A stretch of 64,000 nucleotides of DNA from Actinokineospora enzanensis DSM 44649 (lineage in GTDB: Bacteria > Actinomycetota > Actinomycetes > Mycobacteriales > Pseudonocardiaceae): NCBI RefSeq assembly GCF_000374445.1, contig NZ_KB894425.1, positions 62,001-126,000 of the forward strand, written 5' to 3'. Numbering within the stretch: the stretch's first letter is position 1; every line of letters starts with the position of its first letter. Below, one piece after another: positions 1 to 64,000 of this stretch. Position numbers and translations under genes: made by a program. Under the pieces are notes generated by a model. It was not told the DNA's origin. It made no database searches and worked only from the letters and a program-made list of their open reading frames with translations.

Positions 1-1
1 T

Positions 2-706
2 GACCCACGCACGGTGGTCGTGCCCGGGTTGGGTGCCACCGCCGGGGAGGCGCGGATTCCCGCGTCCGGGTTGCCGGGTACACGGATCGTGCTGACCCTG
101 CCGGGTCATGTGGACGCTCCACCCGCCCCGGCGGAGTACTGGACCTATCCCTCGATCGCGGCCGACATCGCACCCGTCGTGCGCACTGCCCGCCGGGCGA
201 TCGGGGTGTCGCTCGGCGCGGGCGCACTCTGCGCGCTCGTTGCCGACGAACCGGACATCCTGGACCGACTGGTGCTGATGCTGCCCGCTGTGTTGGCGAA
301 ACCGCGGCCGACCGGGGCAGCCGCGGTCGTGCTGGACATGGCCGCGGCGGCCGACAGCGGTGATCGCGACCGGCTGCGTGCCCTGGTCGCCGAGACGTCC
401 CCGGTCGGACCGGCGGCCTACATCGAGGAACGCACCACCGCGCTGCTGCGGCTGGGACCGGCGTTGCGGGCCGCGTCCGGCCAGCTTGCCGTCACCGATC
501 CGGTGACGCTCGACCGGGTGACCGCCGACGTGCTCGTCATCGCCGCGACCGGGGACCGGCTGCACCCGTCCGAGGTGGCCGAGGAGGTGGCGGCCGCCTT
601 CCCCCGCGCCCGACTGGCGCGCTTCGACTCCGCCGCCCCGCTCGTTACCCACCGCGATGACGTGCGCGTTCTGGTGCGGGACTTCCTCGATCATGAACGG
701 CGCTAA
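2..706 (+). CDS. Alpha/beta hydrolase, 5' end cut by the window edge
   Basis: The reading frame is open to the left edge, so the true start lies outside; the GTG at 14 is only the first in-frame start visible. The fold is recognisable as alpha/beta hydrolase: an early oxyanion-type VVPGLGAT stretch, a nucleophile elbow GVSLGAG (serine at about residue 67 from the GTG), a late GDRLHP acid region and a histidine in PLVTHRDD near the C-terminus. The substrate cannot be told from sequence; it could be a proline iminopeptidase-like or esterase-like member. It ends just before a YbaK-type gene on the same strand, so the two may be cotranscribed. Confidence 0.75.
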   Translation, partial: DPRTVVVPGLGATAGEARIPASGLPGTRIVLTLPGHVDAPPAPAEYWTYPSIAADIAPVVRTARRAIGVSLGAGALCALVADEPDILDRLVLMLPAVLAKPRPTGAAAVVLDMAAAADSGDRDRLRALVAETSPVGPAAYIEERTTALLRLGPALRAASGQLAVTDPVTLDRVTADVLVIAATGDRLHPSEVAEEVAAAFPRARLARFDSAAPLVTHRDDVRVLVRDFLDHERR

Positions 707-716
707 CATCGGGTCG

Positions 717-1256
717 GTGACCTGGACAATCGCCGGAAGCCTCACCGTTCTGCCCGCCGCCGACCACCCCGAACTGCTCGCCGATCCCGTGGTCAAGGCG
801 CTCGCCGACCTGGACGCGAGCCGGATCGGTGTCGCGGAGATCGACCCGGGGCTCGCCGACACCGCCGCCTTCTGCGAGCACTACGGCTCCTCGTTGAGCG
901 CCTCCGCCAACTGCGTGGTCGTGCTCGGCAAACGCGGCGGCGAGGAACGGCTGGCCGCCTGCCTGGTACTGGCCACCACCCGCGCGGACGTGAACGGCGT
1001 GCTGCGCAAGCAGATGGACGTCCGCAAGGCCTCCTTCGCGCCCATGGACCGGGCGGTGAGCGACAGCGGTATGGCCTACGGCGGCATTACCCCCATCGGG
1101 CTGCCCGCCGAATGGCCGCTCTACATCGACGCCGCGGTCGCGGCCGCGCCGGAGTTGGTGATCGGCAGCGGAATCCGCGGCAGCAAGTTGCTGGTTCCCG
1201 GTGATCTCATGGCCGCGCTCCCGGGCGCCACGGTGGTCGAGGGTCTCGCGCGTTGA
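717..1256 (+). CDS. YbaK/EbsC (ProX-type) aminoacyl-tRNA deacylase domain protein
   Basis: About 179 residues forming a single YbaK/aa-tRNA deacylase domain. Family members hydrolyse mischarged tRNAs in trans. Supporting features are the VVVLGKRGG strand, a conserved lysine in MDVRKASFAP and the glycine-rich IGSGIRGSK segment close to the C-terminus. I chose the GTG at 717 (VTWTIAGSL) because homologues begin this way; the ATG at 693 overlaps the preceding hydrolase by 14 bases and a longer start at 657 would overlap it by 50. Specificity (Ala, Pro or Cys editing) is not visible. The spacing suggests it is translated from the same message as the hydrolase. Confidence 0.8.
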   Translation: MTWTIAGSLTVLPAADHPELLADPVVKALADLDASRIGVAEIDPGLADTAAFCEHYGSSLSASANCVVVLGKRGGEERLAACLVLATTRADVNGVLRKQMDVRKASFAPMDRAVSDSGMAYGGITPIGLPAEWPLYIDAAVAAAPELVIGSGIRGSKLLVPGDLMAALPGATVVEGLAR

Positions 1257-1384
1257 CCACCCGCCGATAGACCGAACGAGCGTCCTTTGCCCCGACGATC
1301 GTCGGGTTGACGCCACATTCCCTGTTCCGCTTCGCATTCCTGTGCTTGCATACGCCCCGTGGGCGGGTAAGGAGGGGCACGGAA

Positions 1385-2077
1385 GTGACTACACAGACCG
1401 AGATCGATGGAATAGCCGTCGAGCGGGGGACGATCCGGGTCGGCGTCGTTGACGACGAACCGATGGCGCGCTCGTTCGTGACCAAGATCCTCGGAGCGGC
1501 GGCCGACGTGGAGGTCGTCGCCGAGGGGGCGGACGGTGCCGAGGCCCTGGAGCTGGTGCGCACCAGGGAGCTCGACGTACTGCTGCTTGACCTGCGCATG
1601 CCGCGCATGGACGGGCTCGACACGCTCCGCGAGCTGCGGAGACAGCCGCGGGTACCCGCGGTGGTGGTGTTGACGACCTTCCACGCCGACCAGGCCGTGG
1701 CCACCGCGCTGCGGCTCGGTGCGAAAGGTTTCCTGCTCAAGCACATCGAGCCTGCGGAGCTGGTGCGCGCGGTGCGGGTGGCGGCCAACGGCGGCGCGGT
1801 CCTCGATCCGACGCTGACCAACGACCTGATGGGCCACCTGGCCACGCACCACCTGGACCGGATCGGCGCGGCCGCCGAGGTGGCGCGGCTGTCGGCCCGG
1901 TTGCGGGACGTGCTGCGGCTGGTGGGCCTTGGCCGCAGCAACGGCGAGATCGCCGAGGAACTGCGGCTCTCCGACTCGACCGTGCGGGGTTATGTGTCGG
2001 AGATCCTGGCCGCGACCGGGTGCGCCAACCGGGTGACCGCGGCCGTGCTGGCCCAACGCGCCGGTCTACTGGACTGA
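1385..2077 (+). CDS. NarL/LuxR-family response regulator, orphan
   Basis: A 230-residue two-domain transcription factor. Receiver domain at residues 18-135 with acidic pocket DDE (23-25), phospho-acceptor Asp69 in LLLDLRMPRMDG, switch Thr in VLTTF and Lys119 in GFLLKH. C-terminal LuxR-type HTH at about 170-230 (LRLVGLGRSNGEIAEELRLSDSTV). The start is GTG 1385, preceded by a strong AAGGAGGGG at 1369-1377; an ATG-like extension to 1307 has no such site. No histidine kinase lies next to it, so its partner is elsewhere. It converges on the LOG gene and the two coding regions overlap by 12 bases at their 3' ends. Confidence 0.88.
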   Translation: MTTQTEIDGIAVERGTIRVGVVDDEPMARSFVTKILGAAADVEVVAEGADGAEALELVRTRELDVLLLDLRMPRMDGLDTLRELRRQPRVPAVVVLTTFHADQAVATALRLGAKGFLLKHIEPAELVRAVRVAANGGAVLDPTLTNDLMGHLATHHLDRIGAAAEVARLSARLRDVLRLVGLGRSNGEIAEELRLSDSTVRGYVSEILAATGCANRVTAAVLAQRAGLLD

Positions 2078-3187
2078 CGCGTAGGAGATCAGGAACTCGA
2101 CCGCTTCCGCGGTGTCGTCGGTGATCAGTATCCACCGTTCGGCAGGACGCCCGGCCGCGAGCTTGCGCACCAATGGCGCGGCCGGGACGTCCTCGGTCCA
2201 GAACCGGGTGCCGAGGAATATCATCGGCGCCGCCGGACCGACCGAACCGTAGTGGTTCTGCGTGTAATCCTGGAATACTTCCTGCACCGTCCCGGCGCTG
2301 CCCGGGGTATAGACGATCCCGCCCGTGGCCACGGTCAGCAGACCTTCCTCGCGGACGGAGTTGGCGAAGTACTTCGCGTGCAACTCGCAGAACGGGTTCG
2401 GCGGTTCGTGACCGTAGAACCAGGTCGGTATGCCAATCGTGCGGGCGGTCGGGTGGGCGGGCAGGTCCACCGCGAGGCCCGCGGCGAGCCAGCGGCCGAT
2501 CTCGGCGGCGTCCACGGTCGCGCCACTGGCGAACCGGGGCGCCGCCGCCAGCCCGGCCAGCACGTCGTCCACTGTGGACCTATCGGTGAGCCGGACCCCC
2601 AGCGGCACGGCCTCCATCGCACCCGGGCCACCGCCGGTCAGCACGGTGAAACCCGCCTTGCCCAGCAGCACGCCGAGCTCCACCGCGTCCCGGTACCCGG
2701 CGGAGTCGCGGGTCAGCGCGTGGCCGCCCATCACCGCCACCGGCAGGCCGGTGAGCACCTCGTTCAACGCCTCGGTGATGCCGTGGTCGTGCAGCCGCTC
2801 GGCCAGCGCGTGCAACGGGTCCGGCCGCGCGCCCCGGGCGCGGGTGTGCTGGTAGATCCGCGCGTCCGGTGTGTCCGCATAGGACTCTGGGCGTGCCGGG
2901 TCGAAACCCGCGAACAGCTCCGCGCAGGTGTAGAGGCGTGACCGGTACACATCGTGCGGTAGACCGGGCACGATCGGGAACAACAGGGCACCCGCCGCGT
3001 GCGCGCGTCGCTGGGTCTCCGGGCGGAGTGTGCAGCCCAGGAAGAGCGCGCCGTCCAGGGCAGTGCGCAGCAACTGGTCGACCTCGGGATCGGTGAGATC
3101 CAGGCTGATCAGCGTCACCCGGATCAGGTCCCGGCCCGCGGCCCGGTGACGGCGCAGCATGTCCACATCGGTGATCTCGATCCGCAC
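2066..3187 (-). CDS. LOG-family Rossmann-fold protein
   Basis: A 373-residue protein. The C-terminal two-thirds is a LOG/lysine-decarboxylase-like fold: LTGGGPGAMEA (the GGGxG phosphate loop followed by the catalytic-region glutamate) and TPGSAGTVQE, the counterpart of the PGGxGTxxE signature of cytokinin-activating LOG enzymes. Known LOGs release free cytokinin from the riboside monophosphate or act as nucleotide phosphoribohydrolases. This protein is larger than the roughly 190-residue LOGs because of an N-terminal extension of about 130 residues, so it belongs to the long subgroup, whose substrate is not settled. GTG 3187 is favoured by a TAGGCT hexamer six bases upstream, implying a leaderless message. 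Confidence 0.75.
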   Translation of the reverse strand: MRIEITDVDMLRRHRAAGRDLIRVTLISLDLTDPEVDQLLRTALDGALFLGCTLRPETQRRAHAAGALLFPIVPGLPHDVYRSRLYTCAELFAGFDPARPESYADTPDARIYQHTRARGARPDPLHALAERLHDHGITEALNEVLTGLPVAVMGGHALTRDSAGYRDAVELGVLLGKAGFTVLTGGGPGAMEAVPLGVRLTDRSTVDDVLAGLAAAPRFASGATVDAAEIGRWLAAGLAVDLPAHPTARTIGIPTWFYGHEPPNPFCELHAKYFANSVREEGLLTVATGGIVYTPGSAGTVQEVFQDYTQNHYGSVGPAAPMIFLGTRFWTEDVPAAPLVRKLAAGRPAERWILITDDTAEAVEFLISYASVQ

Positions 3188-3192
3188 GTCGG

Positions 3193-3199
3193 TAGCCTA
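3193..3199. promoter_or_regulatory. Overlapping divergent -10 elements
   Basis: The string GTAGCCTAC reads as TAGCCT on the plus strand (3193-3198) and TAGGCT on the minus strand (3194-3199). The minus element lies six bases before the GTG of the LOG gene (leaderless). The plus element lies 32 bases before the SRPBCC start, which has a short leader with a GGAG site. One shared A+T core would serve both directions. Confidence 0.5.
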
Positions 3200-3230
3200 C
3201 GGAGACCCGGTCGCCGACGTACGGAGAACC

Positions 3231-3665
3231 ATGAACCAGGTGCAGGCGCTCGCCGAGCGCACCATCGCCGCCCCGGTCGAGCGGGTCCGGGCCGCGGTCG
3301 CCGACTACGTTGGCGTGCGCGCGCGGATCCTCAGCCCGCACTACGGCGAGTACGAGGTGCGGTCGGGCGGGATCGGCGCGGGCACCGTCGTGCACTGGCG
3401 GCTCCAGGCCACCAGCAAGCGGGTGCGGGACTGCCTCATCGAGGTGAGTGAACCCACGCCGGGCAGCCTGGTCGAGACCGACCGCAACTCGACGCTCATC
3501 ACGACCTGGACGGTCGAGGGCAACCAGAACACCTCGACCGTGCGCGTGGCCACCACCTGGGAAGGCGCCAACGGCATCGGCGGGTTCTTCGAGCGGCTGT
3601 TCGCCCCGGCCGGTCTCAAGCGCATCCACGACCAGGTGCTGGCGAACCTGGCCAGGGAGCTCTAG
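3231..3665 (+). CDS. SRPBCC-fold (polyketide cyclase/START-like) protein
   Basis: A 144-residue single-domain protein with the SRPBCC pattern: an N-terminal strand starting ERTIAAPVERV, a long central beta region and a C-terminal amphipathic helix (FFERLFAPAGLKRIHDQVL). Members bind hydrophobic ligands; no catalytic residue is diagnostic here. ATG 3231 is chosen for the ACGGAG site before it; an upstream start at 3159 would overlap the divergent LOG gene. The stop TAG (3663-3665) is part of the CTAG target duplication of the adjacent insertion sequence, so the reading frame survived the insertion intact. Confidence 0.75.
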   Translation: MNQVQALAERTIAAPVERVRAAVADYVGVRARILSPHYGEYEVRSGGIGAGTVVHWRLQATSKRVRDCLIEVSEPTPGSLVETDRNSTLITTWTVEGNQNTSTVRVATTWEGANGIGGFFERLFAPAGLKRIHDQVLANLAREL

Positions 3666-3680
3666 CTTGAGTTTTAACCT
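3666..3680 (+). repeat. Left terminal inverted repeat of the IS
   Basis: CTTGAGTTTTAACCT, exactly complementary to 5236-5250. It is preceded by CTAG. Confidence 0.88.
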
Positions 3681-3715
3681 CTGAGCTGCTGGGTGAGACC
3701 CTGGTTGATCATGAG

Positions 3716-3774
3716 TGAAGCCCTTGGTTGATTCTTCTTCTTGCGACAGACGAAGATCGAGACCAAGGGCTTCA
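3716..3774 (+). promoter_or_regulatory. Stem-loop in the IS leader, before the transposase start
   Basis: TGAAGCCCTTGGT (3716-3728) and ACCAAGGGCTTCA (3762-3774) form a perfect 13-bp stem with a 33-base loop, ending 10 bases before the GTG start. TTGATCA occurs outside both arms (3705-3711 and 3776-3782). In other IS families such hairpins block read-through expression from neighbouring promoters by terminating transcription or hiding the ribosome site; that role here is inference. Confidence 0.6.
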
Positions 3775-3784
3775 GTTGATCAGT

Positions 3785-5242
3785 GTGCACCATGCTCACG
3801 GCACGAGCGTGTCCGGGGAGTTGTCCGGGTTGCGGCAGGAGTTCTACCGATGCCTGCTCACACGCGCGGACGCGTTGTTCGAGCTGACAGACGCGGTGTT
3901 GTGCGCGGACGGGCCGGTGCGGTCGGTCGCTGAGCTGTCGCTGGCGGGTGAGCATCGTCGTGGTCATGGCAGCGGCTATGCCGCGCTGGCCCAGGGGCGG
4001 ATCGACGTCGACCGGTTACGCACCGCGCTCACCGCGGTGTCACTGCCGCGTGCCGCTGACGGGCGGTTGGTGCTGGCGGTGGACGTGACCTGCTGGCTGC
4101 GTCCGGAAGCGCACACCTGTCCGCAGCGGATCCTGTGTCACACCTACGGCCGGGGCAAGGACCAGCACATGATGGTGCCGGGCTGGCCCTACTCGGTCGT
4201 CGTCGCACTGGAAACCGGGCGCGGTTCGTGGACTGCGCCGCTGGACGCGGTCCGCCTCGCACCCGGCGACAATACCGCGAGCGTGACCGCCCGGCAGATC
4301 CGCGACGTGGTGGTCCGCCTGATGACCGCCGGGCATTGGCGGCCGGGAGACCCGGACATCCTGCTGGTCGCCGACGCCGGCTACGACGGACCCCGGCTGG
4401 CCCACGTCCTGGCCGACCTGCCGATCACTGTGCTGGTCCGGATGCGCTCCGACCGGGTCCTGCACCGCCCGGTCCCACTACAGCCGCCCGGCACGATGGG
4501 CAGGCCCCGCCGCCACGGCGGCGAGTTCGCTTTCGGCGACCAGGCCACCTGGGGCACACCGGATATCACCATCGAGACCACGACCCGGCTTTATGGTCCC
4601 GCGCTGATCCGGGTCTGGGACCGGCTGCACCCCAGGTTGACCCACCGCATCGCCTGGGCCGACCACGACGGGACCCTGCCCATCCTGGAAGGCACCGTGA
4701 TCCGACTCGATGTCGAGCGCCTGCCCTCGGGCGCGATCCCGAAACCCGTGTGGCTCTGGCACTGTCGCACCGGCCTGGACCAGGCCGAGGTCGATCTGGC
4801 CTGGCAGGCGTTCCTGCGCCGCTTCGACATCGAGCACACCTTCCGCATGCTCAAGCAGACCCTCGGCTGGACCACCCCGAAACTGCGCTCACCCGAGGCC
4901 GCGGACCGCTGGACCTGGCTGCTGATCACCGCCTACACCCAACTCCGCCTCGCCCGCGACCTCACCGAAGACCTGCGCCGGCCTTGGGAGAAACCACGAT
5001 CAGCCCAGCGACTGAGCCCGGCACGAGTCCGCCGGGGGTTTCGGAACCTACGCTCGCGACTCACCTGCCCGGCCGCCGTCCCGAAACCCTCACGCCCAGG
5101 CCCAGGACGTCCCGCTGGAACACCCAACCACCGGCCCGCCACACGACACGACGTCCACCCCGTCACCAGCACCAACAAACAGAAGACCAAGCGCGGCAAC
5201 AAGAAGACATCCAACAATCCACAGCCCCGCCGAACAGGTTAA
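3785..5242 (+). CDS. IS4/IS701-superfamily DDE transposase
   Basis: A 485-residue transposase that would catalyse cut-and-paste movement of the surrounding element. The DDE triad is visible: Asp100 in LVLAVDVT, Asp197 in LLVADAGYDG, and Glu350 in FDIEHTFRMLKQTLGW, the last resembling the YREK-type region of IS4 relatives. The C-terminus is long, basic and proline-rich. I start at GTG 3785 (VHHAHGTSVSGELS) because conservation begins there; a TTG at 3728 would lie inside the leader hairpin. The frame is intact from start to stop, so the element may be active. It ends only 8 bases before the right element boundary, with the stop inside the right inverted repeat. Confidence 0.85.
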   Translation: MHHAHGTSVSGELSGLRQEFYRCLLTRADALFELTDAVLCADGPVRSVAELSLAGEHRRGHGSGYAALAQGRIDVDRLRTALTAVSLPRAADGRLVLAVDVTCWLRPEAHTCPQRILCHTYGRGKDQHMMVPGWPYSVVVALETGRGSWTAPLDAVRLAPGDNTASVTARQIRDVVVRLMTAGHWRPGDPDILLVADAGYDGPRLAHVLADLPITVLVRMRSDRVLHRPVPLQPPGTMGRPRRHGGEFAFGDQATWGTPDITIETTTRLYGPALIRVWDRLHPRLTHRIAWADHDGTLPILEGTVIRLDVERLPSGAIPKPVWLWHCRTGLDQAEVDLAWQAFLRRFDIEHTFRMLKQTLGWTTPKLRSPEAADRWTWLLITAYTQLRLARDLTEDLRRPWEKPRSAQRLSPARVRRGFRNLRSRLTCPAAVPKPSRPGPGRPAGTPNHRPATRHDVHPVTSTNKQKTKRGNKKTSNNPQPRRTG

Positions 5243-5250
5243 AACTCAAG
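5236..5250 (-). repeat. Right terminal inverted repeat of the IS
   Basis: AGGTTAAAACTCAAG, exactly complementary to 3666-3680 and followed by the second CTAG. The transposase stop codon (5240-5242) lies within it. Confidence 0.88.
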
Positions 5251-5251
5251 C

Positions 5252-5417
5252 TAGGCGCTGTCCTGTAAGTCCGGCACGCGCTATCCGCGCCCGCGCGGCC
5301 TCTGGCCGCACGGGCGGAAAGCCCAAGTACAACCCGGTACGTGCGGCTTCCCGCCCGCACGCCCAGAGGCCACGCGGATCACGGATCTCGCGCACCAGAC
5401 TTACAGGACAGCGCCTA
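5252..5417. mobile_element. 162-bp palindromic MITE flanked by TA
   Basis: The ends are a perfect 18-bp inverted repeat: GGCGCTGTCCTGTAAGTC at 5254-5271 and its complement at 5398-5415. TA lies directly outside on both sides (5252-5253 and 5416-5417), within CTAG on each side, as expected for a 2-bp TA duplication (IS630- or IS427/IS5-type behaviour). The arms remain imperfectly complementary nearly to the centre (both contain GGCCTCTGG-like blocks and end in GTAC), so the transcript would fold into one long hairpin. It has no coding capacity and no transposase with matching ends is in the window, so it must be mobilised in trans or be a relic. Confidence 0.75.
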
Positions 5418-6602
5418 GAGCAGGGGCGTGGTGGGCGGCAGGCCGCACAGGGCGCGGCCGTAGTGCTCGATGCCGGTGTTCGGCAGCATCGACGCGTGCG
5501 TGGACAGCGCCTGCACGTCCCGCGCCACCTGCTGGATCGGCATCCGCTCGCCGATACCGGTCGCGCCCGCCGCGTTGCGCAGCATTTCGACGGCCTCCGT
5601 GCAGAGCCGGACCGCGTAGCTGATCAGGCCCCACACCCTGGGCTTGTCCTCGGGCCCGTACGGCGCGCCGGTCTCCCGGCGGTCCTGCATCAGCGCGGCG
5701 GCCTGGTAGGACAGTGCCTCGGCGGCGTCGATCTTCATCCGGGCCTCGGCGGTGACCTGGTGGGTGATCGGCGCCTCGCGGTGCGACGGGTATCCGGTGT
5801 AGGCGATCGGGCCGCGCTCGGGCAGCCGGTCCACGTGCAGCTCGTAGGCGTGCTTGGCCATGCCGATCAGCGAACCGGCGGCGCTGGTGAGCAGGTAGGG
5901 CAGCAGCGGGGCGTGGTAGAGGCCGGATTCGGCGTTGCGGGCGCTCGCCGGGTTCTGGCTGAGCACGCGCGCCATCGACAGCGCCTTCACGGTGGGGACG
6001 AAGATGTCCGTGCCGCACATCGTGTTGCTGCCCGAACCCTGCAGGCCGCTGACGAACCAGTCGTCCTCGACACTCAGCTCGCGGGTGGGGATGACGAAGT
6101 GCATGACCTCGGGCTCGTCGCCCGCCAGCACCGCGGGCTGGACGCACCAGGTGGCGTCGAGGCAGCCGCTGTTGAACGGCCAGCGCCCGGAGACCAGGTA
6201 GCCGCCGTCGGTGCGCACGGCCCGGCCCGCCGGGATCAGCGTGGCGCAGTGGAAGGCCTCGGGGTCGGCGAAGACCTCGTCCTGGACCTCGTCGGGGAAC
6301 AGCGACAGCAGGAAGACCGTGTCCGTGTAGATCGTGCTCACCCAGGCGGTCGAACCGCAGCCGCGGGCGACCTCGATATACGCCGCCAGTTTGGTCCGGA
6401 TATCGGATTCGGCACCACCGAACGCACGGGGCAGGGCGATTGTGGCGAGGCCCGCTTCGCGAAGTGCTTTCAAGTTCTCCGCCGGGACGCGACGCTCCCT
6501 GGCACAGCGCTCCGCGTTCGTCCGCAGCAGCGGGACCAGGTCGGCGGCCCGCCGGACGAGCTCGACGGAGGCCTGCTCGGGGTGGCCGGGGATGTGCGTC
6601 AC
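5415..6602 (-). CDS. HsaA-like flavin-dependent monooxygenase / acyl-CoA dehydrogenase type 2
   Basis: A 395-residue protein of the acyl-CoA-dehydrogenase-fold flavin monooxygenases (group D), the family of HsaA, which hydroxylates a secosteroid phenol in cholesterol breakdown. Family signatures are CGSTAWVST, the SGRWPFNSGC loop and VSGLQGSGSNTM, followed by the helical C-terminal domain. These enzymes need a separate flavin reductase, and none is adjacent. GTG 6602 is chosen for a CGGAGG site just upstream; a longer reading frame to 7121 is really the remains of another gene. The substrate is unknown. Its stop (complement 5415-5417) shares the CTAG used by the MITE, so the gene was not damaged by the insertions. 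Confidence 0.8.
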   Translation of the reverse strand: MTHIPGHPEQASVELVRRAADLVPLLRTNAERCARERRVPAENLKALREAGLATIALPRAFGGAESDIRTKLAAYIEVARGCGSTAWVSTIYTDTVFLLSLFPDEVQDEVFADPEAFHCATLIPAGRAVRTDGGYLVSGRWPFNSGCLDATWCVQPAVLAGDEPEVMHFVIPTRELSVEDDWFVSGLQGSGSNTMCGTDIFVPTVKALSMARVLSQNPASARNAESGLYHAPLLPYLLTSAAGSLIGMAKHAYELHVDRLPERGPIAYTGYPSHREAPITHQVTAEARMKIDAAEALSYQAAALMQDRRETGAPYGPEDKPRVWGLISYAVRLCTEAVEMLRNAAGATGIGERMPIQQVARDVQALSTHASMLPNTGIEHYGRALCGLPPTTPLL

Positions 6603-6756
6603 GACGGTGCCTCCGAAAAACAATTCCCCAGTCGGCCATTTTTCGGCAACACCATCCCACAGCGATTCCGGGAAAAGGCTGGACCGCGGTGGATCGCACC
6701 CGAATGCAGTCCGGCGGACACCCGTGGTGATCACGGACCGGCGGCGGCTGCGCCGA

Positions 6757-7134
6757 TCAGGGGGTGGGTCGGCCGACCACCCGCGGGAAAGATGACCGCA
6801 CGCGTCGAGGTGCCTGGGTGGACCGGCCTGGACTGGCCTGGCCCGCCTGGGCGATGACGTGCGGCAGCAGCCGGGTGGCCAGGCCGCGGCGGGCGCACCG
6901 CGCGGCCACAGCACCATGCTGATGGCCGCGAGGTCGCCGCTACGGGTCAGGATCGCCGAGGCGACAAGGTCGCCTGCGGTGTCGGCCAGGCCGTAGCCCT
7001 GGCCGACGTGCAGCGGGGACTCCCACTTGCGGTCTTCACGCCCACTCCCGGTCGTCCGCCCGCGCGATGCGGGCGGGCACGTCGGCAGTGGACAGCGGAA
7101 CAGGTCGCACCTCTCGTACATCCCCAGTGGTCAC
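6757..7134 (-). pseudogene. Frameshifted, truncated GNAT acetyltransferase
   Basis: Three reading-frame pieces on the minus strand join into one GNAT-like protein. From GTG 7134, VREVRPVPLSTADVPARIAR runs to a stop near 7036; a second frame continues with GQGYGLADTAGDLVASAIL and ISMVLWPR (to about 6900); a third frame carries RRGLATRLLPHVIAQAG, which matches acetyl-CoA-binding motif A (R/Q-x-x-G-x-G/A type), and ends at the stop 6757-6759. At least two frameshifts and loss of the C-terminal half make it nonfunctional. It lies in the space between the HsaA-like gene and purU. Confidence 0.6.
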
Positions 7135-7363
7135 ACCGCAGATGGTCGCGCCGGTTTGCCTTGCGCGGCAACCGAATTTGCCGCCATAGCGCTCGCGAGG
7201 GGTGTTCGTCAAACGGCTATCCCCACCCCATCGTGGCACTGACAGCGCAACCAGGGTCGGCCTACTGTGGCGGCATCGCACCAGAGAGGAACCTGTTATG
7301 TGGCAACCACTCCGTCGCACCGGAGGGACCGGCCGTCGCCCTCGGCCGATCCCGTTCCGGGGG

Positions 7364-8236
7364 CTAGAAGACGACGGTCTTGTTGCCGTGCAGCAGGATC
7401 CGGCTCTCCAGGTGCGCCCGCAGACCGCGGGCGAGCACCACCTTCTCGATGTCCCGGCCCTTGCGGACCATGTCGGCAACGGCGTCGCGGTGGCCGACCC
7501 GGATCACGTCCTGCTCCACGATCGGACCCTGGTCCAGCTCGGCGGTCACGTAGTGGCAGGTGGCGCCGATCAGCTTGACCCCGCGCTTGTGGGCCTGGTG
7601 GTACGGCCGCGCCCCGACGAAGGAAGGAAGGAAGCTGTGGTGGATGTTCAGCGCTCGCCCCGCCCACTCCACGCACAGCTCCGCGGGCACCACCTGCATG
7701 AACCGGGCCAGCACGATCGCGTCCGGGGAACAGGCGTCCACCAGCTGGCGCAGCTGGGCGAAGGCCGCCGCCTTGCCCTCCGCGTCGGCGGCCGGGAACG
7801 GCACGTGGTGGAACGGGATGCCGTGCGCGCGGGTGATCCCGGCGAGGTCGTTGTGGTTGCCGATCACGGCCCGCACGTCCACGTCCAACTCGCCACTGTG
7901 CACCCGGCCGAGCAGGTCGTAGAGGCAGTGCCCCTCCTTGGACACCAGGATCACCACCCGGCGCCGCACCCCGGTGTCGATGACGCTCCAGTCCGATATG
8001 GGGCTCAGCTCCGCGGCCACCCGACCGAACCGCTCGCGCAGCTCGTCCATGCCGAAGGGCAGCGAGTCGGCGCGCACCTCCTGGCGGGTGAAGAACCAGT
8101 TGGTCTCCTGGTCGGTGTGGTAGGCCGCCTCGACGATCCACCCGCCCGCCTCGGCCAGGAACCCGGCGATCCGGGCGACGACACCCGTGCGGTCCGGGCA
8201 GCCCAGCCTGATCACATAACGACGCTCGTTCGACAC
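7364..8236 (-). CDS. purU: Formyltetrahydrofolate deformylase PurU
   Basis: A 290-residue enzyme releasing formate from 10-formyltetrahydrofolate, which balances one-carbon pools and can feed formate to purine synthesis. An N-terminal ACT domain (YVIRLGCPDRTGVVARIAGF, residues 5-85) is followed by a formyltransferase-fold catalytic domain with the signature NIHHSFLPSF and the ITHRD-like cluster around GIPFHHVPF. The length matches the E. coli protein (280). GTG 8236 is chosen over an upstream ATG at 8377 because family alignment starts at SNERRYVIRLGC. It has no close operon partner. Confidence 0.92.
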   Translation of the reverse strand: MSNERRYVIRLGCPDRTGVVARIAGFLAEAGGWIVEAAYHTDQETNWFFTRQEVRADSLPFGMDELRERFGRVAAELSPISDWSVIDTGVRRRVVILVSKEGHCLYDLLGRVHSGELDVDVRAVIGNHNDLAGITRAHGIPFHHVPFPAADAEGKAAAFAQLRQLVDACSPDAIVLARFMQVVPAELCVEWAGRALNIHHSFLPSFVGARPYHQAHKRGVKLIGATCHYVTAELDQGPIVEQDVIRVGHRDAVADMVRKGRDIEKVVLARGLRAHLESRILLHGNKTVVF

Positions 8237-8418
8237 CCGCCAATCCTCGCAGCCCCTGTCCACTCGACCGTCCATCCGGGCACGTCGGGTGGCTCGGCCC
8301 GGCTCGTTCGGCCGCTCACGCGGTCGATTCTGGACCGGGTGCGCGGTGCGGTGGCGGGCGGCGCGCGGGTTCGTCAACGGGTGTGGACGCGGTGTCGACT
8401 GTCGGGTTCGCCGTCGGG

Positions 8419-8442
8419 CCGGGAGATCTGCAGCTCTCCCGG
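8419..8442 (-). terminator. Hairpin downstream of the MerR gene
   Basis: CCGGGAGA (8419-8426) pairs with TCTCCCGG (8435-8442) around an 8-base loop, 56 bases beyond the end of the MerR/TipA-like gene. There is no T-run; such hairpins are the usual terminator form in high-G+C actinomycetes. The 8237-8497 interval holds no other convincing feature. Confidence 0.4.
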
Positions 8443-8497
8443 GCCTCTGGTCGGTCGCGTGCGGACCTCGATCCCGGTCCGGCCTGACCCGGTCCGG

Positions 8498-9259
8498 CTA
8501 CGTCAGGCGGGTGCGGGCGTATTCGGCGATGGCGGCGCGCAGGAACTCGGCCAGCCTCGGGTCGGTCTTGTCGAGGTTGGTCCGGAACCGCGGGTCGTCG
8601 GCGTAGAGGTTGCCCAGGCCCGGGTACGAGGCGCGGTCCGGGGTCCAGAAGTTCCGGATCCAGTGGTAGTGGCCGTCGATGGTGTCCTGCACCGGGGCGT
8701 CGGCCGCGGCGCGGCCAGCGTCGAGGTGCGCGACCAGCTCGTCGAGGATGGCCGTCCACTCCTGGCCCTGGGAGCGCCACCAGCCGCCGTCCTTGTCGGC
8801 GACGCCCTCCTGGGCGGCGTCGACCCGGTCGGCGCCCCAGCGCTGCCGGGCCTCCTCACGGAGCTGGTCCTGGGTGGCCGCGTCGAAACCGTCGAACCAG
8901 TGCGCGGCGGACTTGCCGGTCATCGTCCTGTCTCCTTCCACATCGGTGATCGTCCGGGACACGGTGGCGGCCAGGCGGTCGAAACGGTCGCGCTCGGCCA
9001 GCAGCCAGCGGTGGTGCGTGCGCAGCACCGTCACCTCGTCGCGGCCCTCGCGCACGATCTCGGCGATGGCCTCCAGGCCAAGACCGAGCTCGCGCAGCAC
9101 GAGGATGTGCTGCAACCGCAGCAGCTGCTCCCGCTCGTAGTAGCGGTACCCGTTGGCGCCCACGTGCGCGGGCGGCAGCAGGCCGATGTCGTCGTAGTGC
9201 CGCAGCGTCCGCGAGGTCACCTTGGACATCCGCGCCACCTGTGCCGTCGACCAGGCCAT
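8498..9259 (-). CDS. TipA-like MerR-family activator with TipAS domain
   Basis: 253 residues, the same length as Streptomyces TipAL. An N-terminal MerR winged helix (residues 3-70; TAQVARMSKVTSRTLRHYDD, then YRYY) is followed by a linking coiled coil and a C-terminal TipAS antibiotic-recognition domain (about 115-253, ending LRAAIAEYARTRLT). TipAS proteins bind thiopeptides or other drugs and then activate their own promoter. ATG 9259 follows a GGGAGAGG site. The upstream promoter at 9299-9329 has the over-long 19-bp spacer typical of MerR targets, so autoregulation is likely. An internal start near residue 115 (ATG in DRTMTGKSAAH) could yield a short drug-binding form as in tipA. Confidence 0.88.
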   Translation of the reverse strand: MAWSTAQVARMSKVTSRTLRHYDDIGLLPPAHVGANGYRYYEREQLLRLQHILVLRELGLGLEAIAEIVREGRDEVTVLRTHHRWLLAERDRFDRLAATVSRTITDVEGDRTMTGKSAAHWFDGFDAATQDQLREEARQRWGADRVDAAQEGVADKDGGWWRSQGQEWTAILDELVAHLDAGRAAADAPVQDTIDGHYHWIRNFWTPDRASYPGLGNLYADDPRFRTNLDKTDPRLAEFLRAAIAEYARTRLT

Positions 9260-9298
9260 CGTCGCCTCTCCCACCTGGGCTTTCGTGTCCCGGGAACA

Positions 9299-9329
9299 AC
9301 GGTAGAAGTTGACGCGGCGGAAGAGTCAA
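9299..9329 (-). promoter_or_regulatory. MerR-type promoter with 19-bp spacer
   Basis: Read on the minus strand: -35 TTGACT (complement of 9324-9329), 19-bp spacer, -10 TACCGT (complement of 9299-9304). A TTGAC/GTCAA dyad with an 11-base centre overlaps the -35 and spacer. MerR proteins act by untwisting exactly such 19-20-bp spacers. The -35 box contains the TGA stop codon of the upstream methyltransferase. Confidence 0.65.
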
Positions 9330-10141
9330 GCGTTCGGCGCGACTGCCGCCCAGGAGAGCGTCAGCTCGCCGAGGCGCCAGCGGCGGCGGTCGTCGAGCAC
9401 CGGCCAGCCCTCGGCCGCCAGCAGCCGGGCCGACTCCACCCACCGGGCGCGCGGGCCGAACGGGGCGAACGGGGCCGCGGTCGCCCAACAGGCGTCCAGC
9501 GCGCACAGCAGCTCGTGCACCGGTTCGCCCGGGACGTTGCGGTGGATCAGCGCCTTGGGCAGCCGCTCGGCCAGATCGGACGGCCGGTCGATGCCCGCGG
9601 GCAGGCAGGACAGGGTGAACGTGCGCGGGCCCTCCGCGTCGAGCAGCACCCAGGAGCACCGCCTGCCGATCTCGTCGCAGGTGCCCTCGACCAGCAGGCC
9701 GCCCGGGGCCAGGCGCGCCAGCATGGTCGCCCAGGAGCGCGCGGCCTCGTCCTCCGGGTACTGGCGCAGCACGTTGAACGCGCGCAGCAGCACCGGGCGG
9801 GTGCCCGCGAGCTCGAAGCCGCCGCGGCGGAAGTCGAGCGCGGGCGGGTCGGCCGCGGGTTTGGCCGCCTCGACCCGCTCGGGGTCGATCTCCAGGCCGA
9901 GTACGCGCACGTCCGGCGCCACCGCGCGCAGGCGGGTGGCCAGCTCCACGGTGGTCACCGGGGTGGCGCCGTAGCCGAGGTCGACCACCAGCGGGTCCTG
10001 GCCCGTCAGCGCCGCGCGCACGGTGGACGAGCCGACCAGCCAGCGGTCGACCCGGCGCAGCCGGTTCGGGTTGGTGGTGCCGCGGGTGGGCGCGCCGAGC
10101 GCGCGGGCCCGACCCGCGGCCAGGCGTGGGGTGCGGGCCAC
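9326..10141 (-). CDS. Class I SAM-dependent methyltransferase, substrate unknown
   Basis: 271 residues. The SAM site is visible as VVDLGYGATPVTTVEL (motif I, about residues 52-67) followed by the acidic LGLEIDPERV (motif II) and an LLRAFNVLRQY stretch where catalytic-loop residues lie. It lacks features that would name a substrate. It starts four bases after the stop of the DUF2505 gene on the same strand, so both are likely one transcript. Its own stop codon is embedded in the -35 box of the TipA-like gene downstream. Confidence 0.7.
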   Translation of the reverse strand: MARTPRLAAGRARALGAPTRGTTNPNRLRRVDRWLVGSSTVRAALTGQDPLVVDLGYGATPVTTVELATRLRAVAPDVRVLGLEIDPERVEAAKPAADPPALDFRRGGFELAGTRPVLLRAFNVLRQYPEDEAARSWATMLARLAPGGLLVEGTCDEIGRRCSWVLLDAEGPRTFTLSCLPAGIDRPSDLAERLPKALIHRNVPGEPVHELLCALDACWATAAPFAPFGPRARWVESARLLAAEGWPVLDDRRRWRLGELTLSWAAVAPNA

Positions 10142-10145
10142 GCGG

Positions 10146-10631
10146 TCAGTACTCGGCGGCGAACGCGGCCTCGTTGGCCAGCAGCGTGCGCACCTGCTCG
10201 GCGATCACGGACTCGATCTTGCCGCCGACCAGCGGGATGCGGACTTTCACCTCGGCGTCCGTGCGCAGCTCGCTGCCCGCCGCGGTGTCCGCCAGCCGAT
10301 AGCGGCCGCGGATCTCGCCGGGGACGCCCGCCACCGCGGCCGCGGTGGTGCCGACGAACTCGTCGCCGTGCGGGCGCCAGGTCTCCGAGCGCTCCACCAC
10401 CAGATCGCCCTTGACCAGGCCGCGGACCACCGAGGGCAGCTTGGCGGCGGGGATGCCCTGGCGCAGGGTGTAGCCGACCGTGGTGCCGTCGGTGGTGTAT
10501 GCGACCAGGGCCGCGTCCTGGCCGCCGAGGGCGCGCAGCCGCTCGCGCAGGAAACCCTGGTCGACCAGTCGGGCGTGCACGGTGGCGGCCGGGGCGGGGA
10601 ATCCCGCGCGGTGCTCGATACGGCTGGTCAT
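10146..10631 (-). CDS. DUF2505 protein (SRPBCC-like; equivalent of Rv0481c)
   Basis: 161 residues with the DUF2505 pattern: an N-terminal IEHRAGFPAPAATVHARLVD strand-helix, a central beta region (VGYTLRQGIPAAKLPSVVRG) and a C-terminal helix IESVIAEQVRTLLANEAAF. It probably has the START-like lipid-binding fold; ligand unknown. It lies back-to-back with murB, the same arrangement as Rv0481c/murB in mycobacteria. Only 25 bases separate the two starts, so promoter elements must overlap. A longer frame to 11024 is antisense to murB and was not used. Confidence 0.75.
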   Translation of the reverse strand: MTSRIEHRAGFPAPAATVHARLVDQGFLRERLRALGGQDAALVAYTTDGTTVGYTLRQGIPAAKLPSVVRGLVKGDLVVERSETWRPHGDEFVGTTAAAVAGVPGEIRGRYRLADTAAGSELRTDAEVKVRIPLVGGKIESVIAEQVRTLLANEAAFAAEY

Positions 10632-10642
10632 GCGCGGGAGGT

Positions 10643-10648
10643 TACCGT
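10643..10648 (+). promoter_or_regulatory. -10 TACCGT for murB (leaderless)
   Basis: TACCGT lies eight bases before the murB GTG at 10657, in the 25-base divergent gap. Confidence 0.45.
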
Positions 10649-10656
10649 TGGCGCCC

Positions 10657-11745
10657 GTGACCAGCCTCCCCCTCGGTGCCGACGTCCGCGGCGGCGTCCC
10701 GCTCAGCGGATACACGACCCTGCGGCTCGGCGGGCCCGCCGCCCGATTCGTCTCGGCGGGGACCGCCGCCGAGGTAGTCGACGCGGTGCGGGCCGCCGAC
10801 CGGGACGGCGGTCCGCTGCTCGTCCTCGGGGGCGGCTCCAACCTGGTGGTCGGCGATCTCGGCTTCGACGGCACGGTCGTGCTGGTCGCCAACCACGGCA
10901 GCAAGATCGACTGCACGGTGCCGGGACGGGTCCAGCTCACCGTGGAGGCGGGCGAGGACTGGGACACCGTGGTCGCGGGCACCGTCGAGGCCGGGCTGGG
11001 CGGGCTGGAGTGCCTGTCCGGCATCCCCGGGCTGGTCGGCGCGACCCCGGTGCAGAACGTCGGCGCCTACGGCGTCGAGGTGGCCCAGGTGCTGGTGTCG
11101 GTCGACCTGCTGGACCGGGCCACCGGCGAGGTGCGCACGCTGCGCGCCGACGAGCTCGGGCTGGGTTACCGGACCAGCGTGCTCAAGGGCACCGACCGGG
11201 CCGTGGTGCTGCGCGCGCGGTTCGAGCTGGTCGACGACGGGCTGTCGGCGCCGATCCGGTACACCGAGCTGGCCCGCGCGCTGGGGGTGCGGCAGGAGGA
11301 GCGGGTGCCGGTCGCCGAGGCCCGGGCCGCGGTGCTGGACCTGCGCCGGGGCAAGGGGATGGTGCTCGACCCGGCCGACCACGACACCTGGAGCGCGGGG
11401 TCGTTCTTCACCAACCCGGTGGTCGCCGACGCGGCGGCCGGGGAGATCCTGGAGCGGATCGCCCACGCGGTCGGGGCCGACACGCCGGTGCCGCGCTACC
11501 CGGCGGGTCCGGGCGCGTCCAAGCTGTCGGCGGCCTGGCTGATCGAGCGCGCCGGGTTCGCCAAGGGCTACACCCGGGGGCGGGCCGCGTTGTCCGACAA
11601 GCACACGCTGGCGCTCACCAACCGGGGCGGGGCCACCACCGCGGACCTGCTCGCGCTGGCGCTGGAGGTCCGCGACGGTGTGCTGGCCGCGTTCGGGGTC
11701 GAGTTGCGCCCCGAACCGGTGCTGGTCAACTGCTCGCTGAACTGA
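10657..11745 (+). CDS. murB: UDP-N-acetylenolpyruvoylglucosamine reductase MurB
   Basis: 362 residues. MurB reduces the enolpyruvyl ether with NADPH via bound FAD, giving UDP-MurNAc for peptidoglycan. The FAD-binding PCMH region includes LVLGGGSNLVVGD (about residues 52-64) and GIPGLVGATPVQNVGAYG; the late SAGSFFTNPVV holds the catalytic serine and KLSAAWLIERAGFAKG is the type I MurB signature. GTG 10657 is selected because upstream codons lie in the divergent DUF2505 gene. The 3' end overlaps the convergent SDR gene by 20 bases. Confidence 0.95.
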   Translation: MTSLPLGADVRGGVPLSGYTTLRLGGPAARFVSAGTAAEVVDAVRAADRDGGPLLVLGGGSNLVVGDLGFDGTVVLVANHGSKIDCTVPGRVQLTVEAGEDWDTVVAGTVEAGLGGLECLSGIPGLVGATPVQNVGAYGVEVAQVLVSVDLLDRATGEVRTLRADELGLGYRTSVLKGTDRAVVLRARFELVDDGLSAPIRYTELARALGVRQEERVPVAEARAAVLDLRRGKGMVLDPADHDTWSAGSFFTNPVVADAAAGEILERIAHAVGADTPVPRYPAGPGASKLSAAWLIERAGFAKGYTRGRAALSDKHTLALTNRGGATTADLLALALEVRDGVLAAFGVELRPEPVLVNCSLN

Positions 11746-12472
11746 CCCGGTGGGCGCGCGACGCGGAAGCCTGGGCGCGCGGCTTGAGCACGATCTGGTC
11801 CAGGTTCACGTGCGCGGGCCGGGTCACCGCAAACGCGATCACCTCGGCTACATCGTCCGCGGTCAGCGGCTGCAGGCCGGTGTACACGCCGGACGCCCGC
11901 TCGGCGTCGCCCTCGAAGCGGGTCAGCGCGAACTCGGTCTCGACCATGCCCGGCAGGATCTCGGTGAACCGCACCGGCTCGCCCAGCAGCTCGCCGCGGA
12001 GCGTGCGGTGCAGGGCGGACTGGGCGTGCTTGGCGGCGGTGTAGCCCGCGCCGCCGTCGTAGATCTCGATGGCCGCGATCGAGGTGACGGTGACCACGTG
12101 CCCGTCGCCGGACGCGATCAGCTTCGGCAGCAGCGCCTTGGTCATCCGCAGCGTGCCGAGCACGTTGGCCTCGTACATCCAGCGCCAGCGCTCCTCGACC
12201 GCCGCGTCCACGCGGTCCAGGCCCTGGGCGCCGCCTGCGTTGTTCACCAGCACGTGGCACTCTGGGACCCGGTCGGTGAACGCCTGGACCGAGGCAGGGT
12301 CCGTGACGTCCAGTTCGACCGCCACGCCGCCGACCTCCTCGGCGACCTCGGCCAGCCGGTCGAGTCTGCGGGCGCCGAGCACGACGCCGAACCCGGCCGC
12401 CGACAGGTGCCGGGCGGTCGCCGCCCCGATGCCCGAACTCGCTCCGGTCACTACCGCGATGGGGTTGTCCAC
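11726..12472 (-). CDS. Short-chain dehydrogenase/reductase (Rv0484c-like)
   Basis: 248 residues with the classical SDR signature: cofactor loop TGASSGIG (residues 10-17), NNAGG, a catalytic Ser in VTSIAAIEIYDGG, and YTAAK (Tyr/Lys) at about 154-158. An arginine after strand 2 (GARRLDRL) suggests NADP preference. GTG 12472 (VDNPIAVVTG) is preferred over longer starts that only add a low-complexity stretch. Gene order beside murB and the L,D-transpeptidase is as in mycobacteria, though no specific substrate is known. It converges with murB. Confidence 0.85.
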   Translation of the reverse strand: MDNPIAVVTGASSGIGAATARHLSAAGFGVVLGARRLDRLAEVAEEVGGVAVELDVTDPASVQAFTDRVPECHVLVNNAGGAQGLDRVDAAVEERWRWMYEANVLGTLRMTKALLPKLIASGDGHVVTVTSIAAIEIYDGGAGYTAAKHAQSALHRTLRGELLGEPVRFTEILPGMVETEFALTRFEGDAERASGVYTGLQPLTADDVAEVIAFAVTRPAHVNLDQIVLKPRAQASASRAHRVSSASS

Positions 12473-12621
12473 GGCACCGATCCTCCCCGCCGGGGGTGCG
12501 GCGGCGGGCGGTGGGACCCTATGAGCACGGTCACATCCGACGAGTTCGCGGCCCGACGCACCCCACCCCGGGCCCATACGTCCTAGTCGGTGGGGGAAGA
12601 TTTGACACGGGAGGTTCCACG

Positions 12622-13830
12622 GTGAGATCTACGGCTTCGCCCGTTCGCAAGCGCGGTCTGATCGGTCTGTTGTGCCTGGTCCTCGCGCTGCTCGCGGCCT
12701 GTACCTCGGAGACCTCCGGCAGCGGCGGGCCGTCCGGGAGCGGCGGCGGGGGCGCGGGCGGCGGCGGGCAGTCGGACGCCCCGCCGGTGGCCAAGCTGGC
12801 CGTGAGCCTGGCCGCGAACGCCGCCGACGTGCCGCCCGGTGACCCGGTCAAGATCACCGTCACGGACGGCACCATCGACACGGTCGACCTGCTCACCCCC
12901 GACGGCAAGGCGGTCAAGGGCGCGGTCGCGGGCGACAAGCTGAGCTGGACCTCCAGCGAGGTGCTCGGCTACGCCAAGACCTACAACTACACCGCATCGG
13001 CGACCGGCACGGACGGCAAGAAGGCGGAGCTGAAGGGCTCGTTCAGCACGCTCAAGCCCGCCAAGACGCCGCGCGCCACGATCAACCCGGCGGACAACGC
13101 CACGGTCGGCGTCGGCATGCCGATCAGCGTCAAGTTCCCCGAGGGCAAGGTCACCGACAAGGCCGCGGTGGAGAAGGTGCTGGCGGTGCAGACCTCCACC
13201 AAGGTCGAGGGTGCCTGGGCCTGGCTGAACGACCAGCAGGTGGACTGGCGGCCCAAGGAGTACTGGCCCGCCAACACCAAGGTCACCGTGACCGCCAAGC
13301 TGTACGGCCTGGCCTACGGCGGCGGCGCCTACGGCAAGGCCGACCTGAGCAGCACCTTCACCATCGGCCGCAACCAGGTGGTCAAGGTCAACACCCCGGA
13401 CCACAAGATGAACGTCTACCGGGACGGCTCGCTGTACGCGAGCTATCCGTCGAGCAACGGCGCGGACGACAACCCGGACCGGAACACGCCCAACGGCACG
13501 CTGATCGTGATGGAGAAGGACCCGATCGGCGACTTCTCGAACCCGAAGTACGGCTACACCAACGTGATGAAGAAGTGGGCCGTGCGGATCTCCAACCACG
13601 GCGAGTTCATCCACGAGAACAACGACAACCGGGCCAACATCGGCAAGGCCAACACCTCGCACGGCTGCGTGAACCTGCTGGAGGCCGACGCCAAGGCCTA
13701 CTTCGACAGCGCGCTGATCGGCGACCCGGTGGAGATCACCGGTTCGAAGGCGACCATGCCGACCACCTCGGACGTGTACGACTGGCTGCTCTCGTGGGGG
13801 CAGTGGCAGAAGATGTCGGCCATCAAGTGA
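12622..13830 (+). CDS. Lipoprotein L,D-transpeptidase, YkuD domain (Ldt, LprQ-like)
   Basis: 402 residues. It begins with a lipoprotein signal (IGLLCLVLALLAAC, lipobox LAAC) and a Gly/Ser-rich tether, then two Ig-like domains (about 55-165 and 165-260) and a YkuD catalytic domain. The active site is unmistakable: HGEFIHENN, then SHGCVNL with the nucleophilic cysteine. Such enzymes form 3-3 crosslinks in peptidoglycan outside the membrane. GTG 12622 follows GGGAGG. The position beside murB matches lprQ (Rv0483) in mycobacteria. The downstream hydrolase starts within its stop codon. Confidence 0.92.
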   Translation: MRSTASPVRKRGLIGLLCLVLALLAACTSETSGSGGPSGSGGGGAGGGGQSDAPPVAKLAVSLAANAADVPPGDPVKITVTDGTIDTVDLLTPDGKAVKGAVAGDKLSWTSSEVLGYAKTYNYTASATGTDGKKAELKGSFSTLKPAKTPRATINPADNATVGVGMPISVKFPEGKVTDKAAVEKVLAVQTSTKVEGAWAWLNDQQVDWRPKEYWPANTKVTVTAKLYGLAYGGGAYGKADLSSTFTIGRNQVVKVNTPDHKMNVYRDGSLYASYPSSNGADDNPDRNTPNGTLIVMEKDPIGDFSNPKYGYTNVMKKWAVRISNHGEFIHENNDNRANIGKANTSHGCVNLLEADAKAYFDSALIGDPVEITGSKATMPTTSDVYDWLLSWGQWQKMSAIK

Positions 13831-14657
13831 CCTCGGGCCGGGCCCGGCTCCGCGGTGCGGGCGGTGCGTGCCTTTCGGTGCGCACCGCGGGGGACCCGGC
13901 CCGACCGCCCATCGTCCTCGTGCACGGCTGGGCGCAGTCCGGCGGCTGTTGGGCGGCCCAGTTCGACGATCCGGAGCTGTGCCGGGCGCACCACCTGATC
14001 GCGTTCGACCTTCGCGGGCACGGTGACTCGGACATCCCGGCGGACGGCTACGGGGACGCCGCGGTATGGGCCGACGATCTCGCGGCCGTGCTGGCGTTCG
14101 CGGGCGCGCCCGCGGTCGTCGTCGGCTGGTCCTACGGCGGCCTGGTGATCACCGACTACCTCCGCGCGCACGGCGACGCGGGCCTGGCGGGGCTCGTGCT
14201 GGTCGGCGCGCTCACCGAGATCGGCCGCGACCGGCCCGGCGCCCGGATCGGCCCGGCCATGCGCGCGGCACTGCCCGCAGCGCTGTCCGAGGACCCGGCG
14301 GTGGCCGTGCCCGCTGTTGTCTCCCTCACAACGGCGATGGCCGCCGAGCCGCTGCCCGGCCCCGTGGTGCAACGCTGGGCGGGCACGGTGCTGGGGGTGC
14401 CGCCGCACGTCCGCAGGGCCCTGTTCAGGCGGGACGCGTCGAGCGCCGAGGTGCTGGCGGGCATCTCGGTCCCGACCGCCGTCGTGCACGGGACCGCCGA
14501 CGCCGTGGTCGACTCGTCCGCCGCCGAGTACGCGCTGGGGAAGATTCCGGGGGCCACGGCGCGTTGGTTCCCAGGGGTCGGGCACGTGCCCTTCGCCGAA
14601 CGGGTGGACGAGTTCAACGGGGTGCTCCGCGAATCCGCGGAGGTGCGGAGGGGGTGA
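13827..14657 (+). CDS. Alpha/beta hydrolase coupled to the L,D-transpeptidase
   Basis: 276 residues. Oxyanion segment VLVHGWAQSGG, nucleophile elbow VVGWSYGGL (Ser), acid in VVHGTADAVV and terminal His in FPGVGHVPFAER give a complete catalytic triad. GTG 13827 overlaps the transpeptidase stop (GTGA), a sign of translational coupling. It ends six bases before mshA, so Ldt-hydrolase-mshA-YbjN can be one operon. Substrate unknown; haloperoxidase- or esterase-like members look the same. Confidence 0.82.
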   Translation: MTSGRARLRGAGGACLSVRTAGDPARPPIVLVHGWAQSGGCWAAQFDDPELCRAHHLIAFDLRGHGDSDIPADGYGDAAVWADDLAAVLAFAGAPAVVVGWSYGGLVITDYLRAHGDAGLAGLVLVGALTEIGRDRPGARIGPAMRAALPAALSEDPAVAVPAVVSLTTAMAAEPLPGPVVQRWAGTVLGVPPHVRRALFRRDASSAEVLAGISVPTAVVHGTADAVVDSSAAEYALGKIPGATARWFPGVGHVPFAERVDEFNGVLRESAEVRRG

Positions 14658-14663
14658 ACCGGG

Positions 14664-15956
14664 GTGGTTCCCAGGTTGCTTGGGCGTCCACGCAGGGTCG
14701 CGGTGCTGTCGGTGCACACATCCCCGTTGGAACAGCCCGGGACCGGGGACGCGGGCGGGATGAACGTCTACATCACCGAGACCGCCACCCGGATGGCCCG
14801 GCGCGGGATCGCCGTTGAGGTGTTCACCCGGGCCACCGCCTCCTACCTGCCACCGGTGGCCGAGCTGGCGCCCGGGGTGCAGGTGCGGCATGTGTCCGCT
14901 GGGCCGTTCGAGGGGTTGCAGCGCGCGGAGCTGCCCAGCCAGCTGTGCGCGTTCACCGCGGGCGTGCTGCGCGCGGAGGCCCGGCACGAGCCAGGCCACT
15001 ACGACCTGGTGCACTCGCACTACTGGCTGTCCGGGCAGGTCGGCTGGCTGACCAGGGAACGCTGGGGGGTGCCGCTGGTGCACTCCGCGCACACCCTGGC
15101 CAAGGTCAAGAACGCCGCGCTGGCGGTCGGGGACGCTCCGGAACCGCGGGTGCGGGTGATCGGCGAGCAGCAGGTGGTGGACGAGGCCGACCAGCTGATC
15201 GCGAACACCGAGGTGGAGGCCGGGCAGCTGGTCGAGCTGTACGCGGCGACGCCGGAGAAGGTGCGGACCATCGCCCCCGGGGTCGACCTGGACCGCTTCC
15301 GGCCGGGTGACCGGCAGGCCGCACGGGCCCGGCTGGGCCTGCCGCCTGCCGCGACCGTGATCGCGTTCGTCGGCCGCATCCAGCCGCTCAAGGCACCGGA
15401 CGTGCTGCTGCGCGCGGCGGCCGAGCTGCTGGCGCGCGGCACCATCGCCCGGGACCGGCTGGTGGTGCTGGTCGCGGGCGGGCCGTCGGGCTCCGGGCTG
15501 GACCAGCCCGCCGCGCTGCAGGAGCTGGCCGCGTCGCTGGGCATCACCGATGTGGTGCGGTTCCTGCCGCCGCAGGCCGGGGAGGCGCTGGCCACCGTGT
15601 ACCGGGCCGCCGACCTGGTGGCGGTGCCCAGCCACAACGAGAGCTTCGGCCTGGTCGCGCTGGAGGCGCAGGCCTGCGGCACGCCGGTGGTGGCCGCGGC
15701 GGTGGGCGGGCTGCCGGTGGCCGTCGCCGACCGGGTGTCCGGTCTGCTGGTCGACGGGCACGCCACCCCGGACTGGGCGGACGCGCTCGGCTCGCTGGTC
15801 ACCGCGCCGGGCCGGGTGGCCGAGCTGGCGGTCGGCGCGGTGCGGCACGCCCGGGAGTTCTCCTGGGATCGCACCACGGACGCGCTGATCGCCGCCTACG
15901 TGGAGGCCGGGCACGCGCTGCGTTACTCCCTGCCGCGTGCTGGAGTGGCGGTGTGA
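14664..15956 (+). CDS. mshA: D-inositol-3-phosphate glycosyltransferase MshA
   Basis: 430 residues, GT-B fold (GT4). MshA joins UDP-GlcNAc to 1-L-inositol 1-phosphate, the first step of mycothiol synthesis. Evidence: N-terminal [20 protein letters not shown], diagnostic for MshA, the acceptor motif VHSHYWLSG, the donor-site [11 protein letters not shown], and the GT4 E-x7-E element in [16 protein letters not shown] 14664 starts the family alignment. It lies 6 bases after the hydrolase and overlaps the YbjN gene by four bases. Together with cds1 at 62.1 kb it indicates thiol metabolism built on mycothiol. Confidence 0.95.
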
Positions 15957-16483
15957 CCCTCCCGGACTCCCTCGACCAGGTGATCGCCGCGACGCTCGAC
16001 GAGCGCGAGCTGCGCTACGACCACCCCGCGCCGGGCCGGTTCCTGGTGACCCTGCCCGGCACCAAGAAGCAGCAGACCAACTGCTGGCTGATCGTCGGCA
16101 ACCACGCGCTGTCGGTGGAGGCGTTCGTCTGCCGCAGGCCGGACGAGGCGCACGAGGAGGTCTACCGCTTCCTGCTGCGCCGCAACGCCCGCCTCTACGG
16201 GGTGCACTACACGATCGACAGCCTCGGCGACATCCACCTGGTCGGCCGGGTCAGCCACGCCGCGGTGACCCCCGACGAGCTGGACCGGTTGCTCGGGCAG
16301 GTGCTGGAGGCGGCCGATGGCGACTTCAACACCCTGTTGGAGATCGGCTTCGCCACCGCGATCCGCCGGGAATGGGACTGGCGCACCTCGCGCGGCGAGT
16401 CGCTCGCCAACCTTCAGGCCTTCACCCACCTGCTGGAACCGGATCGGCAACGGCCCCGTGTCGCAGGCGAGTCCGACTCGTGA
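15953..16483 (+). CDS. YbjN-domain protein (Rv0487-like)
   Basis: 176 residues with one YbjN domain: an N-terminal helix, strands around [20 protein letters not shown], and the [20 protein letters not shown] block. The fold resembles type III secretion chaperones, but its role in actinobacteria is unknown. The GTG start overlaps the mshA stop, and mshA-YbjN-gpm1 order is conserved in mycobacteria. Likely cotranscribed with mshA. Confidence 0.8.
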
Positions 16484-16514
16484 TCGTCCGCGCCGCAACG
16501 GCCTGATCCGCTCG

Positions 16515-16537
16515 GCTCGTCTGGAGTGCAGACGAGC
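16515..16537. promoter_or_regulatory. Perfect dyad before the DUF4349 gene
   Basis: GCTCGTCTG (16515-16523) and CAGACGAGC (16529-16537) form a 9-bp perfect inverted repeat with a 5-base centre, 15 bases before the ATG. Position and lack of a T-run fit an operator or a 5' leader hairpin better than a terminator for the upstream gene. Confidence 0.5.
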
Positions 16538-16552
16538 TGAGGGAGACCAGGG

Positions 16553-17530
16553 ATGGTGCGAAGAACTGCCCGGGTGGCCGGGTTGGTGTTGACGGCGGGT
16601 GTGCTGATCGGGGCCGCGGCCTGTACGAGTACCCAGGGCGAGTCGGCCGCCGGGATGCCGATGATGACCGGGGTGCCCCAGCGGCCGGACACCGCGGGCG
16701 GGTACGACAGCGGCGGGGCGAAGGCCGAGGCCAACTCGGGTGCGGCGAGGGGAACCGGGGCAGCCCCGGAGGCGCCGGGGCAGTCGACGGGTGGGCCCGC
16801 GGTGCCGCAGCCGGGGGTGGACCGGAAGCTGGTGCGGACCGCGAGCCTGGAGCTGAGCTCGCCCAAGGTCGCCGACGCGGCCGCGAGCGCCCGGCGGGAG
16901 GCCGCCGCGGCGGGCGGCTACTCCGGTCAGGAGCAGGTGGACGACGACCTGGCGACATTGACCCTGTATGTGCCGTCCGACCGGCTGGACCAGGCGGTCG
17001 AGCGGCTGCGGGCGGTCGGGACGGTGCGCAACCAGGGGCAGACCGCGCAGGACGTGACCGAGCAGGTCGTCGATGTGGACAGTCGCATCGAGACCCAGCG
17101 GGCGAGCCTGAACCGGGTGCGCGCGCTGCTCGACCGGGCCACGTCGATGTCGGAGATCGTGCAGCTGGAGTCCGAGGTGTCCCGGCGCGAGTCGGACCTG
17201 GAGTCGCTGCTCAAGCGGCGGGATGCGCTGGCGGGCAGCGTCGCGATGTCCACGGTGAGCGTGCGGATCACCCGTGAGGGCGCGCCGGTGCCCGCGGTGG
17301 AGAACCGGGACTCGTTGGGCGGCGCGCTCGGCGACGGCTGGTCCGCGTTCGTGAGCACGGTCAAGGTCGTGGTGCTGGCCCTGGCCAGGCTGCTGCCGTT
17401 CGTTCTGGTCATCGGTGTGCCCGGCTATCTGATCTGGCGGGCCCGCCGGAATCGTCCTGGCAGGACGGTGTCGCCGCCGTCCGCGCCGACGTCGGTGCCG
17501 CCCGGTACCGGGACGGCGCACGAGGCGTGA
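16553..17530 (+). CDS. DUF4349 lipoprotein with C-terminal membrane helix
   Basis: 325 residues. The signal ends in a lipobox (IGAAAC) and is followed by a low-complexity Gly/Ala/Pro region to about residue 85. The DUF4349 domain (about 90-245) has the RKLVRTASLELSSPKV strand and a coiled-coil (VDVDSRIETQRASLNRVRAL, then SEIVQLESEVSRRESDLESL). One transmembrane helix (about 270-297) precedes a short basic tail. Such proteins are presumed surface sensors or organisers; no biochemical role is known. ATG 16553 follows a GGGAG site. A strong terminator follows. Confidence 0.8.
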   Translation: MVRRTARVAGLVLTAGVLIGAAACTSTQGESAAGMPMMTGVPQRPDTAGGYDSGGAKAEANSGAARGTGAAPEAPGQSTGGPAVPQPGVDRKLVRTASLELSSPKVADAAASARREAAAAGGYSGQEQVDDDLATLTLYVPSDRLDQAVERLRAVGTVRNQGQTAQDVTEQVVDVDSRIETQRASLNRVRALLDRATSMSEIVQLESEVSRRESDLESLLKRRDALAGSVAMSTVSVRITREGAPVPAVENRDSLGGALGDGWSAFVSTVKVVVLALARLLPFVLVIGVPGYLIWRARRNRPGRTVSPPSAPTSVPPGTGTAHEA

Positions 17531-17546
17531 GGGACGCGGGATGAGA

Positions 17547-17599
17547 GTCGCGGGGCGGTTCGAGCGAGGGGGAGTCGCGTTCTCGAACCGCCCCGCGAC
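17547..17599 (+). terminator. 18-bp-stem terminator after the DUF4349 gene
   Basis: GTCGCGGGGCGGTTCGAG (17547-17564) is perfectly complementary to 17582-17599 across a 17-base loop. It starts 17 bases after the stop codon. No T-run follows. Confidence 0.75.
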
Positions 17600-18015
17600 T
17601 GCCCGCTGCTTCCCGTGGCGGGGGGCACCCGGGAGCCTCGCGGGACCGGCGGCTCGGCAGGGGAGTCGAGCCGCGCGGGACGCCACCCGGACCAGGGAGT
17701 GCGTGGGAGCTGATCCGGCGCGGCTTAGGTCAACTTGTCAGATGCCGGACACCAGCACAAGGCCAACAGTTCCACCGATCGTGGATGTCGCAGACGGTTA
17801 GTAACTATTCGGTCACGACATTGCGTGTTCTTGCAACTATCCGTGCAAGATCCCTCGTTCGGACGCGGTTCGTACCCCCAAACGGGTGTTACGCGGTCGT
17901 GTTATCCCGCCGCCTGGTCCATCACACTTCGGCCGCCCGGTCCACGCCGGGACGCGCCCAGGCCGCGGCCGACCGCTCGGCGAGGCGGCCCGCGCCGGTC
18001 TGGCAGTCTTTCGCC
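17600..18015 (+). other. Noncoding interval before gpm1
   Basis: No gene is supported here. The stretch 17790-17900 is richer in A+T than its surroundings (TTAGTAACTATT near 17800) and contains a short stem, TCTTGCA (17829-17835) with TGCAAGA (17844-17850), so it probably carries the gpm1 promoter and leader. No operator was recognised. Confidence 0.35.
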
Positions 18016-18762
18016 ATGGCCATCGGAACCCTGGTGCTGCTCCGCCACGGCGAGAGCGTGTGGAACGCGCAAAACCTCTTCACCGGCTGGGTGGACGTCG
18101 CCCTGTCCGACAAGGGCGTCGCCGAGGCGACCCGCGGCGGCGCGCTGCTGCGCGAGGCCGGGATCCTCCCGGACGTCGTGCACACCTCGCTGCTGCGCCG
18201 GGCGATCACCACCGCGCACCTCGCGCTGGACGCCGCCGACCGGCTGTGGATCCCGGTCAGGCGGGACTGGCGGCTCAACGAGCGGCACTACGGCGCGCTG
18301 CAGGGCAAGGACAAGAAGCAGACCCTGGCGGAGTTCGGCGAGGAGCAGTTCAAGCTCTGGCGCCGCTCCTACGACACGCCGCCGCCGACCATCGAGCCGG
18401 GCAGCGAGTTCAGCCAGGACGCCGACCCGCGCTACGCCGACCTGGCCGGGCAGGCCCCGCTGGCCGAGTGCCTCCAGGACGTCGTGGCCCGGCTTCTGCC
18501 GTACTGGGACGCCGAGATCGTGCCCGACCTGCGCGCGGGCCGGACCGTGCTGGTCGCGGCGCACGGCAACTCGCTGCGCGCCCTGGTCAAGCACCTGGAC
18601 GGGATCTCCGACGCGGACATCGCCGGGCTCAACATTCCCACCGGCATCCCGCTGCGCTACGACCTGGACGACGACCTGAAGCCGGTCACCCCGGGCGGGC
18701 AGTACCTCGACCCGACCGCCGCCGAGGCCGCCATCAGCGCGGTCGCCAACCAGGGTCGCTGA
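18016..18762 (+). CDS. gpm1: 2,3-bisphosphoglycerate-dependent phosphoglycerate mutase
   Basis: 248 residues. It interconverts 3- and 2-phosphoglycerate in glycolysis through a phosphohistidine. The N-terminal [12 protein letters not shown] holds the catalytic His; [20 protein letters not shown] and the late [15 protein letters not shown] complete the dPGM site. The length matches the dPGM family. ATG 18016 begins directly at the conserved core; longer frames upstream are noncoding. Placement between the mshA cluster and senX3-regX3 matches mycobacterial gpm1. A hairpin terminator follows. Confidence 0.95.
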
Positions 18763-18768
18763 GCCCTT

Positions 18769-18805
18769 CGGGCCGCCCGGTGCCACGTCCGCGTCGGGCG
18801 GCCCG
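18769..18805 (+). terminator. Hairpin terminator after gpm1
   Basis: CGGGCCGCCCG (18769-18779) pairs perfectly with CGGGCGGCCCG (18795-18805), loop 15 bases, starting seven bases after the stop. Confidence 0.65.
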
Positions 18806-19152
18806 CCCGAACCCCTTGGTGAACCCCGGTTCTTTTCGCGACCACCCTCGAATTGGACAAAGTGGACAGCCGGCCCGTCCATTTGAGAGTCCTTTGTAGT
18901 CCGCCGGGGGCGGCGTCGACGCGCCGGGCGCGAATGACACTACGAGGAATCATCGATCGGGGGCGTTCCCTCGAACGCTGGATGGCCGGCGCGGTATCTG
19001 GACGCCCGATGGCACGGCCCCGCTCGATTACTCGCCAGTAGGACACGGACGGGTGAACGAGGGTCGACTGAACGGGGAACAACCGGGCGCCCGGATGTCG
19101 GAACGGTCACCAATGCCCTGTCCGGGCTGGTCAAAGGCCCGGTCCGACTGCT
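18806..19152 (+). other. Noncoding interval before senX3
   Basis: No gene is supported. Two GGTGAAC strings occur (18815-18821 and 19052-19058) and a CTGAAC at 19068-19073; these resemble single halves of PHO-type boxes (GTTCACC) but the spacing does not form the known 11-base direct repeats, so RegX3 binding is only a possibility. Confidence 0.25.
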
Positions 19153-19158
19153 TACGAT
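19153..19158 (+). promoter_or_regulatory. -10 TACGAT for senX3 (leaderless)
   Basis: TACGAT is followed by seven bases and then the GTG start of the sensor kinase, so transcription would begin at or next to the start codon. Confidence 0.55.
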
Positions 19159-19165
19159 CCTTGAC

Positions 19166-20407
19166 GTGGCCGCACCGGTCTATCTCGCGCTGTCGCTCGG
19201 CACCCTGCTGATCGGCCTGTTCGTCGGCTTCCTGGTCGGTCGGTCCCGATCCAGGACCGCCGGCCGCACGCCGACCGGCCCCACGGTCGCCGAACTGGTC
19301 GAACGGATCATTCTGTCCACCCACACCGGCGTGGTCGTGCTCAACAGGTTCGGCGATGTGGTGATCCACAACCCGCGCGCCGAAGAGCTCGGCCTGGTCC
19401 GCAACAACCGCGTCGACGACCGGGCCCGCAAGGCCGCCGAGGTCGTCGTGGAGACCGGCGACCCCATCGAGGTCGACCTGTCCCCGCTGGAGGCACGCGG
19501 CGGCCGCACCCCGGAGGCGGTGCTCGGCGAGGTCCGCCCGCTCGGCGACGGGTTCACCGCCGTCGACGCCGACGACCAGTCCGACGCGGTCCGCCTGGAG
19601 GCCACCCGCCGGGACTTCGTGGCCAACGTCAGCCACGAGCTCAAGACTCCGGTCGGCGCCATGGCGCTGCTGGCCGAGGCGGTGCTGGACGCCGCCGACG
19701 ACCCGGTCGAGGTACGCCGGTTCACCACCAAGATCCTGCACGAGGGCAACCGGCTGGGCACCCTGGTCACCGAGCTGATCGCGCTGTCCCGGCTGCAGGG
19801 CGCCGAGCGCCTGCCCGAGATGAACACCGTCGACGTGGACGCCGTGGTGCGCGAGGCGATGGGCCGCGCGCAGCTGGTCATGGAGTCCACCGGCATCGAC
19901 GTCACCACCGACGAGGAGAGCGGCCTGCTCGTCCAGGGCGACCGCACCCTGCTCGTCACCGCACTGTCCAACCTGCTGGAGAACGCCCTCGCCTACTCCC
20001 CGCCCGGCAGCCCGGTGTCGATGAGCCGCACGCTCGCCGACGGGTTCGTCGAGATCGCGGTCACCGACCGCGGCATCGGCATCGCCGAGGAGGAGCAGCA
20101 GCGGGTGTTCGAGCGCTTCTACCGGGTGGACAAGGCCCGCTCGCGGGCCACCGGCGGCACCGGTCTGGGCCTGGCCATCGTCAAGCACGTAGCGGCCAAC
20201 CACGGCGGCGAGGTGCGGCTGTGGAGCAAGCCGGGCCTCGGGTCCACCTTCACCCTGCGCGTCCCCGCGCACGTCGAGTCCCCCGGCTCCGGCACGGCCG
20301 CGGCCTCGACCACCACGAACGGCGCGGAGCTGGCCAAGGTCGGCAGCCGCGCGACGCTGCCGTCGAAATCCGACGGCGTCGCGACCGATCACGGAGGAAT
20401 GGCATGA
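19166..20407 (+). CDS. senX3: SenX3-type phosphate-responsive sensor histidine kinase
   Basis: 413 residues. One N-terminal membrane helix (about 5-25), a PAS-like sensor region (40-135), then HisKA with the phospho-acceptor His157 in NVSHELKTP and an HATPase domain: N-box NLLENALAYSP, G1 DRGIGIAEEEQ, F-box VFERFYR, G2 GGTGLGLAIVKH. SenX3 controls RegX3 and, with the Pst system, the response to phosphate starvation. GTG 19166 is fixed by the -10 element. The ATGA overlap with regX3 couples the two genes. The C-terminal tail after residue 375 is low-complexity. Confidence 0.92.
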   Translation: MAAPVYLALSLGTLLIGLFVGFLVGRSRSRTAGRTPTGPTVAELVERIILSTHTGVVVLNRFGDVVIHNPRAEELGLVRNNRVDDRARKAAEVVVETGDPIEVDLSPLEARGGRTPEAVLGEVRPLGDGFTAVDADDQSDAVRLEATRRDFVANVSHELKTPVGAMALLAEAVLDAADDPVEVRRFTTKILHEGNRLGTLVTELIALSRLQGAERLPEMNTVDVDAVVREAMGRAQLVMESTGIDVTTDEESGLLVQGDRTLLVTALSNLLENALAYSPPGSPVSMSRTLADGFVEIAVTDRGIGIAEEEQQRVFERFYRVDKARSRATGGTGLGLAIVKHVAANHGGEVRLWSKPGLGSTFTLRVPAHVESPGSGTAAASTTTNGAELAKVGSRATLPSKSDGVATDHGGMA

Positions 20408-21093
20408 CGAGAGTGCTGATCGTCGAGGACGAGGAGTCCTTCGCCGACCCGCTTGCCTTCCTGTTGCGCAAGGAGGGTTTCACCGCCGCGGTGGCCGTGA
20501 CCGGCCAGCAGGCGCTGGAGGAGTTCGACCGCAACGGCGCGGACATCGTGCTGCTGGACCTGATGCTGCCGGGGATGAGCGGCACCGACGTGTGCAAGGC
20601 GCTGCGCCAGCGCTCCGCCGTGCCGGTGATCATGGTGACGGCCCGGGACAGCGAGATCGACAAGGTGGTCGGCCTGGAGCTGGGCGCCGACGACTACGTG
20701 ACCAAGCCCTACTCGGCGCGCGAGCTGATCGCCCGGGTGCGCGCGGTGCTCCGCCGCGGCGGCGAGGCGGGCGGCGACGGCGAGCTGCTGCCCCAGGTGC
20801 TCGCGGCCGGACCGGTCCGGATGGACGTCGAGCGGCACGTGGTCACTGTGGACGGCACCGACATCCCGTTGCCGCTCAAGGAGTTCGACCTGCTGGAGTA
20901 CCTGCTGCGCAACGTCGGCCGGGTGCTCACCCGCGGCCAGCTGATCGACCGGGTGTGGGGGGCGGACTACGTCGGCGACACCAAGACGCTGGACGTGCAC
21001 GTGAAGCGGCTGCGCTCGAAGATCGAACCGGACCCGGCCTCGCCGCGGCACCTGGTCACGGTGCGCGGCCTCGGCTACAAGTTCGAGTCCTGA
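20404..21093 (+). CDS. regX3: RegX3-type OmpR-family response regulator
   Basis: 229 residues. Receiver: EDEE acidic pocket, phospho-acceptor Asp52 in VLLDLMLPGMSG, Thr79 and Lys101 in YVTKPYSARELIARV. The C-terminal winged helix (about 130-228) has the OmpR signature LPLKEFDLLEYLLRN and VWGADYVGDTKTLDVHVKRL. It activates phosphate-scavenging genes in relatives. ATG 20404 overlaps the senX3 stop. The exopolyphosphatase gene downstream fits a phosphate regulon. Confidence 0.94.
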   Translation: MTRVLIVEDEESFADPLAFLLRKEGFTAAVAVTGQQALEEFDRNGADIVLLDLMLPGMSGTDVCKALRQRSAVPVIMVTARDSEIDKVVGLELGADDYVTKPYSARELIARVRAVLRRGGEAGGDGELLPQVLAAGPVRMDVERHVVTVDGTDIPLPLKEFDLLEYLLRNVGRVLTRGQLIDRVWGADYVGDTKTLDVHVKRLRSKIEPDPASPRHLVTVRGLGYKFES

Positions 21094-21114
21094 CCGGCCC
21101 GGCCGACCACACTG

Positions 21115-21120
21115 TACGGT
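21115..21120 (+). promoter_or_regulatory. -10 TACGGT for ppx (leaderless)
   Basis: TACGGT lies seven bases before the GTG at 21128. Confidence 0.45.
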
Positions 21121-21127
21121 TCCGCAC

Positions 21128-22081
21128 GTGCGCCTCGGTGTCCTAGACGTCGGTTCCAACACCGTCCACCTGCTCGTGGTGGACGCTCGTCGGGGTGCCC
21201 ACCCCACGCCCGCCAGGTCGGAGAAAACCGTGCTGCGGCTGGCCGAACGGATCACCCCGTCCGGCCAACTGTCCAAGGTGGGCGCCGACGAGCTGGTCGC
21301 GGCCGTGGCCGCGGCGAAGGCATCCTCCGCGCGGCTGGGCTGCGCGGACCTGATGGCGTTCGCCACCTCGGCGGTGCGCGAGGCGGGCAACTCCGCCGCC
21401 GTGCTGCGCCGGGTGGCCAAGGAGACCGGGGTGGACCTGCGGGTGCTCTCCGGTGAGGACGAGGCCCGCTACACCTTCCTCGCGGCCCGCCGCTGGTACG
21501 GCTGGTCGGCGGGGAACCTGCTGGTCCTGGACATCGGCGGCGGCTCGCTGGAGATCGCCGCCGGGATCGACGAGGACCCGGACTTCGCCTGGTCGCTGCC
21601 GCTGGGCGCGGGCAGGCTCACCCGCACCCGGTTCACCGCCGACCCGCCCGGCCGCGACCAGGTCGAGCGCACCGCGGAGTGGATCGCCGCCGAGCTGGCC
21701 CCGGTGGCCCGCCGGGTGGTCAAGTACGGGCCGTTCGACCGGGCGGTGGCCACCTCCAAGACCTTCCGCACGCTGGCGCGGCTGACCGGGGCGGCGCCGT
21801 CCTCGGCCGGTCCGCTGGTGCCCAGGGTGCTCACCGACACCGCGCTCAGCCAGCTCATCGCGTTCATCTCCCGGATGTCGGCGGCCGACCTGGCCCAGCT
21901 GGAGGGGGTCAGCCCCAGCCGGGCGCACCAACTGGTGGCCGGTGCGCTGGTGGCGCAGGCCACTATGCGAGCGTTGTCACTGCCCGCGGTGGAGATCGGG
22001 CCGTGGGCGTTGCGCGAGGGCGTGATCCTGCGACGGCTGGACCAGACGAATGGCGAGGACCAGACTGTCTCCTCGGACTGA
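21128..22081 (+). CDS. ppx: Ppx/GppA exopolyphosphatase
   Basis: 317 residues of the ASKHA ATPase fold. N-terminal phosphate loop LDVGSNTVHLLV, then FATSAVREAGN and the second loop LVLDIGGGSLEI. This is the short two-domain Ppx form, equivalent to Rv0496 (PPX1), which removes terminal phosphate from short polyphosphate. It lacks the C-terminal HD-type domain of E. coli Ppx. It has its own promoter behind regX3, and phosphate metabolism links the three genes. Confidence 0.9.
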   Translation: MRLGVLDVGSNTVHLLVVDARRGAHPTPARSEKTVLRLAERITPSGQLSKVGADELVAAVAAAKASSARLGCADLMAFATSAVREAGNSAAVLRRVAKETGVDLRVLSGEDEARYTFLAARRWYGWSAGNLLVLDIGGGSLEIAAGIDEDPDFAWSLPLGAGRLTRTRFTADPPGRDQVERTAEWIAAELAPVARRVVKYGPFDRAVATSKTFRTLARLTGAAPSSAGPLVPRVLTDTALSQLIAFISRMSAADLAQLEGVSPSRAHQLVAGALVAQATMRALSLPAVEIGPWALREGVILRRLDQTNGEDQTVSSD

Positions 22082-22178
22082 ACATGATCCGGACGGCCGC
22101 CCCCGGCGACGGTAGGGTGCCGCCAGCGAAGCGTGCGGGCACTGGACGGATCTGCCCGCACGGGGCACGGTGGAGTGG

Positions 22179-23873
22179 ATGAGTCAAGAAGGCGGTTCGG
22201 AGCGCACGCAGCGCACTGTGGCCGAGTTGCTGGCCAAGTACGGCGGCAACTCGGGCGAGAGCGCACCCAGGCGGCGGCGCCGCAAGCCCGACGACGCCTC
22301 GGACACCGCACCTCAGGCGATCATCGACCGGGTGCTGTCGGACAGCGGCAAGATGCTGCCGATCCGCGAGGACGCCGCGCCGCACGAGCGCGCCTCGCAC
22401 CGCCAGGGCCGCCAGCCGTCCCCGCCGCCACCGGTGCGCGGGTCCGAGCCCGCGACGCCGCCCGGCGGCAGGCGGGCCGACCGCGTGCGCGGACCGGGCA
22501 CGCCCGCGGGCTCGGCCGTGAACGGGCGCGCCGACCTGGGCCAACCGCCGACCGAGCAGCACCCGCCGGTGCGCCCGACGCCGCGTGCGGACGGGCCGCC
22601 CACCGAGCACCATCCGCCGGTGTCCCCGGAGCCCCGTCCGGGTGGGCACGGCGACCAGGCCCCGCTCGGCGCCCGACAGGCGCCGCCGCGGGTCGAGCAG
22701 CCGCGCCCGGAGGTCCACCCGGACCAGCGCAGGCGCGTCGAGCCGCGCGGTCCCGAACAGCGTGGCCCGGAACAGCGTGGCCCGGAACAGCGTGGTCCTG
22801 AGCGGCCCACGGCCAGACCGTCGGTCGAGCCGCGTCGGGAGCCCGAGCAGCCGCTTCCCCAGCAGCAGGCGCACCGCCCGCTCGGCGCGCGGCCGGACGC
22901 GGGCGAACCGCACACCGAGCAGCTGCCCCGGGTGCCCGCGGCGGACGAGCCGGACCCGGGCGAGCCGCCCGCTGGCCTGGCCAAGGGGCCGAACCGGGCC
23001 CCGCTGGTGCCGCGCCGCGGGCCGGGCAACGCCCGCCGCCCGCAGCTCAACCAGCCCACGCAGCAGAGCCCGGCGGCCCAGCCGTCCCAGCAGCTGCCGA
23101 TCCCGCAGCCGTCCCAGCAACTACCGGTGCCGCAGCCCTCGCAGCAGCTACCGGTCCCGCAGCCGTCCCAGCAGCTGCCCGTGCCGCAGCCGTCGCAGCA
23201 GCTGCCGGTGCCGCCGGGCGCGCAGAGCGGTCGGCCGTCGCGGCCCGGGTTCCCGCCCGGCCGGCCGCCGGGCGAGTTCGCGGGCGACTCGGCCGAGACC
23301 GCGGTCGATCCGGACGGCCCGCCCGCCGAGTTCCACGAGGAGTACGAGGGCTTCGACGAGAAGGCGGCCAACCGGTTCACCGACTACCGGGCGCACGACG
23401 ACTTCGCCGAGCCCGGCGACCGCGACGGGGCCGACGGCCCGCGCGCGGACCGGACCCGGCGCGGGGTCGACGTGCTCGACGACGAGCGCGACGAGTTCGC
23501 CGACGGGGACCGCGACTACCCGGACTACGACGATGACCGGGACGACCGGGACCGGGACGACCGGGACTCCGACGGATTCGACGACGAGGACGACGAGCGC
23601 GCCCCCGCCTCGGCAGGCCGGGAGTGGCTGATCATGGTCGGCCAGCTCGGCCTCGGCGTGGTCGGCGGCGCGGTCGTCTGGCTGGCGTTCAACTGGCTGT
23701 GGCGGGCGTTGCCCGCGGCCGCGCTGGTCGGCGCGCTGGTCGTGATCGTCGGCCTGGTGCTGATCGTGCGGAAGGTGCGGCGCGCCGAGGACCTGCAGAC
23801 CACCGTGCTCGCGGTGCTGGTCGGCCTGCTCGCCACGGTGTCCCCGGCGGCGTTGCTGCTGCTCGGTCGTTGA
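22179..23873 (+). CDS. Proline-rich repeat protein with C-terminal membrane segment (Rv0497-like)
   Basis: 564 residues. A short conserved N-terminus (RTVAELLAKYGGN, about 10-30) is followed by some 400 disordered residues rich in Pro, Arg and Gln. These contain a five-residue GPEQR repeat and five copies of a nine-residue PSQQLPVPQ repeat. An acidic Asp/Arg stretch (about 430-475) precedes two to three hydrophobic segments (about 483-564) that anchor it in the membrane. Function is unknown. It is almost twice the length of Rv0497 because of the repeats. ATG 22179 (MSQEGG) is preferred to the in-frame GTG nine bases upstream. Confidence 0.75.
   Translation: MSQEGGSERTQRTVAELLAKYGGNSGESAPRRRRRKPDDASDTAPQAIIDRVLSDSGKMLPIREDAAPHERASHRQGRQPSPPPPVRGSEPATPPGGRRADRVRGPGTPAGSAVNGRADLGQPPTEQHPPVRPTPRADGPPTEHHPPVSPEPRPGGHGDQAPLGARQAPPRVEQPRPEVHPDQRRRVEPRGPEQRGPEQRGPEQRGPERPTARPSVEPRREPEQPLPQQQAHRPLGARPDAGEPHTEQLPRVPAADEPDPGEPPAGLAKGPNRAPLVPRRGPGNARRPQLNQPTQQSPAAQPSQQLPIPQPSQQLPVPQPSQQLPVPQPSQQLPVPQPSQQLPVPPGAQSGRPSRPGFPPGRPPGEFAGDSAETAVDPDGPPAEFHEEYEGFDEKAANRFTDYRAHDDFAEPGDRDGADGPRADRTRRGVDVLDDERDEFADGDRDYPDYDDDRDDRDRDDRDSDGFDDEDDERAPASAGREWLIMVGQLGLGVVGGAVVWLAFNWLWRALPAAALVGALVVIVGLVLIVRKVRRAEDLQTTVLAVLVGLLATVSPAALLLLGR
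22749..22805 (+). repeat. 15-bp tandem repeat encoding GPEQR
   Basis: Units GGTCCCGAACAGCGT, GGCCCGGAACAGCGT and GGCCCGGAACAGCGT run from 22749 to 22793, followed by a diverged partial copy. Two adjacent units are identical. Confidence 0.8.
23079..23213 (+). repeat. 27-bp tandem repeat, five copies
   Basis: Five consecutive 27-base units each encode QPSQQLPxP. They differ mostly at third positions (CAGCTG/CAACTA/CAGCTA, GTGCCG/GTCCCG), so selection keeps the peptide while the DNA has drifted. Confidence 0.85.
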
Positions 23874-24667
23874 CCCGGATCCCGGTCGGCCTGTCCACCG
23901 CCTCGGTGTGGCCGCGGACCGCGTCCACCGGGTTCGCGCTGGCCGCAGAGCTGGGCTACGACGGCGTCGAGGTGATGGTCTGGGCCGACCCGCTCAGCCA
24001 GGACGTCCCCGGCCTGCGCAAGCGGTCGGCGCGCACCGGGGTGCCGGTGCTGGCGGTGCACGCGCCGTGCCTGCTGATCACCCAGCGGGTCTGGTCGGCA
24101 GATCCCGAGGTGCGGCTGCGCCGGGCGGTCGAGGCGGCGCAGGACCTGGGGGCGGGCACGGTCGTGGTGCACCCGCCGTTCCGCTGGCAGCGCCGCTACG
24201 CCGACGGGTTCGCCGATCTCGTGGCGGAGCTGGAGGCGGACAGCGGGGTCGCGGTCGCGGTGGAGAACATGTTCCCGGTCCGGCGCGGCCTCGGGGCGCG
24301 GTCGGTGGAGATGACCGCGTTCCGCCCGTCGATCGACCCCACCGACGTTGGCCACCGCAACTACACGCTCGACCTGTCGCACACCGCGGCCGCCCGGGTC
24401 GACGCGCTGGCCCTGGCCGGGCGGATGGGCGCCGGGCTGCGCCACCTGCACCTGGCGGACGGCACCGGACTGCCGAAGGACGAACATCTCGTGCCGGGGC
24501 GGGGGAACCAGCCGTGCGCGGCGGTGTGCCGGGCGTTGGCGGCGGGCGGGTTCGACGGTCAGGTCGTGGTGGAGATCAGCACCCGGCGCGCGCGGACATC
24601 GGAACAGCGGATGAATGATCTCGCCGAGGCGCTCCGGTTCGCCCGGACACATCTCGGTGGACACTGA
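23870..24667 (+). CDS. Sugar phosphate isomerase/epimerase-like TIM barrel (Rv0498-like)
   Basis: 265 residues of the AP endonuclease 2/xylose-isomerase-like TIM barrel. Metal-site strands are seen in YDGVEVMVW, VLAVHAPCLL, TVVVHPPFRWQ, VAVENMFP, TLDLSHTAA and HLHLADGTG. TTG 23870 overlaps the preceding stop (TTGA); homologues begin at this point. The true reaction is not established for this subfamily. It is conserved directly after the Rv0497-like gene in mycobacteria. Confidence 0.82.
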   Translation: MTRIPVGLSTASVWPRTASTGFALAAELGYDGVEVMVWADPLSQDVPGLRKRSARTGVPVLAVHAPCLLITQRVWSADPEVRLRRAVEAAQDLGAGTVVVHPPFRWQRRYADGFADLVAELEADSGVAVAVENMFPVRRGLGARSVEMTAFRPSIDPTDVGHRNYTLDLSHTAAARVDALALAGRMGAGLRHLHLADGTGLPKDEHLVPGRGNQPCAAVCRALAAGGFDGQVVVEISTRRARTSEQRMNDLAEALRFARTHLGGH

Positions 24668-24831
24668 CCGGTAGGTGCCGACCAGTAGGCGCTGTCCGTC
24701 GGACACCGGGAAGTCGGTGTCGGAAAGCCGCATCGGGGCGGCTGACTTATGTGGACGATGAGTGGACATTAGGCGGTTCAGCGGAAAGGTGGGACGACCG
24801 GACGGATGATGGCTCGATAGGACATGGGCCG

Positions 24832-24837
24832 TACAGT
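24832..24837 (+). promoter_or_regulatory. -10 TACAGT for proline dehydrogenase (leaderless)
   Basis: TACAGT is six bases before the GTG at 24844. Confidence 0.5.
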
Positions 24838-24843
24838 CTCATC

Positions 24844-25770
24844 GTGAACCCGTTGCGTTCGTTGATTCTGGCTGCCGCGCGAAACGGCACCATCCGCCGT
24901 CTGGTGGCGACCGCTCCCGTGAGCCGGGACGTGGTGCGCCGCTTCGTGGCGGGCGAGACCACCGCAGACGCGGTCGCCGTGACCCGGCGACTCGTCCAGG
25001 ACGGTCTCACCGTCACCCTCGACTATCTCGGTGAGGACACCACCGACACCGCCCAGGCCGAGCGGACCGTCCAGGCCTATCTGGACCTGCTCGACCGGCT
25101 GCACGCCGAAGGGCTGGCAGACCACGCCGAGGTGAGCGTGAAGCTGTCGGCCGTGGGGCAGATGCTCGACGAGGATCTGGCACTGGCGAACGCCAAACGG
25201 ATCTGCCAGGCGGCGGAGGCCGCGGGCACGACGGTCACCCTCGACATGGAGGACCACACCACCACCGACTCGACCCTGCGCGTTCTGGCCGAGCTGCGCC
25301 GGACCTGGCCGTGGGTGGGCGCGGTGCTCCAGACCTACCTGCACCGCACGCTCGACGACGCGAAGCGGCTGTCCGCCGAGGGTTCCCGGGTCCGGCTGTG
25401 CAAGGGCGCGTACAAGGAGCCGGAGACGGTCGCCTTCGCGGACAAGACCGAGGTGGACAAGAGCTACGTGCGCTGCGTCAACGCGCTGCTCGCGGGCGAC
25501 GGGTACCCGATGTTCGCCACGCACGACCCGCGCCTGGTGCGCATCGTGGACGAGCGCGCCGAGGCACACGGCCGCAAGCCGGGCAGCTTCGAGCACCAGA
25601 TGCTCTACGGGATCCGGCCGGACGAGCAGCTGCGGCTGGCCCAGCAGGGCCACACCGTCCGCGTGTACGTGCCATTCGGCGAGGAGTGGTACGGCTACCT
25701 CATGCGCCGGATGGCCGAACGCCCGGCCAATACGACCTTCTTCCTCCGCGCCCTGGCGACCCGCGGATAG
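24844..25770 (+). CDS. Proline dehydrogenase (monofunctional PutA/PruB type)
   Basis: 308 residues, an FAD-dependent TIM barrel that oxidises proline to pyrroline-5-carboxylate. Signatures: VSVKLSAVGQ, VTLDMEDHTTTD, LQTYLHRTLDDA, RLCKGAYKEPE and, near the end, RVYVPFGEEWYGYLMRRMAERPAN, which contains the proline-contacting RxxER. Length agrees with the compact bacterial enzymes. No pyrroline-5-carboxylate dehydrogenase is adjacent, although proC, which runs the opposite reaction, lies 3 kb away. It sits between homologues of Rv0498 and Rv0499, so it is an insertion relative to mycobacteria. Confidence 0.92.
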   Translation: MNPLRSLILAAARNGTIRRLVATAPVSRDVVRRFVAGETTADAVAVTRRLVQDGLTVTLDYLGEDTTDTAQAERTVQAYLDLLDRLHAEGLADHAEVSVKLSAVGQMLDEDLALANAKRICQAAEAAGTTVTLDMEDHTTTDSTLRVLAELRRTWPWVGAVLQTYLHRTLDDAKRLSAEGSRVRLCKGAYKEPETVAFADKTEVDKSYVRCVNALLAGDGYPMFATHDPRLVRIVDERAEAHGRKPGSFEHQMLYGIRPDEQLRLAQQGHTVRVYVPFGEEWYGYLMRRMAERPANTTFFLRALATRG

Positions 25771-25925
25771 GCCGTGTTCCACGACCGCGCGGCGGCGGCG
25801 GTTCCCGAGGAGGTTCCGCCGCTCCGGCCGCGGTCAGCCCGCCGGGCCGGGGACGAAACCGGGCGAGCGAGCCGATCGGTGACACAGCGCAAAATTGCCG
25901 ACCGGGGCGTGGCAGGCTATCGGCC

Positions 25926-26786
25926 ATGAGTAGTGCTGCTGGGCACGGCGACGTTCGGGCGGGCGGGTCCGCCGCCCCGGGTGGGGCGTTCGCCGCGGCC
26001 GTCCGGGTGCGGCCGCTGGGCGACGGGACGTTCACCGCCGACCTGCCCGCCGCCTGGACGGTCGGCGGGCGCCCGCACGGGGGGTTCCTGATGGCGTTGC
26101 TGGCCAAGGCCGCCGTGGCCACGCACAGCGGCGCCGGGGCACCCCTGGTCGACCCGCTCTCGGTGAGCGCGCAGTTCCTGCGCCCACCCGGGGTGGGGCC
26201 GGTCCTGCTGCGCACCGATGTGCGCAAGTCGGGGCGGCGGACCACGGTCGTCGCGGTGCACCTGGAGCAGAGCGGGCACAGCTGCGTGGAGGGCGTGGTC
26301 ACCACCGGCAGGCTGCCCCGGGAGCGGGCGGCCTGGGCCGACCTGCCCAACCAGCCCGCCGAGCCGCCGGGCAACGCCATCGACCTGGCCTCGGTGCCGT
26401 CGGCGGCGGGGTTCAAGCTTGGCGAGATGTGCGATGTGCGGCTGGACCCGAACGGGGCCGGTTTCCTGCACGGCCACATCGGCGACCCGCTGCGGCTGCG
26501 GCTGTGGACGCGGCCGCGCGGGGAGCAGGCCGACCCGTTGTTCGCGCTGGTGGCCGGGGACATCTCGATGCCGGTCACGTTCAACCTTGGCCGGTTGGGC
26601 TGGTCGCCGACGGTCCAGCTGACCGCGCACCTGCGGTCCCGGCCCGCGCCGGGCTGGCTGCGCATCCAGGTGGAGTCCAAGGCGGTGCACGGCATGTGGT
26701 TCGACTCGGACGCCACCGTGGTGGACTCCACCGGCAGGCTCGTCTGCCAGGCCAGGCAGCTGGCGCTGTCGGCGGTCAGCGGCTGA
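25926..26786 (+). CDS. Acyl-CoA thioesterase-like double hot-dog protein (Rv0499-like)
   Basis: 286 residues with two hot-dog halves. The first contains WTVGGRPHGGFLMALLAKAA (the helix entry) and LSVSAQFLRPP; the second covers about 165-285 and ends VDSTGRLVCQARQLAL. TesB-like proteins of this type hydrolyse acyl-CoA, but key catalytic residues cannot be assigned by eye. ATG 25926 starts at a position preceded by GGCTAT, so it may be leaderless too. Order before proC matches Rv0499. Confidence 0.8.
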   Translation: MSSAAGHGDVRAGGSAAPGGAFAAAVRVRPLGDGTFTADLPAAWTVGGRPHGGFLMALLAKAAVATHSGAGAPLVDPLSVSAQFLRPPGVGPVLLRTDVRKSGRRTTVVAVHLEQSGHSCVEGVVTTGRLPRERAAWADLPNQPAEPPGNAIDLASVPSAAGFKLGEMCDVRLDPNGAGFLHGHIGDPLRLRLWTRPRGEQADPLFALVAGDISMPVTFNLGRLGWSPTVQLTAHLRSRPAPGWLRIQVESKAVHGMWFDSDATVVDSTGRLVCQARQLALSAVSG

Positions 26787-26795
26787 GTTTTCCGG

Positions 26796-28856
26796 TCATT
26801 CGTAGCGACCGCTGGATGTCCATGGCGAGCGCAGGCCCCAGGCCGCGCGCACGTCGTCGATCTGCACCGTCGCCATGCCCCGGTGCGCGCCAAGCGACTG
26901 CTTGGCGGCGGCCAGCAGGTCGAACGTGGCGACCAGGTCCGGCTCCGCGCGGACGCGCTCGTCCCGCTCGCGGGTGAACAGCTCCAGCACCGTCGCGCAG
27001 TGGTAGAGGTAGGTCGAGGTCTGGCCGCGCAACGGCGCCAGGTCCTTGTGCGCGAGGTCGTGCCCGCGCCACTTCCGGACCGCCTCCAGCAGTGACACCG
27101 GCGTCGGCCGCAGCCCGCGGATCTCGCGCAGGAACCGGGTCGAGTCGACGTCCACCTCCAGCCTGCCCACCGCCACCTGCACCGCGTGCGCCTTGCGATC
27201 CAGGTCCTCGCCCACCACCGCCGCGCAGACCTCGTCCAGCGTCGGCGGTTCCGCACGGCCCGCCGCGTAGCCGACCATGGCGCGCGCCACCCGGCGGACC
27301 TCGCGGGGCAGCCCGCCGCCGAGGCAGTAGGCGAGCCGGGCGAACGGTTCCGGCAGGCCGACCACCCAGCTGTCCAGCAGCCGCACGGTGTCGGCGAGGC
27401 TGAGCGGGTCGATGCGGACGATCTCCTGGAACGCGCTGTCGAACGCGTCCCGCACGGCCAGGCCGCGTCGCTCGAACGCGGCCAGCGCGTCGTCGGACAC
27501 CGACACCACGAACTGGGTGCCCGGCGCGCCGAACAGACCCTTGATCTCGTTGAGGAAATGCTCGGCCGACTCCGCGGTGGTGATCTTGTCCAGCTCGTCC
27601 ACGGTGATCAGCACCTGGTGTCCGGGGCGGGCGGCCGCGTATTCACCGAGAAAGCGGTGGAACGCGTCGGAGATCTCCGGATAGGTCAACGGTTTCTCGG
27701 CGAGCTGCCTGCTCGTGCTGAACGAGCCCTCCGCGCCGCCGACCGCGAACTTGCCCGACCATCCCGTGGTGTGGGTTTGCAGATAACGGATCTGGGTCAG
27801 CTGCGCGCGGGCGAGCACCACCATTCGGTCTTGTGTGCGCGGATTCCCGGACAGCCAGCGCGCGGCCACGAGCAATCCGTGCCCGACGGCCGGGAGCAGA
27901 TCGACGAGGAGGTTGTAGAAAGCCAGGAAAGCGCCCGCGCCCAACAGGACCGCGGGCAGCAGCCGCCAATCGATGGCGGTGAGCAGGTCCACCGGGACGC
28001 GGCTGAACACCGATCCCCAACCGACCACGGCCGCGGTCGCCAGGTAGGTGGCGCCCAGCGCCAGGACCGTGAGCACGGACATGCGCGCCAACTCGTAGCG
28101 GGTGCGCGCCCAATAGTGGCGGCGGAGCGTGGTCCGGGTGCTGGCGGAGATCACCGCCTGGCATATGCGGGCGAACAGGTGCAGCACGAACTCGCGCGGG
28201 TCGTACTGCACCGGCGCGGACACCGAGATCTTCAGCGCCGTACGGTCCTGCTGGGACAGTCCGGCGAAATGCTCGATCACCGTGCTCTTCCCGACTCCGC
28301 GCGGCCCGGCCAGTCCGAGCGCGCCGGTGCCGACCCGCCGCGCCGCCGCCTGGAAGCGGGCGACGCCCTCGGTGACCGCGGGACTGGGCGTCCGGTCGCC
28401 GCTGAGACCGGGCGCGCCGTCGGCGGGCAGGTCCAGACTGGTGCGCAGCACCGGCTCCAGGTGGGTGTTGAGCAGGCGCCGCAACAACTCGGTGACGTGC
28501 GCGTCCAGCAGCCGGGTGCCATGCGGGGTCGGGGTGGTCGGGGGCGGGGCTAAGCGGGACCGCACCTTGTCGGCCAGCCTGCGCGACCACGAGGTGCGCC
28601 GCCGCCCCTCGACCATCGCCGTGTCGAACGCGGCCTGCATCCTGGCATTGATCACCGCGATCTCGGCGCGCGCCTCGGCCGCGATCGCGCGCAGGGTCAC
28701 CTCCCGGTGTTGCACGGCCTCGGCGAGCAGCACCTGATCGGGAATGCCCGCGCGGGCCAGGCCCGCGGCGATATCAGGCTGCTGGAGCGCGCGCCGGGCG
28801 CTGAGGTCGAACGCCTGCTCAAGCAGGTGTTCGGTGGCTCGGGGAGCTGGGCCCAT
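26796..28856 (-). CDS. Membrane KAP-like P-loop NTPase, function unknown
   Basis: 686 residues. An all-helical N-terminus (1-165) leads to Walker A GPRGVGKST (184-192). Two hydrophobic segments (about 258-282 and 299-330) lie between Walker A and Walker B (VLITVDELDK, 415-424), the hallmark of KAP NTPases such as Kidins220 and the phage-exclusion protein PifA. Further KAP-like signs are a sensor region FVVSVSDDALAAFERRG and a GGLPREVRRVAR helix. The C-terminal 130 residues are helical and unassigned. The substrate and partner are unknown. It is an insertion between Rv0499- and proC-like genes and transcribed against them; its stop lies nine bases beyond the thioesterase stop. Confidence 0.7.
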   Translation of the reverse strand: MGPAPRATEHLLEQAFDLSARRALQQPDIAAGLARAGIPDQVLLAEAVQHREVTLRAIAAEARAEIAVINARMQAAFDTAMVEGRRRTSWSRRLADKVRSRLAPPPTTPTPHGTRLLDAHVTELLRRLLNTHLEPVLRTSLDLPADGAPGLSGDRTPSPAVTEGVARFQAAARRVGTGALGLAGPRGVGKSTVIEHFAGLSQQDRTALKISVSAPVQYDPREFVLHLFARICQAVISASTRTTLRRHYWARTRYELARMSVLTVLALGATYLATAAVVGWGSVFSRVPVDLLTAIDWRLLPAVLLGAGAFLAFYNLLVDLLPAVGHGLLVAARWLSGNPRTQDRMVVLARAQLTQIRYLQTHTTGWSGKFAVGGAEGSFSTSRQLAEKPLTYPEISDAFHRFLGEYAAARPGHQVLITVDELDKITTAESAEHFLNEIKGLFGAPGTQFVVSVSDDALAAFERRGLAVRDAFDSAFQEIVRIDPLSLADTVRLLDSWVVGLPEPFARLAYCLGGGLPREVRRVARAMVGYAAGRAEPPTLDEVCAAVVGEDLDRKAHAVQVAVGRLEVDVDSTRFLREIRGLRPTPVSLLEAVRKWRGHDLAHKDLAPLRGQTSTYLYHCATVLELFTRERDERVRAEPDLVATFDLLAAAKQSLGAHRGMATVQIDDVRAAWGLRSPWTSSGRYE

Positions 28857-28932
28857 CCGTACTCCGATCGTGGTCCGTCCGACACCGAGATCGTTCCCGG
28901 ACCCGTTCCCGTTAATTCCGGGAACCGGTGAT

Positions 28933-28938
28933 TAGCCT
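28933..28938 (+). promoter_or_regulatory. -10 TAGCCT for proC (leaderless)
   Basis: TAGCCT lies seven bases before the ATG at 28946, in the gap divergent from the KAP-like gene. Confidence 0.55.
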
Positions 28939-28945
28939 GGATGCC

Positions 28946-29776
28946 ATGACTCAGGCGAACGCGCGCCCGGTGATCGCGGTCCTCGGCGCGGGCAAGATCG
29001 GCGAGGCGCTGCTGTCCGGGCTGCTGCACGGCGGCAGGCAGGCCGACGAGCTGCTGTTCACCGAGCGCTCGGCGACCCGCTCGGCGCAGCTGACCGACAC
29101 CTACGGCATCGACTCGGTGGACGTGCCGACCGCGGCCAAGAGCGCCGACGTGCTGGTGGTGGCGGTCAAGCCGCAGGACATCGACCCGCTGCTGGACGAG
29201 CTGGCCCCGGCGGTCGGCGCGGACACCCTGATCGTGTCGTTGTGCGCGGGCCTGCCGACCGCCCTGTTCGAGCGCAGGCTGCCCACCGGGGTACCGGTGG
29301 TCCGGGTCATGCCGAACACGCCGATGCTGGTCGGCGAGGCCATGAGCGCCATCTCCCCGGGCAAGCACGCCACCGCCGCGCACCTGGCCGTGGTCGAGGA
29401 GCTGCTGACCGTGGTCGGCAAGGTCGTGCGGGTGCCCGAGTCCCAGCAGGACGCGGTCACCGCGCTGTCCGGCTCCGGCCCGGCCTACTTCTTCTTCCTG
29501 GTCGAGGCCATGATCGACGCGGGCATCCTGCTCGGCCTGCCGCGCGCGGTCGCGGAGAAGCTGATCGTCCAGTCGGCCGTCGGCGCGGCCACCATGCTGG
29601 CCGAGACCGGCGAGCACCCGGTCACCCTGCGCGAGGCCGTCACCTCGCCCGCGGGCACCACCATCATGGCCATCCGGGAGCTGGAGAACCACGGTGTGCG
29701 GGCCGCGCTGCTGGCCGCGATCGAGGCCGCGCGGGACCGCTCGCGGGAGCTCGGACGGGCGCACGAGGCAGATTGA
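28946..29776 (+). CDS. proC: Pyrroline-5-carboxylate reductase ProC
   Basis: 276 residues. ProC reduces pyrroline-5-carboxylate to proline with NAD(P)H. N-terminal Rossmann loop VLGAGKIGEALLSG, then VVAVKPQDI, RVMPNTPMLVGEAM, and the C-terminal dimer signature ALSGSGPAYFFFLVEAM and TSPAGTTIMAI. ATG 28946 (MTQANARP) is set by the -10 element; an upstream in-frame ATG at 28928 would precede it. Followed by the small HTH gene as in Rv0500-Rv0500A. Confidence 0.95.
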   Translation: MTQANARPVIAVLGAGKIGEALLSGLLHGGRQADELLFTERSATRSAQLTDTYGIDSVDVPTAAKSADVLVVAVKPQDIDPLLDELAPAVGADTLIVSLCAGLPTALFERRLPTGVPVVRVMPNTPMLVGEAMSAISPGKHATAAHLAVVEELLTVVGKVVRVPESQQDAVTALSGSGPAYFFFLVEAMIDAGILLGLPRAVAEKLIVQSAVGAATMLAETGEHPVTLREAVTSPAGTTIMAIRELENHGVRAALLAAIEAARDRSRELGRAHEAD

Positions 29777-29813
29777 GCCGAAAGTGACGTCGCACTAGTC
29801 ACACGTGTCCCGC

Positions 29814-29819
29814 TACTCT
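29814..29819 (+). promoter_or_regulatory. Candidate -10 TACTCT before the Rv0500A-like gene
   Basis: TACTCT lies 77 bases before the ATG. Two ACACGTG strings flank it (29801-29807 and 29827-29833), a possible operator pair; no factor can be named. Confidence 0.35.
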
Positions 29820-29896
29820 CGATCGGTACACGTGCGTGTCGAATCCGTCGGTGGGGAAGCCGGCGGCGCGACGCGTGGTTAAGGACGCGGTGGATC

Positions 29897-30112
29897 ATGC
29901 CTGCGAGCAAGCACTCCGATCCACCCGGCCTCCCGCAGGTGCAATTCCTGACGGTGGCCGAGGTGGCGGCCCTCATGCGGGTCTCGAAGATGACGGTTTA
30001 CCGGCTCGTGCACAGCGGCGAGCTACCCGCGGTGCGGGTGGGCAAGTCGTTCCGGGTGCCGGAGAAGGCCGTGCACGACTATCTGCAGAACGCCTACTTC
30101 GACGCCGGGTGA
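29897..30112 (+). CDS. Excisionase/BldC-like helix-turn-helix protein (Rv0500A-like)
   Basis: 71 residues with one MerR-like winged HTH: FLTVAEVAALMRVSKMTVYRL, then GELPAVRVGKSFRVPEKAV. It resembles BldC and phage excisionases but is encoded in the conserved proC-bS22 neighbourhood, so it is a housekeeping regulator rather than a phage relic. ATG 29897 precedes the conserved domain by 18 codons. DNA targets are unknown. Confidence 0.85.
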   Translation: MPASKHSDPPGLPQVQFLTVAEVAALMRVSKMTVYRLVHSGELPAVRVGKSFRVPEKAVHDYLQNAYFDAG

Positions 30113-30246
30113 CCGCCCGCCGACGAGGGCGAGAAGACCGCCGGGTACTCTGGTCAGCCGTTGTGCCTGGTGTCTAGGCGCGCGTCCGTGACGTCGCCGC
30201 ATCGCCAGCGCCGGACACCGGAACGACTGGAAGACGAAGGAACCAC

Positions 30247-30348
30247 ATGGGCTCGGTCATCAAGAAGCGTCGCAAGCGCATGTCGAAGAAGAAGCACCGC
30301 AAGCTGCTGCGCAAGACTCGCGTCCAGCGTCGCAAGCTGAAGAAGTAG
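30247..30348 (+). CDS. Small ribosomal subunit protein bS22
   Basis: A 33-codon gene, [17 protein letters not shown] at its start and RRKLKK at its end, almost all lysine and arginine. It matches the actinobacterial 30S protein bS22 (AURKAIP1/COX24 family; Rv0500B), which binds near the decoding centre. It is preceded by GAAGGAACCAC, a usable ribosome site, and followed by a hairpin terminator. The gene is too short for many gene finders. Confidence 0.93.
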
Positions 30349-30363
30349 GCGGTACGCGTCTTC

Positions 30364-30395
30364 CGGCGTCCGCTCCCGACCGGGCGCGGACGCCG
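30364..30395 (+). terminator. Hairpin terminator after bS22
   Basis: CGGCGTCCGC (30364-30373) pairs perfectly with GCGGACGCCG (30386-30395), loop 12 bases, starting 15 bases after the stop. Confidence 0.65.
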
Positions 30396-30522
30396 TGGCG
30401 ACTCTGCGGCGTGGGCCGGGGACAACCCATGTGACCTGCGGTGACAGTGCGTTGTCGGACCCGGGTGGGGCGGCACCGGGGGTATCGTCGGTGCCCTCGA
30501 CGCCCACTACCCGGGGGTTCCC

Positions 30523-31551
30523 GTGTCGCCACGAGTCGTCCTGGTCACCGGTGTCGGCGGCTACCTGGGCGGGCACCTCGCCGCCCGGCTGGCGGCCGAC
30601 CCCGCCGTCGGGCGAGTGCTCGGCGTGGACACCGTCGCCCCGCACCGCGAGGTCCGCGACCTCGCCGGGGGCGGGCTGGAGTTCGTGCGCGCCGACATCC
30701 GCAACCCGCTGATCGCCAAGGTGATCACCGGGGCCGAGGTGGACACGGTCGTGCACGTGGCGCTGACCGCCGTCCCACCGGGCCCGGCCCGACGCAGCGC
30801 GGTGAAGGAAGCCAACGTCATCGGCGCCATGCAGCTGCTGGCGGCCTGCCAGCGGGCACCGTCCGTGCGGCGGCTGGTGGTCAAGTCCACCGCCGCGGTC
30901 TACGGCGCGGGCGCCCGGTCACCCGCCGTGCTCACCGAGGCCGACCCGCCGCGCGAGGTGTCCTCGAACGGGTACGCCCGGGACGCGATCGAGGTCGAGG
31001 AGTACGTGCGCGGGTTCGCCCGCCGCCGCCCGGACGTGGCCGTGACCGTGGTCCGGCTGGCCAACCTGATCGGTCCCCGGGTCGACACCGTGCTCACCCG
31101 CTACTTCGCGCTGCCCGTGGTGCCGACCGTGCTCGGCTACGACGCGCGCGTCCAGCTGCTGCACGCCGAGGACGCCCTGGCGGTCCTGGAGCGGGCGGCC
31201 ACCCATTCGATACCCGGCGTGTTCAACGCGGGCGCGGACGGCGTGCTGATGCTGTCGCAGGCCATCCGCCGGGCGGGCCGGGTGCCGTTACCGGTGCCGG
31301 GCGCGGCCATGCCGATGGCGGGCCGGTTCCTGCGCGGCGCCCGCCTGGTCGACTTCTCCGCCGACCACGTCCGCTACCTCACCCACGGCCGCGTCCTGGA
31401 CACCACGCGGCTGCGCGAGGTGTTCGGGTTCACCCCGCGGTGGACCACTCGGCAGGCGTTCGACGACTACGTGCGTGGGTCGGGATTGCGGCCGGTGCTG
31501 CGCACGGGCCTGGTCGAGGCCGCGGAGCGCGGATTGGCGGGGACGCGATGA
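30523..31551 (+). CDS. NAD-dependent epimerase-like extended SDR (GalE2-like, Rv0501)
   Basis: 342 residues. The NAD loop is intact (VTGVGGYLGGHLA, GxxGxxG), and the acidic residue after strand 2 (GVDTVAP) suits NAD. Ser122 is in place (VKSTAAVYG), but the expected YxxxK is Tyr151-Ala-Arg-Asp-Ala155, so the catalytic lysine is missing. The mycobacterial Rv0501 is also non-canonical there, so this seems a family trait. The protein is thus unlikely to be an ordinary UDP-glucose epimerase. GTG 30523 follows GGGGG; the gene overlaps the acyltransferase by four bases (ATGA). Confidence 0.8.
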   Translation: MSPRVVLVTGVGGYLGGHLAARLAADPAVGRVLGVDTVAPHREVRDLAGGGLEFVRADIRNPLIAKVITGAEVDTVVHVALTAVPPGPARRSAVKEANVIGAMQLLAACQRAPSVRRLVVKSTAAVYGAGARSPAVLTEADPPREVSSNGYARDAIEVEEYVRGFARRRPDVAVTVVRLANLIGPRVDTVLTRYFALPVVPTVLGYDARVQLLHAEDALAVLERAATHSIPGVFNAGADGVLMLSQAIRRAGRVPLPVPGAAMPMAGRFLRGARLVDFSADHVRYLTHGRVLDTTRLREVFGFTPRWTTRQAFDDYVRGSGLRPVLRTGLVEAAERGLAGTR

Positions 31552-32492
31552 GAGAGGCCCGGGTGATCCCGTTCGACCGAGCCCGCCGAGCGGCGCGCGA
31601 GGAGCCGCCCGTCGAACCGACGCCATCGCGCCCCGACGCCCCGGCAGCACCCACTGGCCTGCGGCAGAGCCTGGCGAACGTGCTCGGGTTCGCCCGCAGA
31701 AGGCTGACCGGCGACTACCAGGTCGACAGGTTCGGGTTCGATCCGGAGCTCACCGAGGCGGTGCTGCTGCCCCCGCTGCGGCCGATCTACCGGAACTGGT
31801 TCCGCGTGGAGGTCAGCGGCGCCGAGCACATACCGGCCCGGGGCGGCGCGCTGATCGTCAGCAACCACTCGGGCACGCTGCCGTTGGACGCGTTGATGAC
31901 CGCGGTGGCCGTGCACGACAACCGGCCCGGTCGACACCTGCGCATGCTGGGCGCCGACCTGGTCTTCCAGATCCCGCTGCTGAGCGCGTTGGCCCGGAAA
32001 TCGGGTCACACCCTGGCCTGCATGTCCGACGCCGAGCACCTGCTGCGCGCCGGTGAGCTGGTCGGCGTCTGGCCGGAGGGGTTCAAGGGGATCGGCAAGC
32101 CGTTCGCCGACCGGTACAAGCTGCAGCGGTTCGGCCGCGGCGGGTTTGTCGCCGCCGCGCTGCGCAGCGGCGTGCCGATCATCCCGTGCTCGGTCGTGGG
32201 CGCCGAGGAGATCTACCCGAAGATCGCCGACAGCCGAACCCTGGCCCGGCTGCTCGGCCTGCCCTACTTCCCGGTCACGCCGTTCTTCCCGCTGCTCGGC
32301 CCGCTGGGCGCGATCCCGCTGCCGACCAAGTGGCACATCCGGTTCGGCGAGCCCATCCCGGTCGACGAGTACGGCCGGGACGCGGCCGAGGACCCGATGC
32401 TCGTGTTCACCGTCACCGACGAGGTGCGGGAGACCATCCAGCAGACCCTCTACCGGCTGCTCGACCAGCGCGGGAACCCGTTCCTGGGCTGA
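31548..32492 (+). CDS. PlsC-like lysophospholipid acyltransferase (Rv0502-like)
   Basis: 314 residues, predicted peripheral membrane acyltransferase acting in glycerolipid synthesis. Block I is NHSGTLPLDA: His and Asp are present but six residues apart rather than the usual four (HX4D). Block III is VGVWPEGFKG (the FPEG box) and block IV is VPIIPCSVVGAEE. ATG 31548 overlaps the epimerase-like stop, implying translational coupling and a shared task, perhaps in envelope lipid assembly. It ends eight bases from the convergent P450 gene. Confidence 0.85.
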   Translation: MREARVIPFDRARRAAREEPPVEPTPSRPDAPAAPTGLRQSLANVLGFARRRLTGDYQVDRFGFDPELTEAVLLPPLRPIYRNWFRVEVSGAEHIPARGGALIVSNHSGTLPLDALMTAVAVHDNRPGRHLRMLGADLVFQIPLLSALARKSGHTLACMSDAEHLLRAGELVGVWPEGFKGIGKPFADRYKLQRFGRGGFVAAALRSGVPIIPCSVVGAEEIYPKIADSRTLARLLGLPYFPVTPFFPLLGPLGAIPLPTKWHIRFGEPIPVDEYGRDAAEDPMLVFTVTDEVRETIQQTLYRLLDQRGNPFLG

Positions 32493-32509
32493 CCGGGCGT
32501 CACGCCCGG
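32493..32509. terminator. Bidirectional hairpin between acyltransferase and P450
   Basis: CCGGGCG (32493-32499) and CGCCCGG (32503-32509) form a perfect stem with a 3-base loop; the loop TCA is the complement of the P450 stop codon. It can serve both convergent genes. Confidence 0.45.
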
Positions 32510-33759
32510 ACCGGCAGGCTGCGGAAGCCCCCGATCACCACTGTCGGACGGCGGCGTGGCGTACCGGCGAGGCGGAGCCGCGGCAGCGCCTCGGCCAGCG
32601 CGGTGAGCGCCAACTCACCCTCCAACCTGGCCAGCGGCGCGCCAAGGCAGTAGTGGATGCCGGAGGAGAACGCCAGGTGGTCGCCCCGGTTCGGGCGGCC
32701 GATGTCGAACTCGTCCGGCCGGGTGAACACCGCCGGGTCCCGGTTCGCCGCGCCGATGGCGACCACCACCATGGTGTCCTTGGCCAGCGGGACCCCGCCG
32801 ATCTCGGTGTCCTCGTGGGCGAACCGCGAGTTCAGCCGCACCGGCGGCAGGTAGCGCAGCACCTCGTCCACGCCCGCGCCCGCCAGGCCCGGGTCGGCGC
32901 ACAGCCGGTCCCACTGCTCGGGGTTGCGGGCGAACGCCCACACCGCGTTGCCGATCAGGTTGGTGGTGGTCTCGAACCCGGCTACCAGCAGCAGCTCACA
33001 GGTGGTGGCCAGGTCGGTCTCGCTGATCGTGCCGTCCGGGTCGGCGGCCAGCATGCCGCTGATCACGTCCGGGCCCGGCTCGCGGCGGCGCTCGGCGATC
33101 AAGCGGGTGAACAGCGCCCGCATCTCCCGGTTCGCGGTGCGCAGCGCGCGGGCGTGCCGCACCGACTTGATGCCGTCCAGCGAGGCGGCCAGCACCCGGC
33201 CGTAGCGGGCGAAGGTCGGCGCGTCGACGCCCGGGATGCCAAGCAGGTCGCTGATCACCCGGATGGGCAGCGGCGTGGCGAACTCCGCCATCAGGTCGAA
33301 GGTGCCCAGCGCCAGCGCGCGGTCCAGGTTCTCGTGGGTGGCTTTCTTGACGTTCGCGCGGTAGCAGGCGATCTCGGACGGGCTGAACGCGGGCCGGGCC
33401 AGGGTACGCAGCCGGGTGTGGTCGGGCGGGTCCATCTCCAGGAACGACGGGACCATCGCCACCTCGGACGGCAGCGGGGACGCCGCGAACGGGGGCGGGT
33501 TCACGCCATCGGTGCTGCGTACGCCGAACCGGCGGTCGCGCAGCACCTTCGAGCACAGCTCGTGGGTGGCGATCGTGGTCAGCCCGACCGGGCTGCGGTG
33601 CACGCCGCCGCCCGAACGCAGCTTGGCGTAGATCGGGTATGGGTCGGAGCGCCACGGCGGGGACAGCAGCCGCGCCAACGCGTCGCCGCGCGCGGCCATG
33701 GCCCACAGGATCGTCCACTGCGCGGTCAACCGGGCGCCCAGGCGTAACTCGGCCTCCAT
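32500..33759 (-). CDS. Cytochrome P450, orphan
   Basis: 419 residues, a soluble bacterial class I P450. Key elements: I-helix LLVAGFETTTNL (oxygen activation), the K-helix ExxR in DEVLRYLPP, and heme loop FSSGIHYCLGAPLAR with Cys371 as heme ligand. No ferredoxin or reductase gene is near, so electrons come from elsewhere. It is absent from the mycobacterial version of this region. The substrate cannot be told; membership in the CYP107/105-like branch is plausible by the overall motifs only. ATG 33759 starts MEAELRLGARL. Confidence 0.9.
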   Translation of the reverse strand: MEAELRLGARLTAQWTILWAMAARGDALARLLSPPWRSDPYPIYAKLRSGGGVHRSPVGLTTIATHELCSKVLRDRRFGVRSTDGVNPPPFAASPLPSEVAMVPSFLEMDPPDHTRLRTLARPAFSPSEIACYRANVKKATHENLDRALALGTFDLMAEFATPLPIRVISDLLGIPGVDAPTFARYGRVLAASLDGIKSVRHARALRTANREMRALFTRLIAERRREPGPDVISGMLAADPDGTISETDLATTCELLLVAGFETTTNLIGNAVWAFARNPEQWDRLCADPGLAGAGVDEVLRYLPPVRLNSRFAHEDTEIGGVPLAKDTMVVVAIGAANRDPAVFTRPDEFDIGRPNRGDHLAFSSGIHYCLGAPLARLEGELALTALAEALPRLRLAGTPRRRPTVVIGGFRSLPVRA

Positions 33760-33796
33760 GCTCCCCGACCGTACTGGAGGGAACGTGAGAGCGGGC

Positions 33797-34687
33797 TCAG
33801 ATCGCGCGTTTGCGGTAGGCCAGCCCGGCCGCCACGGCCCCGGCCACCGCGCCCGCGCCCAGCACCGACGGGACGCCGATCTTGGCCGCCTTGCGGCCGG
33901 TGCGGAAGTCGCGGATCTCCCAGCCGCGCTTGCGCGCGGTCTCGCGCAGCCCGCTGTCCGGGTTCACCGCCACCGCGGTGCCCGCCACCGACAGCATCGG
34001 GATGTCGTTGGAGGAGTCCGAGTACGCCGTGCAGCGGCGCAGGTCCAGGCCCTCGCGCGCGGCCAGCGAGCGGACCGCGTGCGCCTTCGCCGGGCCATGC
34101 AGCATCTCGCCGACCAGCTTGCCGGTGAACATCCCGTCGACGCTCTCCGCGACGGTGCCCAGCGCGCCGGTCAGCCCGAGTCTGCGGGCGATGATCGAGG
34201 CCAGCTCCACCGGGGTGGCGGTGACCAGCCACACCCGCTGCCCGGCGTCCAGGTGCATCTGCGCCAGCGCGCGGGTGCCCGGCCAGATCCGGTCGGCCAT
34301 CAGCTCGTCGTAGATCTCCTCGCCGAGCGCGGTCAGCTCGGCCACGGTGTGACCGGCCACAAAGGACAGCGCCTGCTCCCGGCTGCTGCGGATGCCCTCC
34401 GCGGTCTCCTTGCCGCCGACCCGGAACATCACCTGCTGCAGCGCGAACTTGGCCAGGTCGGAGTTGGAGAAGAACTTGCGCGCGGCCAGGCCGCGGGCGA
34501 AGTGGAAGATGGACGCGCCCATCATGATCGTGTTGTCCACGTCGAAGAACGCCGCCGCGGTGAGGTCCACCGGGACCGCGGAGCGCGAGGGTTCCACCGC
34601 GACGGACGCCGCCTCGGCGCTGGCCTCGCCCGCGAGCGCGGCGAGGCGTTCCAACTCGGGGTTCCTGCCCCCTCGCCGCACGGACAC
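33797..34687 (-). CDS. HAD-IB family phosphatase (SerB1-like, Rv0505c)
   Basis: 296 residues. HAD motif I is [11 protein letters not shown] (nucleophile Asp), motif II VTATP, motif [17 protein letters not shown]. The cap insert is of the phosphoserine-phosphatase/IB class. A C-terminal hydrophobic segment (about 272-290) followed by RKR suggests membrane attachment. Annotation as phosphoserine phosphatase is by family only. GTG 34687 is preceded by AGGAGGGG. It lies downstream of the sigma/DUF5667 pair on the same strand, with a 100-base gap. Confidence 0.85.
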
Positions 34688-34787
34688 CGCACCCCTCCTG
34701 GTTCCTGGGTCGTCCGAAGGCCGACCGCGTACGACCAGCGTAGCGATCCGGCAACCGGTTTCGCGCGGACCCGTGGACCGGGCCGCC

Positions 34788-36269
34788 TCAGCCGATCCTG
34801 ATCCCGCCGAGGCCGGGCAGCAGCGGCGGCACCTCGATGGTGGGCAGCGGCAACGGCAACGGCACCGTCACCAGCGGCGGGGCCGTGGTGGTGGTGCCGG
34901 GGGCCGGTTTGGTCGTGCCGATCAGCGGTGGCAGCGAGATCAACGGCGGTGGCGTGGTGGTCCGCGGTGGCGCGGGCGCGGTGGTCTGCCCGCTCGGCCT
35001 GCTCGGTGGCGGGCCGGTGGTCGGTGGCGCGGCCGGGTCGGTCAGGTCCGGGGCCGGGCTGCCGCCCGCCTCGGTGCCCGACGGGGGGACCAGCACCCTG
35101 GGCGCGTCCGGCCGCGGGTCGCAGGTGCCGGTGGCGGGCAGGGTGCCGATCTCGTCCAGGTCGCCGGAGGACACCTGGTAGCAGGCCAGCCGGGCCAGCA
35201 GCGAGCTCGCCCGGCCCTCGATCCGGTCCAGCAGCGTCAGCGAGGCGGACACCTGGTTGTCGGTGCCGCCGGGCAGCCGCGGCCGCAGCGCGGCCAGCCG
35301 GGCGCCCTGCTGGTCGGCCCAGCCGCGCAGCGCCTCCAGCCGCTCGCCGCCGGGCTGGCCGCCCGCGTTCGCGCCGAGCGCGGTGAGCGCGCGGGTACCC
35401 GCGGTGGCGTCGTTGTCGAAGTCGCCCAGCGCGGCCAGGTAGCCGGTGGTGGGCGCGCTGCCGGGATCGGTGTAGCGCTGGGCCAGCGTCTCGATCTCGG
35501 TGATGCGCGCGGTGGCGAACTCCAGGTGCTTGAACGCCTTCTGCTCGTCGCCGAAGGTCAGGCCGAGCGAGGCGGCCTCGCCGGTGCGCTTGACGCCGTA
35601 GAGCGCGTCGCCAGGCAGCGCGTCGCGGGCCAGCAGCAGGCTCATGCCGGTGAGCGCGAACACCATGAGCAGCGCGGCCGTCGCGGCGACGGCGAACCGG
35701 CCGCGCACACCGGTGCCCTTGGCCGCCGCGGCGGTTCCTGGGCCGGTCGTGCGGGGAGTCGGGCTGGGCTTGGGCGGGCCGGGCGCGGAGTCACGCCGTC
35801 CACGCGGGGCACGACCCGAACGGGAGGAACGGACCGGCCTGGGCAGTGGGCGATCGGGTTCGCGGACGGGCAGCGGGTCTACGTCGGGAGTGGGATCGGT
35901 ACCGGTCTCCGCCAAAGACTCGCCCATTCCGGCGAGGACCTTGGTCCGCATCCGGGCGCGCGCGTCGCCGTCGGGAGCGGTGTCATCGGTGAGTTGCGCG
36001 AGCAGCGCCACGATGGCGAGATCGTCGTCGTCGAACTCGGGGCCCAGCTCCAGTTCGGCCGCGCAGTCGAGGCGGCCGTTGTCTGCCACGCCATCGATCT
36101 CGGCGAGTTCGGTGATGTCGTTGGGGGAGAGCGGGAGTACGCGGTCCAGTGCGCCGGGGTCACCGCCGGACGGGCGCTCGTCGGCGATCCCGGGACGCGC
36201 CTGGGCCGCGCGGGGTCTGCCCCCGCGCTCGCCCTGGGGCCCTGAGGACCCCGGTCCGCTGTCCACCAT
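34788..36269 (-). CDS. DUF5667 membrane protein, probable anti-sigma partner of the BldN-like factor
   Basis: 493 residues. An acidic N-terminal region (about 45-120, with [13 protein letters not shown]) could bind the sigma factor in the cytoplasm. A single transmembrane helix (about 193-213, [20 protein letters not shown]) leads to an extracytoplasmic DUF5667 domain (215-375) starting [18 protein letters not shown]. The C-terminal 120 residues are Pro/Thr-rich. It follows the ECF sigma gene directly on the same strand, the position of rsbN behind bldN in Streptomyces; equivalence to RsbN is inference. ATG 36269 has a GGAG site. Confidence 0.65.
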
Positions 36270-36369
36270 CGCGCTCCGAGTTCTGTGGGTCTCGCTGTGG
36301 GTGAAACGACTCGGCCTGTCCCCGGGTTACGGCCCGGCCACGCGGCACATATCGATGCACCCCATCGGG

Positions 36370-37023
36370 TCAACGAAGTTCGCTCGGCAGCAGCTGCGCC
36401 AGCCTGCGCACCGCGCGGTGCTGCAGGGCCTTCACCGCGCCCTCGTTGCGCTTCATGATCTCCGCCGTCTCCGCCACGGACAAGCCCTGCAGGAAGCGCA
36501 GCACGATGCACTCCCGTTGGTCGTCGCCCAGCTGGTCGACACATCCCAGCAATGCCTCACGGGTGACCTTGGACATTACCTGCTGCTCGGGCCCGGCCTC
36601 GACGCGTTCGCTGTCCCGGATTTCCGGCGTGGTGACTTCCAACCGGAACCGGCTGGATTTCACGTGATCCAGTACCAGGTTGCGGGCGATGGTCACGAAC
36701 CACGCGCCGACGTCCCGGCCCTGGTAAGTGACCGAGGTGATCCGGCGCAGCGCGCGTAAGAAGGTCTCGCTGGTGACGTCCTCGGCGAGCTCGCGGTCCC
36801 CGACCCGGAACAGCACGTACCGGTAGACGATCTCCACGTACCGGTCGTAGAGCCTGCCGAAGGCCACCGTGTCGCCCGCCTGGGCGGCCCGGACCAGCTC
36901 CCATGACTCGCTGTGGGCGCCGTCGGGCCGATCGCCGTCCGGCTCCGGGGAGGTGCCGTCGGCGCCGCCGGGGCCGGGGGTAACGGCCTGCCGAGCCGTG
37001 TCGGATCGCGTCTGGCGGGTCAT
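36370..37023 (-). CDS. bldN: ECF sigma factor of the BldN type
   Basis: 217 residues. Sigma region 2: VAFGRLYDRYVEIVYRYVLF and ELAEDVTSETFLRALRRI; region 4: ALLGCVDQLGDDQRECIVLRF and LSVAETAEIMKRNEGAVKALQ. The linker motif SSRFRLEVTT is shared with Streptomyces BldN, the sigma factor required for aerial hyphae and chaplin/rodlin genes. The long pro-sequence of S. coelicolor BldN is not present. ATG 37023 is chosen; an in-frame GTG 15 bases upstream is possible. rex and hemA lie 4-5 kb away, as in Streptomyces, supporting the name. Confidence 0.82.
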   Translation of the reverse strand: MTRQTRSDTARQAVTPGPGGADGTSPEPDGDRPDGAHSESWELVRAAQAGDTVAFGRLYDRYVEIVYRYVLFRVGDRELAEDVTSETFLRALRRITSVTYQGRDVGAWFVTIARNLVLDHVKSSRFRLEVTTPEIRDSERVEAGPEQQVMSKVTREALLGCVDQLGDDQRECIVLRFLQGLSVAETAEIMKRNEGAVKALQHRAVRRLAQLLPSELR

Positions 37024-37230
37024 CGGGCAGCCGCACACTCCCTCTTGCCCAGCGGTCGCGCCTCCGCTGGGCCTTCCTCAGCAGCTTACGTGGAGTTACT
37101 TCTCAGTAGGTAACGTTCGGTGGTCCAAGATTGGGACGAAGTGAGTAGTTAACCGTGCCGTGGGTGATCCGCGCCACACGCGTTGGTGGTACTCATTCGA
37201 TCTCGGTTCCCGGCTTTCCGACGGAGGGGC

Positions 37231-38784
37231 ATGGCGGTGGGCAGGACGGTCACGGCGGCGGATGGGGCGCCCACCGGGAATGTCGCGGACCTGGTGGCCG
37301 GGGCGAGCGCGAACGTACCGGTCCACCTCGGACTGGTCGACGGCTCGGGTCCGCGTTCACTCAGCTGGCGGCAAACCGACGCCGCCGTTGACCGCTACTC
37401 GCACGTCTTGACGGCCGCCGGGGTCACCCGCGGTGACCGGGTGGCGGTGCGGATGTCCAACAACCTCCCTGCTTGTGTCGCGTTGTTCGCCGTGCTGCGG
37501 GTGGGTGCCGTCGCCGTGCCGGTCGGCGTCGACGCCGCGCCCCGCGAGGTCGATCGGGTACTGGACCACAGTGGTGTGTGTTTCGCTCTGGGTGTTGCCG
37601 GGGTTACCGAAAATGTTTCGCCAACCGTGGCGGAACTACCCACGCCCGAGCTCCATGTGGACGATCACGAGCCGTTCGCGCCGGTCGGCGGGGGTGAGGA
37701 CCTCGCGCTGCTCTGTTACACATCCGGCACCGCGGGCACACCGCGCGGGGTGATGCTCTCGCACCGTGCCCTGATGGCGAACGTCGCACAGTGCGCCGCG
37801 CTGCGGCCGCCGCCGGTCTCGGCCACCGACCGGGTGTTGCTGGCTGTGCCGCTCTCGCACGCGTACGGGCTGTCCGCGCTGCTGCAGGTGGCCGCGACGG
37901 GCGCCACCGGCGTGCTGCTGGAGCGGTTCACCGTCGAGTCGGCGCTTGGCGTCTGCCACGCCCGCCGGATCACCGCGATCCTCGGCGTGCCCGCGATGTA
38001 TCGGGCGATGACCGCGGTCGACCGCGACCGGCTGGGCGAGGCGCTGGTCAGCGTCGGCCTGCTCACCTCCGGCGCCGCCCCGCTCGACCCGGCCACCTTC
38101 GCCTGGGTGCGCGAGGCGACCGGGCTGGTGATCCACGAGGGCTACGGGCTCACCGAGACCGGCCCGGTGCTCACGTCCACGCTCGTGGACGGTGCCGCCC
38201 GGCCCGGCGCGGTCGGCAAGCCCATCCCGGGCGTGCGGCTGCGGCTGGTGGACGCCGACGGCCGACCGGTGGCGGTGGCCGAGGATCCGGACGAGCCGAT
38301 CGCGGCCGACTTCACCGACGGCTCGGAGACCGGGTTCGTCGCCGCGCGTGGACGCAACCTGTTCAGCGGCTACTGGCCGGACGGCGCGGGCGGGCCGGAC
38401 GCCGACGGCTGGTTCCGCACCGGCGACGTCGGCTACCTGGACGCGGACGGCGACCTGCGGCTGGTCGACCGCGCCCACGACCTGATCATCGTCAACGGCT
38501 TCAACGTCTACCCGCGCGAGGTCGAGCTGGTGGTCGGCGAATTGCCCGGGGTGGTCGAGGCGGCCGCGGTCGGCGTGCCCGACGAGCGCGCGGGCGAGCG
38601 GGTCAAGGTCGTGGTCGTGCCGCGGCCGGGCGCCGGGCTGACCGAGGAGCGGGTGGTGGCGCACTGCGCTGAGCACCTGGCCCGGTTCAAGGTCCCGACC
38701 GTGGTGGAGTTCGTCGAGGCGCTGCCGCACTCGGTGACCGGGAAACTCCGCCGGGTGGGGTTGCGCGGACCGGCCGCGGGGTAG
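37231..38784 (+). CDS. AMP-dependent acyl-CoA/aryl-CoA ligase
   Basis: 517 residues, ANL superfamily. Core motifs: A3 LCYTSGTAGTPRGVMLSH, A5 HEGYGLTETGPV, A7 DGWFRTGDVGYLD, A8 VDRAHDLIIVNGFNVYPREVE (hinge), and A10 lysine in LPHSVTGKLRRV. It activates a carboxylate as an acyl-adenylate, most likely passing it to CoA; the substrate is not deducible. ATG 37231 has a GGAGGGG site six bases upstream. Its TAG stop begins the -10 hexamer of the next gene. Confidence 0.9.
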   Translation: MAVGRTVTAADGAPTGNVADLVAGASANVPVHLGLVDGSGPRSLSWRQTDAAVDRYSHVLTAAGVTRGDRVAVRMSNNLPACVALFAVLRVGAVAVPVGVDAAPREVDRVLDHSGVCFALGVAGVTENVSPTVAELPTPELHVDDHEPFAPVGGGEDLALLCYTSGTAGTPRGVMLSHRALMANVAQCAALRPPPVSATDRVLLAVPLSHAYGLSALLQVAATGATGVLLERFTVESALGVCHARRITAILGVPAMYRAMTAVDRDRLGEALVSVGLLTSGAAPLDPATFAWVREATGLVIHEGYGLTETGPVLTSTLVDGAARPGAVGKPIPGVRLRLVDADGRPVAVAEDPDEPIAADFTDGSETGFVAARGRNLFSGYWPDGAGGPDADGWFRTGDVGYLDADGDLRLVDRAHDLIIVNGFNVYPREVELVVGELPGVVEAAAVGVPDERAGERVKVVVVPRPGAGLTEERVVAHCAEHLARFKVPTVVEFVEALPHSVTGKLRRVGLRGPAAG

Positions 38785-38787
38785 CGT
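38782..38787 (+). promoter_or_regulatory. -10 TAGCGT for the glutaredoxin gene (leaderless)
   Basis: TAGCGT starts with the TAG stop of the ligase and lies six bases before ATG 38794. Confidence 0.5.
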
Positions 38788-38793
38788 CGGGCC

Positions 38794-39027
38794 ATGACCC
38801 GGGTGACCGTGATGACCAGGCAGGGCTGCCACGCCTGCGAGGTGGCCGAGGAACAGGTCGCGCGGATCTGCGGCGAGCTGGGGCTGGGCTGGTCGACCGA
38901 GGACGTCGACGCCGACCCGGAGCTGCGCGCCGAGTACGGCGACCGGGTGCCGGTGATCCTGGTCGACGGCGCCGAGCACGGCTACTGGACGGTCGAGGAG
39001 GACCGGCTGCGGGCCGCGCTCGGCTGA
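38794..39027 (+). CDS. Glutaredoxin-like thiol protein (Rv0508-like)
   Basis: 77 residues, thioredoxin-fold mini-domain. The redox motif is CHAC (residues 12-15, in RQGCHACEVAEEQ) and the cis-proline is in GDRVPVILVDG. Probably works with mycothiol or another thiol system. The same gene stands just before the rex/hemA block in mycobacteria. Confidence 0.88.
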   Translation: MTRVTVMTRQGCHACEVAEEQVARICGELGLGWSTEDVDADPELRAEYGDRVPVILVDGAEHGYWTVEEDRLRAALG

Positions 39028-39082
39028 GACCCGATCGGGGCTCTTGCCCGTCCGGGCGGCGCCGGGCTACGAAGGACTTATC

Positions 39083-40669
39083 GTGGACACTCTCGCGAGC
39101 ACCGGGTCCGCGCCCCCGTCGGGGACCGCGGCCACACTGTCCAAGCGGGTCGCCGCCCTGGTCGGCGTCCTGTCGGTGGCGGCCGCGCTGGGTGCGGGGC
39201 ACCTCGTGGCGGGCTTCCTCGACCCGAGCGCCTCGCCGTTCCTGGCGGTCGGCAACTCCGCCATCGACCTCACCCCGACCTGGCTGAAGAACTTCGCGGT
39301 CGAGAACTTCGGCAGCAACGACAAGCTCGTTCTGCTGCTGGGCATGGCCGTGGTCGTGCTGCTGTTCGCGGTGACCGCGGGCCTCGCGTCCCGGCGCAGG
39401 GCGACACCCGGCGTGGTGTTCGCCTGCGCGCTGGGCGGTTTGGGCATCTTGGCCGTATTGACCCGACCGGATCTGGGGCAGGTCGCGGTGTTGGCGCCGC
39501 TGGCGTCGTTGGTAGCTGCCGTGGTCGTCTTCCGCGGACTGCACCGGCAGGCCATGGCCCGACTGTCCACTTCGGAGAGCGAGGACCCGGGGGGCGCGGA
39601 CGACAGCAGGCGGGCGTTCCTGCGCACCTCAACCGGGGTGGCGGTCGGCGCGGGCGTGCTCGGCGGTCTGGGACAGGTCCTGGCCGACCGGGTCGACGTC
39701 GAGGGCTCGCGCGCGGCCATCGGACCGCTCAAGGCCGCCGTGCCCGCGCCCGAGATCCCGCCCGGCGCCGACTTCTCCGCCGTCGGCACGCCGAAGTTCA
39801 TCACCAGCAACGCCGAGTTCTACCGGGTCGACACCGCGCTTTCCGTGCCGCGCCTGCGCGCTGAGGAGTGGAAGCTCAAGGTGCACGGCATGGTCGCCCG
39901 CGAGGTCGAGTTCAGCTACGCCGACATCCGCTCCCGGCCGCTGGTGGCGAAGACCGTCACGCTCACCTGTGTGTCCAACGAGGTCGGTGGCCCGTACATC
40001 TCGACCGCCGACTTCCTTGGTGTCCCGCTGCGGGACCTGCTGCTGGAGGCGGGCGTGAGCCCGTTGGCCGACGAGGTGTTCTCGACCAGTTCGGACGGTT
40101 GGACCGCGGGCACGCCACTGGACACGTTGATGGATCCCAAGCGCGGCGCGCTGCTCGCGATCGGGATGAACGGTGAGCCGCTGCCGGTCGAGCACGGGTT
40201 CCCGGCGCGCATGGTCGTGCCCGGCCTGTACGGCTACGTCTCGGCGACGAAATGGTTGGTGGACCTGGAGGTCACCACGTTCGGTACCAAGACGTTCTAC
40301 TGGGAGGACCGCGGCTGGGCGCGGAAGGCGCCGATCAAGACGCAGTCCCGCATCGACGTGCCGCGCGGGTTCGCCAAGGTGCCCGCGGGGCGGGTGGCCG
40401 TGGCGGGCATCGCCTGGGCGCAGAACACCGGCATCGAGAAGGTCGAGGTGCGGGTGGACGGCGGCCCGTGGCAGAGCGCCGAGCTGTCCGTGGAGGTCAA
40501 CAACCAGACCTGGCGGCAGTGGCGGACGTTCTTCCAGCTGGACAAGGGCAGCCACCGCGCCGAGGTGCGGGCGACCGACCGCGCGGGCTACACCCAGGTC
40601 GAACAGCGGGTCGACCCGATCCCGGACGGCGCCACCGGCTGGCACGCCAGTCTGTTCACTGTGGACTGA
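39083..40669 (+). CDS. Membrane-anchored molybdopterin oxidoreductase, sulfite-oxidase/YedY fold
   Basis: 528 residues. Four hydrophobic helices (about 20-46, 80-101, 110-128, 134-152) come first. A twin-arginine-like motif (SRRAFLRTS, about 175-183) heads a fifth helix, after which the periplasmic domain follows. That domain holds the molybdopterin-binding fold with Cys296 (TLTCVSNEVGG), the expected Mo ligand, and a C-terminal dimerisation domain (430-528). The electron partner and substrate (sulfite, oxidised methionine or other) are not visible. GTG 39083 follows GAAGGA. Confidence 0.88.
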   Translation: MDTLASTGSAPPSGTAATLSKRVAALVGVLSVAAALGAGHLVAGFLDPSASPFLAVGNSAIDLTPTWLKNFAVENFGSNDKLVLLLGMAVVVLLFAVTAGLASRRRATPGVVFACALGGLGILAVLTRPDLGQVAVLAPLASLVAAVVVFRGLHRQAMARLSTSESEDPGGADDSRRAFLRTSTGVAVGAGVLGGLGQVLADRVDVEGSRAAIGPLKAAVPAPEIPPGADFSAVGTPKFITSNAEFYRVDTALSVPRLRAEEWKLKVHGMVAREVEFSYADIRSRPLVAKTVTLTCVSNEVGGPYISTADFLGVPLRDLLLEAGVSPLADEVFSTSSDGWTAGTPLDTLMDPKRGALLAIGMNGEPLPVEHGFPARMVVPGLYGYVSATKWLVDLEVTTFGTKTFYWEDRGWARKAPIKTQSRIDVPRGFAKVPAGRVAVAGIAWAQNTGIEKVEVRVDGGPWQSAELSVEVNNQTWRQWRTFFQLDKGSHRAEVRATDRAGYTQVEQRVDPIPDGATGWHASLFTVD

Positions 40670-40787
40670 TCAAACCTGATACACGTTCACTCGATAGTGG
40701 GCAATTTTCCTTGCTGTGTCGCCAAACCACCCCGGCTCTGGCATCGAATCACCAGTGACTGTCCAGTTCCGAAACGGAGTGATCCTG

Positions 40788-41462
40788 GTGAGCAACCTCA
40801 AGCGGGCGATGGGCGTCGTCCTCACCGCCGCGGCGGTGACCGCGACCGCCGCCTGCGGCAGCAGCGACAACGGAGCGGCGAGCACCACCACCGCCGCGCC
40901 GATGACCACCACCATGGCGGCCACGTCCTCAGCGGGCGACGCGATGGGCAGCGGCAGCGGCGTCACCACCGCCGCCGACGTCTTCGGCCCGAACTGCAAG
41001 GACCTGCCGCAGGGCAGCGCCGCGGGCGGCCTCACCGCGATGGGCCCGCAGCCGGTGGCCACCGCGGCCAGCACCAACCCGCTGCTGACCAAGCTGGTGG
41101 CCGCCGTCAGCGCCATCCCCGGCCTGGCCGACACGCTCAACACCACCGACAACCTGACCGTGTTCGCCCCCGCCGACGCCGCCTTCGCCGCTCTCGGCGA
41201 CGCGAAGTTCAAGGAGCTGGCGGGCAACCCGAGCGCGCTCGCCCCGATCCTGCAGTACCACGTGGTGCCCAAGCGCTACGACCGCGACGGCCTGATCGCC
41301 GCGGGCAAGGTCCAGTCACTGAACTCCGCGGGCGGCGACATCGCCATCCAGGGCAGCGGCGACAACCTCACCATCGGCGGCGCCAAGGTCCTCTGCGGCA
41401 ACATTCCGACCAAGAACGCCACCGTGTTCGTGATCGACACCGTGCTCACCCCCAAGGCGTAG
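40788..41462 (+). CDS. Fasciclin-domain lipoprotein
   Basis: 224 residues. Lipoprotein signal with lipobox TATAAC, a Thr/Ser/Ala-rich linker to about residue 70, then one FAS1 domain (about 80-222) with the conserved NLTVFAPADAAFAAL and ILQYHVVP (YH motif) blocks. MPT83/MPT70-type relatives are surface adhesion proteins. It follows the molybdopterin oxidoreductase after 118 bases; in mycobacteria MPT83 also neighbours a redox membrane protein and is sigma-K dependent, which is only an analogy. GTG 40788 is set by an ACGGAG site. Confidence 0.88.
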   Translation: MSNLKRAMGVVLTAAAVTATAACGSSDNGAASTTTAAPMTTTMAATSSAGDAMGSGSGVTTAADVFGPNCKDLPQGSAAGGLTAMGPQPVATAASTNPLLTKLVAAVSAIPGLADTLNTTDNLTVFAPADAAFAALGDAKFKELAGNPSALAPILQYHVVPKRYDRDGLIAAGKVQSLNSAGGDIAIQGSGDNLTIGGAKVLCGNIPTKNATVFVIDTVLTPKA

Positions 41463-41503
41463 GGGTGCGGACACACCGCTGACGCCAGCGCGGATCGATC
41501 ACC

Positions 41504-41537
41504 GGCGGATGGACGGACCCCGGTCCGTCCATCCGCC
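41504..41537 (+). terminator. 16-bp-stem terminator after the fasciclin gene
   Basis: GGCGGATGGACGGACC (41504-41519) pairs perfectly with GGTCCGTCCATCCGCC (41522-41537), separated by two bases. Together with the Rex operator it accounts for most of the 315-base gap before rex; nothing else was seen there. Confidence 0.75.
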
Positions 41538-41708
41538 GCTGTCGTTCCTCCGCGCCTCCGGACCCCGCTGTTCCGGACCGCTGTCGGAACCTCGCCACAT
41601 GATCGAACGACCGCCCGTGCCCAGCACCCGCGCCGACCAGCGACGAGGCTCCCGGGGTGTGTTCCCGGCCACCTCTGTGGGCTTGGTCAAGCCCCTGGCC
41701 ACCGACTT

Positions 41709-41735
41709 TGTGCACACGTTCACAAGCGGTACCGT
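41709..41735 (+). promoter_or_regulatory. Rex operator and rex-hem promoter
   Basis: TGTGCACACGTTCACA (41709-41724) matches the Streptomyces Rex operator, TGTGAACGCGTTCACA, in 13 of 16 positions and in both half-site cores. It overlaps a -35-like TTGTGC (41708-41713), with a -10 candidate TACCGT (41730-41735) 16 bases on, so Rex binding would block initiation. It lies 54 bases before rex. Confidence 0.78.
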
Positions 41736-41777
41736 TAATCCCGACCCGGAGGCGAGAACTTCCTGAGGAGCAGCAGC

Positions 41778-42701
41778 GTGGCGGGACAGCGAGGCCAGCG
41801 GAACGGGGTCGGCGTCACCCCGCCCGCCCCCACCGCCGCGGAGATCACCACGCCGATCCCCCGGGTGACCGAGGTCCCCGCCGCCCGCGAGCGCGCCCGC
41901 GCCATCCCCGAGGCCGCCGTCGCCCGGCTCGCCGTATACCTGCGGGTGCTCTCCGGCATGCAGGAGCAGGGCGCGGGCACCGTCTCCAGCGAGGAGCTGG
42001 CCGTCGCCGCGGGCGTGAACTCCGCGAAGCTGCGCAAGGACCTCTCCTACATCGGCTCGTACGGCACCCGCGGCGTCGGATACGAGGTCTCGGTGCTGAT
42101 CGAGGAGATCGAAAGGATCCTCGGTCTCACCCGCAAACACAGCGTGGCCGTGGTGGGAATCGGTAACCTGGGACATGCCCTGGCCAACTATGGGGGGTTC
42201 CCAGGACGAGGTTTTCCCGTGACCGCACTTTTCGACGTCGATCCCGATCTGGTGGGCGTGCCCGTGGGCGGCCTGCCGGTCGAGCACATCGATGACATCC
42301 CGCGCGTGTGCGCCGAGCGCGAGGTCTCCATCGGCGTGATCGCCACCCCGCCACCCGCCGCGCAGACCGTGTGCGACCGGCTGGTCGAGGCGGGCGTGCA
42401 GTGCATCCTCAACTTCGCGCCGGTCGTGCTGCAGGTGCCCGACCACGTCGAGGTCCGCAAGGTCGACCTCGCGGTCGAGCTGCAGGTGCTCTCGTTCCAC
42501 GTCGCCCGCCGTGCCGACAACGGCGCCGCGGCCGAGCAGGCCGCCGCCGCTGCCGCGGTGGACTCCGTGGTCGACACCGTCGTGAACGCCCGTCCGGTGC
42601 GTGGTGGCGCCGTTGAACGCGGAACTGTTGAACGCGGCCCGTCGGCAGGCAGGGTCAACGGGGCACGGGTCAACGGAGCGGGCGGGATGGTGGTGTCGTG
42701 A
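41778..42701 (+). CDS. rex: Redox-sensing transcriptional repressor Rex
   Basis: 307 residues. An N-terminal winged helix (about 40-115, [25 protein letters not shown]) is followed by a Rossmann domain with [16 protein letters not shown]. Rex senses NADH/NAD+ and releases respiratory genes when oxygen is low. It has an N-terminal extension of about 35 residues and a C-terminal Ala/Gly/Arg tail not found in Bacillus Rex. GTG 41778 follows GAGGAG. It overlaps hemA by four bases, and a Rex operator stands in front, so rex-hemACD is autoregulated as in Streptomyces. Confidence 0.95.
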
Positions 42702-44047
42702 GTGTCCTCGCCGTGGGAATGTCCCACCGCACCGCCGACGTGCGCGTGCTCGAACGGGTCACGGTCGCCGCCGTGGACGTGCCCAAGGTGCTCGGCGAGC
42801 TGCTGGCCTGCCCGAACGTCTCCGAGGCCGTGCTGGTCTCCACCTGCAACCGGGTCGAGGTCTACGCCGTCGTCGAGGCCTTCCACGCCGGGCTGGCCGA
42901 TATCGCCGGGGTGCTCGCGCGGCACTCCGGCGAAGAGGTCGCCGCCCTGCACGACCACCTCTACGTGCACTACGCCGCCGCCGCGGTGCAGCACCTGTTC
43001 ACCGTGGCCGCCGGGCTGGACTCGATGGTCGTCGGCGAGGCCCAGATCCTCGGTCAGGTGCGCACCGCCTACAGCGCCGCCCGCGAGGCGGGCACGGTCG
43101 GGCGCACCCTGCACGAGCTGGTCCAGCAGGCGCTGCGGATCGGCAAGCGGGTGCACACCGACACCGGCCTGGACCAGGTCGGCGGCTCGGTGGTGGCCGA
43201 GGCGCTGGCCGACGCCGAGGCCGAGCTTGGCGGCCTGGCAGGCCGTCGGGCGCTGATCGTTGGCGCAGGCTCGATGGGCGGGCTGTCCGCCGCCGCGCTG
43301 CGCCGGGCCGGGATCGGCTCGGTCGTGGTCGCCAACCGCACCCCGGCCAACGGCGACCGGCTGGCCGCGTCGCTGCGCGAGCAGGGCGTGTCCGCCACCG
43401 CGGTCGGCCTGGCCGACCTGCGTGACCAGATCTACGCCGCCGACCTGGTGATCTCCTGCACCGGCGCGGTCGGCGCGGTGATTACCACCGAGAGCGTGTC
43501 CCCCCGGTCCGACCGCCCGCTGGTGCTGTGCGACCTCGGGCTGCCGCGCGATGTCGCCGCCGGGGTCGCCGACCTCGCCGGGGTGCGCGTGGTCGACCTG
43601 GCCAGCCTGCAGCGCAGGCTGGCGGACGCCCCGAGCGGGATCGACACCCGCCGCGCGGGCGAGATCGTGGCCGAGGAGGTGCGCGGCTACCTCGCCGCGC
43701 AGCGCTCGGCCGAGGTCACCCCGACCGTCACCGCGCTGCGCAGGCGCGCGGCCGAGGTCGTCGACGCCGAGCTGCTGCGGCTGGACTCGCGGCTGCCCGA
43801 GCTGGACGCCTCGGTGCGCCAGGAGCTGGCGCACACGGTCCGCCGGGTGGTCGACAAGCTGCTGCACGCCCCGACCGTCCGGGTGAAGGAGCTCGCCTCC
43901 GGACCGCGGGGCACCGGCTACGCCGAGGCGCTGCGCGAGCTGTTCCAGCTCGACCCGCACAAGCCCGCCGCGGTGGCCGCCCCCGACGAGGTCGACGCGG
44001 CCGCCCGCACCTCGTTCCTGAACTCCGTTGTGGACGGTGGAAGCTGA
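42698..44047 (+). CDS. hemA: Glutamyl-tRNA reductase HemA
   Basis: 449 residues. It reduces glutamyl-tRNA to glutamate-1-semialdehyde, the committed step of C5 tetrapyrrole synthesis. Catalytic Cys50 is in [11 protein letters not shown]; the NADPH domain has [16 protein letters not shown]; the C-terminal helical dimerisation region is complete. The start overlaps the rex stop (GTGA) and the end overlaps hemC (TGATG), so the three are translationally linked. Confidence 0.96.
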
Positions 44048-45003
44048 TGGACCGCGTCATCCGGATAGGCACCAGGGGCTCCGCCCTGGCCCTGGCCCAG
44101 ACCGGCACGATCGCCGACGCGCTGGCCAAGGCGGGCGCCCGGGTGGAGATCGTCACCGTGTCCACGCCCGGCGACCGCTCGTCCGCGCCGATCGCCGAGA
44201 TCGGTGTCGGGGTGTTCACCTCGGCGCTGCGCGACGCGCTCGCCGACGGCACGGTCGACGTGGCCGTGCACTCCTACAAGGACCTGCCCACCGCGCCGGA
44301 CCCGCGGCTCTCGCTGGCCGCCGTGCCGCCGCGCGAGGACCCGCGGGACGCGCTGGTCGCCCGGGACGGGCTGACCCTGGGCGAGCTGCCCGCGGGCGCC
44401 CGCATCGGCACCGGCTCGCCGCGGCGCGCCGCGCAGCTGCGCGCGCTGGGCCTGGGCCACGAGATCGTGCCCATCCGCGGCAATGTGGACACCCGCGTCG
44501 CCATGGTCGCGAACGGCGAGCTGGACGCCGTGGTGCTGGCCCGCGCGGGCCTGGCCCGGCTCGGCAGGCTCGCCGAGATCACCGAGACCCTCGACCCGAT
44601 CCAGATGCTGCCCGCGCCCGCGCAGGGAGCCCTGGCGGTCGAGTGCCGCGTCGACGACGTCGACGTCGAGCATCTCCTTCAGTCCACAGTGGACGACGAT
44701 GCCACCCGCGCCGCGGTGGCCGCAGAGCGGGCCATGCTGGCCGCGCTCGAAGCCGGGTGCAGCGCGCCGGTCGGCGCGCTGGCCGATGTCGTGGAAGACC
44801 TCGACGCCGACGACCGGGTGGTCCTCCGCCTGTCGTTGCGCGGGGTCGCCGCGGCGTACGACGCGAACGACCCGGCCGGGGCCGTCGATGTCATGCGCGC
44901 ATCGGCCACCGGTGACCTGACCGCAGGAGCGCAGCTCGGCCGCGCGCTGGCCGCCGAGCTGCTGGAACTCGGGGCCGGGGTGCTCTCCGGTCCCGAGGCG
45001 TAG
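44047..45003 (+). CDS. hemC: Porphobilinogen deaminase HemC
   Basis: 318 residues. It polymerises four porphobilinogens into hydroxymethylbilane. Signature [14 protein letters not shown] and the cofactor-bearing Cys238 in [11 protein letters not shown] (dipyrromethane attachment) are present, with Lys/Arg-rich active-site strands such as SYKDLPT and [10 protein letters not shown]. Starts within the hemA stop. Confidence 0.96.
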
Positions 45004-45023
45004 TTGATGGGAAGTGGCCTGGT

Positions 45024-46556
45024 ATGACCACCCGTGCACGAAAGTCCCCCGGACGCGTCGCCTTCGTGGGCTCCGGCCCCGGTGACGCGGGACTGCTCAC
45101 CGTCCGCGCGAAAGAGCTGCTCGACCGCGCGGAGCTCGTGGTGACCGACCCCGACGTCCCCGCGGGCGTACTCGCCCTGGCCCGGCCGGGCGCCGAGGTA
45201 CGGCCCGCCGTCGGGCAGCCAGCCGACGTGGCCAAGGACCTCGCCGCCGAGGCGAAGGCCGGACGCGTCGTGGTCCGCCTGGTCGCGGGCGACCCGCTGA
45301 CGCACTCGGCGGTCGTCGCCGAGGCGCAGGCGGTCGCGCGCACCAGTGCGGTGTTCGACGTCATCCCGGGCGTCTCGCCGGGCACCGCGGTGCCCGCGTA
45401 CGCCGGGATCGCGCTCGGCTCCACACACACCGAGGTCGACGTGCGCGGCGACATCGACTGGGCGGGCTTGGCCGCGGTGCCCGGCCCGATCGTGCTGCAC
45501 GCCAGCGCCAGCCACCTCGCCGAGGCGGCCTCCTCGCTGGTCGAGCACGGGCTGGCGGCGCAGACGCCGGTCGCGGTGACCGCCGACGGCACGCACACCA
45601 GTCAGCGCACCATCGACACCACGCTGGCCTCGCTGGCCGCCGACGCGGGCGAGATGTCCGGGCACCTGGTGGTCACCGTCGGCCAGGCGGTCGGGCAGCG
45701 GGCCAAGCTGTCCTGGTGGGAGTCACGCGCCCTCTACGGCTGGCGGGTCCTGGTGCCGCGCACCAAGGACCAAGCAGGCGAGATGAGCGAGCGGCTGCAC
45801 CTGCACGGCGCCATCCCCAGCGAGGTGCCGACCATCTCGGTCGAGCCGCCGCGCAGCCCGGCGCAGATGGAGCGCTCGGTCAAGGGCCTGGTCGACGGCC
45901 GCTACCAGTGGGTCATCTTCACCTCCACCAACGCGGTGCGCGCGGTCTGGGAGAAGTTCGCCGAGTTCGGCCTGGACGCCCGCGCCTTCTCCGGCGTGAA
46001 GATCGCCTGTGTCGGCGAGGCGACCGCGGCCAAGGTGCGCTCGTTCGGCATCAACCCCGAGCTGGTGCCCTCCGGCGAGCAGTCCAGCGAGGGCCTGCTG
46101 GCCGACTTCCCGCCGTACGACGACATCCTCGACCCGGTCGAGCGGGTGCTGCTGCCGCGCGCGGACATCGCCACCGAGACCCTCGCCGCCGGTCTGCGCG
46201 ACCGCGGCTGGGAGATCGACGACGTGACCGCCTACCGCACCGTGCGGGCGGCGCCGCCGCCCGCCGAGACCCGCGAGATGATCAAGACCGGTGGGTTCGA
46301 CGCGGTGTGCTTCACCTCGTCCTCCACCGTGCGCAACCTGGTGGGCATCGCGGGCAAGCCGCACGCGCGGACCCTGGTGGCCTGCATCGGCCCCAAGACC
46401 GCCGAGACGGCCCGCGAGTTCGGCCTTCGGGTCGACGTCCAGCCCGAACACGCCACGGTGCCCGCGCTGGTCGACGCGCTCGCCGAGCACGCCGCCCGGC
46501 TGCGCGCCGAGGGCGCGTTGCCGCCGCCGCGCAAGACCAAGCGCGCCCGGCGCTAG
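45024..46556 (+). CDS. hemD: Uroporphyrinogen-III synthase fused to a SUMT-like domain (HemD)
   Basis: 510 residues. Residues 10-240 resemble uroporphyrinogen-III C-methyltransferase ([22 protein letters not shown]), but the family's GGDPF-FGRG loop reads [13 protein letters not shown], so methylation is doubtful. Residues 250-495 are a uroporphyrinogen-III synthase domain with [24 protein letters not shown] and [12 protein letters not shown]. It closes hydroxymethylbilane to uroporphyrinogen III. The fusion is common in actinobacteria. An intrinsic terminator with a T-run follows before hemB. Confidence 0.9.
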
Positions 46557-46564
46557 CTCTGACA

Positions 46565-46596
46565 CGGGCGGCGTGCCCTGGCACGCCGCCCGTTTT
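46565..46596 (+). terminator. Intrinsic terminator between hemD and hemB
   Basis: CGGGCGGCGTGC (46565-46576) pairs perfectly with GCACGCCGCCCG (46581-46592) over a 4-base loop and is followed by TTTT. It is the only U-tailed terminator recognised in the window. Confidence 0.8.
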
Positions 46597-46618
46597 CGTT
46601 GTCCGGGAAAGGACTCCC

Positions 46619-47596
46619 ATGTTCCCCAGCCACCGCCCGCGCAGGCTGCGCCGCACGCCCGCGCTGCGCCGCCTGGTCGCCGAGACCGAGGTGCGGCCCC
46701 GGCAGCTGGTGCTGCCCATGTTCGTCAAGGAAGGCGCCACCGAGCCGGTGCCGATCGCCAGCATGCCCGGGGTCGTCCAGCACACCCGCGACACGCTGCG
46801 CAAGGCCGCCGTGGAAGCCGTGCAGGCCGGGGTCGGCGGGATCATGCTGTTCGGCGTGCCGCTGAAGCGCGACGCCACCGGTTCCGGCGGCATCGACCCG
46901 GAGGGCGTGCTCAACCTCGCCCTGCGCGACCTGCGCGCCGAGCTCGGCGACGACACCGTGCTGATGTCGGACCTGTGCCTGGACGAGTTCACCGACCACG
47001 GCCACTGCGGCGTGCTCGACGGCAACGGCGGCGTGGACAACGACGCCACCCTGGCCGTCTACGCGGACATGGCGCTGGCCCAGGCCGACGCGGGCGCCCA
47101 GTATCTCGGCCCGAGCGGGATGATGGACGGCCAGGTCGGCGTGATCCGCGAGGCGCTGGACGCCGCCGGGCACATCGACACCGGCATCCTGGCCTACTCG
47201 GCCAAGTTCGCCTCCGCCTTCTTCGGCCCGTTCCGGGAGGCGGTGGAGTCGCAGCTGACCGGCGACCGGATGAGCTACCAGCAGGACCCGGCCAACGTCC
47301 GCGAGGCGCTGCGCGAGGTGTCGCTGGACCTGACCGAGGGTGCCGACCTGGTGATGGTCAAGCCCGCGCTGGCCTACCTGGACGTGATCCGCGCGGTGCG
47401 CGAGGTCGCGGACGTGCCGGTCGCGGCGTACCAGGTGTCCGGCGAGTACGCGATGGTCGAGGCCGCGGCCGCGAACGGCTGGCTGGACCGGCGGCGCACG
47501 GTGCTGGAGACGCTCACCTCGATCCGACGCGCGGGCGCGGACGTGATCCTCACCTACTGGGCCACCGAGGCCGCGGGCTGGCTGCGCGAGTCCTGA
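46619..47596 (+). CDS. hemB: Porphobilinogen synthase HemB
   Basis: 325 residues, TIM barrel that condenses two aminolevulinates. Lys196 ([14 protein letters not shown]) and Lys248 ([11 protein letters not shown]) form the Schiff bases. The metal loop is [15 protein letters not shown]: the cysteine triad of zinc enzymes is replaced by Asp-type residues, indicating the magnesium-dependent class. ATG 46619 follows AAAGGA. It is separated from hemD by a terminator, so its expression may be partly uncoupled. Confidence 0.95.
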
Positions 47597-47635
47597 GGTC
47601 GCGGGATGTGGTGAGATCTGTCGGGGACTGCCGGG

Positions 47636-47641
47636 TATGTT
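47636..47641 (+). promoter_or_regulatory. -10 TATGTT (leaderless) for the membrane gene after hemB
   Basis: TATGTT lies six bases before GTG 47648. Confidence 0.45.
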
Positions 47642-47647
47642 CGCGCG

Positions 47648-48133
47648 GTGACGGTGCCCGAGGAACCCCCGGTCATGCCCACCGCCGATGCGGCGGAGGA
47701 CGCCGCGCCAGGTCGTGCGCCGGGGGTGGTTCGCGCCGGGTTCTGGGTGCTGCTGGCCGCGGGCGTCGTCGGCATCATCGGCGGGTCGCTGTTCTTCGCG
47801 CTGCGCGAGGAGTGGGCGCGGGACCAGGTGAAGCGGATGCCCGACCTGAACCTCGCCGACCAGACCCAGGCCGCGATCGGACTGTCCTGGTGGCTGGTGC
47901 TCGGCGCGGCCATGTTCCTGTCGTTCTTCCTGCTGCTGGGCTACCAGGCGCTGCGCGGGGTGCGGAAGGCGCGGACGCTGCTGCTGGTGATCGCGGTGTT
48001 CGCGTCGATCTTCGAGTACGCGCTTGGCCGGGTCACCATCTACGGCCAGCTCAGCTCGCTGCTGACGTTGGTCGGGATCGGCCTGTTCTATGTTCGCGGC
48101 GCCCGCCGCTTCTACCCGAGCCCCGACCGGTGA
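47648..48133 (+). CDS. Four-helix membrane protein (Rv0513-like)
   Basis: 161 residues: a short acidic N-terminus and four hydrophobic segments (about 28-50, 78-98, 104-125, 132-150). No domain of known function was recognised. The position after hemB matches Rv0513. It overlaps the next gene by four bases (GTGA). Confidence 0.7.
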   Translation: MTVPEEPPVMPTADAAEDAAPGRAPGVVRAGFWVLLAAGVVGIIGGSLFFALREEWARDQVKRMPDLNLADQTQAAIGLSWWLVLGAAMFLSFFLLLGYQALRGVRKARTLLLVIAVFASIFEYALGRVTIYGQLSSLLTLVGIGLFYVRGARRFYPSPDR

Positions 48134-48600
48134 CCGACGATCTCCCGGACCGCGATGGTCCGGTGTTGCATCGTGAGCACGGCTCGACCTGGTGGCCGGT
48201 GCTGTGGGGACCGCTGTTCTGCGCCGCCGGATACGGCGTTGAGGCCATGACCGGGCCGGTGCACCGACTGGCCTGGGTGCTGCTCGCGGTGACACTGGCC
48301 GGATTGGCGGCGGTCTGGGTGTCCGCCCGCCGCAAGGTCTGCCTCGTGGAATTGACGCCGAGCACGCTGCGGCAGGGTCGGGAGACGCTGGCCGTGGCGA
48401 GGATCACCCGGGTCACGGATGTCGGCGTCCCGGTGGGTGCCCGGCCACTCGGTGGTGGGTGGACCGTGCCGAAGAAGACCACCGAGATCCCGCTGGAACT
48501 CGCGGACGGCTTGGTCGTGCTCGGCTGGGCGCGCGACCCGGCGGCCCTGGTCGCCGAGCTGACCAAGCTGGTGGACCGGAACCGTGAGCGGCCGTCCTAA
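48130..48600 (+). CDS. Two-helix membrane protein with a beta-rich tail
   Basis: 156 residues. Two hydrophobic segments (about 20-37 and 44-62) and a soluble C-terminal part (VCLVELTPSTLRQGRE, then ARITRVTDVGVPVG) resembling bacterial PH-like or DUF3093-type proteins; the assignment is weak. GTG 48130 overlaps the preceding stop, so both are probably made together. No function is proposed. Confidence 0.65.
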   Translation: MTDDLPDRDGPVLHREHGSTWWPVLWGPLFCAAGYGVEAMTGPVHRLAWVLLAVTLAGLAAVWVSARRKVCLVELTPSTLRQGRETLAVARITRVTDVGVPVGARPLGGGWTVPKKTTEIPLELADGLVVLGWARDPAALVAELTKLVDRNRERPS

Positions 48601-48630
48601 ATCAGGTGTGCGACCGTGATCCGTACGCCA

Positions 48631-48636
48631 TAGCGT
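48631..48636 (+). promoter_or_regulatory. -10 TAGCGT (leaderless)
   Basis: TAGCGT lies six bases before ATG 48643. Confidence 0.5.
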
Positions 48637-48642
48637 TGACGC

Positions 48643-49182
48643 ATGACATCGAGCGATCCTCAACAACCGCCCCGCTACGAACCCATGCCCGCCGCCCCGC
48701 CGGTGCCCGAGGCGCCGCCGGTACCCCGGCCGAAGTCCGTGGACACCGCGTTCAGCCTCTGGATGGCCAACGCCGGGCTGAACGTGCTCGGCTTCGTGGT
48801 GAGCATCATCTTCGGCCGCGACGCCATGCGCGCGGCCGCCCGCACCTCGCTGGAGCAGTCGCACCAGTCCCTGGCCGCGGAGAACATCGACAAGGTGGTC
48901 AGCGCCGCGCTGATCCTCAGCGGCGTGTTCACGGTGATCTTCTTCGGGCTGTACCTGCTGTTCGCGTTCAAGATGCGCGCGGGCCGCAACTGGGCCCGGA
49001 TCACGCTCACCGTGCTCGGCGGCATCGGCATCGTGATGAGCCTGGTCAGCCTGCGCGGCGGCGGCGCGGGGATCGTCGTCGTGCTCACCATCGTGCAGGT
49101 GCTGTTGATCGGCGGCGCGATCGTGTTCATGTTCGTGCGCGACTCCGCGGGCTACTTCACCGCGAGCAACCGGCCGAGGTAG
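48643..49182 (+). CDS. Four-helix membrane protein with proline-rich N-terminus
   Basis: 179 residues. A Pro-rich cytoplasmic stretch (1-33) precedes four hydrophobic segments (about 35-57, 85-108, 117-135, 141-163). Such DUF-less proteins are common near actinobacterial cell-division and envelope genes; nothing specific is known. ATG 48643 is supported by the -10 element. Confidence 0.68.
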   Translation: MTSSDPQQPPRYEPMPAAPPVPEAPPVPRPKSVDTAFSLWMANAGLNVLGFVVSIIFGRDAMRAAARTSLEQSHQSLAAENIDKVVSAALILSGVFTVIFFGLYLLFAFKMRAGRNWARITLTVLGGIGIVMSLVSLRGGGAGIVVVLTIVQVLLIGGAIVFMFVRDSAGYFTASNRPR

Positions 49183-49344
49183 GCCAGGCCGGACCGTTCG
49201 CGCGATCGGGTGGCCGCGGCCGCGGACACCCGATCGTCTGCCGGTACTTCCCTGTACAGACGGCTTCTTCATCGATTCGGGACGCCGCGGTGGACGTGGC
49301 GCTCGCCTCGTAACACGGGACCGGCGCGCGGCTACATATCTCCC

Positions 49345-49752
49345 GTGACCGACCCGATCCCCGCCCTGGAGCCGGAAAACCTTCGTCGCCGCCCGCGCGC
49401 GGTAGTCGGGGCCGCGTGCGGCGCGGTGGTGGGCGCCGCGCTGGCCGCCGCCCTGCTGGTGTACTCCGGCCGGTCGCCGGGCTACCTGGGGATGGGCGCC
49501 GGGGTCTCGGCGGGCATCGCGCTGTTGCTGGCCTGGCCGGTGTTCGCGGGCAAGGCGTGGGCCAGGGTCGCGCTGCTGGCCACCGCGCTGCTGGCTGCGC
49601 TGTGCGCGCCCGCCGCGGCCAACGCGCACGCCGCCCCGCTGGCGCCGTACCTGGGAATCCTGCTGGTCGGCATCTGGGTGGCGGTGGTCACGCTGCTGTT
49701 GAGGGTCGACGCACGTGCGTATTTCGCGGTGGTGCGCGGCGGAGAGGTCTGA
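49345..49752 (+). CDS. Four-helix membrane protein
   Basis: 135 residues with four closely spaced hydrophobic segments (about 19-40, 48-66, 73-93, 98-118). GTG 49345 (VTDPIPALEP) is chosen because the sequence upstream is not protein-like; TACATA lies six bases before it, a weaker leaderless -10. Similar in layout to the gene before it, so the two may be old duplicates, but no sequence identity was established. Confidence 0.6.
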   Translation: MTDPIPALEPENLRRRPRAVVGAACGAVVGAALAAALLVYSGRSPGYLGMGAGVSAGIALLLAWPVFAGKAWARVALLATALLAALCAPAAANAHAAPLAPYLGILLVGIWVAVVTLLLRVDARAYFAVVRGGEV

Positions 49753-49793
49753 CTGGGCGCGTGCGCGCCGGGCGGGCATGAGAGGCTGACCGG

Positions 49794-50120
49794 GTGACCG
49801 CGGCGGAGACCACCGAACCCGAGGCCCCCGGACTGCGGTGGCCCACCGGCGCCGGACCGCTCAACCAGCCGCGCCGGGCCGTGATCGCCGCCGTCGAACT
49901 GGTGCTGGCGGGCCTGCTGGTGTGGCTGGCGGTGTGGCTCTACGGCCGCGGCGTGGTGCCACTGAGCCGGATCCCCGAGCGGCCCGACCTGGACTTCGAG
50001 AACTACCTGGGCAACTGGATCGGGTCCGCGGTCGCCGCGGGCACGGTCGCCGCGCTGGTGCTGCTCGACGCCGGTCGACAGCTGGCGCTGGCGGTGCGCA
50101 CCCGCTCCCGGCGGGCGTGA
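49794..50120 (+). CDS. Small two-helix membrane protein
   Basis: 108 residues with hydrophobic segments at about 28-50 and 76-93. GTG 49794. It ends 36 bases before hemL and may be cotranscribed with it. Not recognised. Confidence 0.6.
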   Translation: MTAAETTEPEAPGLRWPTGAGPLNQPRRAVIAAVELVLAGLLVWLAVWLYGRGVVPLSRIPERPDLDFENYLGNWIGSAVAAGTVAALVLLDAGRQLALAVRTRSRRA

Positions 50121-50156
50121 GCGCGGGCACTCGGCCGGGTTTGCGAGACTGGTCGG

Positions 50157-51476
50157 GTGACAGCTGAGGTGCAGGCACACGTGCGCGGCTCGGCCGCCCT
50201 GTTCGACCGGGCGCGGGCGGTCATCCCGGGCGGGGTCAACTCCCCGGTCCGCGCCTTCAACGCGGTCGGCGGCACGCCCCGGTTCATGGTCAACGGACTC
50301 GGCGCGTACCTGTGGGACGCCGACGACAACCGCTACGTCGACCTGGTCTCCTCATGGGGGCCGATGATCCTCGGGCACGCGCATCCGACGGTGGTCGATG
50401 CGGTGCGCGAGGCGGCGGTCAACGGGCTGTCGTTCGGCACGCCGACCGCGGGCGAGATCGACCTGGCCGAGGAGATCATCCGGCGGGTCGACCCGGTCCG
50501 GCAGGTCCGGCTGGTGAACTCGGGCACCGAGGCGACCATGAGCGCGATCCGGCTGGCCCGCGGGTTCACCGGGCGCAAGCGGATTGTGAAGTTCGCGGGC
50601 TGCTACCACGGCCACGTCGACGCGCTGCTCGCCGAGGCGGGCTCCGGCCTGGCCACCCTGGGCCTGCCGACCACGCCGGGAGTCACCGGCGCGCAGGCAG
50701 AGGACACGTTGGTGCTGCCCTACAACGACCTCGCCGCGGTGCGCGCCGCGTTCGCCGAGCACGGCCCGTCCATCGCGGCGGTGATCACCGAGGCGGCGGC
50801 CGGGAACATGGGCGCGGTCGCCCCGGTGCCCGGGTTCAACGCGGGCCTGCGCGAGATCACCCGCGAGCACGGCGCGCTGCTGATCATGGACGAGGTGATG
50901 ACCGGCTTCCGCGTCTCCGCCGCGGGCTGGTACGGCCTGGACCAGGTCGATGGCGACCTCTACACGTTCGGCAAGGTCATGTCCGGCGGCCTGCCCGCGG
51001 CCGCGTTCGGCGGCCGCGCGGACGTGATGGCCGCGCTCGCTCCGGCGGGCCCGGTCTACCAGGCGGGCACGCTGTCCGGGAACCCGGTGGCCGTCGCGGC
51101 GGGCCTGGCCACGCTGCGCGCCGCCGACGAGAACGTCTACCGCGCGCTGGACGCCAACGCGAACCGGCTCGGCGCGCTGCTGACCTCCACGCTGGACAAG
51201 GCGGGCGTGCCGCACCAGGTGCAGTTCGCGGGCAACCTGGTCAGCGTGTTCTTCACCGAGGACCCGGTCGTCGACTACGCGGGCGCCAAGGCCGCGCAGA
51301 CCTGGCGGTTCCCCCCGTTCTTTCACGCCATGCTCGACCACGGCGTCTACCCGCCGCCCAGCGCGTTCGAGGCGTGGTTCGTCAGCGCTGCCCTGGACGA
51401 CGCGGCGTTCGAGCAGATCGCCGCCGCCCTGCCGCCCGCCGCCGAGGCCGCCGCGGCGGCGAAGGAGCCCGCGTGA
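50157..51476 (+). CDS. hemL: Glutamate-1-semialdehyde 2,1-aminomutase HemL
   Basis: 439 residues, class III aminotransferase fold. It moves the amino group of glutamate-1-semialdehyde to give 5-aminolevulinate. PLP lysine is Lys273 in [13 protein letters not shown]; other signatures are [18 protein letters not shown] [12 protein letters not shown] and [18 protein letters not shown] 50157. It overlaps the next phosphatase gene by four bases. With hemACDB it completes the route to uroporphyrinogen III in this window. Confidence 0.96.
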
Positions 51477-52102
51477 CCCAGACGATCGTCCACCTGCTGC
51501 GGCACGGCGAGGTGCACAACCCCACCGGGATCCTCTACGGCAGGCTGCCCGGCTTCCGCCTGTCCGACACCGGCCGCCGCCAGGCGATCACCGTGGCGGA
51601 ATACCTGGGGGACAACGACATCACGCACGTGGTCGCCTCACCGCTGCAACGCGCGCAGGAGACCGCGACCCCGATCGCCGCCTCGCACCGGTTAGAACTG
51701 GCCACCGACGACCGGCTCATCGAGTCGGAGAACGTCTTCGAAGGCCAGAAGGTCTCCGTCGGCGACGGCGCGTTGCGGTCCATGCGCAACTGGCCCCACC
51801 TTCGCAACCCGTTCACCCCGTCCTGGGGCGAGCCATACCTGAAGATCGCCCACCGCATGCTCGGCGCGGTACACCGCGCCCGTGAGGCGGCAACCGGGCA
51901 CGAGGCCGTGTGCGTATCGCACCAACTGCCCGTGTGGACAGTGCGGCGCTACCTGGAAGGCAAGCGCCTCTGGCACGACCCACGCCGTAGGCAGTGCTCA
52001 CTGGCCTCATTGACCAGCCTCGTGTTCGAGGACGAACAACTGGTCGGAATCCGCTACGCGGAACCGGCGGGCGTCAGCGACCCGAAGACCACGGGGGCGT
52101 GA
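51473..52102 (+). CDS. Histidine phosphatase family protein (Rv0525-like)
   Basis: 209 residues. Catalytic His in [11 protein letters not shown], second Arg/Glu sites in [10 protein letters not shown] and [12 protein letters not shown], and the late histidine in [10 protein letters not shown]. Probably a broad phosphatase rather than a mutase. GTG 51473 overlaps hemL; its stop overlaps the ResA-like start (TGATG). The hemL-phosphatase-thioredoxin order is as in mycobacteria. Confidence 0.85.
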
Positions 52103-52674
52103 TGCGCAAGCTGCTCGTGGGCGTACTGACCGGAGTGCTCGCCCTGTCCGCGTGCTCGGCCGAAAAGGACGCGGGCACCGACTCGAACTTCGTGTTCGTC
52201 TCACCCGGCGGCAAAACCGACATCACCTACGACGGCCCCGACCGCAAACCCCTGCCGGACATGTCCGGCCCGGACCTGCTCGACGACTCGAAACGACTGT
52301 CCCTCACGGACTACCGCGGCAAGGTGGTGGTGATCAACGTCTGGGGCCAGTGGTGCGGCCCCTGTCGCACCGAGGCGCCAAGGCTGCAAGAGGTCCAGAA
52401 CACCTACGAGGCCAACGGCGTCCAGGTACTCGGCATCGACGTACGCGACAACGACCGCCAAGCCGCCCAGGACTTCGTACGCGACCGGAAGCTCACCTAC
52501 CCGTCCGTGTACGACCCGCCCGGCCGCAGTCTCCTCGCTCTCAAGGGCGTGCCCCGCGCGGTCGTGCCCGCCACGTTCGTGATCGACAAACAGGGCCGGG
52601 TAGCCGCGGTGTTCCTGCGCGACCTGCTGGCCGAGGATCTCGCCCCGGTGTTGGACGAACTCGTCGCGGAATAA
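52102..52674 (+). CDS. ResA/TlpA-like thioredoxin lipoprotein
   Basis: 190 residues. Lipobox LSAC (Cys18), then a TlpA-type thioredoxin fold with WCGPC (Cys85, Cys88), the central IDVRDND insertion and the cis-proline in VVPATFVID. Reduces apocytochrome c thiols for heme attachment in partnership with CcdA. In relatives ccdA follows directly; here 2.8 kb of other genes intervene. ATG 52102 overlaps the phosphatase stop. Confidence 0.9.
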   Translation: MRKLLVGVLTGVLALSACSAEKDAGTDSNFVFVSPGGKTDITYDGPDRKPLPDMSGPDLLDDSKRLSLTDYRGKVVVINVWGQWCGPCRTEAPRLQEVQNTYEANGVQVLGIDVRDNDRQAAQDFVRDRKLTYPSVYDPPGRSLLALKGVPRAVVPATFVIDKQGRVAAVFLRDLLAEDLAPVLDELVAE

Positions 52675-52773
52675 CGACGCCCGAGTCTTGCCCGTCGTCT
52701 TTCTCGGGAAGATGGCCGAATACTGGATAACGGGCAATCCGTTGGTCGGCTGGTCGAGACAGGTCGGAAACGA

Positions 52774-52809
52774 GGTGGCGGGGCGCCCCCTTGCACCCGC
52801 CCCGCCACC
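52774..52809. terminator. Bidirectional hairpin between the ResA-like and sigma-like genes
   Basis: GGTGGCGGGGCG (52774-52785) pairs perfectly with CGCCCCGCCACC (52798-52809) around a 12-base loop, between two convergent genes, 100 bases from one stop and 20 from the other. Confidence 0.65.
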
Positions 52810-52829
52810 GCCGCCCCCGCCCCGTGATT

Positions 52830-53333
52830 TCAGGGGTATTTCTGTGGCAGCCTATCCGATGTCTTCTCCCGAACCCTCCTGCGTATACCTCTGATTGCCC
52901 GGTCGACCTCGCTGATCGGTGTCCCGGTCTTCTGTGAGATTTCTCGGCGGTGGAGTCCGAGGCTCATCATGGCGAGCACCCAGATGTACGGTTCGGTGAG
53001 CGCTCCGCTGTCTTGGAGCAACCGTCTCGCGTCCACCCGGTCGTGCACGGAATCGGAGTGGTCCGCTGTGTCGCCGGGGTCGAGTACGGCCTCGAACCCG
53101 AGCCGGTATTGGGTGGCTTCGATAGTGGCGATGGTTTTGCAACGCCGCCACACCGCCGTGTCGAGCAGTGCGTCGAATCCTTCCGGGTACAGCCTCGGCA
53201 TCGACATGACGGCGACGAAGACGTCGTGCACCACGTCATCGGTGTGCTCGGGCAGGCCGTAGCGCGCGACGATCCGGCGAAGCCGCGGCCTGCGGCGCAC
53301 GCAGCGGGCCCACGCCTGATCGGTGGTCAGCAT
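52830..53333 (-). CDS. Sigma-70-like (ECF-type) protein, orphan
   Basis: 167 residues. A region-2-like segment (PEHTDDVVHDVFVAVMSMP, about 28-46) and a region-4-like HTH (LTEPYIWVLAMMSLGLHRREI, EVDRAIRGIRRRV, about 112-160) are visible, but conserved sigma residues are sparse, so it may be a degenerate sigma or sigma-like regulator. ATG 53333 (MLTTDQAWARC) is the first start giving the conserved part; a longer start at 53453 adds a low-complexity stretch. No anti-sigma gene is adjacent. Its base composition is lower in G+C than its neighbours. Confidence 0.55.
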   Translation of the reverse strand: MLTTDQAWARCVRRRPRLRRIVARYGLPEHTDDVVHDVFVAVMSMPRLYPEGFDALLDTAVWRRCKTIATIEATQYRLGFEAVLDPGDTADHSDSVHDRVDARRLLQDSGALTEPYIWVLAMMSLGLHRREISQKTGTPISEVDRAIRGIRRRVREKTSDRLPQKYP

Positions 53334-53918
53334 GGGAGTCTCGTCGTTCCCCGTTCTGTGCTGATCGGTGGATGGCGCGCGAGGGTGCCGGGAGCGCGTG
53401 CGTACTGTCGATACCCGCATCGCCTCAACCGACACCCTCGCGCAATGGGGCATCCCCTGCTGATGCCCATCGACACACGCCTCGTGTCATGTTCGATCCT
53501 GCGCGGCTCGATACGTCGACGCAATGGTTGTCCTGGGCGGGGGTGATGGACTGGTCCATTTGCGTGAATACTTTCCGCAGCCCGGATTCCGGCTGGTACG
53601 TGCATTCGTGGCCGCGATTTCGCGCAGTGCGCGAGCACGAATGTGGGTGTCGTTGATCGGCGCACTGGTAGGTTGTGGGCGGGTCAATCTCCCGATGTCG
53701 TGCATGGATCGCACCACCGCTCCGCGTCGTCGCTGTAACACAGCGCCGGGGTCTGGGGCACGGCCATAACTATTCTCCCCTCGCTCGGATGCTGCCACCT
53801 CGGTCACTCGAACGCCCTAGACTCCACCAACCGCCGCGGCCGAGATGGGCGCTATCGTGGCTGCACGGTTGCCCGCCGCCGCGGGCAACCGAGGCAAAAT
53901 TCGGGAAAAGCGGCAGGC
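53334..53918. other. Noncoding, lower-G+C interval in the island
   Basis: No convincing gene in either direction. By hand count the 60-base lines at 53521 and 53641 are 57% and 60% G+C, far below the surrounding coding DNA. It must hold the promoters of the divergent sigma-like and GAF-ANTAR genes. Decayed or transferred DNA is possible. Confidence 0.4.
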
Positions 53919-54641
53919 GTGGGCTATGACGGCAGGTCCGGACAGCGGTCCGCGCTGTTGACGTGGCTGTCTTCCGCTGTCGCCGAGTCCGGCGCCGAGC
54001 TCACCCCGGACCTGCTGTGCGCGTTGGCCTGCCGCAGGCTCGAGGTGGACGGCGTGCTCCTGGTGATCTCGGTCGGCAACGGCGCGGTGGCCACGCACGC
54101 GGTGGGCGCCGCGGGTCTGCGGCTCGCCGACCTGGAGCTGACCACCGGGCAGGGGCCGCTGACCACGGCCCGGGCGTCCGGCGTTCCCGTGCTGGTCGGC
54201 GACCTCACCACGCACGCCGCGGCCACTCGGTGGCCGCTGTTCAGCCAGTCGGGCACGGTATCGGACATCGCGGCGGTGTTCGCCTTCCCGATGGCGATCG
54301 GCGCGGTACGCCTCGGGACGTTCGGGGCGTACCGTGTGTCGACCGGCACACTGTCCGCGGTCGCGCTGGTCGAGGCGGCGCTGTTCGCCAGGATGGCCAT
54401 GGACCTCGTGGTCGCCGAGACCGTGCCACTGACCAGACCCCAGATCCACCAAGCCACCGGGATGGTCGCCGTGCAGCTGGGGGTGGACATGTCCGCGGCC
54501 TTCGCCAGCCTGCGGGCCAGGGCGTTCGCGGAGGGGCGCGAGCTTGCCGGACTGGCCGAGGACGTCGTCGCCCGACGGGTGCGCTTCGCCTTGGACCACC
54601 CGGGTACCGACCACGACGACCGACGTGATGAGGGGAGCTGA
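53919..54641 (+). CDS. GAF-ANTAR domain protein, first of a pair
   Basis: 240 residues. A GAF sensor domain (about 20-160; GQGPLTTARASGVPVLVGDL is the usual turn before the ligand pocket) and a C-terminal ANTAR domain (about 170-230; PQIHQATGMVAVQLGV, then SAAFASLRARAF). ANTAR domains bind paired hexaloop hairpins in RNA and prevent transcription termination. GTG 53919. It runs one base ahead of the second GAF-ANTAR gene, so the two are an operon. Confidence 0.82.
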   Translation: MGYDGRSGQRSALLTWLSSAVAESGAELTPDLLCALACRRLEVDGVLLVISVGNGAVATHAVGAAGLRLADLELTTGQGPLTTARASGVPVLVGDLTTHAAATRWPLFSQSGTVSDIAAVFAFPMAIGAVRLGTFGAYRVSTGTLSAVALVEAALFARMAMDLVVAETVPLTRPQIHQATGMVAVQLGVDMSAAFASLRARAFAEGRELAGLAEDVVARRVRFALDHPGTDHDDRRDEGS

Positions 54642-54642
54642 G

Positions 54643-55356
54643 GTGCGGCACCAGCGACTTGTGGAGACCTTCGTCGAACTCGCGGACACGCTCGTCAACG
54701 ACTTCGATGTGATCGAGTTCCTGCACATCCTGGTCGACCGGAGTGTGGAACTGCTCGCCGCGGACGCGGCAGGCCTGCTGCTCGCCACTGCCGACGGCGA
54801 CCTGCACGCGGTCGCCAGTTCGAACGAGGTGGTGTACGAGCTGGAGCTGCATCAGTTGCGCCGGAACCGGGGGCCGTGCGTGCACGCGTACCTCACCGGG
54901 GAGCCGGTCGCCCGCCCCGACCTGGAATCGGTGGACCCGTCGGAGGCCGAGTTCGCCGCGGTCGCGTTGGCGGCTGGCTACCGCGCGGTGTTCGCGATCC
55001 CGATGCGCCTGCGCGCGGAGACGATCGGCGCGCTCAGCCTGTTCCGCGCGGCACCCGGCCCGCTCGACGAGTTGTCCTGGCGCACGGCCAAAGGGCTGGT
55101 GGGCGTGGCCACCATCGGCCTGCTGCAGGCGCGGTCGATCCGGGACCACCAGGTGCTCGCCGAGCAGTTGCAGTACGCGCTCAACAGCCGGATCATCATC
55201 GAGCAGGCCAAGGGGGTGCTCGCCGAGCGGCTCGGGCTCGATGTCGGCCGGGCCTTCGAGGTATTGCGCGGACACGCCCGTGCCCGGTCGATCGGCCTCA
55301 GCGACTTGGCCGAGCTGGTGGTCTCGGGTGCGTGGCGGCCGGAGCCCGACCGCTGA
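54643..55356 (+). CDS. GAF-ANTAR domain protein, second of a pair
   Basis: 237 residues. GAF domain (about 8-150, with ELHQLRRNRGPCVHAYLTGE and the FAIPMRLRAETIGALSLF end strand) and ANTAR (about 165-228; RIIIEQAKGVLAERLGLD, then VGRAFEVLRGHAR). GTG 54643 is fixed by AGGGGAG at 54631-54637, inside the upstream gene's end. A paired arrangement suggests heterodimers or two sensors feeding one set of RNA targets. Confidence 0.85.
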   Translation: MRHQRLVETFVELADTLVNDFDVIEFLHILVDRSVELLAADAAGLLLATADGDLHAVASSNEVVYELELHQLRRNRGPCVHAYLTGEPVARPDLESVDPSEAEFAAVALAAGYRAVFAIPMRLRAETIGALSLFRAAPGPLDELSWRTAKGLVGVATIGLLQARSIRDHQVLAEQLQYALNSRIIIEQAKGVLAERLGLDVGRAFEVLRGHARARSIGLSDLAELVVSGAWRPEPDR

Positions 55357-55458
55357 GCCACCGAGCCGCCTGCCCGCCGTCGACCGGACTCGGGGGCGCG
55401 CTGTGTGACCCAGACCCCCGTGCGGGCCACCCCGCAACGAGGCAGGACGGCCGGTCCC

Positions 55459-55464
55459 TACGCT
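55459..55464 (+). promoter_or_regulatory. -10 TACGCT for ccdA (leaderless)
   Basis: TACGCT lies six bases before GTG 55471, so ccdA has its own promoter despite its separation from the ResA-like gene. Confidence 0.55.
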
Positions 55465-55470
55465 GATCGG

Positions 55471-56241
55471 GTGGACCCGACGCAGCTGGCGATCTCCGGG
55501 CCGCTCGTGGTGGCGGCAGGCCTATCCTTGCTGGCCGGGTTCATCTCGTTCGCGTCTCCCTGTGTGGTGCCGCTCGTGCCCGGTTACTTGGCCTATCTCG
55601 CCGCGCTGGTCGGTGCGGAGGCGCCCGCGGTCAGTGATGGCGAGGAGCGCAAGAGGGGCCGCTACCGGGTGATGGGCGCGGTGGGCCTGTTCGTGCTCGG
55701 TTTCACGGTCGTGTTCGTGGCCGCCGTGGGCAGTCTGGTGTGGCTGGCCGATGCCCTTTCCCTCAACCAGGATCTGCTGCAGCGCGTCGGCGGCGTGTTG
55801 ACCATCGCCATGGCGCTGGTGTTCATCGGGTTGATCCCTGGTCTGCAGAAGGACATCCGCATCCACAAGACCCCGCGGTTCGGCCTGGCGGGCGCGCCCG
55901 TGCTGGGCGCGATCTTCGCGTTGGGGTGGACGCCCTGTCTCGGGCCGACGTTGTCCGGCGTGATGACCATCGCGGCGTCCACCGGTGGTACCGCTGCGCG
56001 CGGGTATCTGCTCGTGGTCGTCTACTGCCTGGGCCTGGGCCTGCCGTTCCTGATCATCGCCCTCGGCGCGCGCTGGGCCGTGCGGGCGACCACCTGGCTG
56101 CGCACGCACGGCCGGGCCATCCAACTGTTCGGCGGGGCGCTGCTGCTGGTGGTGGGCATCCTGCTGGTGACCGGTCTGTGGGGTGACCTGGTGTCCTACC
56201 TGCAAAACGCCTTCGTGTCCGACTTCCGGTTGCCGATATGA
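55471..56241 (+). CDS. ccdA: Cytochrome c biogenesis thiol transporter CcdA
   Basis: 256 residues, six transmembrane helices. The two redox cysteines lie in FASPCVVPLVPGY (first helix) and GWTPCLGPTLSG (fourth helix), as in all CcdA/DsbD-gamma proteins. It passes electrons from cytoplasmic thioredoxin to the ResA-like protein. GTG 55471 is selected over 55405 because the -10 lies just before it. Overlaps resB by four bases (ATGA). Confidence 0.93.
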   Translation: MDPTQLAISGPLVVAAGLSLLAGFISFASPCVVPLVPGYLAYLAALVGAEAPAVSDGEERKRGRYRVMGAVGLFVLGFTVVFVAAVGSLVWLADALSLNQDLLQRVGGVLTIAMALVFIGLIPGLQKDIRIHKTPRFGLAGAPVLGAIFALGWTPCLGPTLSGVMTIAASTGGTAARGYLLVVVYCLGLGLPFLIIALGARWAVRATTWLRTHGRAIQLFGGALLLVVGILLVTGLWGDLVSYLQNAFVSDFRLPI

Positions 56242-57848
56242 CGGTCAGCGATCCCGAGACCGACGACGCGGTCGGCGACGACAAGCCCGCCCAACCCCCC
56301 ACGGGCCCGAGACGGCTGCTCGCGTTCGGCCGCAACACGTGGCGCGGGCTCACCTCGATGCGCACCGCGCTGATCCTGCTGTTCCTGCTCGCGCTGGCCG
56401 CGCTGCCGGGCGCGTTGCTGCCGCAGCGGTCGCTGAACCTGCCCAGGGTTCTCGACTACATCGACGCGCACGGCTGGTGGGGCACGCTGCTCGACCGGCT
56501 GCAGTTCTTCGACGTCTACGCCAGCGTCTGGTTCTCCGCGATCTACCTGCTGTTGTTCATCTCCCTGGTCGGCTGTCTGCTGCCGCGCACCGTCGAGTAC
56601 GCCCGCGCGCTGCGCGCCAAGCCGGTGCTCACCCCGCGCAACCTCAGCCGCCTGCCGCATCACGCGACCACCGAGACCGACACGGCGCCCGAGGAGGTCG
56701 TGGCGGCGGCCAAGACCCGGCTCAAGGGGTGGCGGGTCGTCGAGCGCGCGGAAACCGAGGGCATCAGCCTCAGCGCCGAACGCGGTTACCTGCGCGAAGC
56801 GGGCAACCTGCTGTTCCACTTCGCCATGCTCGGGCTGATCGTGGCGCTCGCGCTGGGCAAGATGTTCAACTACGAAGGCCAGGTCATCGTCCTCGCCGAC
56901 GGCTCCCAGTTCTGCAACTCCGGCACGCTCGGCTACGACTCGTTCCGGCCCGGCCTGCGCGTGGACGGCACCGACCTGGACCCGTTCTGCGTGCGGGTGA
57001 ACAGCTTCGACGCCACCTACCTGCCCAATGGCCAGGCCGAGCAGTTCACCGCGAAAATCGACTACCAGGCGGCCGGCGACCTGGACAGCGGCACCTGGCG
57101 GCCCTACGACCTGCGCGTCAACGAGCCGCTGCGGATCGTCGGGGACCGCGTCTACCTGCTCGGCCGCGGGTACGCGCCGACGTTCACGGTCACCTTCCCG
57201 GACGGGCAACGGCGCACCCAGACCATCCAGTGGCGGCCGGTCGACCAGCTGACCATGCTCTCCGAGGGCGCCACCAAGTTCGACCCGCCCGGCGTCACCG
57301 ACTCGGCCGAGCGGCGGCAGCGGCAGATCGCCATCACCGGCCTGTTCGCGCCGACCGCGCTGATCCAGGACAAGATCCTCAGCTCCAGCCATCCCGCGCT
57401 GCGCGACCCCGCGGTGGCCATCGACGTGATGCGCGGCGACCTGGGGCTGGAGTCCGGGCGCGGGCAGTCCATCTTCGAGATCGACCAGTCGCTGGTGGAC
57501 AGCGGCAGGCTGACCCGGGTGGCCAGGGAGAACCTCAAGCCCGGCGGCGTGATCACCCTGGACGACGGCACGAAGGTCAGCTTCGACGGTGTGGTGCCGT
57601 TCGTGTCGCTGCAGGTCTCGCACGATCCCACGCAGCTGTGGGTGCTGGTGTTCGCGGTCCTGATGATCCTCGGCCTCGGCACCTCGCTGACGATCAAGCG
57701 GCGGCGGGTGTGGGTGCGTGCGACACGGGCCGACGGGGGACGTACGGTGGTGCGCGTCGGCGGTCTCGCTCGCACCGACCAGGCGGGTTACGGCGAGGAG
57801 TTCAGCAGGCTCGCAGCGCAGCTGCTCAGTCCCAGGAGGGATCCCTGA
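56238..57848 (+). CDS. resB: Cytochrome c biogenesis protein ResB (Ccs1)
   Basis: 536 residues. Three N-terminal helices (about 42-62, 95-118, 195-215), a large extracytoplasmic domain and a fourth helix (about 472-490). The ResB family signature begins with RTALILLFLLALAALPGALLP. It forms the heme-handling system II complex with CcsB. Coupled to both neighbours through overlapping stops and starts. Confidence 0.93.
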   Translation: MTVSDPETDDAVGDDKPAQPPTGPRRLLAFGRNTWRGLTSMRTALILLFLLALAALPGALLPQRSLNLPRVLDYIDAHGWWGTLLDRLQFFDVYASVWFSAIYLLLFISLVGCLLPRTVEYARALRAKPVLTPRNLSRLPHHATTETDTAPEEVVAAAKTRLKGWRVVERAETEGISLSAERGYLREAGNLLFHFAMLGLIVALALGKMFNYEGQVIVLADGSQFCNSGTLGYDSFRPGLRVDGTDLDPFCVRVNSFDATYLPNGQAEQFTAKIDYQAAGDLDSGTWRPYDLRVNEPLRIVGDRVYLLGRGYAPTFTVTFPDGQRRTQTIQWRPVDQLTMLSEGATKFDPPGVTDSAERRQRQIAITGLFAPTALIQDKILSSSHPALRDPAVAIDVMRGDLGLESGRGQSIFEIDQSLVDSGRLTRVARENLKPGGVITLDDGTKVSFDGVVPFVSLQVSHDPTQLWVLVFAVLMILGLGTSLTIKRRRVWVRATRADGGRTVVRVGGLARTDQAGYGEEFSRLAAQLLSPRRDP

Positions 57849-58822
57849 TGCCGGTCAACGAGACGCTGGCCAACTACGGCGACTGGCTCTACGGCGCCGC
57901 CGCGCTCGTCTACGTCTTCGCCATGGTCTTCTACACGACCGAGCAGGCGTTCACCCGCCGGGCGAAGAAGTCCGAGCAGGCCGCCGCCAAGGTCCTCGTC
58001 GGCGCGGGCGCGCCGGTCGAACCGGCCTCGGACGCGCCCGCCATCGGGTTGATCGCCGAGGCGCCGCGGCGCAGCCGGGCCGACCGCTTCGGCCGGATGG
58101 CCGTGGCGCTGACCGTGCTGGGCGCGCTGCTGCACCTGGGTTCCATCGTGCTGCGCGGGGTCGCCACCGGGCGCGCGCCGTGGGGCAACATGTACGAGTA
58201 CGGCGCCTCCGCGATGTTCGTCGCCGTGGCCACCTGGCTGGTGCTGATGCGCAAGTTCGACGTGCGCAGGCTCGGCGCGTTCGTGCTCACCCCGGTCGTC
58301 ATCCTGATGTTCCTCGGCGGCACCGCCCTCTACACCGCGGCCGCCCCGGTGCAGCCCGCGCTCCAGTCGTACTGGCTGGTCATCCACGTCTCGGCGGCGA
58401 TCCTGTCCAGCGGGTTGTTCCTGGTGCCCGGCGTGGTCAGCCTGCTCTACCTGGTGAAGGTCAAGCACGACGCGAACCCGGCCAAGTTCGCCAGTCTGGG
58501 CGCCCGGCTGCCCGACGCGGACTCGCTGGACCGGCTGGCCTACCGCACCACGATCTTCGCCTTCCCGATCTACACCTTCGGCATCATCTGCGGCGCGATC
58601 TGGGCTGAGGCCGCCTGGGGCCGGTTCTGGGGCTGGGACCCGAAGGAGACGGTGGCCTTCGTGGCCTGGGTCGTCTACGCCGGGTACCTGCACTCCCGGG
58701 CCACCGCGGGCTGGCGCGGCACGCGCGCGGCCGTGATCAACTCGGTGGCGTTCGGCATGGTGGTGTTCAACCTCTTCTTCATCAACCTGGTCATCGCGGG
58801 GCTCCACTCGTACGCCCGGTAG
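57848..58822 (+). CDS. ccsB: Cytochrome c biogenesis protein CcsB/CcsA
   Basis: 324 residues, eight helices. The tryptophan-rich heme motif is in WGRFWGWDPKETVAF; heme-ligand histidines are expected in LLHLG, VIHVS and LHSRA. It delivers heme to apocytochrome c with ResB. ATG 57848 overlaps the resB stop. A CCCCC/GGGGG stem at 58867-58883 follows but is weak. Confidence 0.93.
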   Translation: MPVNETLANYGDWLYGAAALVYVFAMVFYTTEQAFTRRAKKSEQAAAKVLVGAGAPVEPASDAPAIGLIAEAPRRSRADRFGRMAVALTVLGALLHLGSIVLRGVATGRAPWGNMYEYGASAMFVAVATWLVLMRKFDVRRLGAFVLTPVVILMFLGGTALYTAAAPVQPALQSYWLVIHVSAAILSSGLFLVPGVVSLLYLVKVKHDANPAKFASLGARLPDADSLDRLAYRTTIFAFPIYTFGIICGAIWAEAAWGRFWGWDPKETVAFVAWVVYAGYLHSRATAGWRGTRAAVINSVAFGMVVFNLFFINLVIAGLHSYAR

Positions 58823-58943
58823 TAACGGCGCGCGGCCGACAGCGGTTGCTTGTGCACAGTGAGTTACCCCCTTTCGGTGGGGGCGGCACCGAACGACTAC
58901 CGTCGCAGCTATCCGGGTCGGTGTACGCAGGAGGGGTCTCAGG

Positions 58944-60596
58944 GTGACTGGACGCCATGACGAGTCCGAGGCGGCGTGGCGGCCGCCCGCGGTGCCCGAG
59001 TCCTCCCACCCCGGCTCGCAAGGCGCCGCGCCGCCCGCGGATTTCGGGCCGGACCCGGAGCGAGCGGGGCTGGACGAGGAGGCGGGCACCGACTCCACGG
59101 TGCCGCCCGCGGCCCCGACCGGTGGTGAGCCGGTGAACGAGTCCGACCTCTACGCGCCCGCGCCCGCCGATCCCGCCCAGCCGACGCACGCGCAATCGAC
59201 TTACGCGCAGCCGCCGACCCAGCCCGGTCCGCCCGCGCAGCAGGCAGGCCCGGCTACGCAGGCCGCGCCGCCGCCGGGACCGCCGACCCAGGCCGCGCCG
59301 CCGCCCGGACCCAGGCACCTGAACCAGAACCCGGCCCAGTCCGGTCCGGTTCCCGCGCAGGCGCCCGCGATCCCGCCGCAGCAGGGCATCCCGCAGCAGC
59401 CGGGCAACCCCGCCCAGGCCGCGCCCCGCCCTCCCGTGCCGGTCCCGCCGGGGCCGCCGCACGGTGGTCCCGGGCAGTTTGTCCCGCAGGGGCAGCATGG
59501 GCAGCAGCAGCCGTACGCGCCCGCGCCGTACGGGGCCAACCAGGCGCCGCCGCTGAACCCGTACGCCCCGAACCCCGGCATCTCCGGGCCGCACCCGGTC
59601 AACCCTGGCCAGCGCGGCATGTACGCGGACCCGCAGAACCCGTACGGCAGGCCGCCCGGCCACGGCGAGGAGCTCTCCTCGGCGCGGCTGCTCAAGCAGA
59701 CCAAGCGCGCGCCCAGGTCCGGCTGGCGCAAGGCCGTGTACGTGGCCACCGGGCACCTGGTCAACGTGGGGGAGAGCCCGGCGGACATCCGCCGCCGCGA
59801 GCTGATCGCCCGGGTCAACCAGCCGCTGCGGGGCTGCTACAAGATCGCGATGCTGAGCCTCAAGGGCGGCGTGGGCAAGACCACGACCACCACCACCATC
59901 GGCTCGACGTTCTCGTCGCTGCGCGGCGACCGGGTGATCGCGGTGGACGCCAACCCCGACCGCGGCACGCTCAGCCAGAAGATCCCGCTGGAGACCACCG
60001 CCACGGTCCGGCACCTGCTGCGCGACGCGGGCCGGATCCGCCGCTACAGCGACATCCGCGCCTACACCTCGCAGGGCCCGAGCAGGCTGGAGGTGCTGGC
60101 CAGCGAGCAGGACCCGGCGGTGTCGGAGGCGTTCAGCGAGGACGACTACCGGCGCACGGTGGCGCTGCTCGAACACTTCTACAACATCGTGCTCACCGAC
60201 TGCGGCACCGGTCTGATGCACTCGGCCATGAAGGGCGTCCTGGACGTGGCCGACTCGCTGGTGATCGTGTCCTCCGGCTCGGTTGACGGCGCCCGTAGCG
60301 CCTCGGCCACGCTGGACTGGTTGGACGCGCACGGCTACCGCACGCTGGTCGCCCGCTCGGTTGCGGTGATCAACTCGGTACGGCCCAAGTCCGGCTCGGT
60401 CGACCTGGACAAGCTCGCCCAGCACTTCGGCGCGCGCTGCCGCGCGGTGTGCCGGATCCCGTTCGACCCGCACCTGGAGGAAGGCGCCGAGATCGAGCTG
60501 GAGCGGCTGCAGCCGGACACCCGGCTGGCCCTGCTGGAGATGGCCGCCACGGTGGCCGACGACTTCCCCAACAGCGCGCCGCACCGCCCCAGGTAA
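58944..60596 (+). CDS. ParA/MinD-like ATPase with Pro/Gln-rich N-terminus (Rv0530-like)
   Basis: 550 residues. Residues 1-240 are disordered, rich in Pro, Gln and Gly. The C-terminal 310 residues form a deviant-Walker-A ATPase: LKGGVGKTTTTTTIG (about 309-323), AVDANPDRGTL and LTDCGTG. This architecture is shared with ESX-associated EspI and is typical of actinobacteria. Role unknown. GTG 58944 has an AGGAGGGG seven bases upstream. It follows ccsB as in mycobacteria. Confidence 0.85.
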   Translation: MTGRHDESEAAWRPPAVPESSHPGSQGAAPPADFGPDPERAGLDEEAGTDSTVPPAAPTGGEPVNESDLYAPAPADPAQPTHAQSTYAQPPTQPGPPAQQAGPATQAAPPPGPPTQAAPPPGPRHLNQNPAQSGPVPAQAPAIPPQQGIPQQPGNPAQAAPRPPVPVPPGPPHGGPGQFVPQGQHGQQQPYAPAPYGANQAPPLNPYAPNPGISGPHPVNPGQRGMYADPQNPYGRPPGHGEELSSARLLKQTKRAPRSGWRKAVYVATGHLVNVGESPADIRRRELIARVNQPLRGCYKIAMLSLKGGVGKTTTTTTIGSTFSSLRGDRVIAVDANPDRGTLSQKIPLETTATVRHLLRDAGRIRRYSDIRAYTSQGPSRLEVLASEQDPAVSEAFSEDDYRRTVALLEHFYNIVLTDCGTGLMHSAMKGVLDVADSLVIVSSGSVDGARSASATLDWLDAHGYRTLVARSVAVINSVRPKSGSVDLDKLAQHFGARCRAVCRIPFDPHLEEGAEIELERLQPDTRLALLEMAATVADDFPNSAPHRPR

Positions 60597-60626
60597 GGCG
60601 ATCCCGCCCGGGTCACCCCGGGCGGG

Positions 60627-60821
60627 TCACTGCTGGGGCGGCTGCTCCTCGCCGTCGCCGCGCTTGCGGTGCTCGTCCAACCGGCGCAGGAACTCCGGGT
60701 CGTCGTCGGGCGCGATTCCCGGCACGCGGCCCCGCGACAGCTCGGCGGCCTGACCGCCGAACGCCCGCCACAACAGCACGCCGACGGTGATCGCGCCCAC
60801 CGCGGCGAGCACATACAACAT
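60627..60821 (-). CDS. Small single-helix membrane protein
   Basis: 64 residues: one hydrophobic helix (about 2-19, VLAAVGAITVGVLLW), then a charged cytoplasmic tail ending EEQPPQQ. ATG 60821 has GGAGG eight bases upstream; a GTG at 60830 lies closer to that site and is less likely. Convergent with the ParA-like gene; placed like Rv0531, but no sequence similarity can be claimed. Confidence 0.6.
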   Translation of the reverse strand: MLYVLAAVGAITVGVLLWRAFGGQAAELSRGRVPGIAPDDDPEFLRRLDEHRKRGDGEEQPPQQ

Positions 60822-60910
60822 CCAAGCCACCTCCGAACCGGACTCCGGTGTTCGAGGTTAGCCCGTCCGACGGGCGCGCGGGGGTGCGGTGCCGCGCGCG
60901 TTCACATCGA

Positions 60911-61120
60911 CTACGCGTTGGACTCGGTAGCCTCGGTCGTGAGTTCGGCGAGCAGGGTCTTGACCTCCGACTCGCGGAACCTGCGGTGCCCGCCCGGGGT
61001 CCGGATCGATCCGATGCGGCCCGCGGTGGCCCATCGGGTCACCGTCTTCGGGTCGACCCGGAACAGGGCCGCGACCTCGCCCGGGGTCAGCAACCGCTCT
61101 CCCACGTGCGCCACGGTCAT
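60911..61120 (-). CDS. bldC: Developmental regulator BldC
   Basis: 69 residues, MerR-type winged helix close to Streptomyces BldC (68 residues): LLTPGEVAALFRVDPKTVTRW followed by GRIGSIRTPGGHRRFRESEV. BldC delays sporulation and binds direct repeats cooperatively. ATG 61120 has an AAGGAGG five bases upstream. Divergent from the Lrp-type gene. Confidence 0.92.
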   Translation of the reverse strand: MTVAHVGERLLTPGEVAALFRVDPKTVTRWATAGRIGSIRTPGGHRRFRESEVKTLLAELTTEATESNA

Positions 61121-61257
61121 CGCCGCCTCCTTCTCGGATACATCAGCAAACCTGGAGCATCGTGGCACTTCGCCTATCGGGTACTCGAACGGTTGGGTGA
61201 TAGTAAAGAGGTAGTAAGGGACAAAACGACCTGTTCGGACACGGCCCACGCACGCCG

Positions 61258-61263
61258 TACGCT
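61258..61263 (+). promoter_or_regulatory. -10 TACGCT for the Lrp-type gene (leaderless)
   Basis: TACGCT lies eight bases before GTG 61272. Confidence 0.4.
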
Positions 61264-61271
61264 TGCCACCC

Positions 61272-61730
61272 GTGGACACAGTCGATCGCCGCATCATCGC
61301 GGCGCTGCGCACCAATGGCCGGGTCACCTACGCCGACCTGGGCCGACAGGTCGGTCTCTCCGCCTCGGCCGTGCACGAGCGAGTGGGCAAGCTGGAATCC
61401 TCCGGGGTGATCACCGGCTACCACGCCCAGGTGGACCCCAGGGCGGTCGGCCTTGGCGTGACCGCCCTGGTCGGCATCCACCCGACCGACACCGCCGACG
61501 ACGAGGAGGTGGCCGACGCGCTTGGCGAGCTGGCCGAGGTGGAGTCCTGCTACCGGGTCGCGGGCGACGAGGCGTTCGTGGTGAAGGTCCGGGTGGCCAC
61601 CGTGGACGAGCTGGAGCGCGCGCTGGGCAGGTTGCGCCGGATCAAGGGCGTGGCCCGCACCCGCTCCACGGTGGTGCTCTCGACCCGCTTCGAGGGCAGG
61701 CCCAACACCAGCGAGGACGCCGAGGGGTAG
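61272..61730 (+). CDS. Lrp/AsnC-family transcriptional regulator
   Basis: 152 residues. N-terminal winged HTH (VDTVDRRIIAALRTNGRVTY, ADLGRQVGLSASAVHERV) and a C-terminal RAM domain (about 65-140) with the ligand-sensing VESCYRVAGDEAFVVKVRV. Likely an amino-acid-responsive regulator; the target is unknown but cds1 lies 400 bases downstream. GTG 61272 fits the family start better than a TTG at 61263. Confidence 0.9.
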   Translation: MDTVDRRIIAALRTNGRVTYADLGRQVGLSASAVHERVGKLESSGVITGYHAQVDPRAVGLGVTALVGIHPTDTADDEEVADALGELAEVESCYRVAGDEAFVVKVRVATVDELERALGRLRRIKGVARTRSTVVLSTRFEGRPNTSEDAEG

Positions 61731-61733
61731 CCT
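61728..61733 (+). promoter_or_regulatory. -10 TAGCCT for the DUF4229 gene, starting in the Lrp stop codon
   Basis: TAGCCT begins with the TAG stop of the Lrp-type gene (61728-61730) and lies six bases before GTG 61740. Confidence 0.5.
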
Positions 61734-61739
61734 CGGCCC

Positions 61740-62099
61740 GTGGACGAGGACAAGCCGGGACGGGTTGCCGAGCCCGCCGCGGACCGCGTGGACGCCGCCG
61801 ACGAGACCGTCGGCGAGACTACTGGTGAGACCGCTGCGGGCATCGACACGCTGGGCCGTGACCTGGCGCTTTACACCGCACTGCGGGTCGTGCTGGTGGC
61901 CGCGGTGGCGGTCGTCCTCGTGCTGTTCGACGTCCCCCTGCTGGTCGCGGTCGCGGTCGGCCTGGTCGTCGGTTTCCCGCTGGGCCTGCTGCTGTTCCGC
62001 GGCCTGAACACGCGCATCACGGCCGGGTTGTCCGTGCGGCACGCGGCCCGCAACGCCGAGCGCGACCAGCTGCGTGCCGAGCTGCGCGGGGACGCCTGA
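61740..62099 (+). CDS. DUF4229 two-helix membrane protein
   Basis: 119 residues. Acidic N-terminus, then two hydrophobic segments (about 44-62 and 66-85) and a basic C-terminal helix rich in Arg and Glu (RHAARNAERDQLRAELRG). This is the DUF4229 pattern found near menaquinone genes in actinobacteria; function unknown. Confidence 0.78.
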   Translation: MDEDKPGRVAEPAADRVDAADETVGETTGETAAGIDTLGRDLALYTALRVVLVAAVAVVLVLFDVPLLVAVAVGLVVGFPLGLLLFRGLNTRITAGLSVRHAARNAERDQLRAELRGDA

Positions 62100-62114
62100 G
62101 CAGCGGTCTGCCGC

Positions 62115-62120
62115 TAATGT
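62115..62120 (+). promoter_or_regulatory. -10 TAATGT for cds1 (leaderless)
   Basis: TAATGT lies six bases before ATG 62127. Confidence 0.5.
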
Positions 62121-62126
62121 CGGTAC

Positions 62127-63215
62127 ATGACCGCGGTCGACCGGTGCAGTGACCAGACCAGGGCCTGGGTGTGCGAGGCCGTCCGCCTGATCGAGGCCGA
62201 CGCGAACCGCAGCGCCGACACGCACCTGCTGCAGTTCCCGCTCCCGGTCGACCGCGGTGTGCGGCTCTATCTCAAGGATGAGTCAACCCATCCCACCGGC
62301 TCTCTCAAGCACCGCCTCGCCCGATCCCTGTTCCTGTACGCGCTGTGCAACGGCTGGATCGTTCAAGGAACCCCGGTGATCGAGGCCTCATCCGGCTCGA
62401 CGGCCGTGTCGGAGGCCTATTTCGCCAGGATGCTCGGCCTGCCGTTCATCGCTGTGATGCCGCGCACAACGAGCCCGGAGAAGGTCGAGCTGATCGAGCG
62501 GCAGGGCGGTCGCTGCCATTTCGTGGACGAACCCGGTCGGATCTACGCCGAGTCGCACCGGCTGGCGGCCGAGCTGGACGGCCACTTCATGGACCAGTTC
62601 ACACACGCCGAGCGGGCCACGGACTGGCGCGGGAACAACAACATCGCCGAGTCGGTGTTCGACCAGATGGCCAAGGAGCCGCACCCGGTGCCGGAGTGGG
62701 TCGTCGTCGGCGCGGGCACCGGCGGCACCAGCGCGACCATCGGCCGATATATCCGCTACCGCAAGCTCGCCACCCGGCTGGCCGTGGTCGACCCGGAGAA
62801 CTCGGTCTTCTTCGACGCCTGGCGGGACGCCCAGCCCGAGTTGACCGGCGCTCGCGGCTCGCGGATCGAGGGCATCGGCAGGCCGCGGGTCGAGCCGTCG
62901 TTCCTCGGCGAGGTGATCGACCGGATGATCAAGGTGCCGGACGCGGCGTCCATCGCGGTGATCCGCCGGGTGGAGCGGCTGCTCGGCCGCCGGGTGGGCG
63001 GCTCGACCGGCACCAACCTGTGGGGTGCCTTCCAGATCGTGGCCGAGCTGGCCGCGGCGGGCGTGTCCGGCAGCGTCGTGACGCTGCTGTGCGACGGCGG
63101 CGAGCGCTACGGGCACACCTACTACGACGACGCCTGGCAGGCCGCCCAGGGCATCGACCCGGCCCCGTACGACCGCGTCCTGGACACCTTCCTGACGACC
63201 GGTGAGTGGGCGTAG
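62127..63215 (+). CDS. L-cysteine desulfhydrase Cds1-like, PLP-dependent
   Basis: 362 residues, fold type II PLP enzyme of the cysteine synthase family. PLP Lys61 is in [12 protein letters not shown], the substrate loop is [14 protein letters not shown] and the phosphate-binding glycine loop is [14 protein letters not shown]. In M. tuberculosis Cds1 converts cysteine to H2S, pyruvate and ammonia. The C-terminal [10 protein letters not shown] is typical of this branch rather than CysK. ATG 62127 is set by the -10 element. Confidence 0.85.
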
Positions 63216-63259
63216 GCCGGTGCCACGAATCGTCGGTGGCGGGCGGGAGCGGTGGGGCG

Positions 63260-64000
63260 TCAGCTCAGCCCGAGGACGGCGCCGGTCACCAGGGCCCAGG
63301 CCAGCATCGCCAGGCCGGTCTCCTTGAGCACCGGGATCAGCCCGAGGCCGGTCTGCCCGCCGCCGACCCGGCGCACCGCGGGTACCACCAAGGCCGCGGC
63401 CGCCAAGCCGAACAGCGCCCACGGCGTCACGAACGCGGCGGCCGCGCTGACCAGGAACGGCACCACGACCAGCACCTCGTAGAGCACCCGGGTGCGGGCC
63501 TGCCCCAGCCGGACGGCCAGCGTGCGCTTGCCCGCGACCCGGTCGGTCGGCTCGTCCCGAAGATTGTTGGCGACCAGGATCGCGGCCGAGAACGTGCCCA
63601 TCGCGACCGCGCCCGCCACACCGAGCCAGGTGACCCGGTCCGCCTGCACGTACTGGGTGCCGAGCACGGCGACCAAGCCGAAGAACACGAACACCGCGGC
63701 CTCGCCCCAACCGGAGTAGCCGTAGGGCTTGTCGCCGCCGGTGTAGAACCAGGCACCCGCGATGCAGGCGGCACCCACCGCGATCATCCACCAGTGCCCG
63801 GACACGGCCACCAATGCGAGACCGGCCACCGCGCCGATCCCGAAGCACGCGAACGCCGCCGCCTTCACCGCCCCCGGCGCGGCCACGCCGGAGCCGACCA
63901 GCCGCAGCGGTCCGACCCGGTCCTTGTCGGTGCCGCGCACACCGTCGGAGTAGTCGTTGGCGTAGTTCACCCCGACCTGCAGGGCCAACGCCACGATCAG
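63260..64000 (-). CDS. menA: 1,4-dihydroxy-2-naphthoate polyprenyltransferase MenA, N-terminus outside the window
   Basis: The last 246 codons or so of an integral membrane UbiA-fold enzyme that attaches the prenyl tail in menaquinone synthesis. The frame is open at the right edge. First Asp-rich motif [16 protein letters not shown] and second motif [19 protein letters not shown] are both visible, followed by several helices to the C-terminus. It converges on cds1 with a 44-base gap. Together with the cytochrome c genes it makes this end of the window a respiration cluster. Confidence 0.92.

Follow-up and report, generated by a model that had tools for sequence, protein, structure and literature searches.

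How can two mobile elements lie between a pair of convergent genes and leave both stop codons in place? The question is raised by a 64,000-nucleotide stretch of the Actinokineospora enzanensis DSM 44649 genome (hereafter the window), in which an insertion sequence (IS) and a MITE are stacked in one CTAG. The nested structure had been predicted from the sequence, and all of its positions, including three copies of CTAG at the borders of the elements, were re-found in the window (Table 1). Reconstruction by excision of the IS and the MITE leaves GAGCTCTAGAGCAG. In this reconstructed string the TAG stops of both genes fall on the same CTAG palindrome, as proposed in the original prediction, and it follows from the reconstruction that both proteins would have kept every residue. 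The CTAG duplication attributed to the IS and the TA duplication attributed to the MITE likewise agree with other copies of each element. The locus is very probably explained by two unrelated CTAG-recognizing transposases having used the same ancestral stop, shared by the two convergent genes.

Table 1. Coordinates of the genes, target words and mobile elements at the stacked locus
Feature	Position	Strand	Remarks
SRPBCC / polyketide cyclase-like gene	3171..3665	+	Stop TAG at 3663-3665, inside left CTAG
Left CTAG	3662..3665		IS target-site duplication and SRPBCC gene stop codon
Insertion sequence	3666..5250	+	1,585 bp; terminal inverted repeats perfect over 15 bp; CTAG duplicated (4 bp)
DDE transposase, NF041680 family	3809..5242	+	Longest ORF begins at 3728
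Middle CTAG	5251..5254		IS right duplication; its TA is the MITE left TA duplication
Last base G of middle CTAG	5254		First base of MITE
MITE	5254..5415		162 bp; GGCGCTGTCCTGTAAG ends; one long hairpin; TA target duplication
Right CTAG	5415..5418		MITE last base C, TA duplication and one flanking base; contains stop codon of minus-strand HsaA-like gene
HsaA-like gene	5415..6623	-	Stop TAG (plus-strand CTA at 5415-5417)

The product of the SRPBCC gene matches PF10604 (62.9 bits); the longest open reading frame of this gene begins at 3159. The HsaA-like product has a flavin monooxygenase/acyl-CoA dehydrogenase fold and matches PF08028, and its score against the HsaA model (215.2 bits) lies below the cut-off of 450. 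Alignment of the locus with relatives, proposed earlier as a check, did not recover a CTAG junction. Among 100 genomes (A. enzanensis included) searched for HsaA-like matches to locate the empty site, just two others, G013 and G001, gave a match at E 1e-120 or better. The empty site was not seen, because both of these relatives keep the gene pair with other junctions, namely back-to-back TGA stops in G013 (64% and 81% identity) and an overlap of the genes in G001 (53% and 46% identity). SRPBCC orthologues in G005, G006, G012 and G015 end in CTC-TAG with neither the IS nor the MITE.

The perfect ends of the IS are CTTGAGTTTTAACCT and AGGTTAAAACTCAAG, and the TAA stop of its transposase is located within the right terminal repeat. 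The transposase is present as a single copy in the A. enzanensis genome, and the IS is intact. With 567.9 bits, the transposase exceeds the curated cut-off of NF041680 (440), but it falls below both matched NCBIfam IS701 models (79.9 vs 170 and 32.1 vs 150 bits), and the earlier label 'IS701-like' is therefore a loose one. Clean duplications were found in 34 of 75 loci carrying relatives of the IS (the other 41 were without one), and 27 of these were 4 bp long and 7 were 5 bp long, as in the IS701 family. The 4-bp word was CTAG in 25 loci, TTAG in one and TTAA in one; because the relative L109 duplicates TTAG, a mere TA duplication is ruled out there. Two loci (L095 and L097) repeat others (L061 and L077), which leaves 25 unique 4-bp sites, 11 in a stop codon, 14 intergenic and none coding (the seven sites with a 5-bp duplication were left out of these classes). 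The window aside, none of the 25 is a shared convergent stop, a point against the explanation proposed here. Stacking itself recurs: 7 of the 25 relatives adjoin the end of another element at a common target word.

The MITE is short and without a transposase, has terminal inverted repeats and many copies, duplicates TA (48 unique sites) and has a natural empty site in G014, a combination characteristic of its class. Its arms, including the flanking CTAG, measure 37 bp and are 86% complementary. In A. enzanensis the family is multicopy and diverged, occupying roughly two dozen places, complete or partial, among the matches listed; three of these places are duplicate contig ends. Matches are also present in 9 of the 15 other genomes of the genus. 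A pattern search for the MITE ends across the genus, which allowed three mismatches, listed places from a few genomes only and was not used in the counts, clearly exceeded its backward control in G000 and G015 and was elsewhere modestly above it or not above it. Eight genus copies in targets other than CTAG, together with three in G045, show that the MITE duplicates TA only, and a 4-bp CTAG duplication was rejected for this element. Of the 47 other clean copies among the matches listed, 45 have G as their first base and C as their last; the copies L190 and L192 begin with A. Among the matches listed, the targets at 46 sites were CTAG (38), TTAG (2), CTAA (2), TTAA (1), GTAA (2) and CTAC (1), and the YTAR consensus (43 of 46) fits insertion by the IS5 family.

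The transposase that moved the MITE most likely belonged to the IS5 family (NF033580/DUF4096 group). IS5-family elements of the genus occupy CTAG with GG...CC ends, and their layout, CTA/GG..TGTCC..GGACA..CC/TAG, resembles that of the MITE with no exact match of the ends; a decayed 730-bp relative in G010 ends in TAGGCGTGTCCTGTAA and TTACAGGACACTGCCTA. Neither clear internal similarity between the MITE and IS5-family elements nor an autonomous element with exactly the ends of the MITE was found. This includes A. enzanensis itself, in which no autonomous partner with the same ends was found; its IS5 copies end in GGCCGTGTTTCA, unlike the MITE, and its four DUF4096 places have different ends. 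A TA duplication by itself is also compatible with the IS630/Tc1-mariner family. An origin from that family gained no support, as none of the 21 DDE_3 loci checked, from 8 of 16 genomes, carried the paired ends of the MITE in the fetched flanks.

The target word is rare, as had been claimed: 86 CTAGs were counted in 464 kb of A. enzanensis, compared with 1,201 expected from base composition (about 14-fold rarer) and 313 from a Markov estimate. Of the 83 background sites in these 464 kb, 28 lay in stops (26 single, 2 shared), 46 were intergenic and 9 coding, yet coding sequence makes up 87.7% of the bases. Shared stops in this background number two to three, and the CMH and coding-site tests below used three, on the cautious side.

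MITE residence was classified for copies taken from the best matches listed in the searches, a survey that is not exhaustive, with gene calls from a purpose-made codon-usage caller. From 82 loci, 32 without a clean TA on both sides (4 in A. enzanensis and 28 elsewhere) and 3 duplicate contig ends were dropped and the window was added, giving 48 clean unique sites; L018, at a contig start, was left out. Among the matches listed, 22 of these sites were in a single stop, 9 in a convergent shared stop, 17 intergenic and none coding, and hence 31 of 48 reside exactly in a stop codon. At two of the stop sites (L174 and L190) there is an additional overlap with an opposite-strand gene call; they were scored as stop sites nonetheless, as was L299 in G045. 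Both genes contain Pfam domains in the window and at five of the eight other shared-stop sites. The idea of a safe site is borne out, with no coding insertion among the 48 MITE sites and the 27 IS sites whose duplication is 4 bp. MITE copies are found at gene stops more often than the rare target word alone predicts. In post hoc tests that left out the look-alike loci L165 (resembling L003) and L189 (resembling L175), as did the motif and convergent-context tests below, MITE-occupied CTAGs among the matches listed differed from background CTAGs both for stop versus intergenic sites (CMH p = 7e-6) and for shared stops versus other noncoding sites (CMH p = 2e-7). Outside A. enzanensis, shared stops account for 7 of 23 CTAG-sited MITE copies and 3 of 286 background CTAGs; A. 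enzanensis alone, where a shared stop holds 1 of the 15 CTAG-sited copies, shows no such excess, both counts again among the matches listed.

Natural empty sites exist at other MITE loci. At the VIT1/acyltransferase locus, the empty site of G014 aligns with the reconstructed site of G011 over 1,199 bp, gapless and at 91.9% identity, and of the 14 other genomes that have a VIT1 match, two (G014 and G004) carry a shared-stop CTAG that is empty. The coaD/GNAT site, filled in G015, is an empty shared-stop CTAG in 2 of 15 genomes (G013 and G003). Most other relatives show different junctions at both loci.

The proposed course of events starts from an ancestral CTAG that would have been the common stop of the two convergent genes. 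The 162-bp MITE would have inserted into the TA of a CTAG; since its terminal bases are G on the left and C on the right, TA+G and C+TA rebuild TAG for the genes on either side. The 1.6-kb NF041680-family IS would have duplicated all four bases of a CTAG on entry, so that the word again flanks the element at either end. Every CTAG insertion turns one CTAG into two and therefore provides a fresh target at a tolerated place, so that elements stack. As CTAG is strongly avoided in A. enzanensis coding sequence, the target word directs insertions chiefly to gene ends and intergenic DNA, and most of the remaining insertions would be purged by selection. The use of shared stops beyond the background may be due to survival, to targeting or to a useful hairpin.

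It is about an even question whether survival bias alone suffices, with transposition into CTAG being blind to gene context and harmless insertions remaining, since a shared convergent stop would spare protein, promoter, ribosome-binding site and operon alike. The absence of coding sites among 40 CTAG-sited MITE copies, compared with 54 of 239 background CTAGs (p = 1.3e-4), and the excess of convergent contexts (19/41 vs 37/159, p = 0.006), both among the matches listed, point to such a bias. However, convergent noncoding sites should be about equally harmless, and the shared-stop excess persists within convergent contexts (8/17 MITE vs 5/54 background CTAGs, p = 0.0015, among the matches listed); tandem single-stop sites are used too (10 of 46 among the matches listed).

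The order of the two insertions had been regarded as inferable, but it does not follow from the structure, because both orders give the same letters. A reversed order, with the MITE inserting into the TA of the right-hand CTAG of an IS already in place, would by sequence logic produce exactly the string observed and appears rather unlikely. Insertion of the MITE first and the IS afterwards is more likely, on the basis of the diverged multicopy MITE family and the single intact IS, which favor this order without proving it.

We consider it unlikely that the MITE transposase prefers a longer or structured target, such as GNCTAGNC or convergently transcribed DNA, that would be commonest at shared stops. 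G at position -3 is enriched on both noncoding (23/44 vs 168/470, p = 0.03) and coding sides (22/32 vs 33/74, p = 0.03) among the matches listed, and IS5 hot spots in E. coli need more than the tetranucleotide, according to the available part of one report (PMC5493358). The extended palindromic motif is nevertheless weak, and G at -3 fails to explain the excess because just 2 of the 12 MITE sites that have this base on either side are shared stops. Still less probable is that the MITE is kept at convergent ends as a two-way terminator or insulator ending or protecting both transcripts: its RNA folds by computation as a single hairpin (-119.1 kcal/mol, z = -14.2) that both transcripts would carry because the MITE is nearly symmetric, and the excess is located in convergent pairs, but hairpins are common in MITEs generally (PMC5896051, available part), no T-run follows the hairpin in the window, conservation of a filled site was seen at no more than two look-alike locus pairs and tandem insertions are found as well.

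The use of one shared stop by two CTAG-recognizing transposases suggests a countable answer to the persistence of mobile DNA in gene-dense genomes, in which the target word is avoided by the host inside genes and insertion rebuilds the stop and makes another target. If survival explains the shared-stop excess, MITE copies record gene junctions that tolerate insertion; if the excess is true target choice, the transposon would have a punctuation mark of the genetic code as its address and could be useful for harmless DNA insertion in actinomycetes. A broader and doubtful extension is that the MITE family is a stop-codon-addressed transposon, for which transposase recognition, the G...C ends and genome-wide avoidance of CTAG would jointly make shared stops a preferred, self-regenerating and stackable site, one that at least two unrelated transposase families use and that is perhaps retained because the hairpin ends both transcripts.

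The transposase of TnRErm46 is labelled IS481. It is already published that IS5 targets CTAG and that TnRErm46 inserts into CTAG with the stop preserved, whereas neither a concentration of MITEs or IS in shared convergent stops nor the stacking of elements in a shared stop was found in the literature searched, as judged by titles and the beginnings of abstracts. TnRErm46/ISRe46 of Rhodococcus equi, with its directly repeated NCTAGN, resembles the present case as an actinobacterial element targeting CTAG, but it has another transposase and is larger with additional genes; shared convergent stops, a MITE and stacked unrelated elements do not appear in the available part of that account (PMC6794481). 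In the available parts of two further reports, E. coli IS5 targets Py-T-A-Pu, mostly CTAG, a word under-represented in bacterial genomes (PMC5493358), and the IS5-like MITEPsy1 from Pseudomonas syringae uses CTAG or YTAA as its target (PMC3189936). A 4-bp duplication is reported there, whereas here the MITE duplicates TA, with G and C being element bases; these portions do not mention stop-codon residence. The IS701 family is cited with duplications of 4 or 5 bp, and two studied members with 4-9 bp and no consensus target (PMC8024623, available part); the IS of the window has a weakly similar DDE transposase, which lies below the IS701 cut-offs, and a 4-bp duplication. QMITE2 of Coxiella burnetii, a hot spot for IS1111, is likewise a MITE family that receives insertions of an unrelated IS, but in the accessible text IS1111 enters the MITE near one end (PMC5896051), whereas here the IS uses the adjoining CTAG common to both elements. 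Four-base overlaps of convergent genes are CTAA, TTAA, CTAG and TTAG, in an account whose available portion draws no link to transposons (PMC2174442), and these four shared-stop tetramers appear to be the very Y-T-A-R consensus of IS5.

The SRPBCC gene ends to the left of the stack, and the HsaA-like gene, on the opposite strand, ends to its right. Removal of both elements gives GAGCTCTAGAGCAG, a reconstruction in which the TAG stops of both genes fall on the same CTAG. The IS transposase, the sole copy in the A. enzanensis genome, scored 567.9 bits against NF041680 (cut-off 440) and only below the cut-offs of the IS701 models, and the TAA stop of its gene lies inside the right terminal repeat. 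The MITE occurs at about two dozen places in this genome, full or partial, some of them duplicate contig ends, and its RNA folds into one hairpin (-119.1 kcal/mol, z = -14.2). The stack is real and well observed, and represents one case of a recurring pattern.

Mobile elements of the stack and the IS5-family element of the A. enzanensis genome
Feature	Position or locus	Description
Stack	3662-5418	order CTAG - IS - CTAG - MITE - CTAG
IS	3666-5250	15-bp perfect terminal repeats, one intact transposase gene
MITE	5254-5415	162 bp, nearly symmetric; first G and last C common with flanking CTAGs
IS5-family element	L265, L274, L283, L290 (contigs C32, C41, C44, C60)	~1,028 bp, ends CTAGGCCGTGTTTCA, in CTAG

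The original prediction assigned a CTAG duplication to the IS and a TA duplication to the MITE; both assignments were right, because other MITE copies and relatives of the IS show the same duplications. In non-CTAG targets (GTAA, CTAA, TTAG, CTAC and TTAA; eight MITE copies in the genus and three in G045, a genome of a different genus in the same family), TA alone is duplicated and the outer CTAG bases are part of the element. A starting G and a final C were found in 45 of 47 clean copies besides that of the window (the copies at L190 and L192 start with A), so that a copy rebuilds TAG for genes running into it on either side, with TAA on one side in two cases. Among 75 fetched loci of IS relatives, 27 had a clean 4-bp duplication (CTAG 25, TTAG 1, TTAA 1), seven further, more distant relatives had a 5-bp duplication (CTGAA, TTGAG, CTCAG, ATGAG, CTAAG, CTTAA and CTGAG), and 41 had no clean duplication. 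The 5-bp targets (L112-L115, L118, L122 and L131) are mostly a CTNAG-like word with TGA or TAA on one strand, and the L112 copy is located in a TGA stop. It had also been proposed that the order of insertion could be inferred. This fails, because the string comes out identical whether the IS entered the left CTAG after the MITE or the MITE entered the TA of the right-hand CTAG after the IS; judged from copy number and divergence, MITE first is the more likely order.

Natural empty sites of the MITE were found among the 15 other Actinokineospora genomes (G001-G015). The reconstructed empty site of a G011 copy, lying between an acyltransferase gene and a VIT1-family gene, aligned ungapped with G014 over 1,199 bp (91.9% identity), and the CTAG at this junction in G014 is the stop common to both genes. 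VIT1 was matched in 14 other genomes; G014 and G004 have this shared-stop CTAG, and the rest have different junctions or arrangements. A coaD/GNAT site filled in G015 is an empty shared-stop CTAG in 2 of 15 other genomes (G013 and G003) and not in G006, the closest at this site (90% nucleotide identity). Removal of the MITE plus TA is therefore exact where testable, and there are shared-stop CTAGs that lack the MITE. The 3' end of G015 coaD, just past the MITE (right of it in L167; L315:1498-1512), contains CTAGGCGCTGTCCCC, which resembles a MITE end and adds to CoaD a short tail unmatched in most orthologues; this is perhaps a remnant of an earlier insertion that has become coding.

At the locus of the stack itself, an HsaA-like gene (E 1e-120 or better) lies beside an SRPBCC gene without any element in 2 of the 15 other genomes. 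Two TGA stops stand back to back in G013 (GAACTCGGCGCCTGATCAGGCCAGCAGC), and in G001 (L058) the 3' ends of the two genes run tens of bases into each other; with the common CTAG of the window, these describe a drifting convergent junction. Both genomes are distant (HsaA-like identity 64% in G013 and 53% in G001), and therefore speak neither for nor against the reconstructed junction. SRPBCC orthologues of G005, G006, G012 and G015, whose fetched flanks gave no HsaA-like match, end in CTC-TAG as in the window; other orthologues end in TTC-TAG, TAA or TGA.

The 48 clean MITE sites (16 in A. enzanensis, 32 in other species) comprised 22 single stops (in the stop codon of one gene), nine shared stops (of two convergent genes), 17 intergenic sites and no coding site. 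Three A. enzanensis sites were merged because they were seen twice, the same MITE with ~100 bp of flank recurring at contig ends C46/C48, C8/C43 and C13/C54 (L004/L005, L009/L010 and L013/L014). Both genes carry a Pfam domain at five of the eight shared-stop sites besides the window, and one gene does at the other three. In G045, three of six copies examined had clean TA: two in shared stops and one in a single stop also overlapping another gene call.

CTAG occurs 86 times in 464 kb of the A. enzanensis genome, versus 1,201 expected from base composition and 313 from a Markov estimate. With the three CTAGs of the stack left out, the background there (n=83) held 26 single stops, two shared stops, 46 intergenic and nine coding sites, in a genome whose coding share of bases is 87.7%. 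In the other species, 156 CTAGs in the flanks of MITE loci were divided into 22 single, two shared, 87 intergenic and 45 coding, and 130 in other stretches into 16, one, 70 and 43, respectively. MITE sites and background shared the same gene calls, from our own codon-usage caller trained on the A. enzanensis genome.

Tests of MITE sites against this background, all post hoc, covered CTAG targets only, with two look-alike loci dropped; the copies were nine single, one shared and five intergenic in A. enzanensis, and seven, seven and nine in the other genomes. MITE copies were enriched in stops against intergenic sites (CMH p = 7e-6, post hoc) and in shared stops against other noncoding sites (CMH p = 2e-7, post hoc). 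In the other genomes only, shared stops made up 7/23 of MITE sites versus 3/286 of background CTAGs (p = 5e-7, post hoc). In A. enzanensis only, the comparison of stop with intergenic gave p = 0.05 (post hoc), and there was no shared-stop excess (1/15 CTAG-sited copies). Within convergent contexts only, shared stops accounted for 8/17 MITE sites versus 5/54 background sites (p = 0.0015, post hoc).

A clean 4-bp duplication flanks 25 unique IS relatives, of which 11 lie in a stop and 14 are intergenic, with none inside a gene and none in a shared stop. Seven of the 25 adjoin the end of another element across one CTAG or TTAG, the window being the eighth case. The neighbor is an IS5-type end, recognized by end motif alone, at five loci (L098, L101, L106, L139 and L146; L139 is the weakest, and L106 and L146 are from one genome and both run into a contig end), and a second IS of the same kind at L090 and L109. 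An IS5-family element of G002 has an end that matches the one next to L101 without a difference for at least 16 bp. In L109, a full IS is followed across a common TTAG by a 170-bp stretch (4437-4607) with NF041680-type IS ends, which may be a MITE of this IS type.

In the genus, IS5-family elements, whose first frame is DUF4096, have the layout CTA/GG...CC/TAG, similar to that of the MITE, and one of them, from G002, scored above the NF033580 cut-off. The A. enzanensis element (ends GGCCGTGTTTCA) shares this layout; one of its junctions, in L265, adjoins a gene stop TAG. Seven IS5-family copies had both ends found: three in a TAG stop (all G002) and four intergenic; in three of the latter a contig end truncates the right flank. 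G010 carries a decayed 730-bp relative whose ends resemble the MITE ends closely. No exact autonomous partner of the MITE was found among the IS5-family elements of the genus and of A. enzanensis, and an IS5 origin is therefore likely, not more.

Our searches of open-licence papers turned up no description of MITEs clustering in shared convergent stops, or of unrelated elements stacking there. The shared-stop excess may be due to survival, to target choice or to a use of the hairpin. There is precedent for the principle of a CTAG target that preserves the stop. IS5 is described as targeting Py-T-A-Pu and in most cases the under-represented CTAG (PMC5493358), MITEPsy1 as inserting into CTAG or YTAA (PMC3189936), and QMITE2 as a landing site for IS1111 (PMC5896051). 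What is new is the quantitative residence in stops, the shared-stop excess outside the A. enzanensis genome and the way two unrelated families stack.
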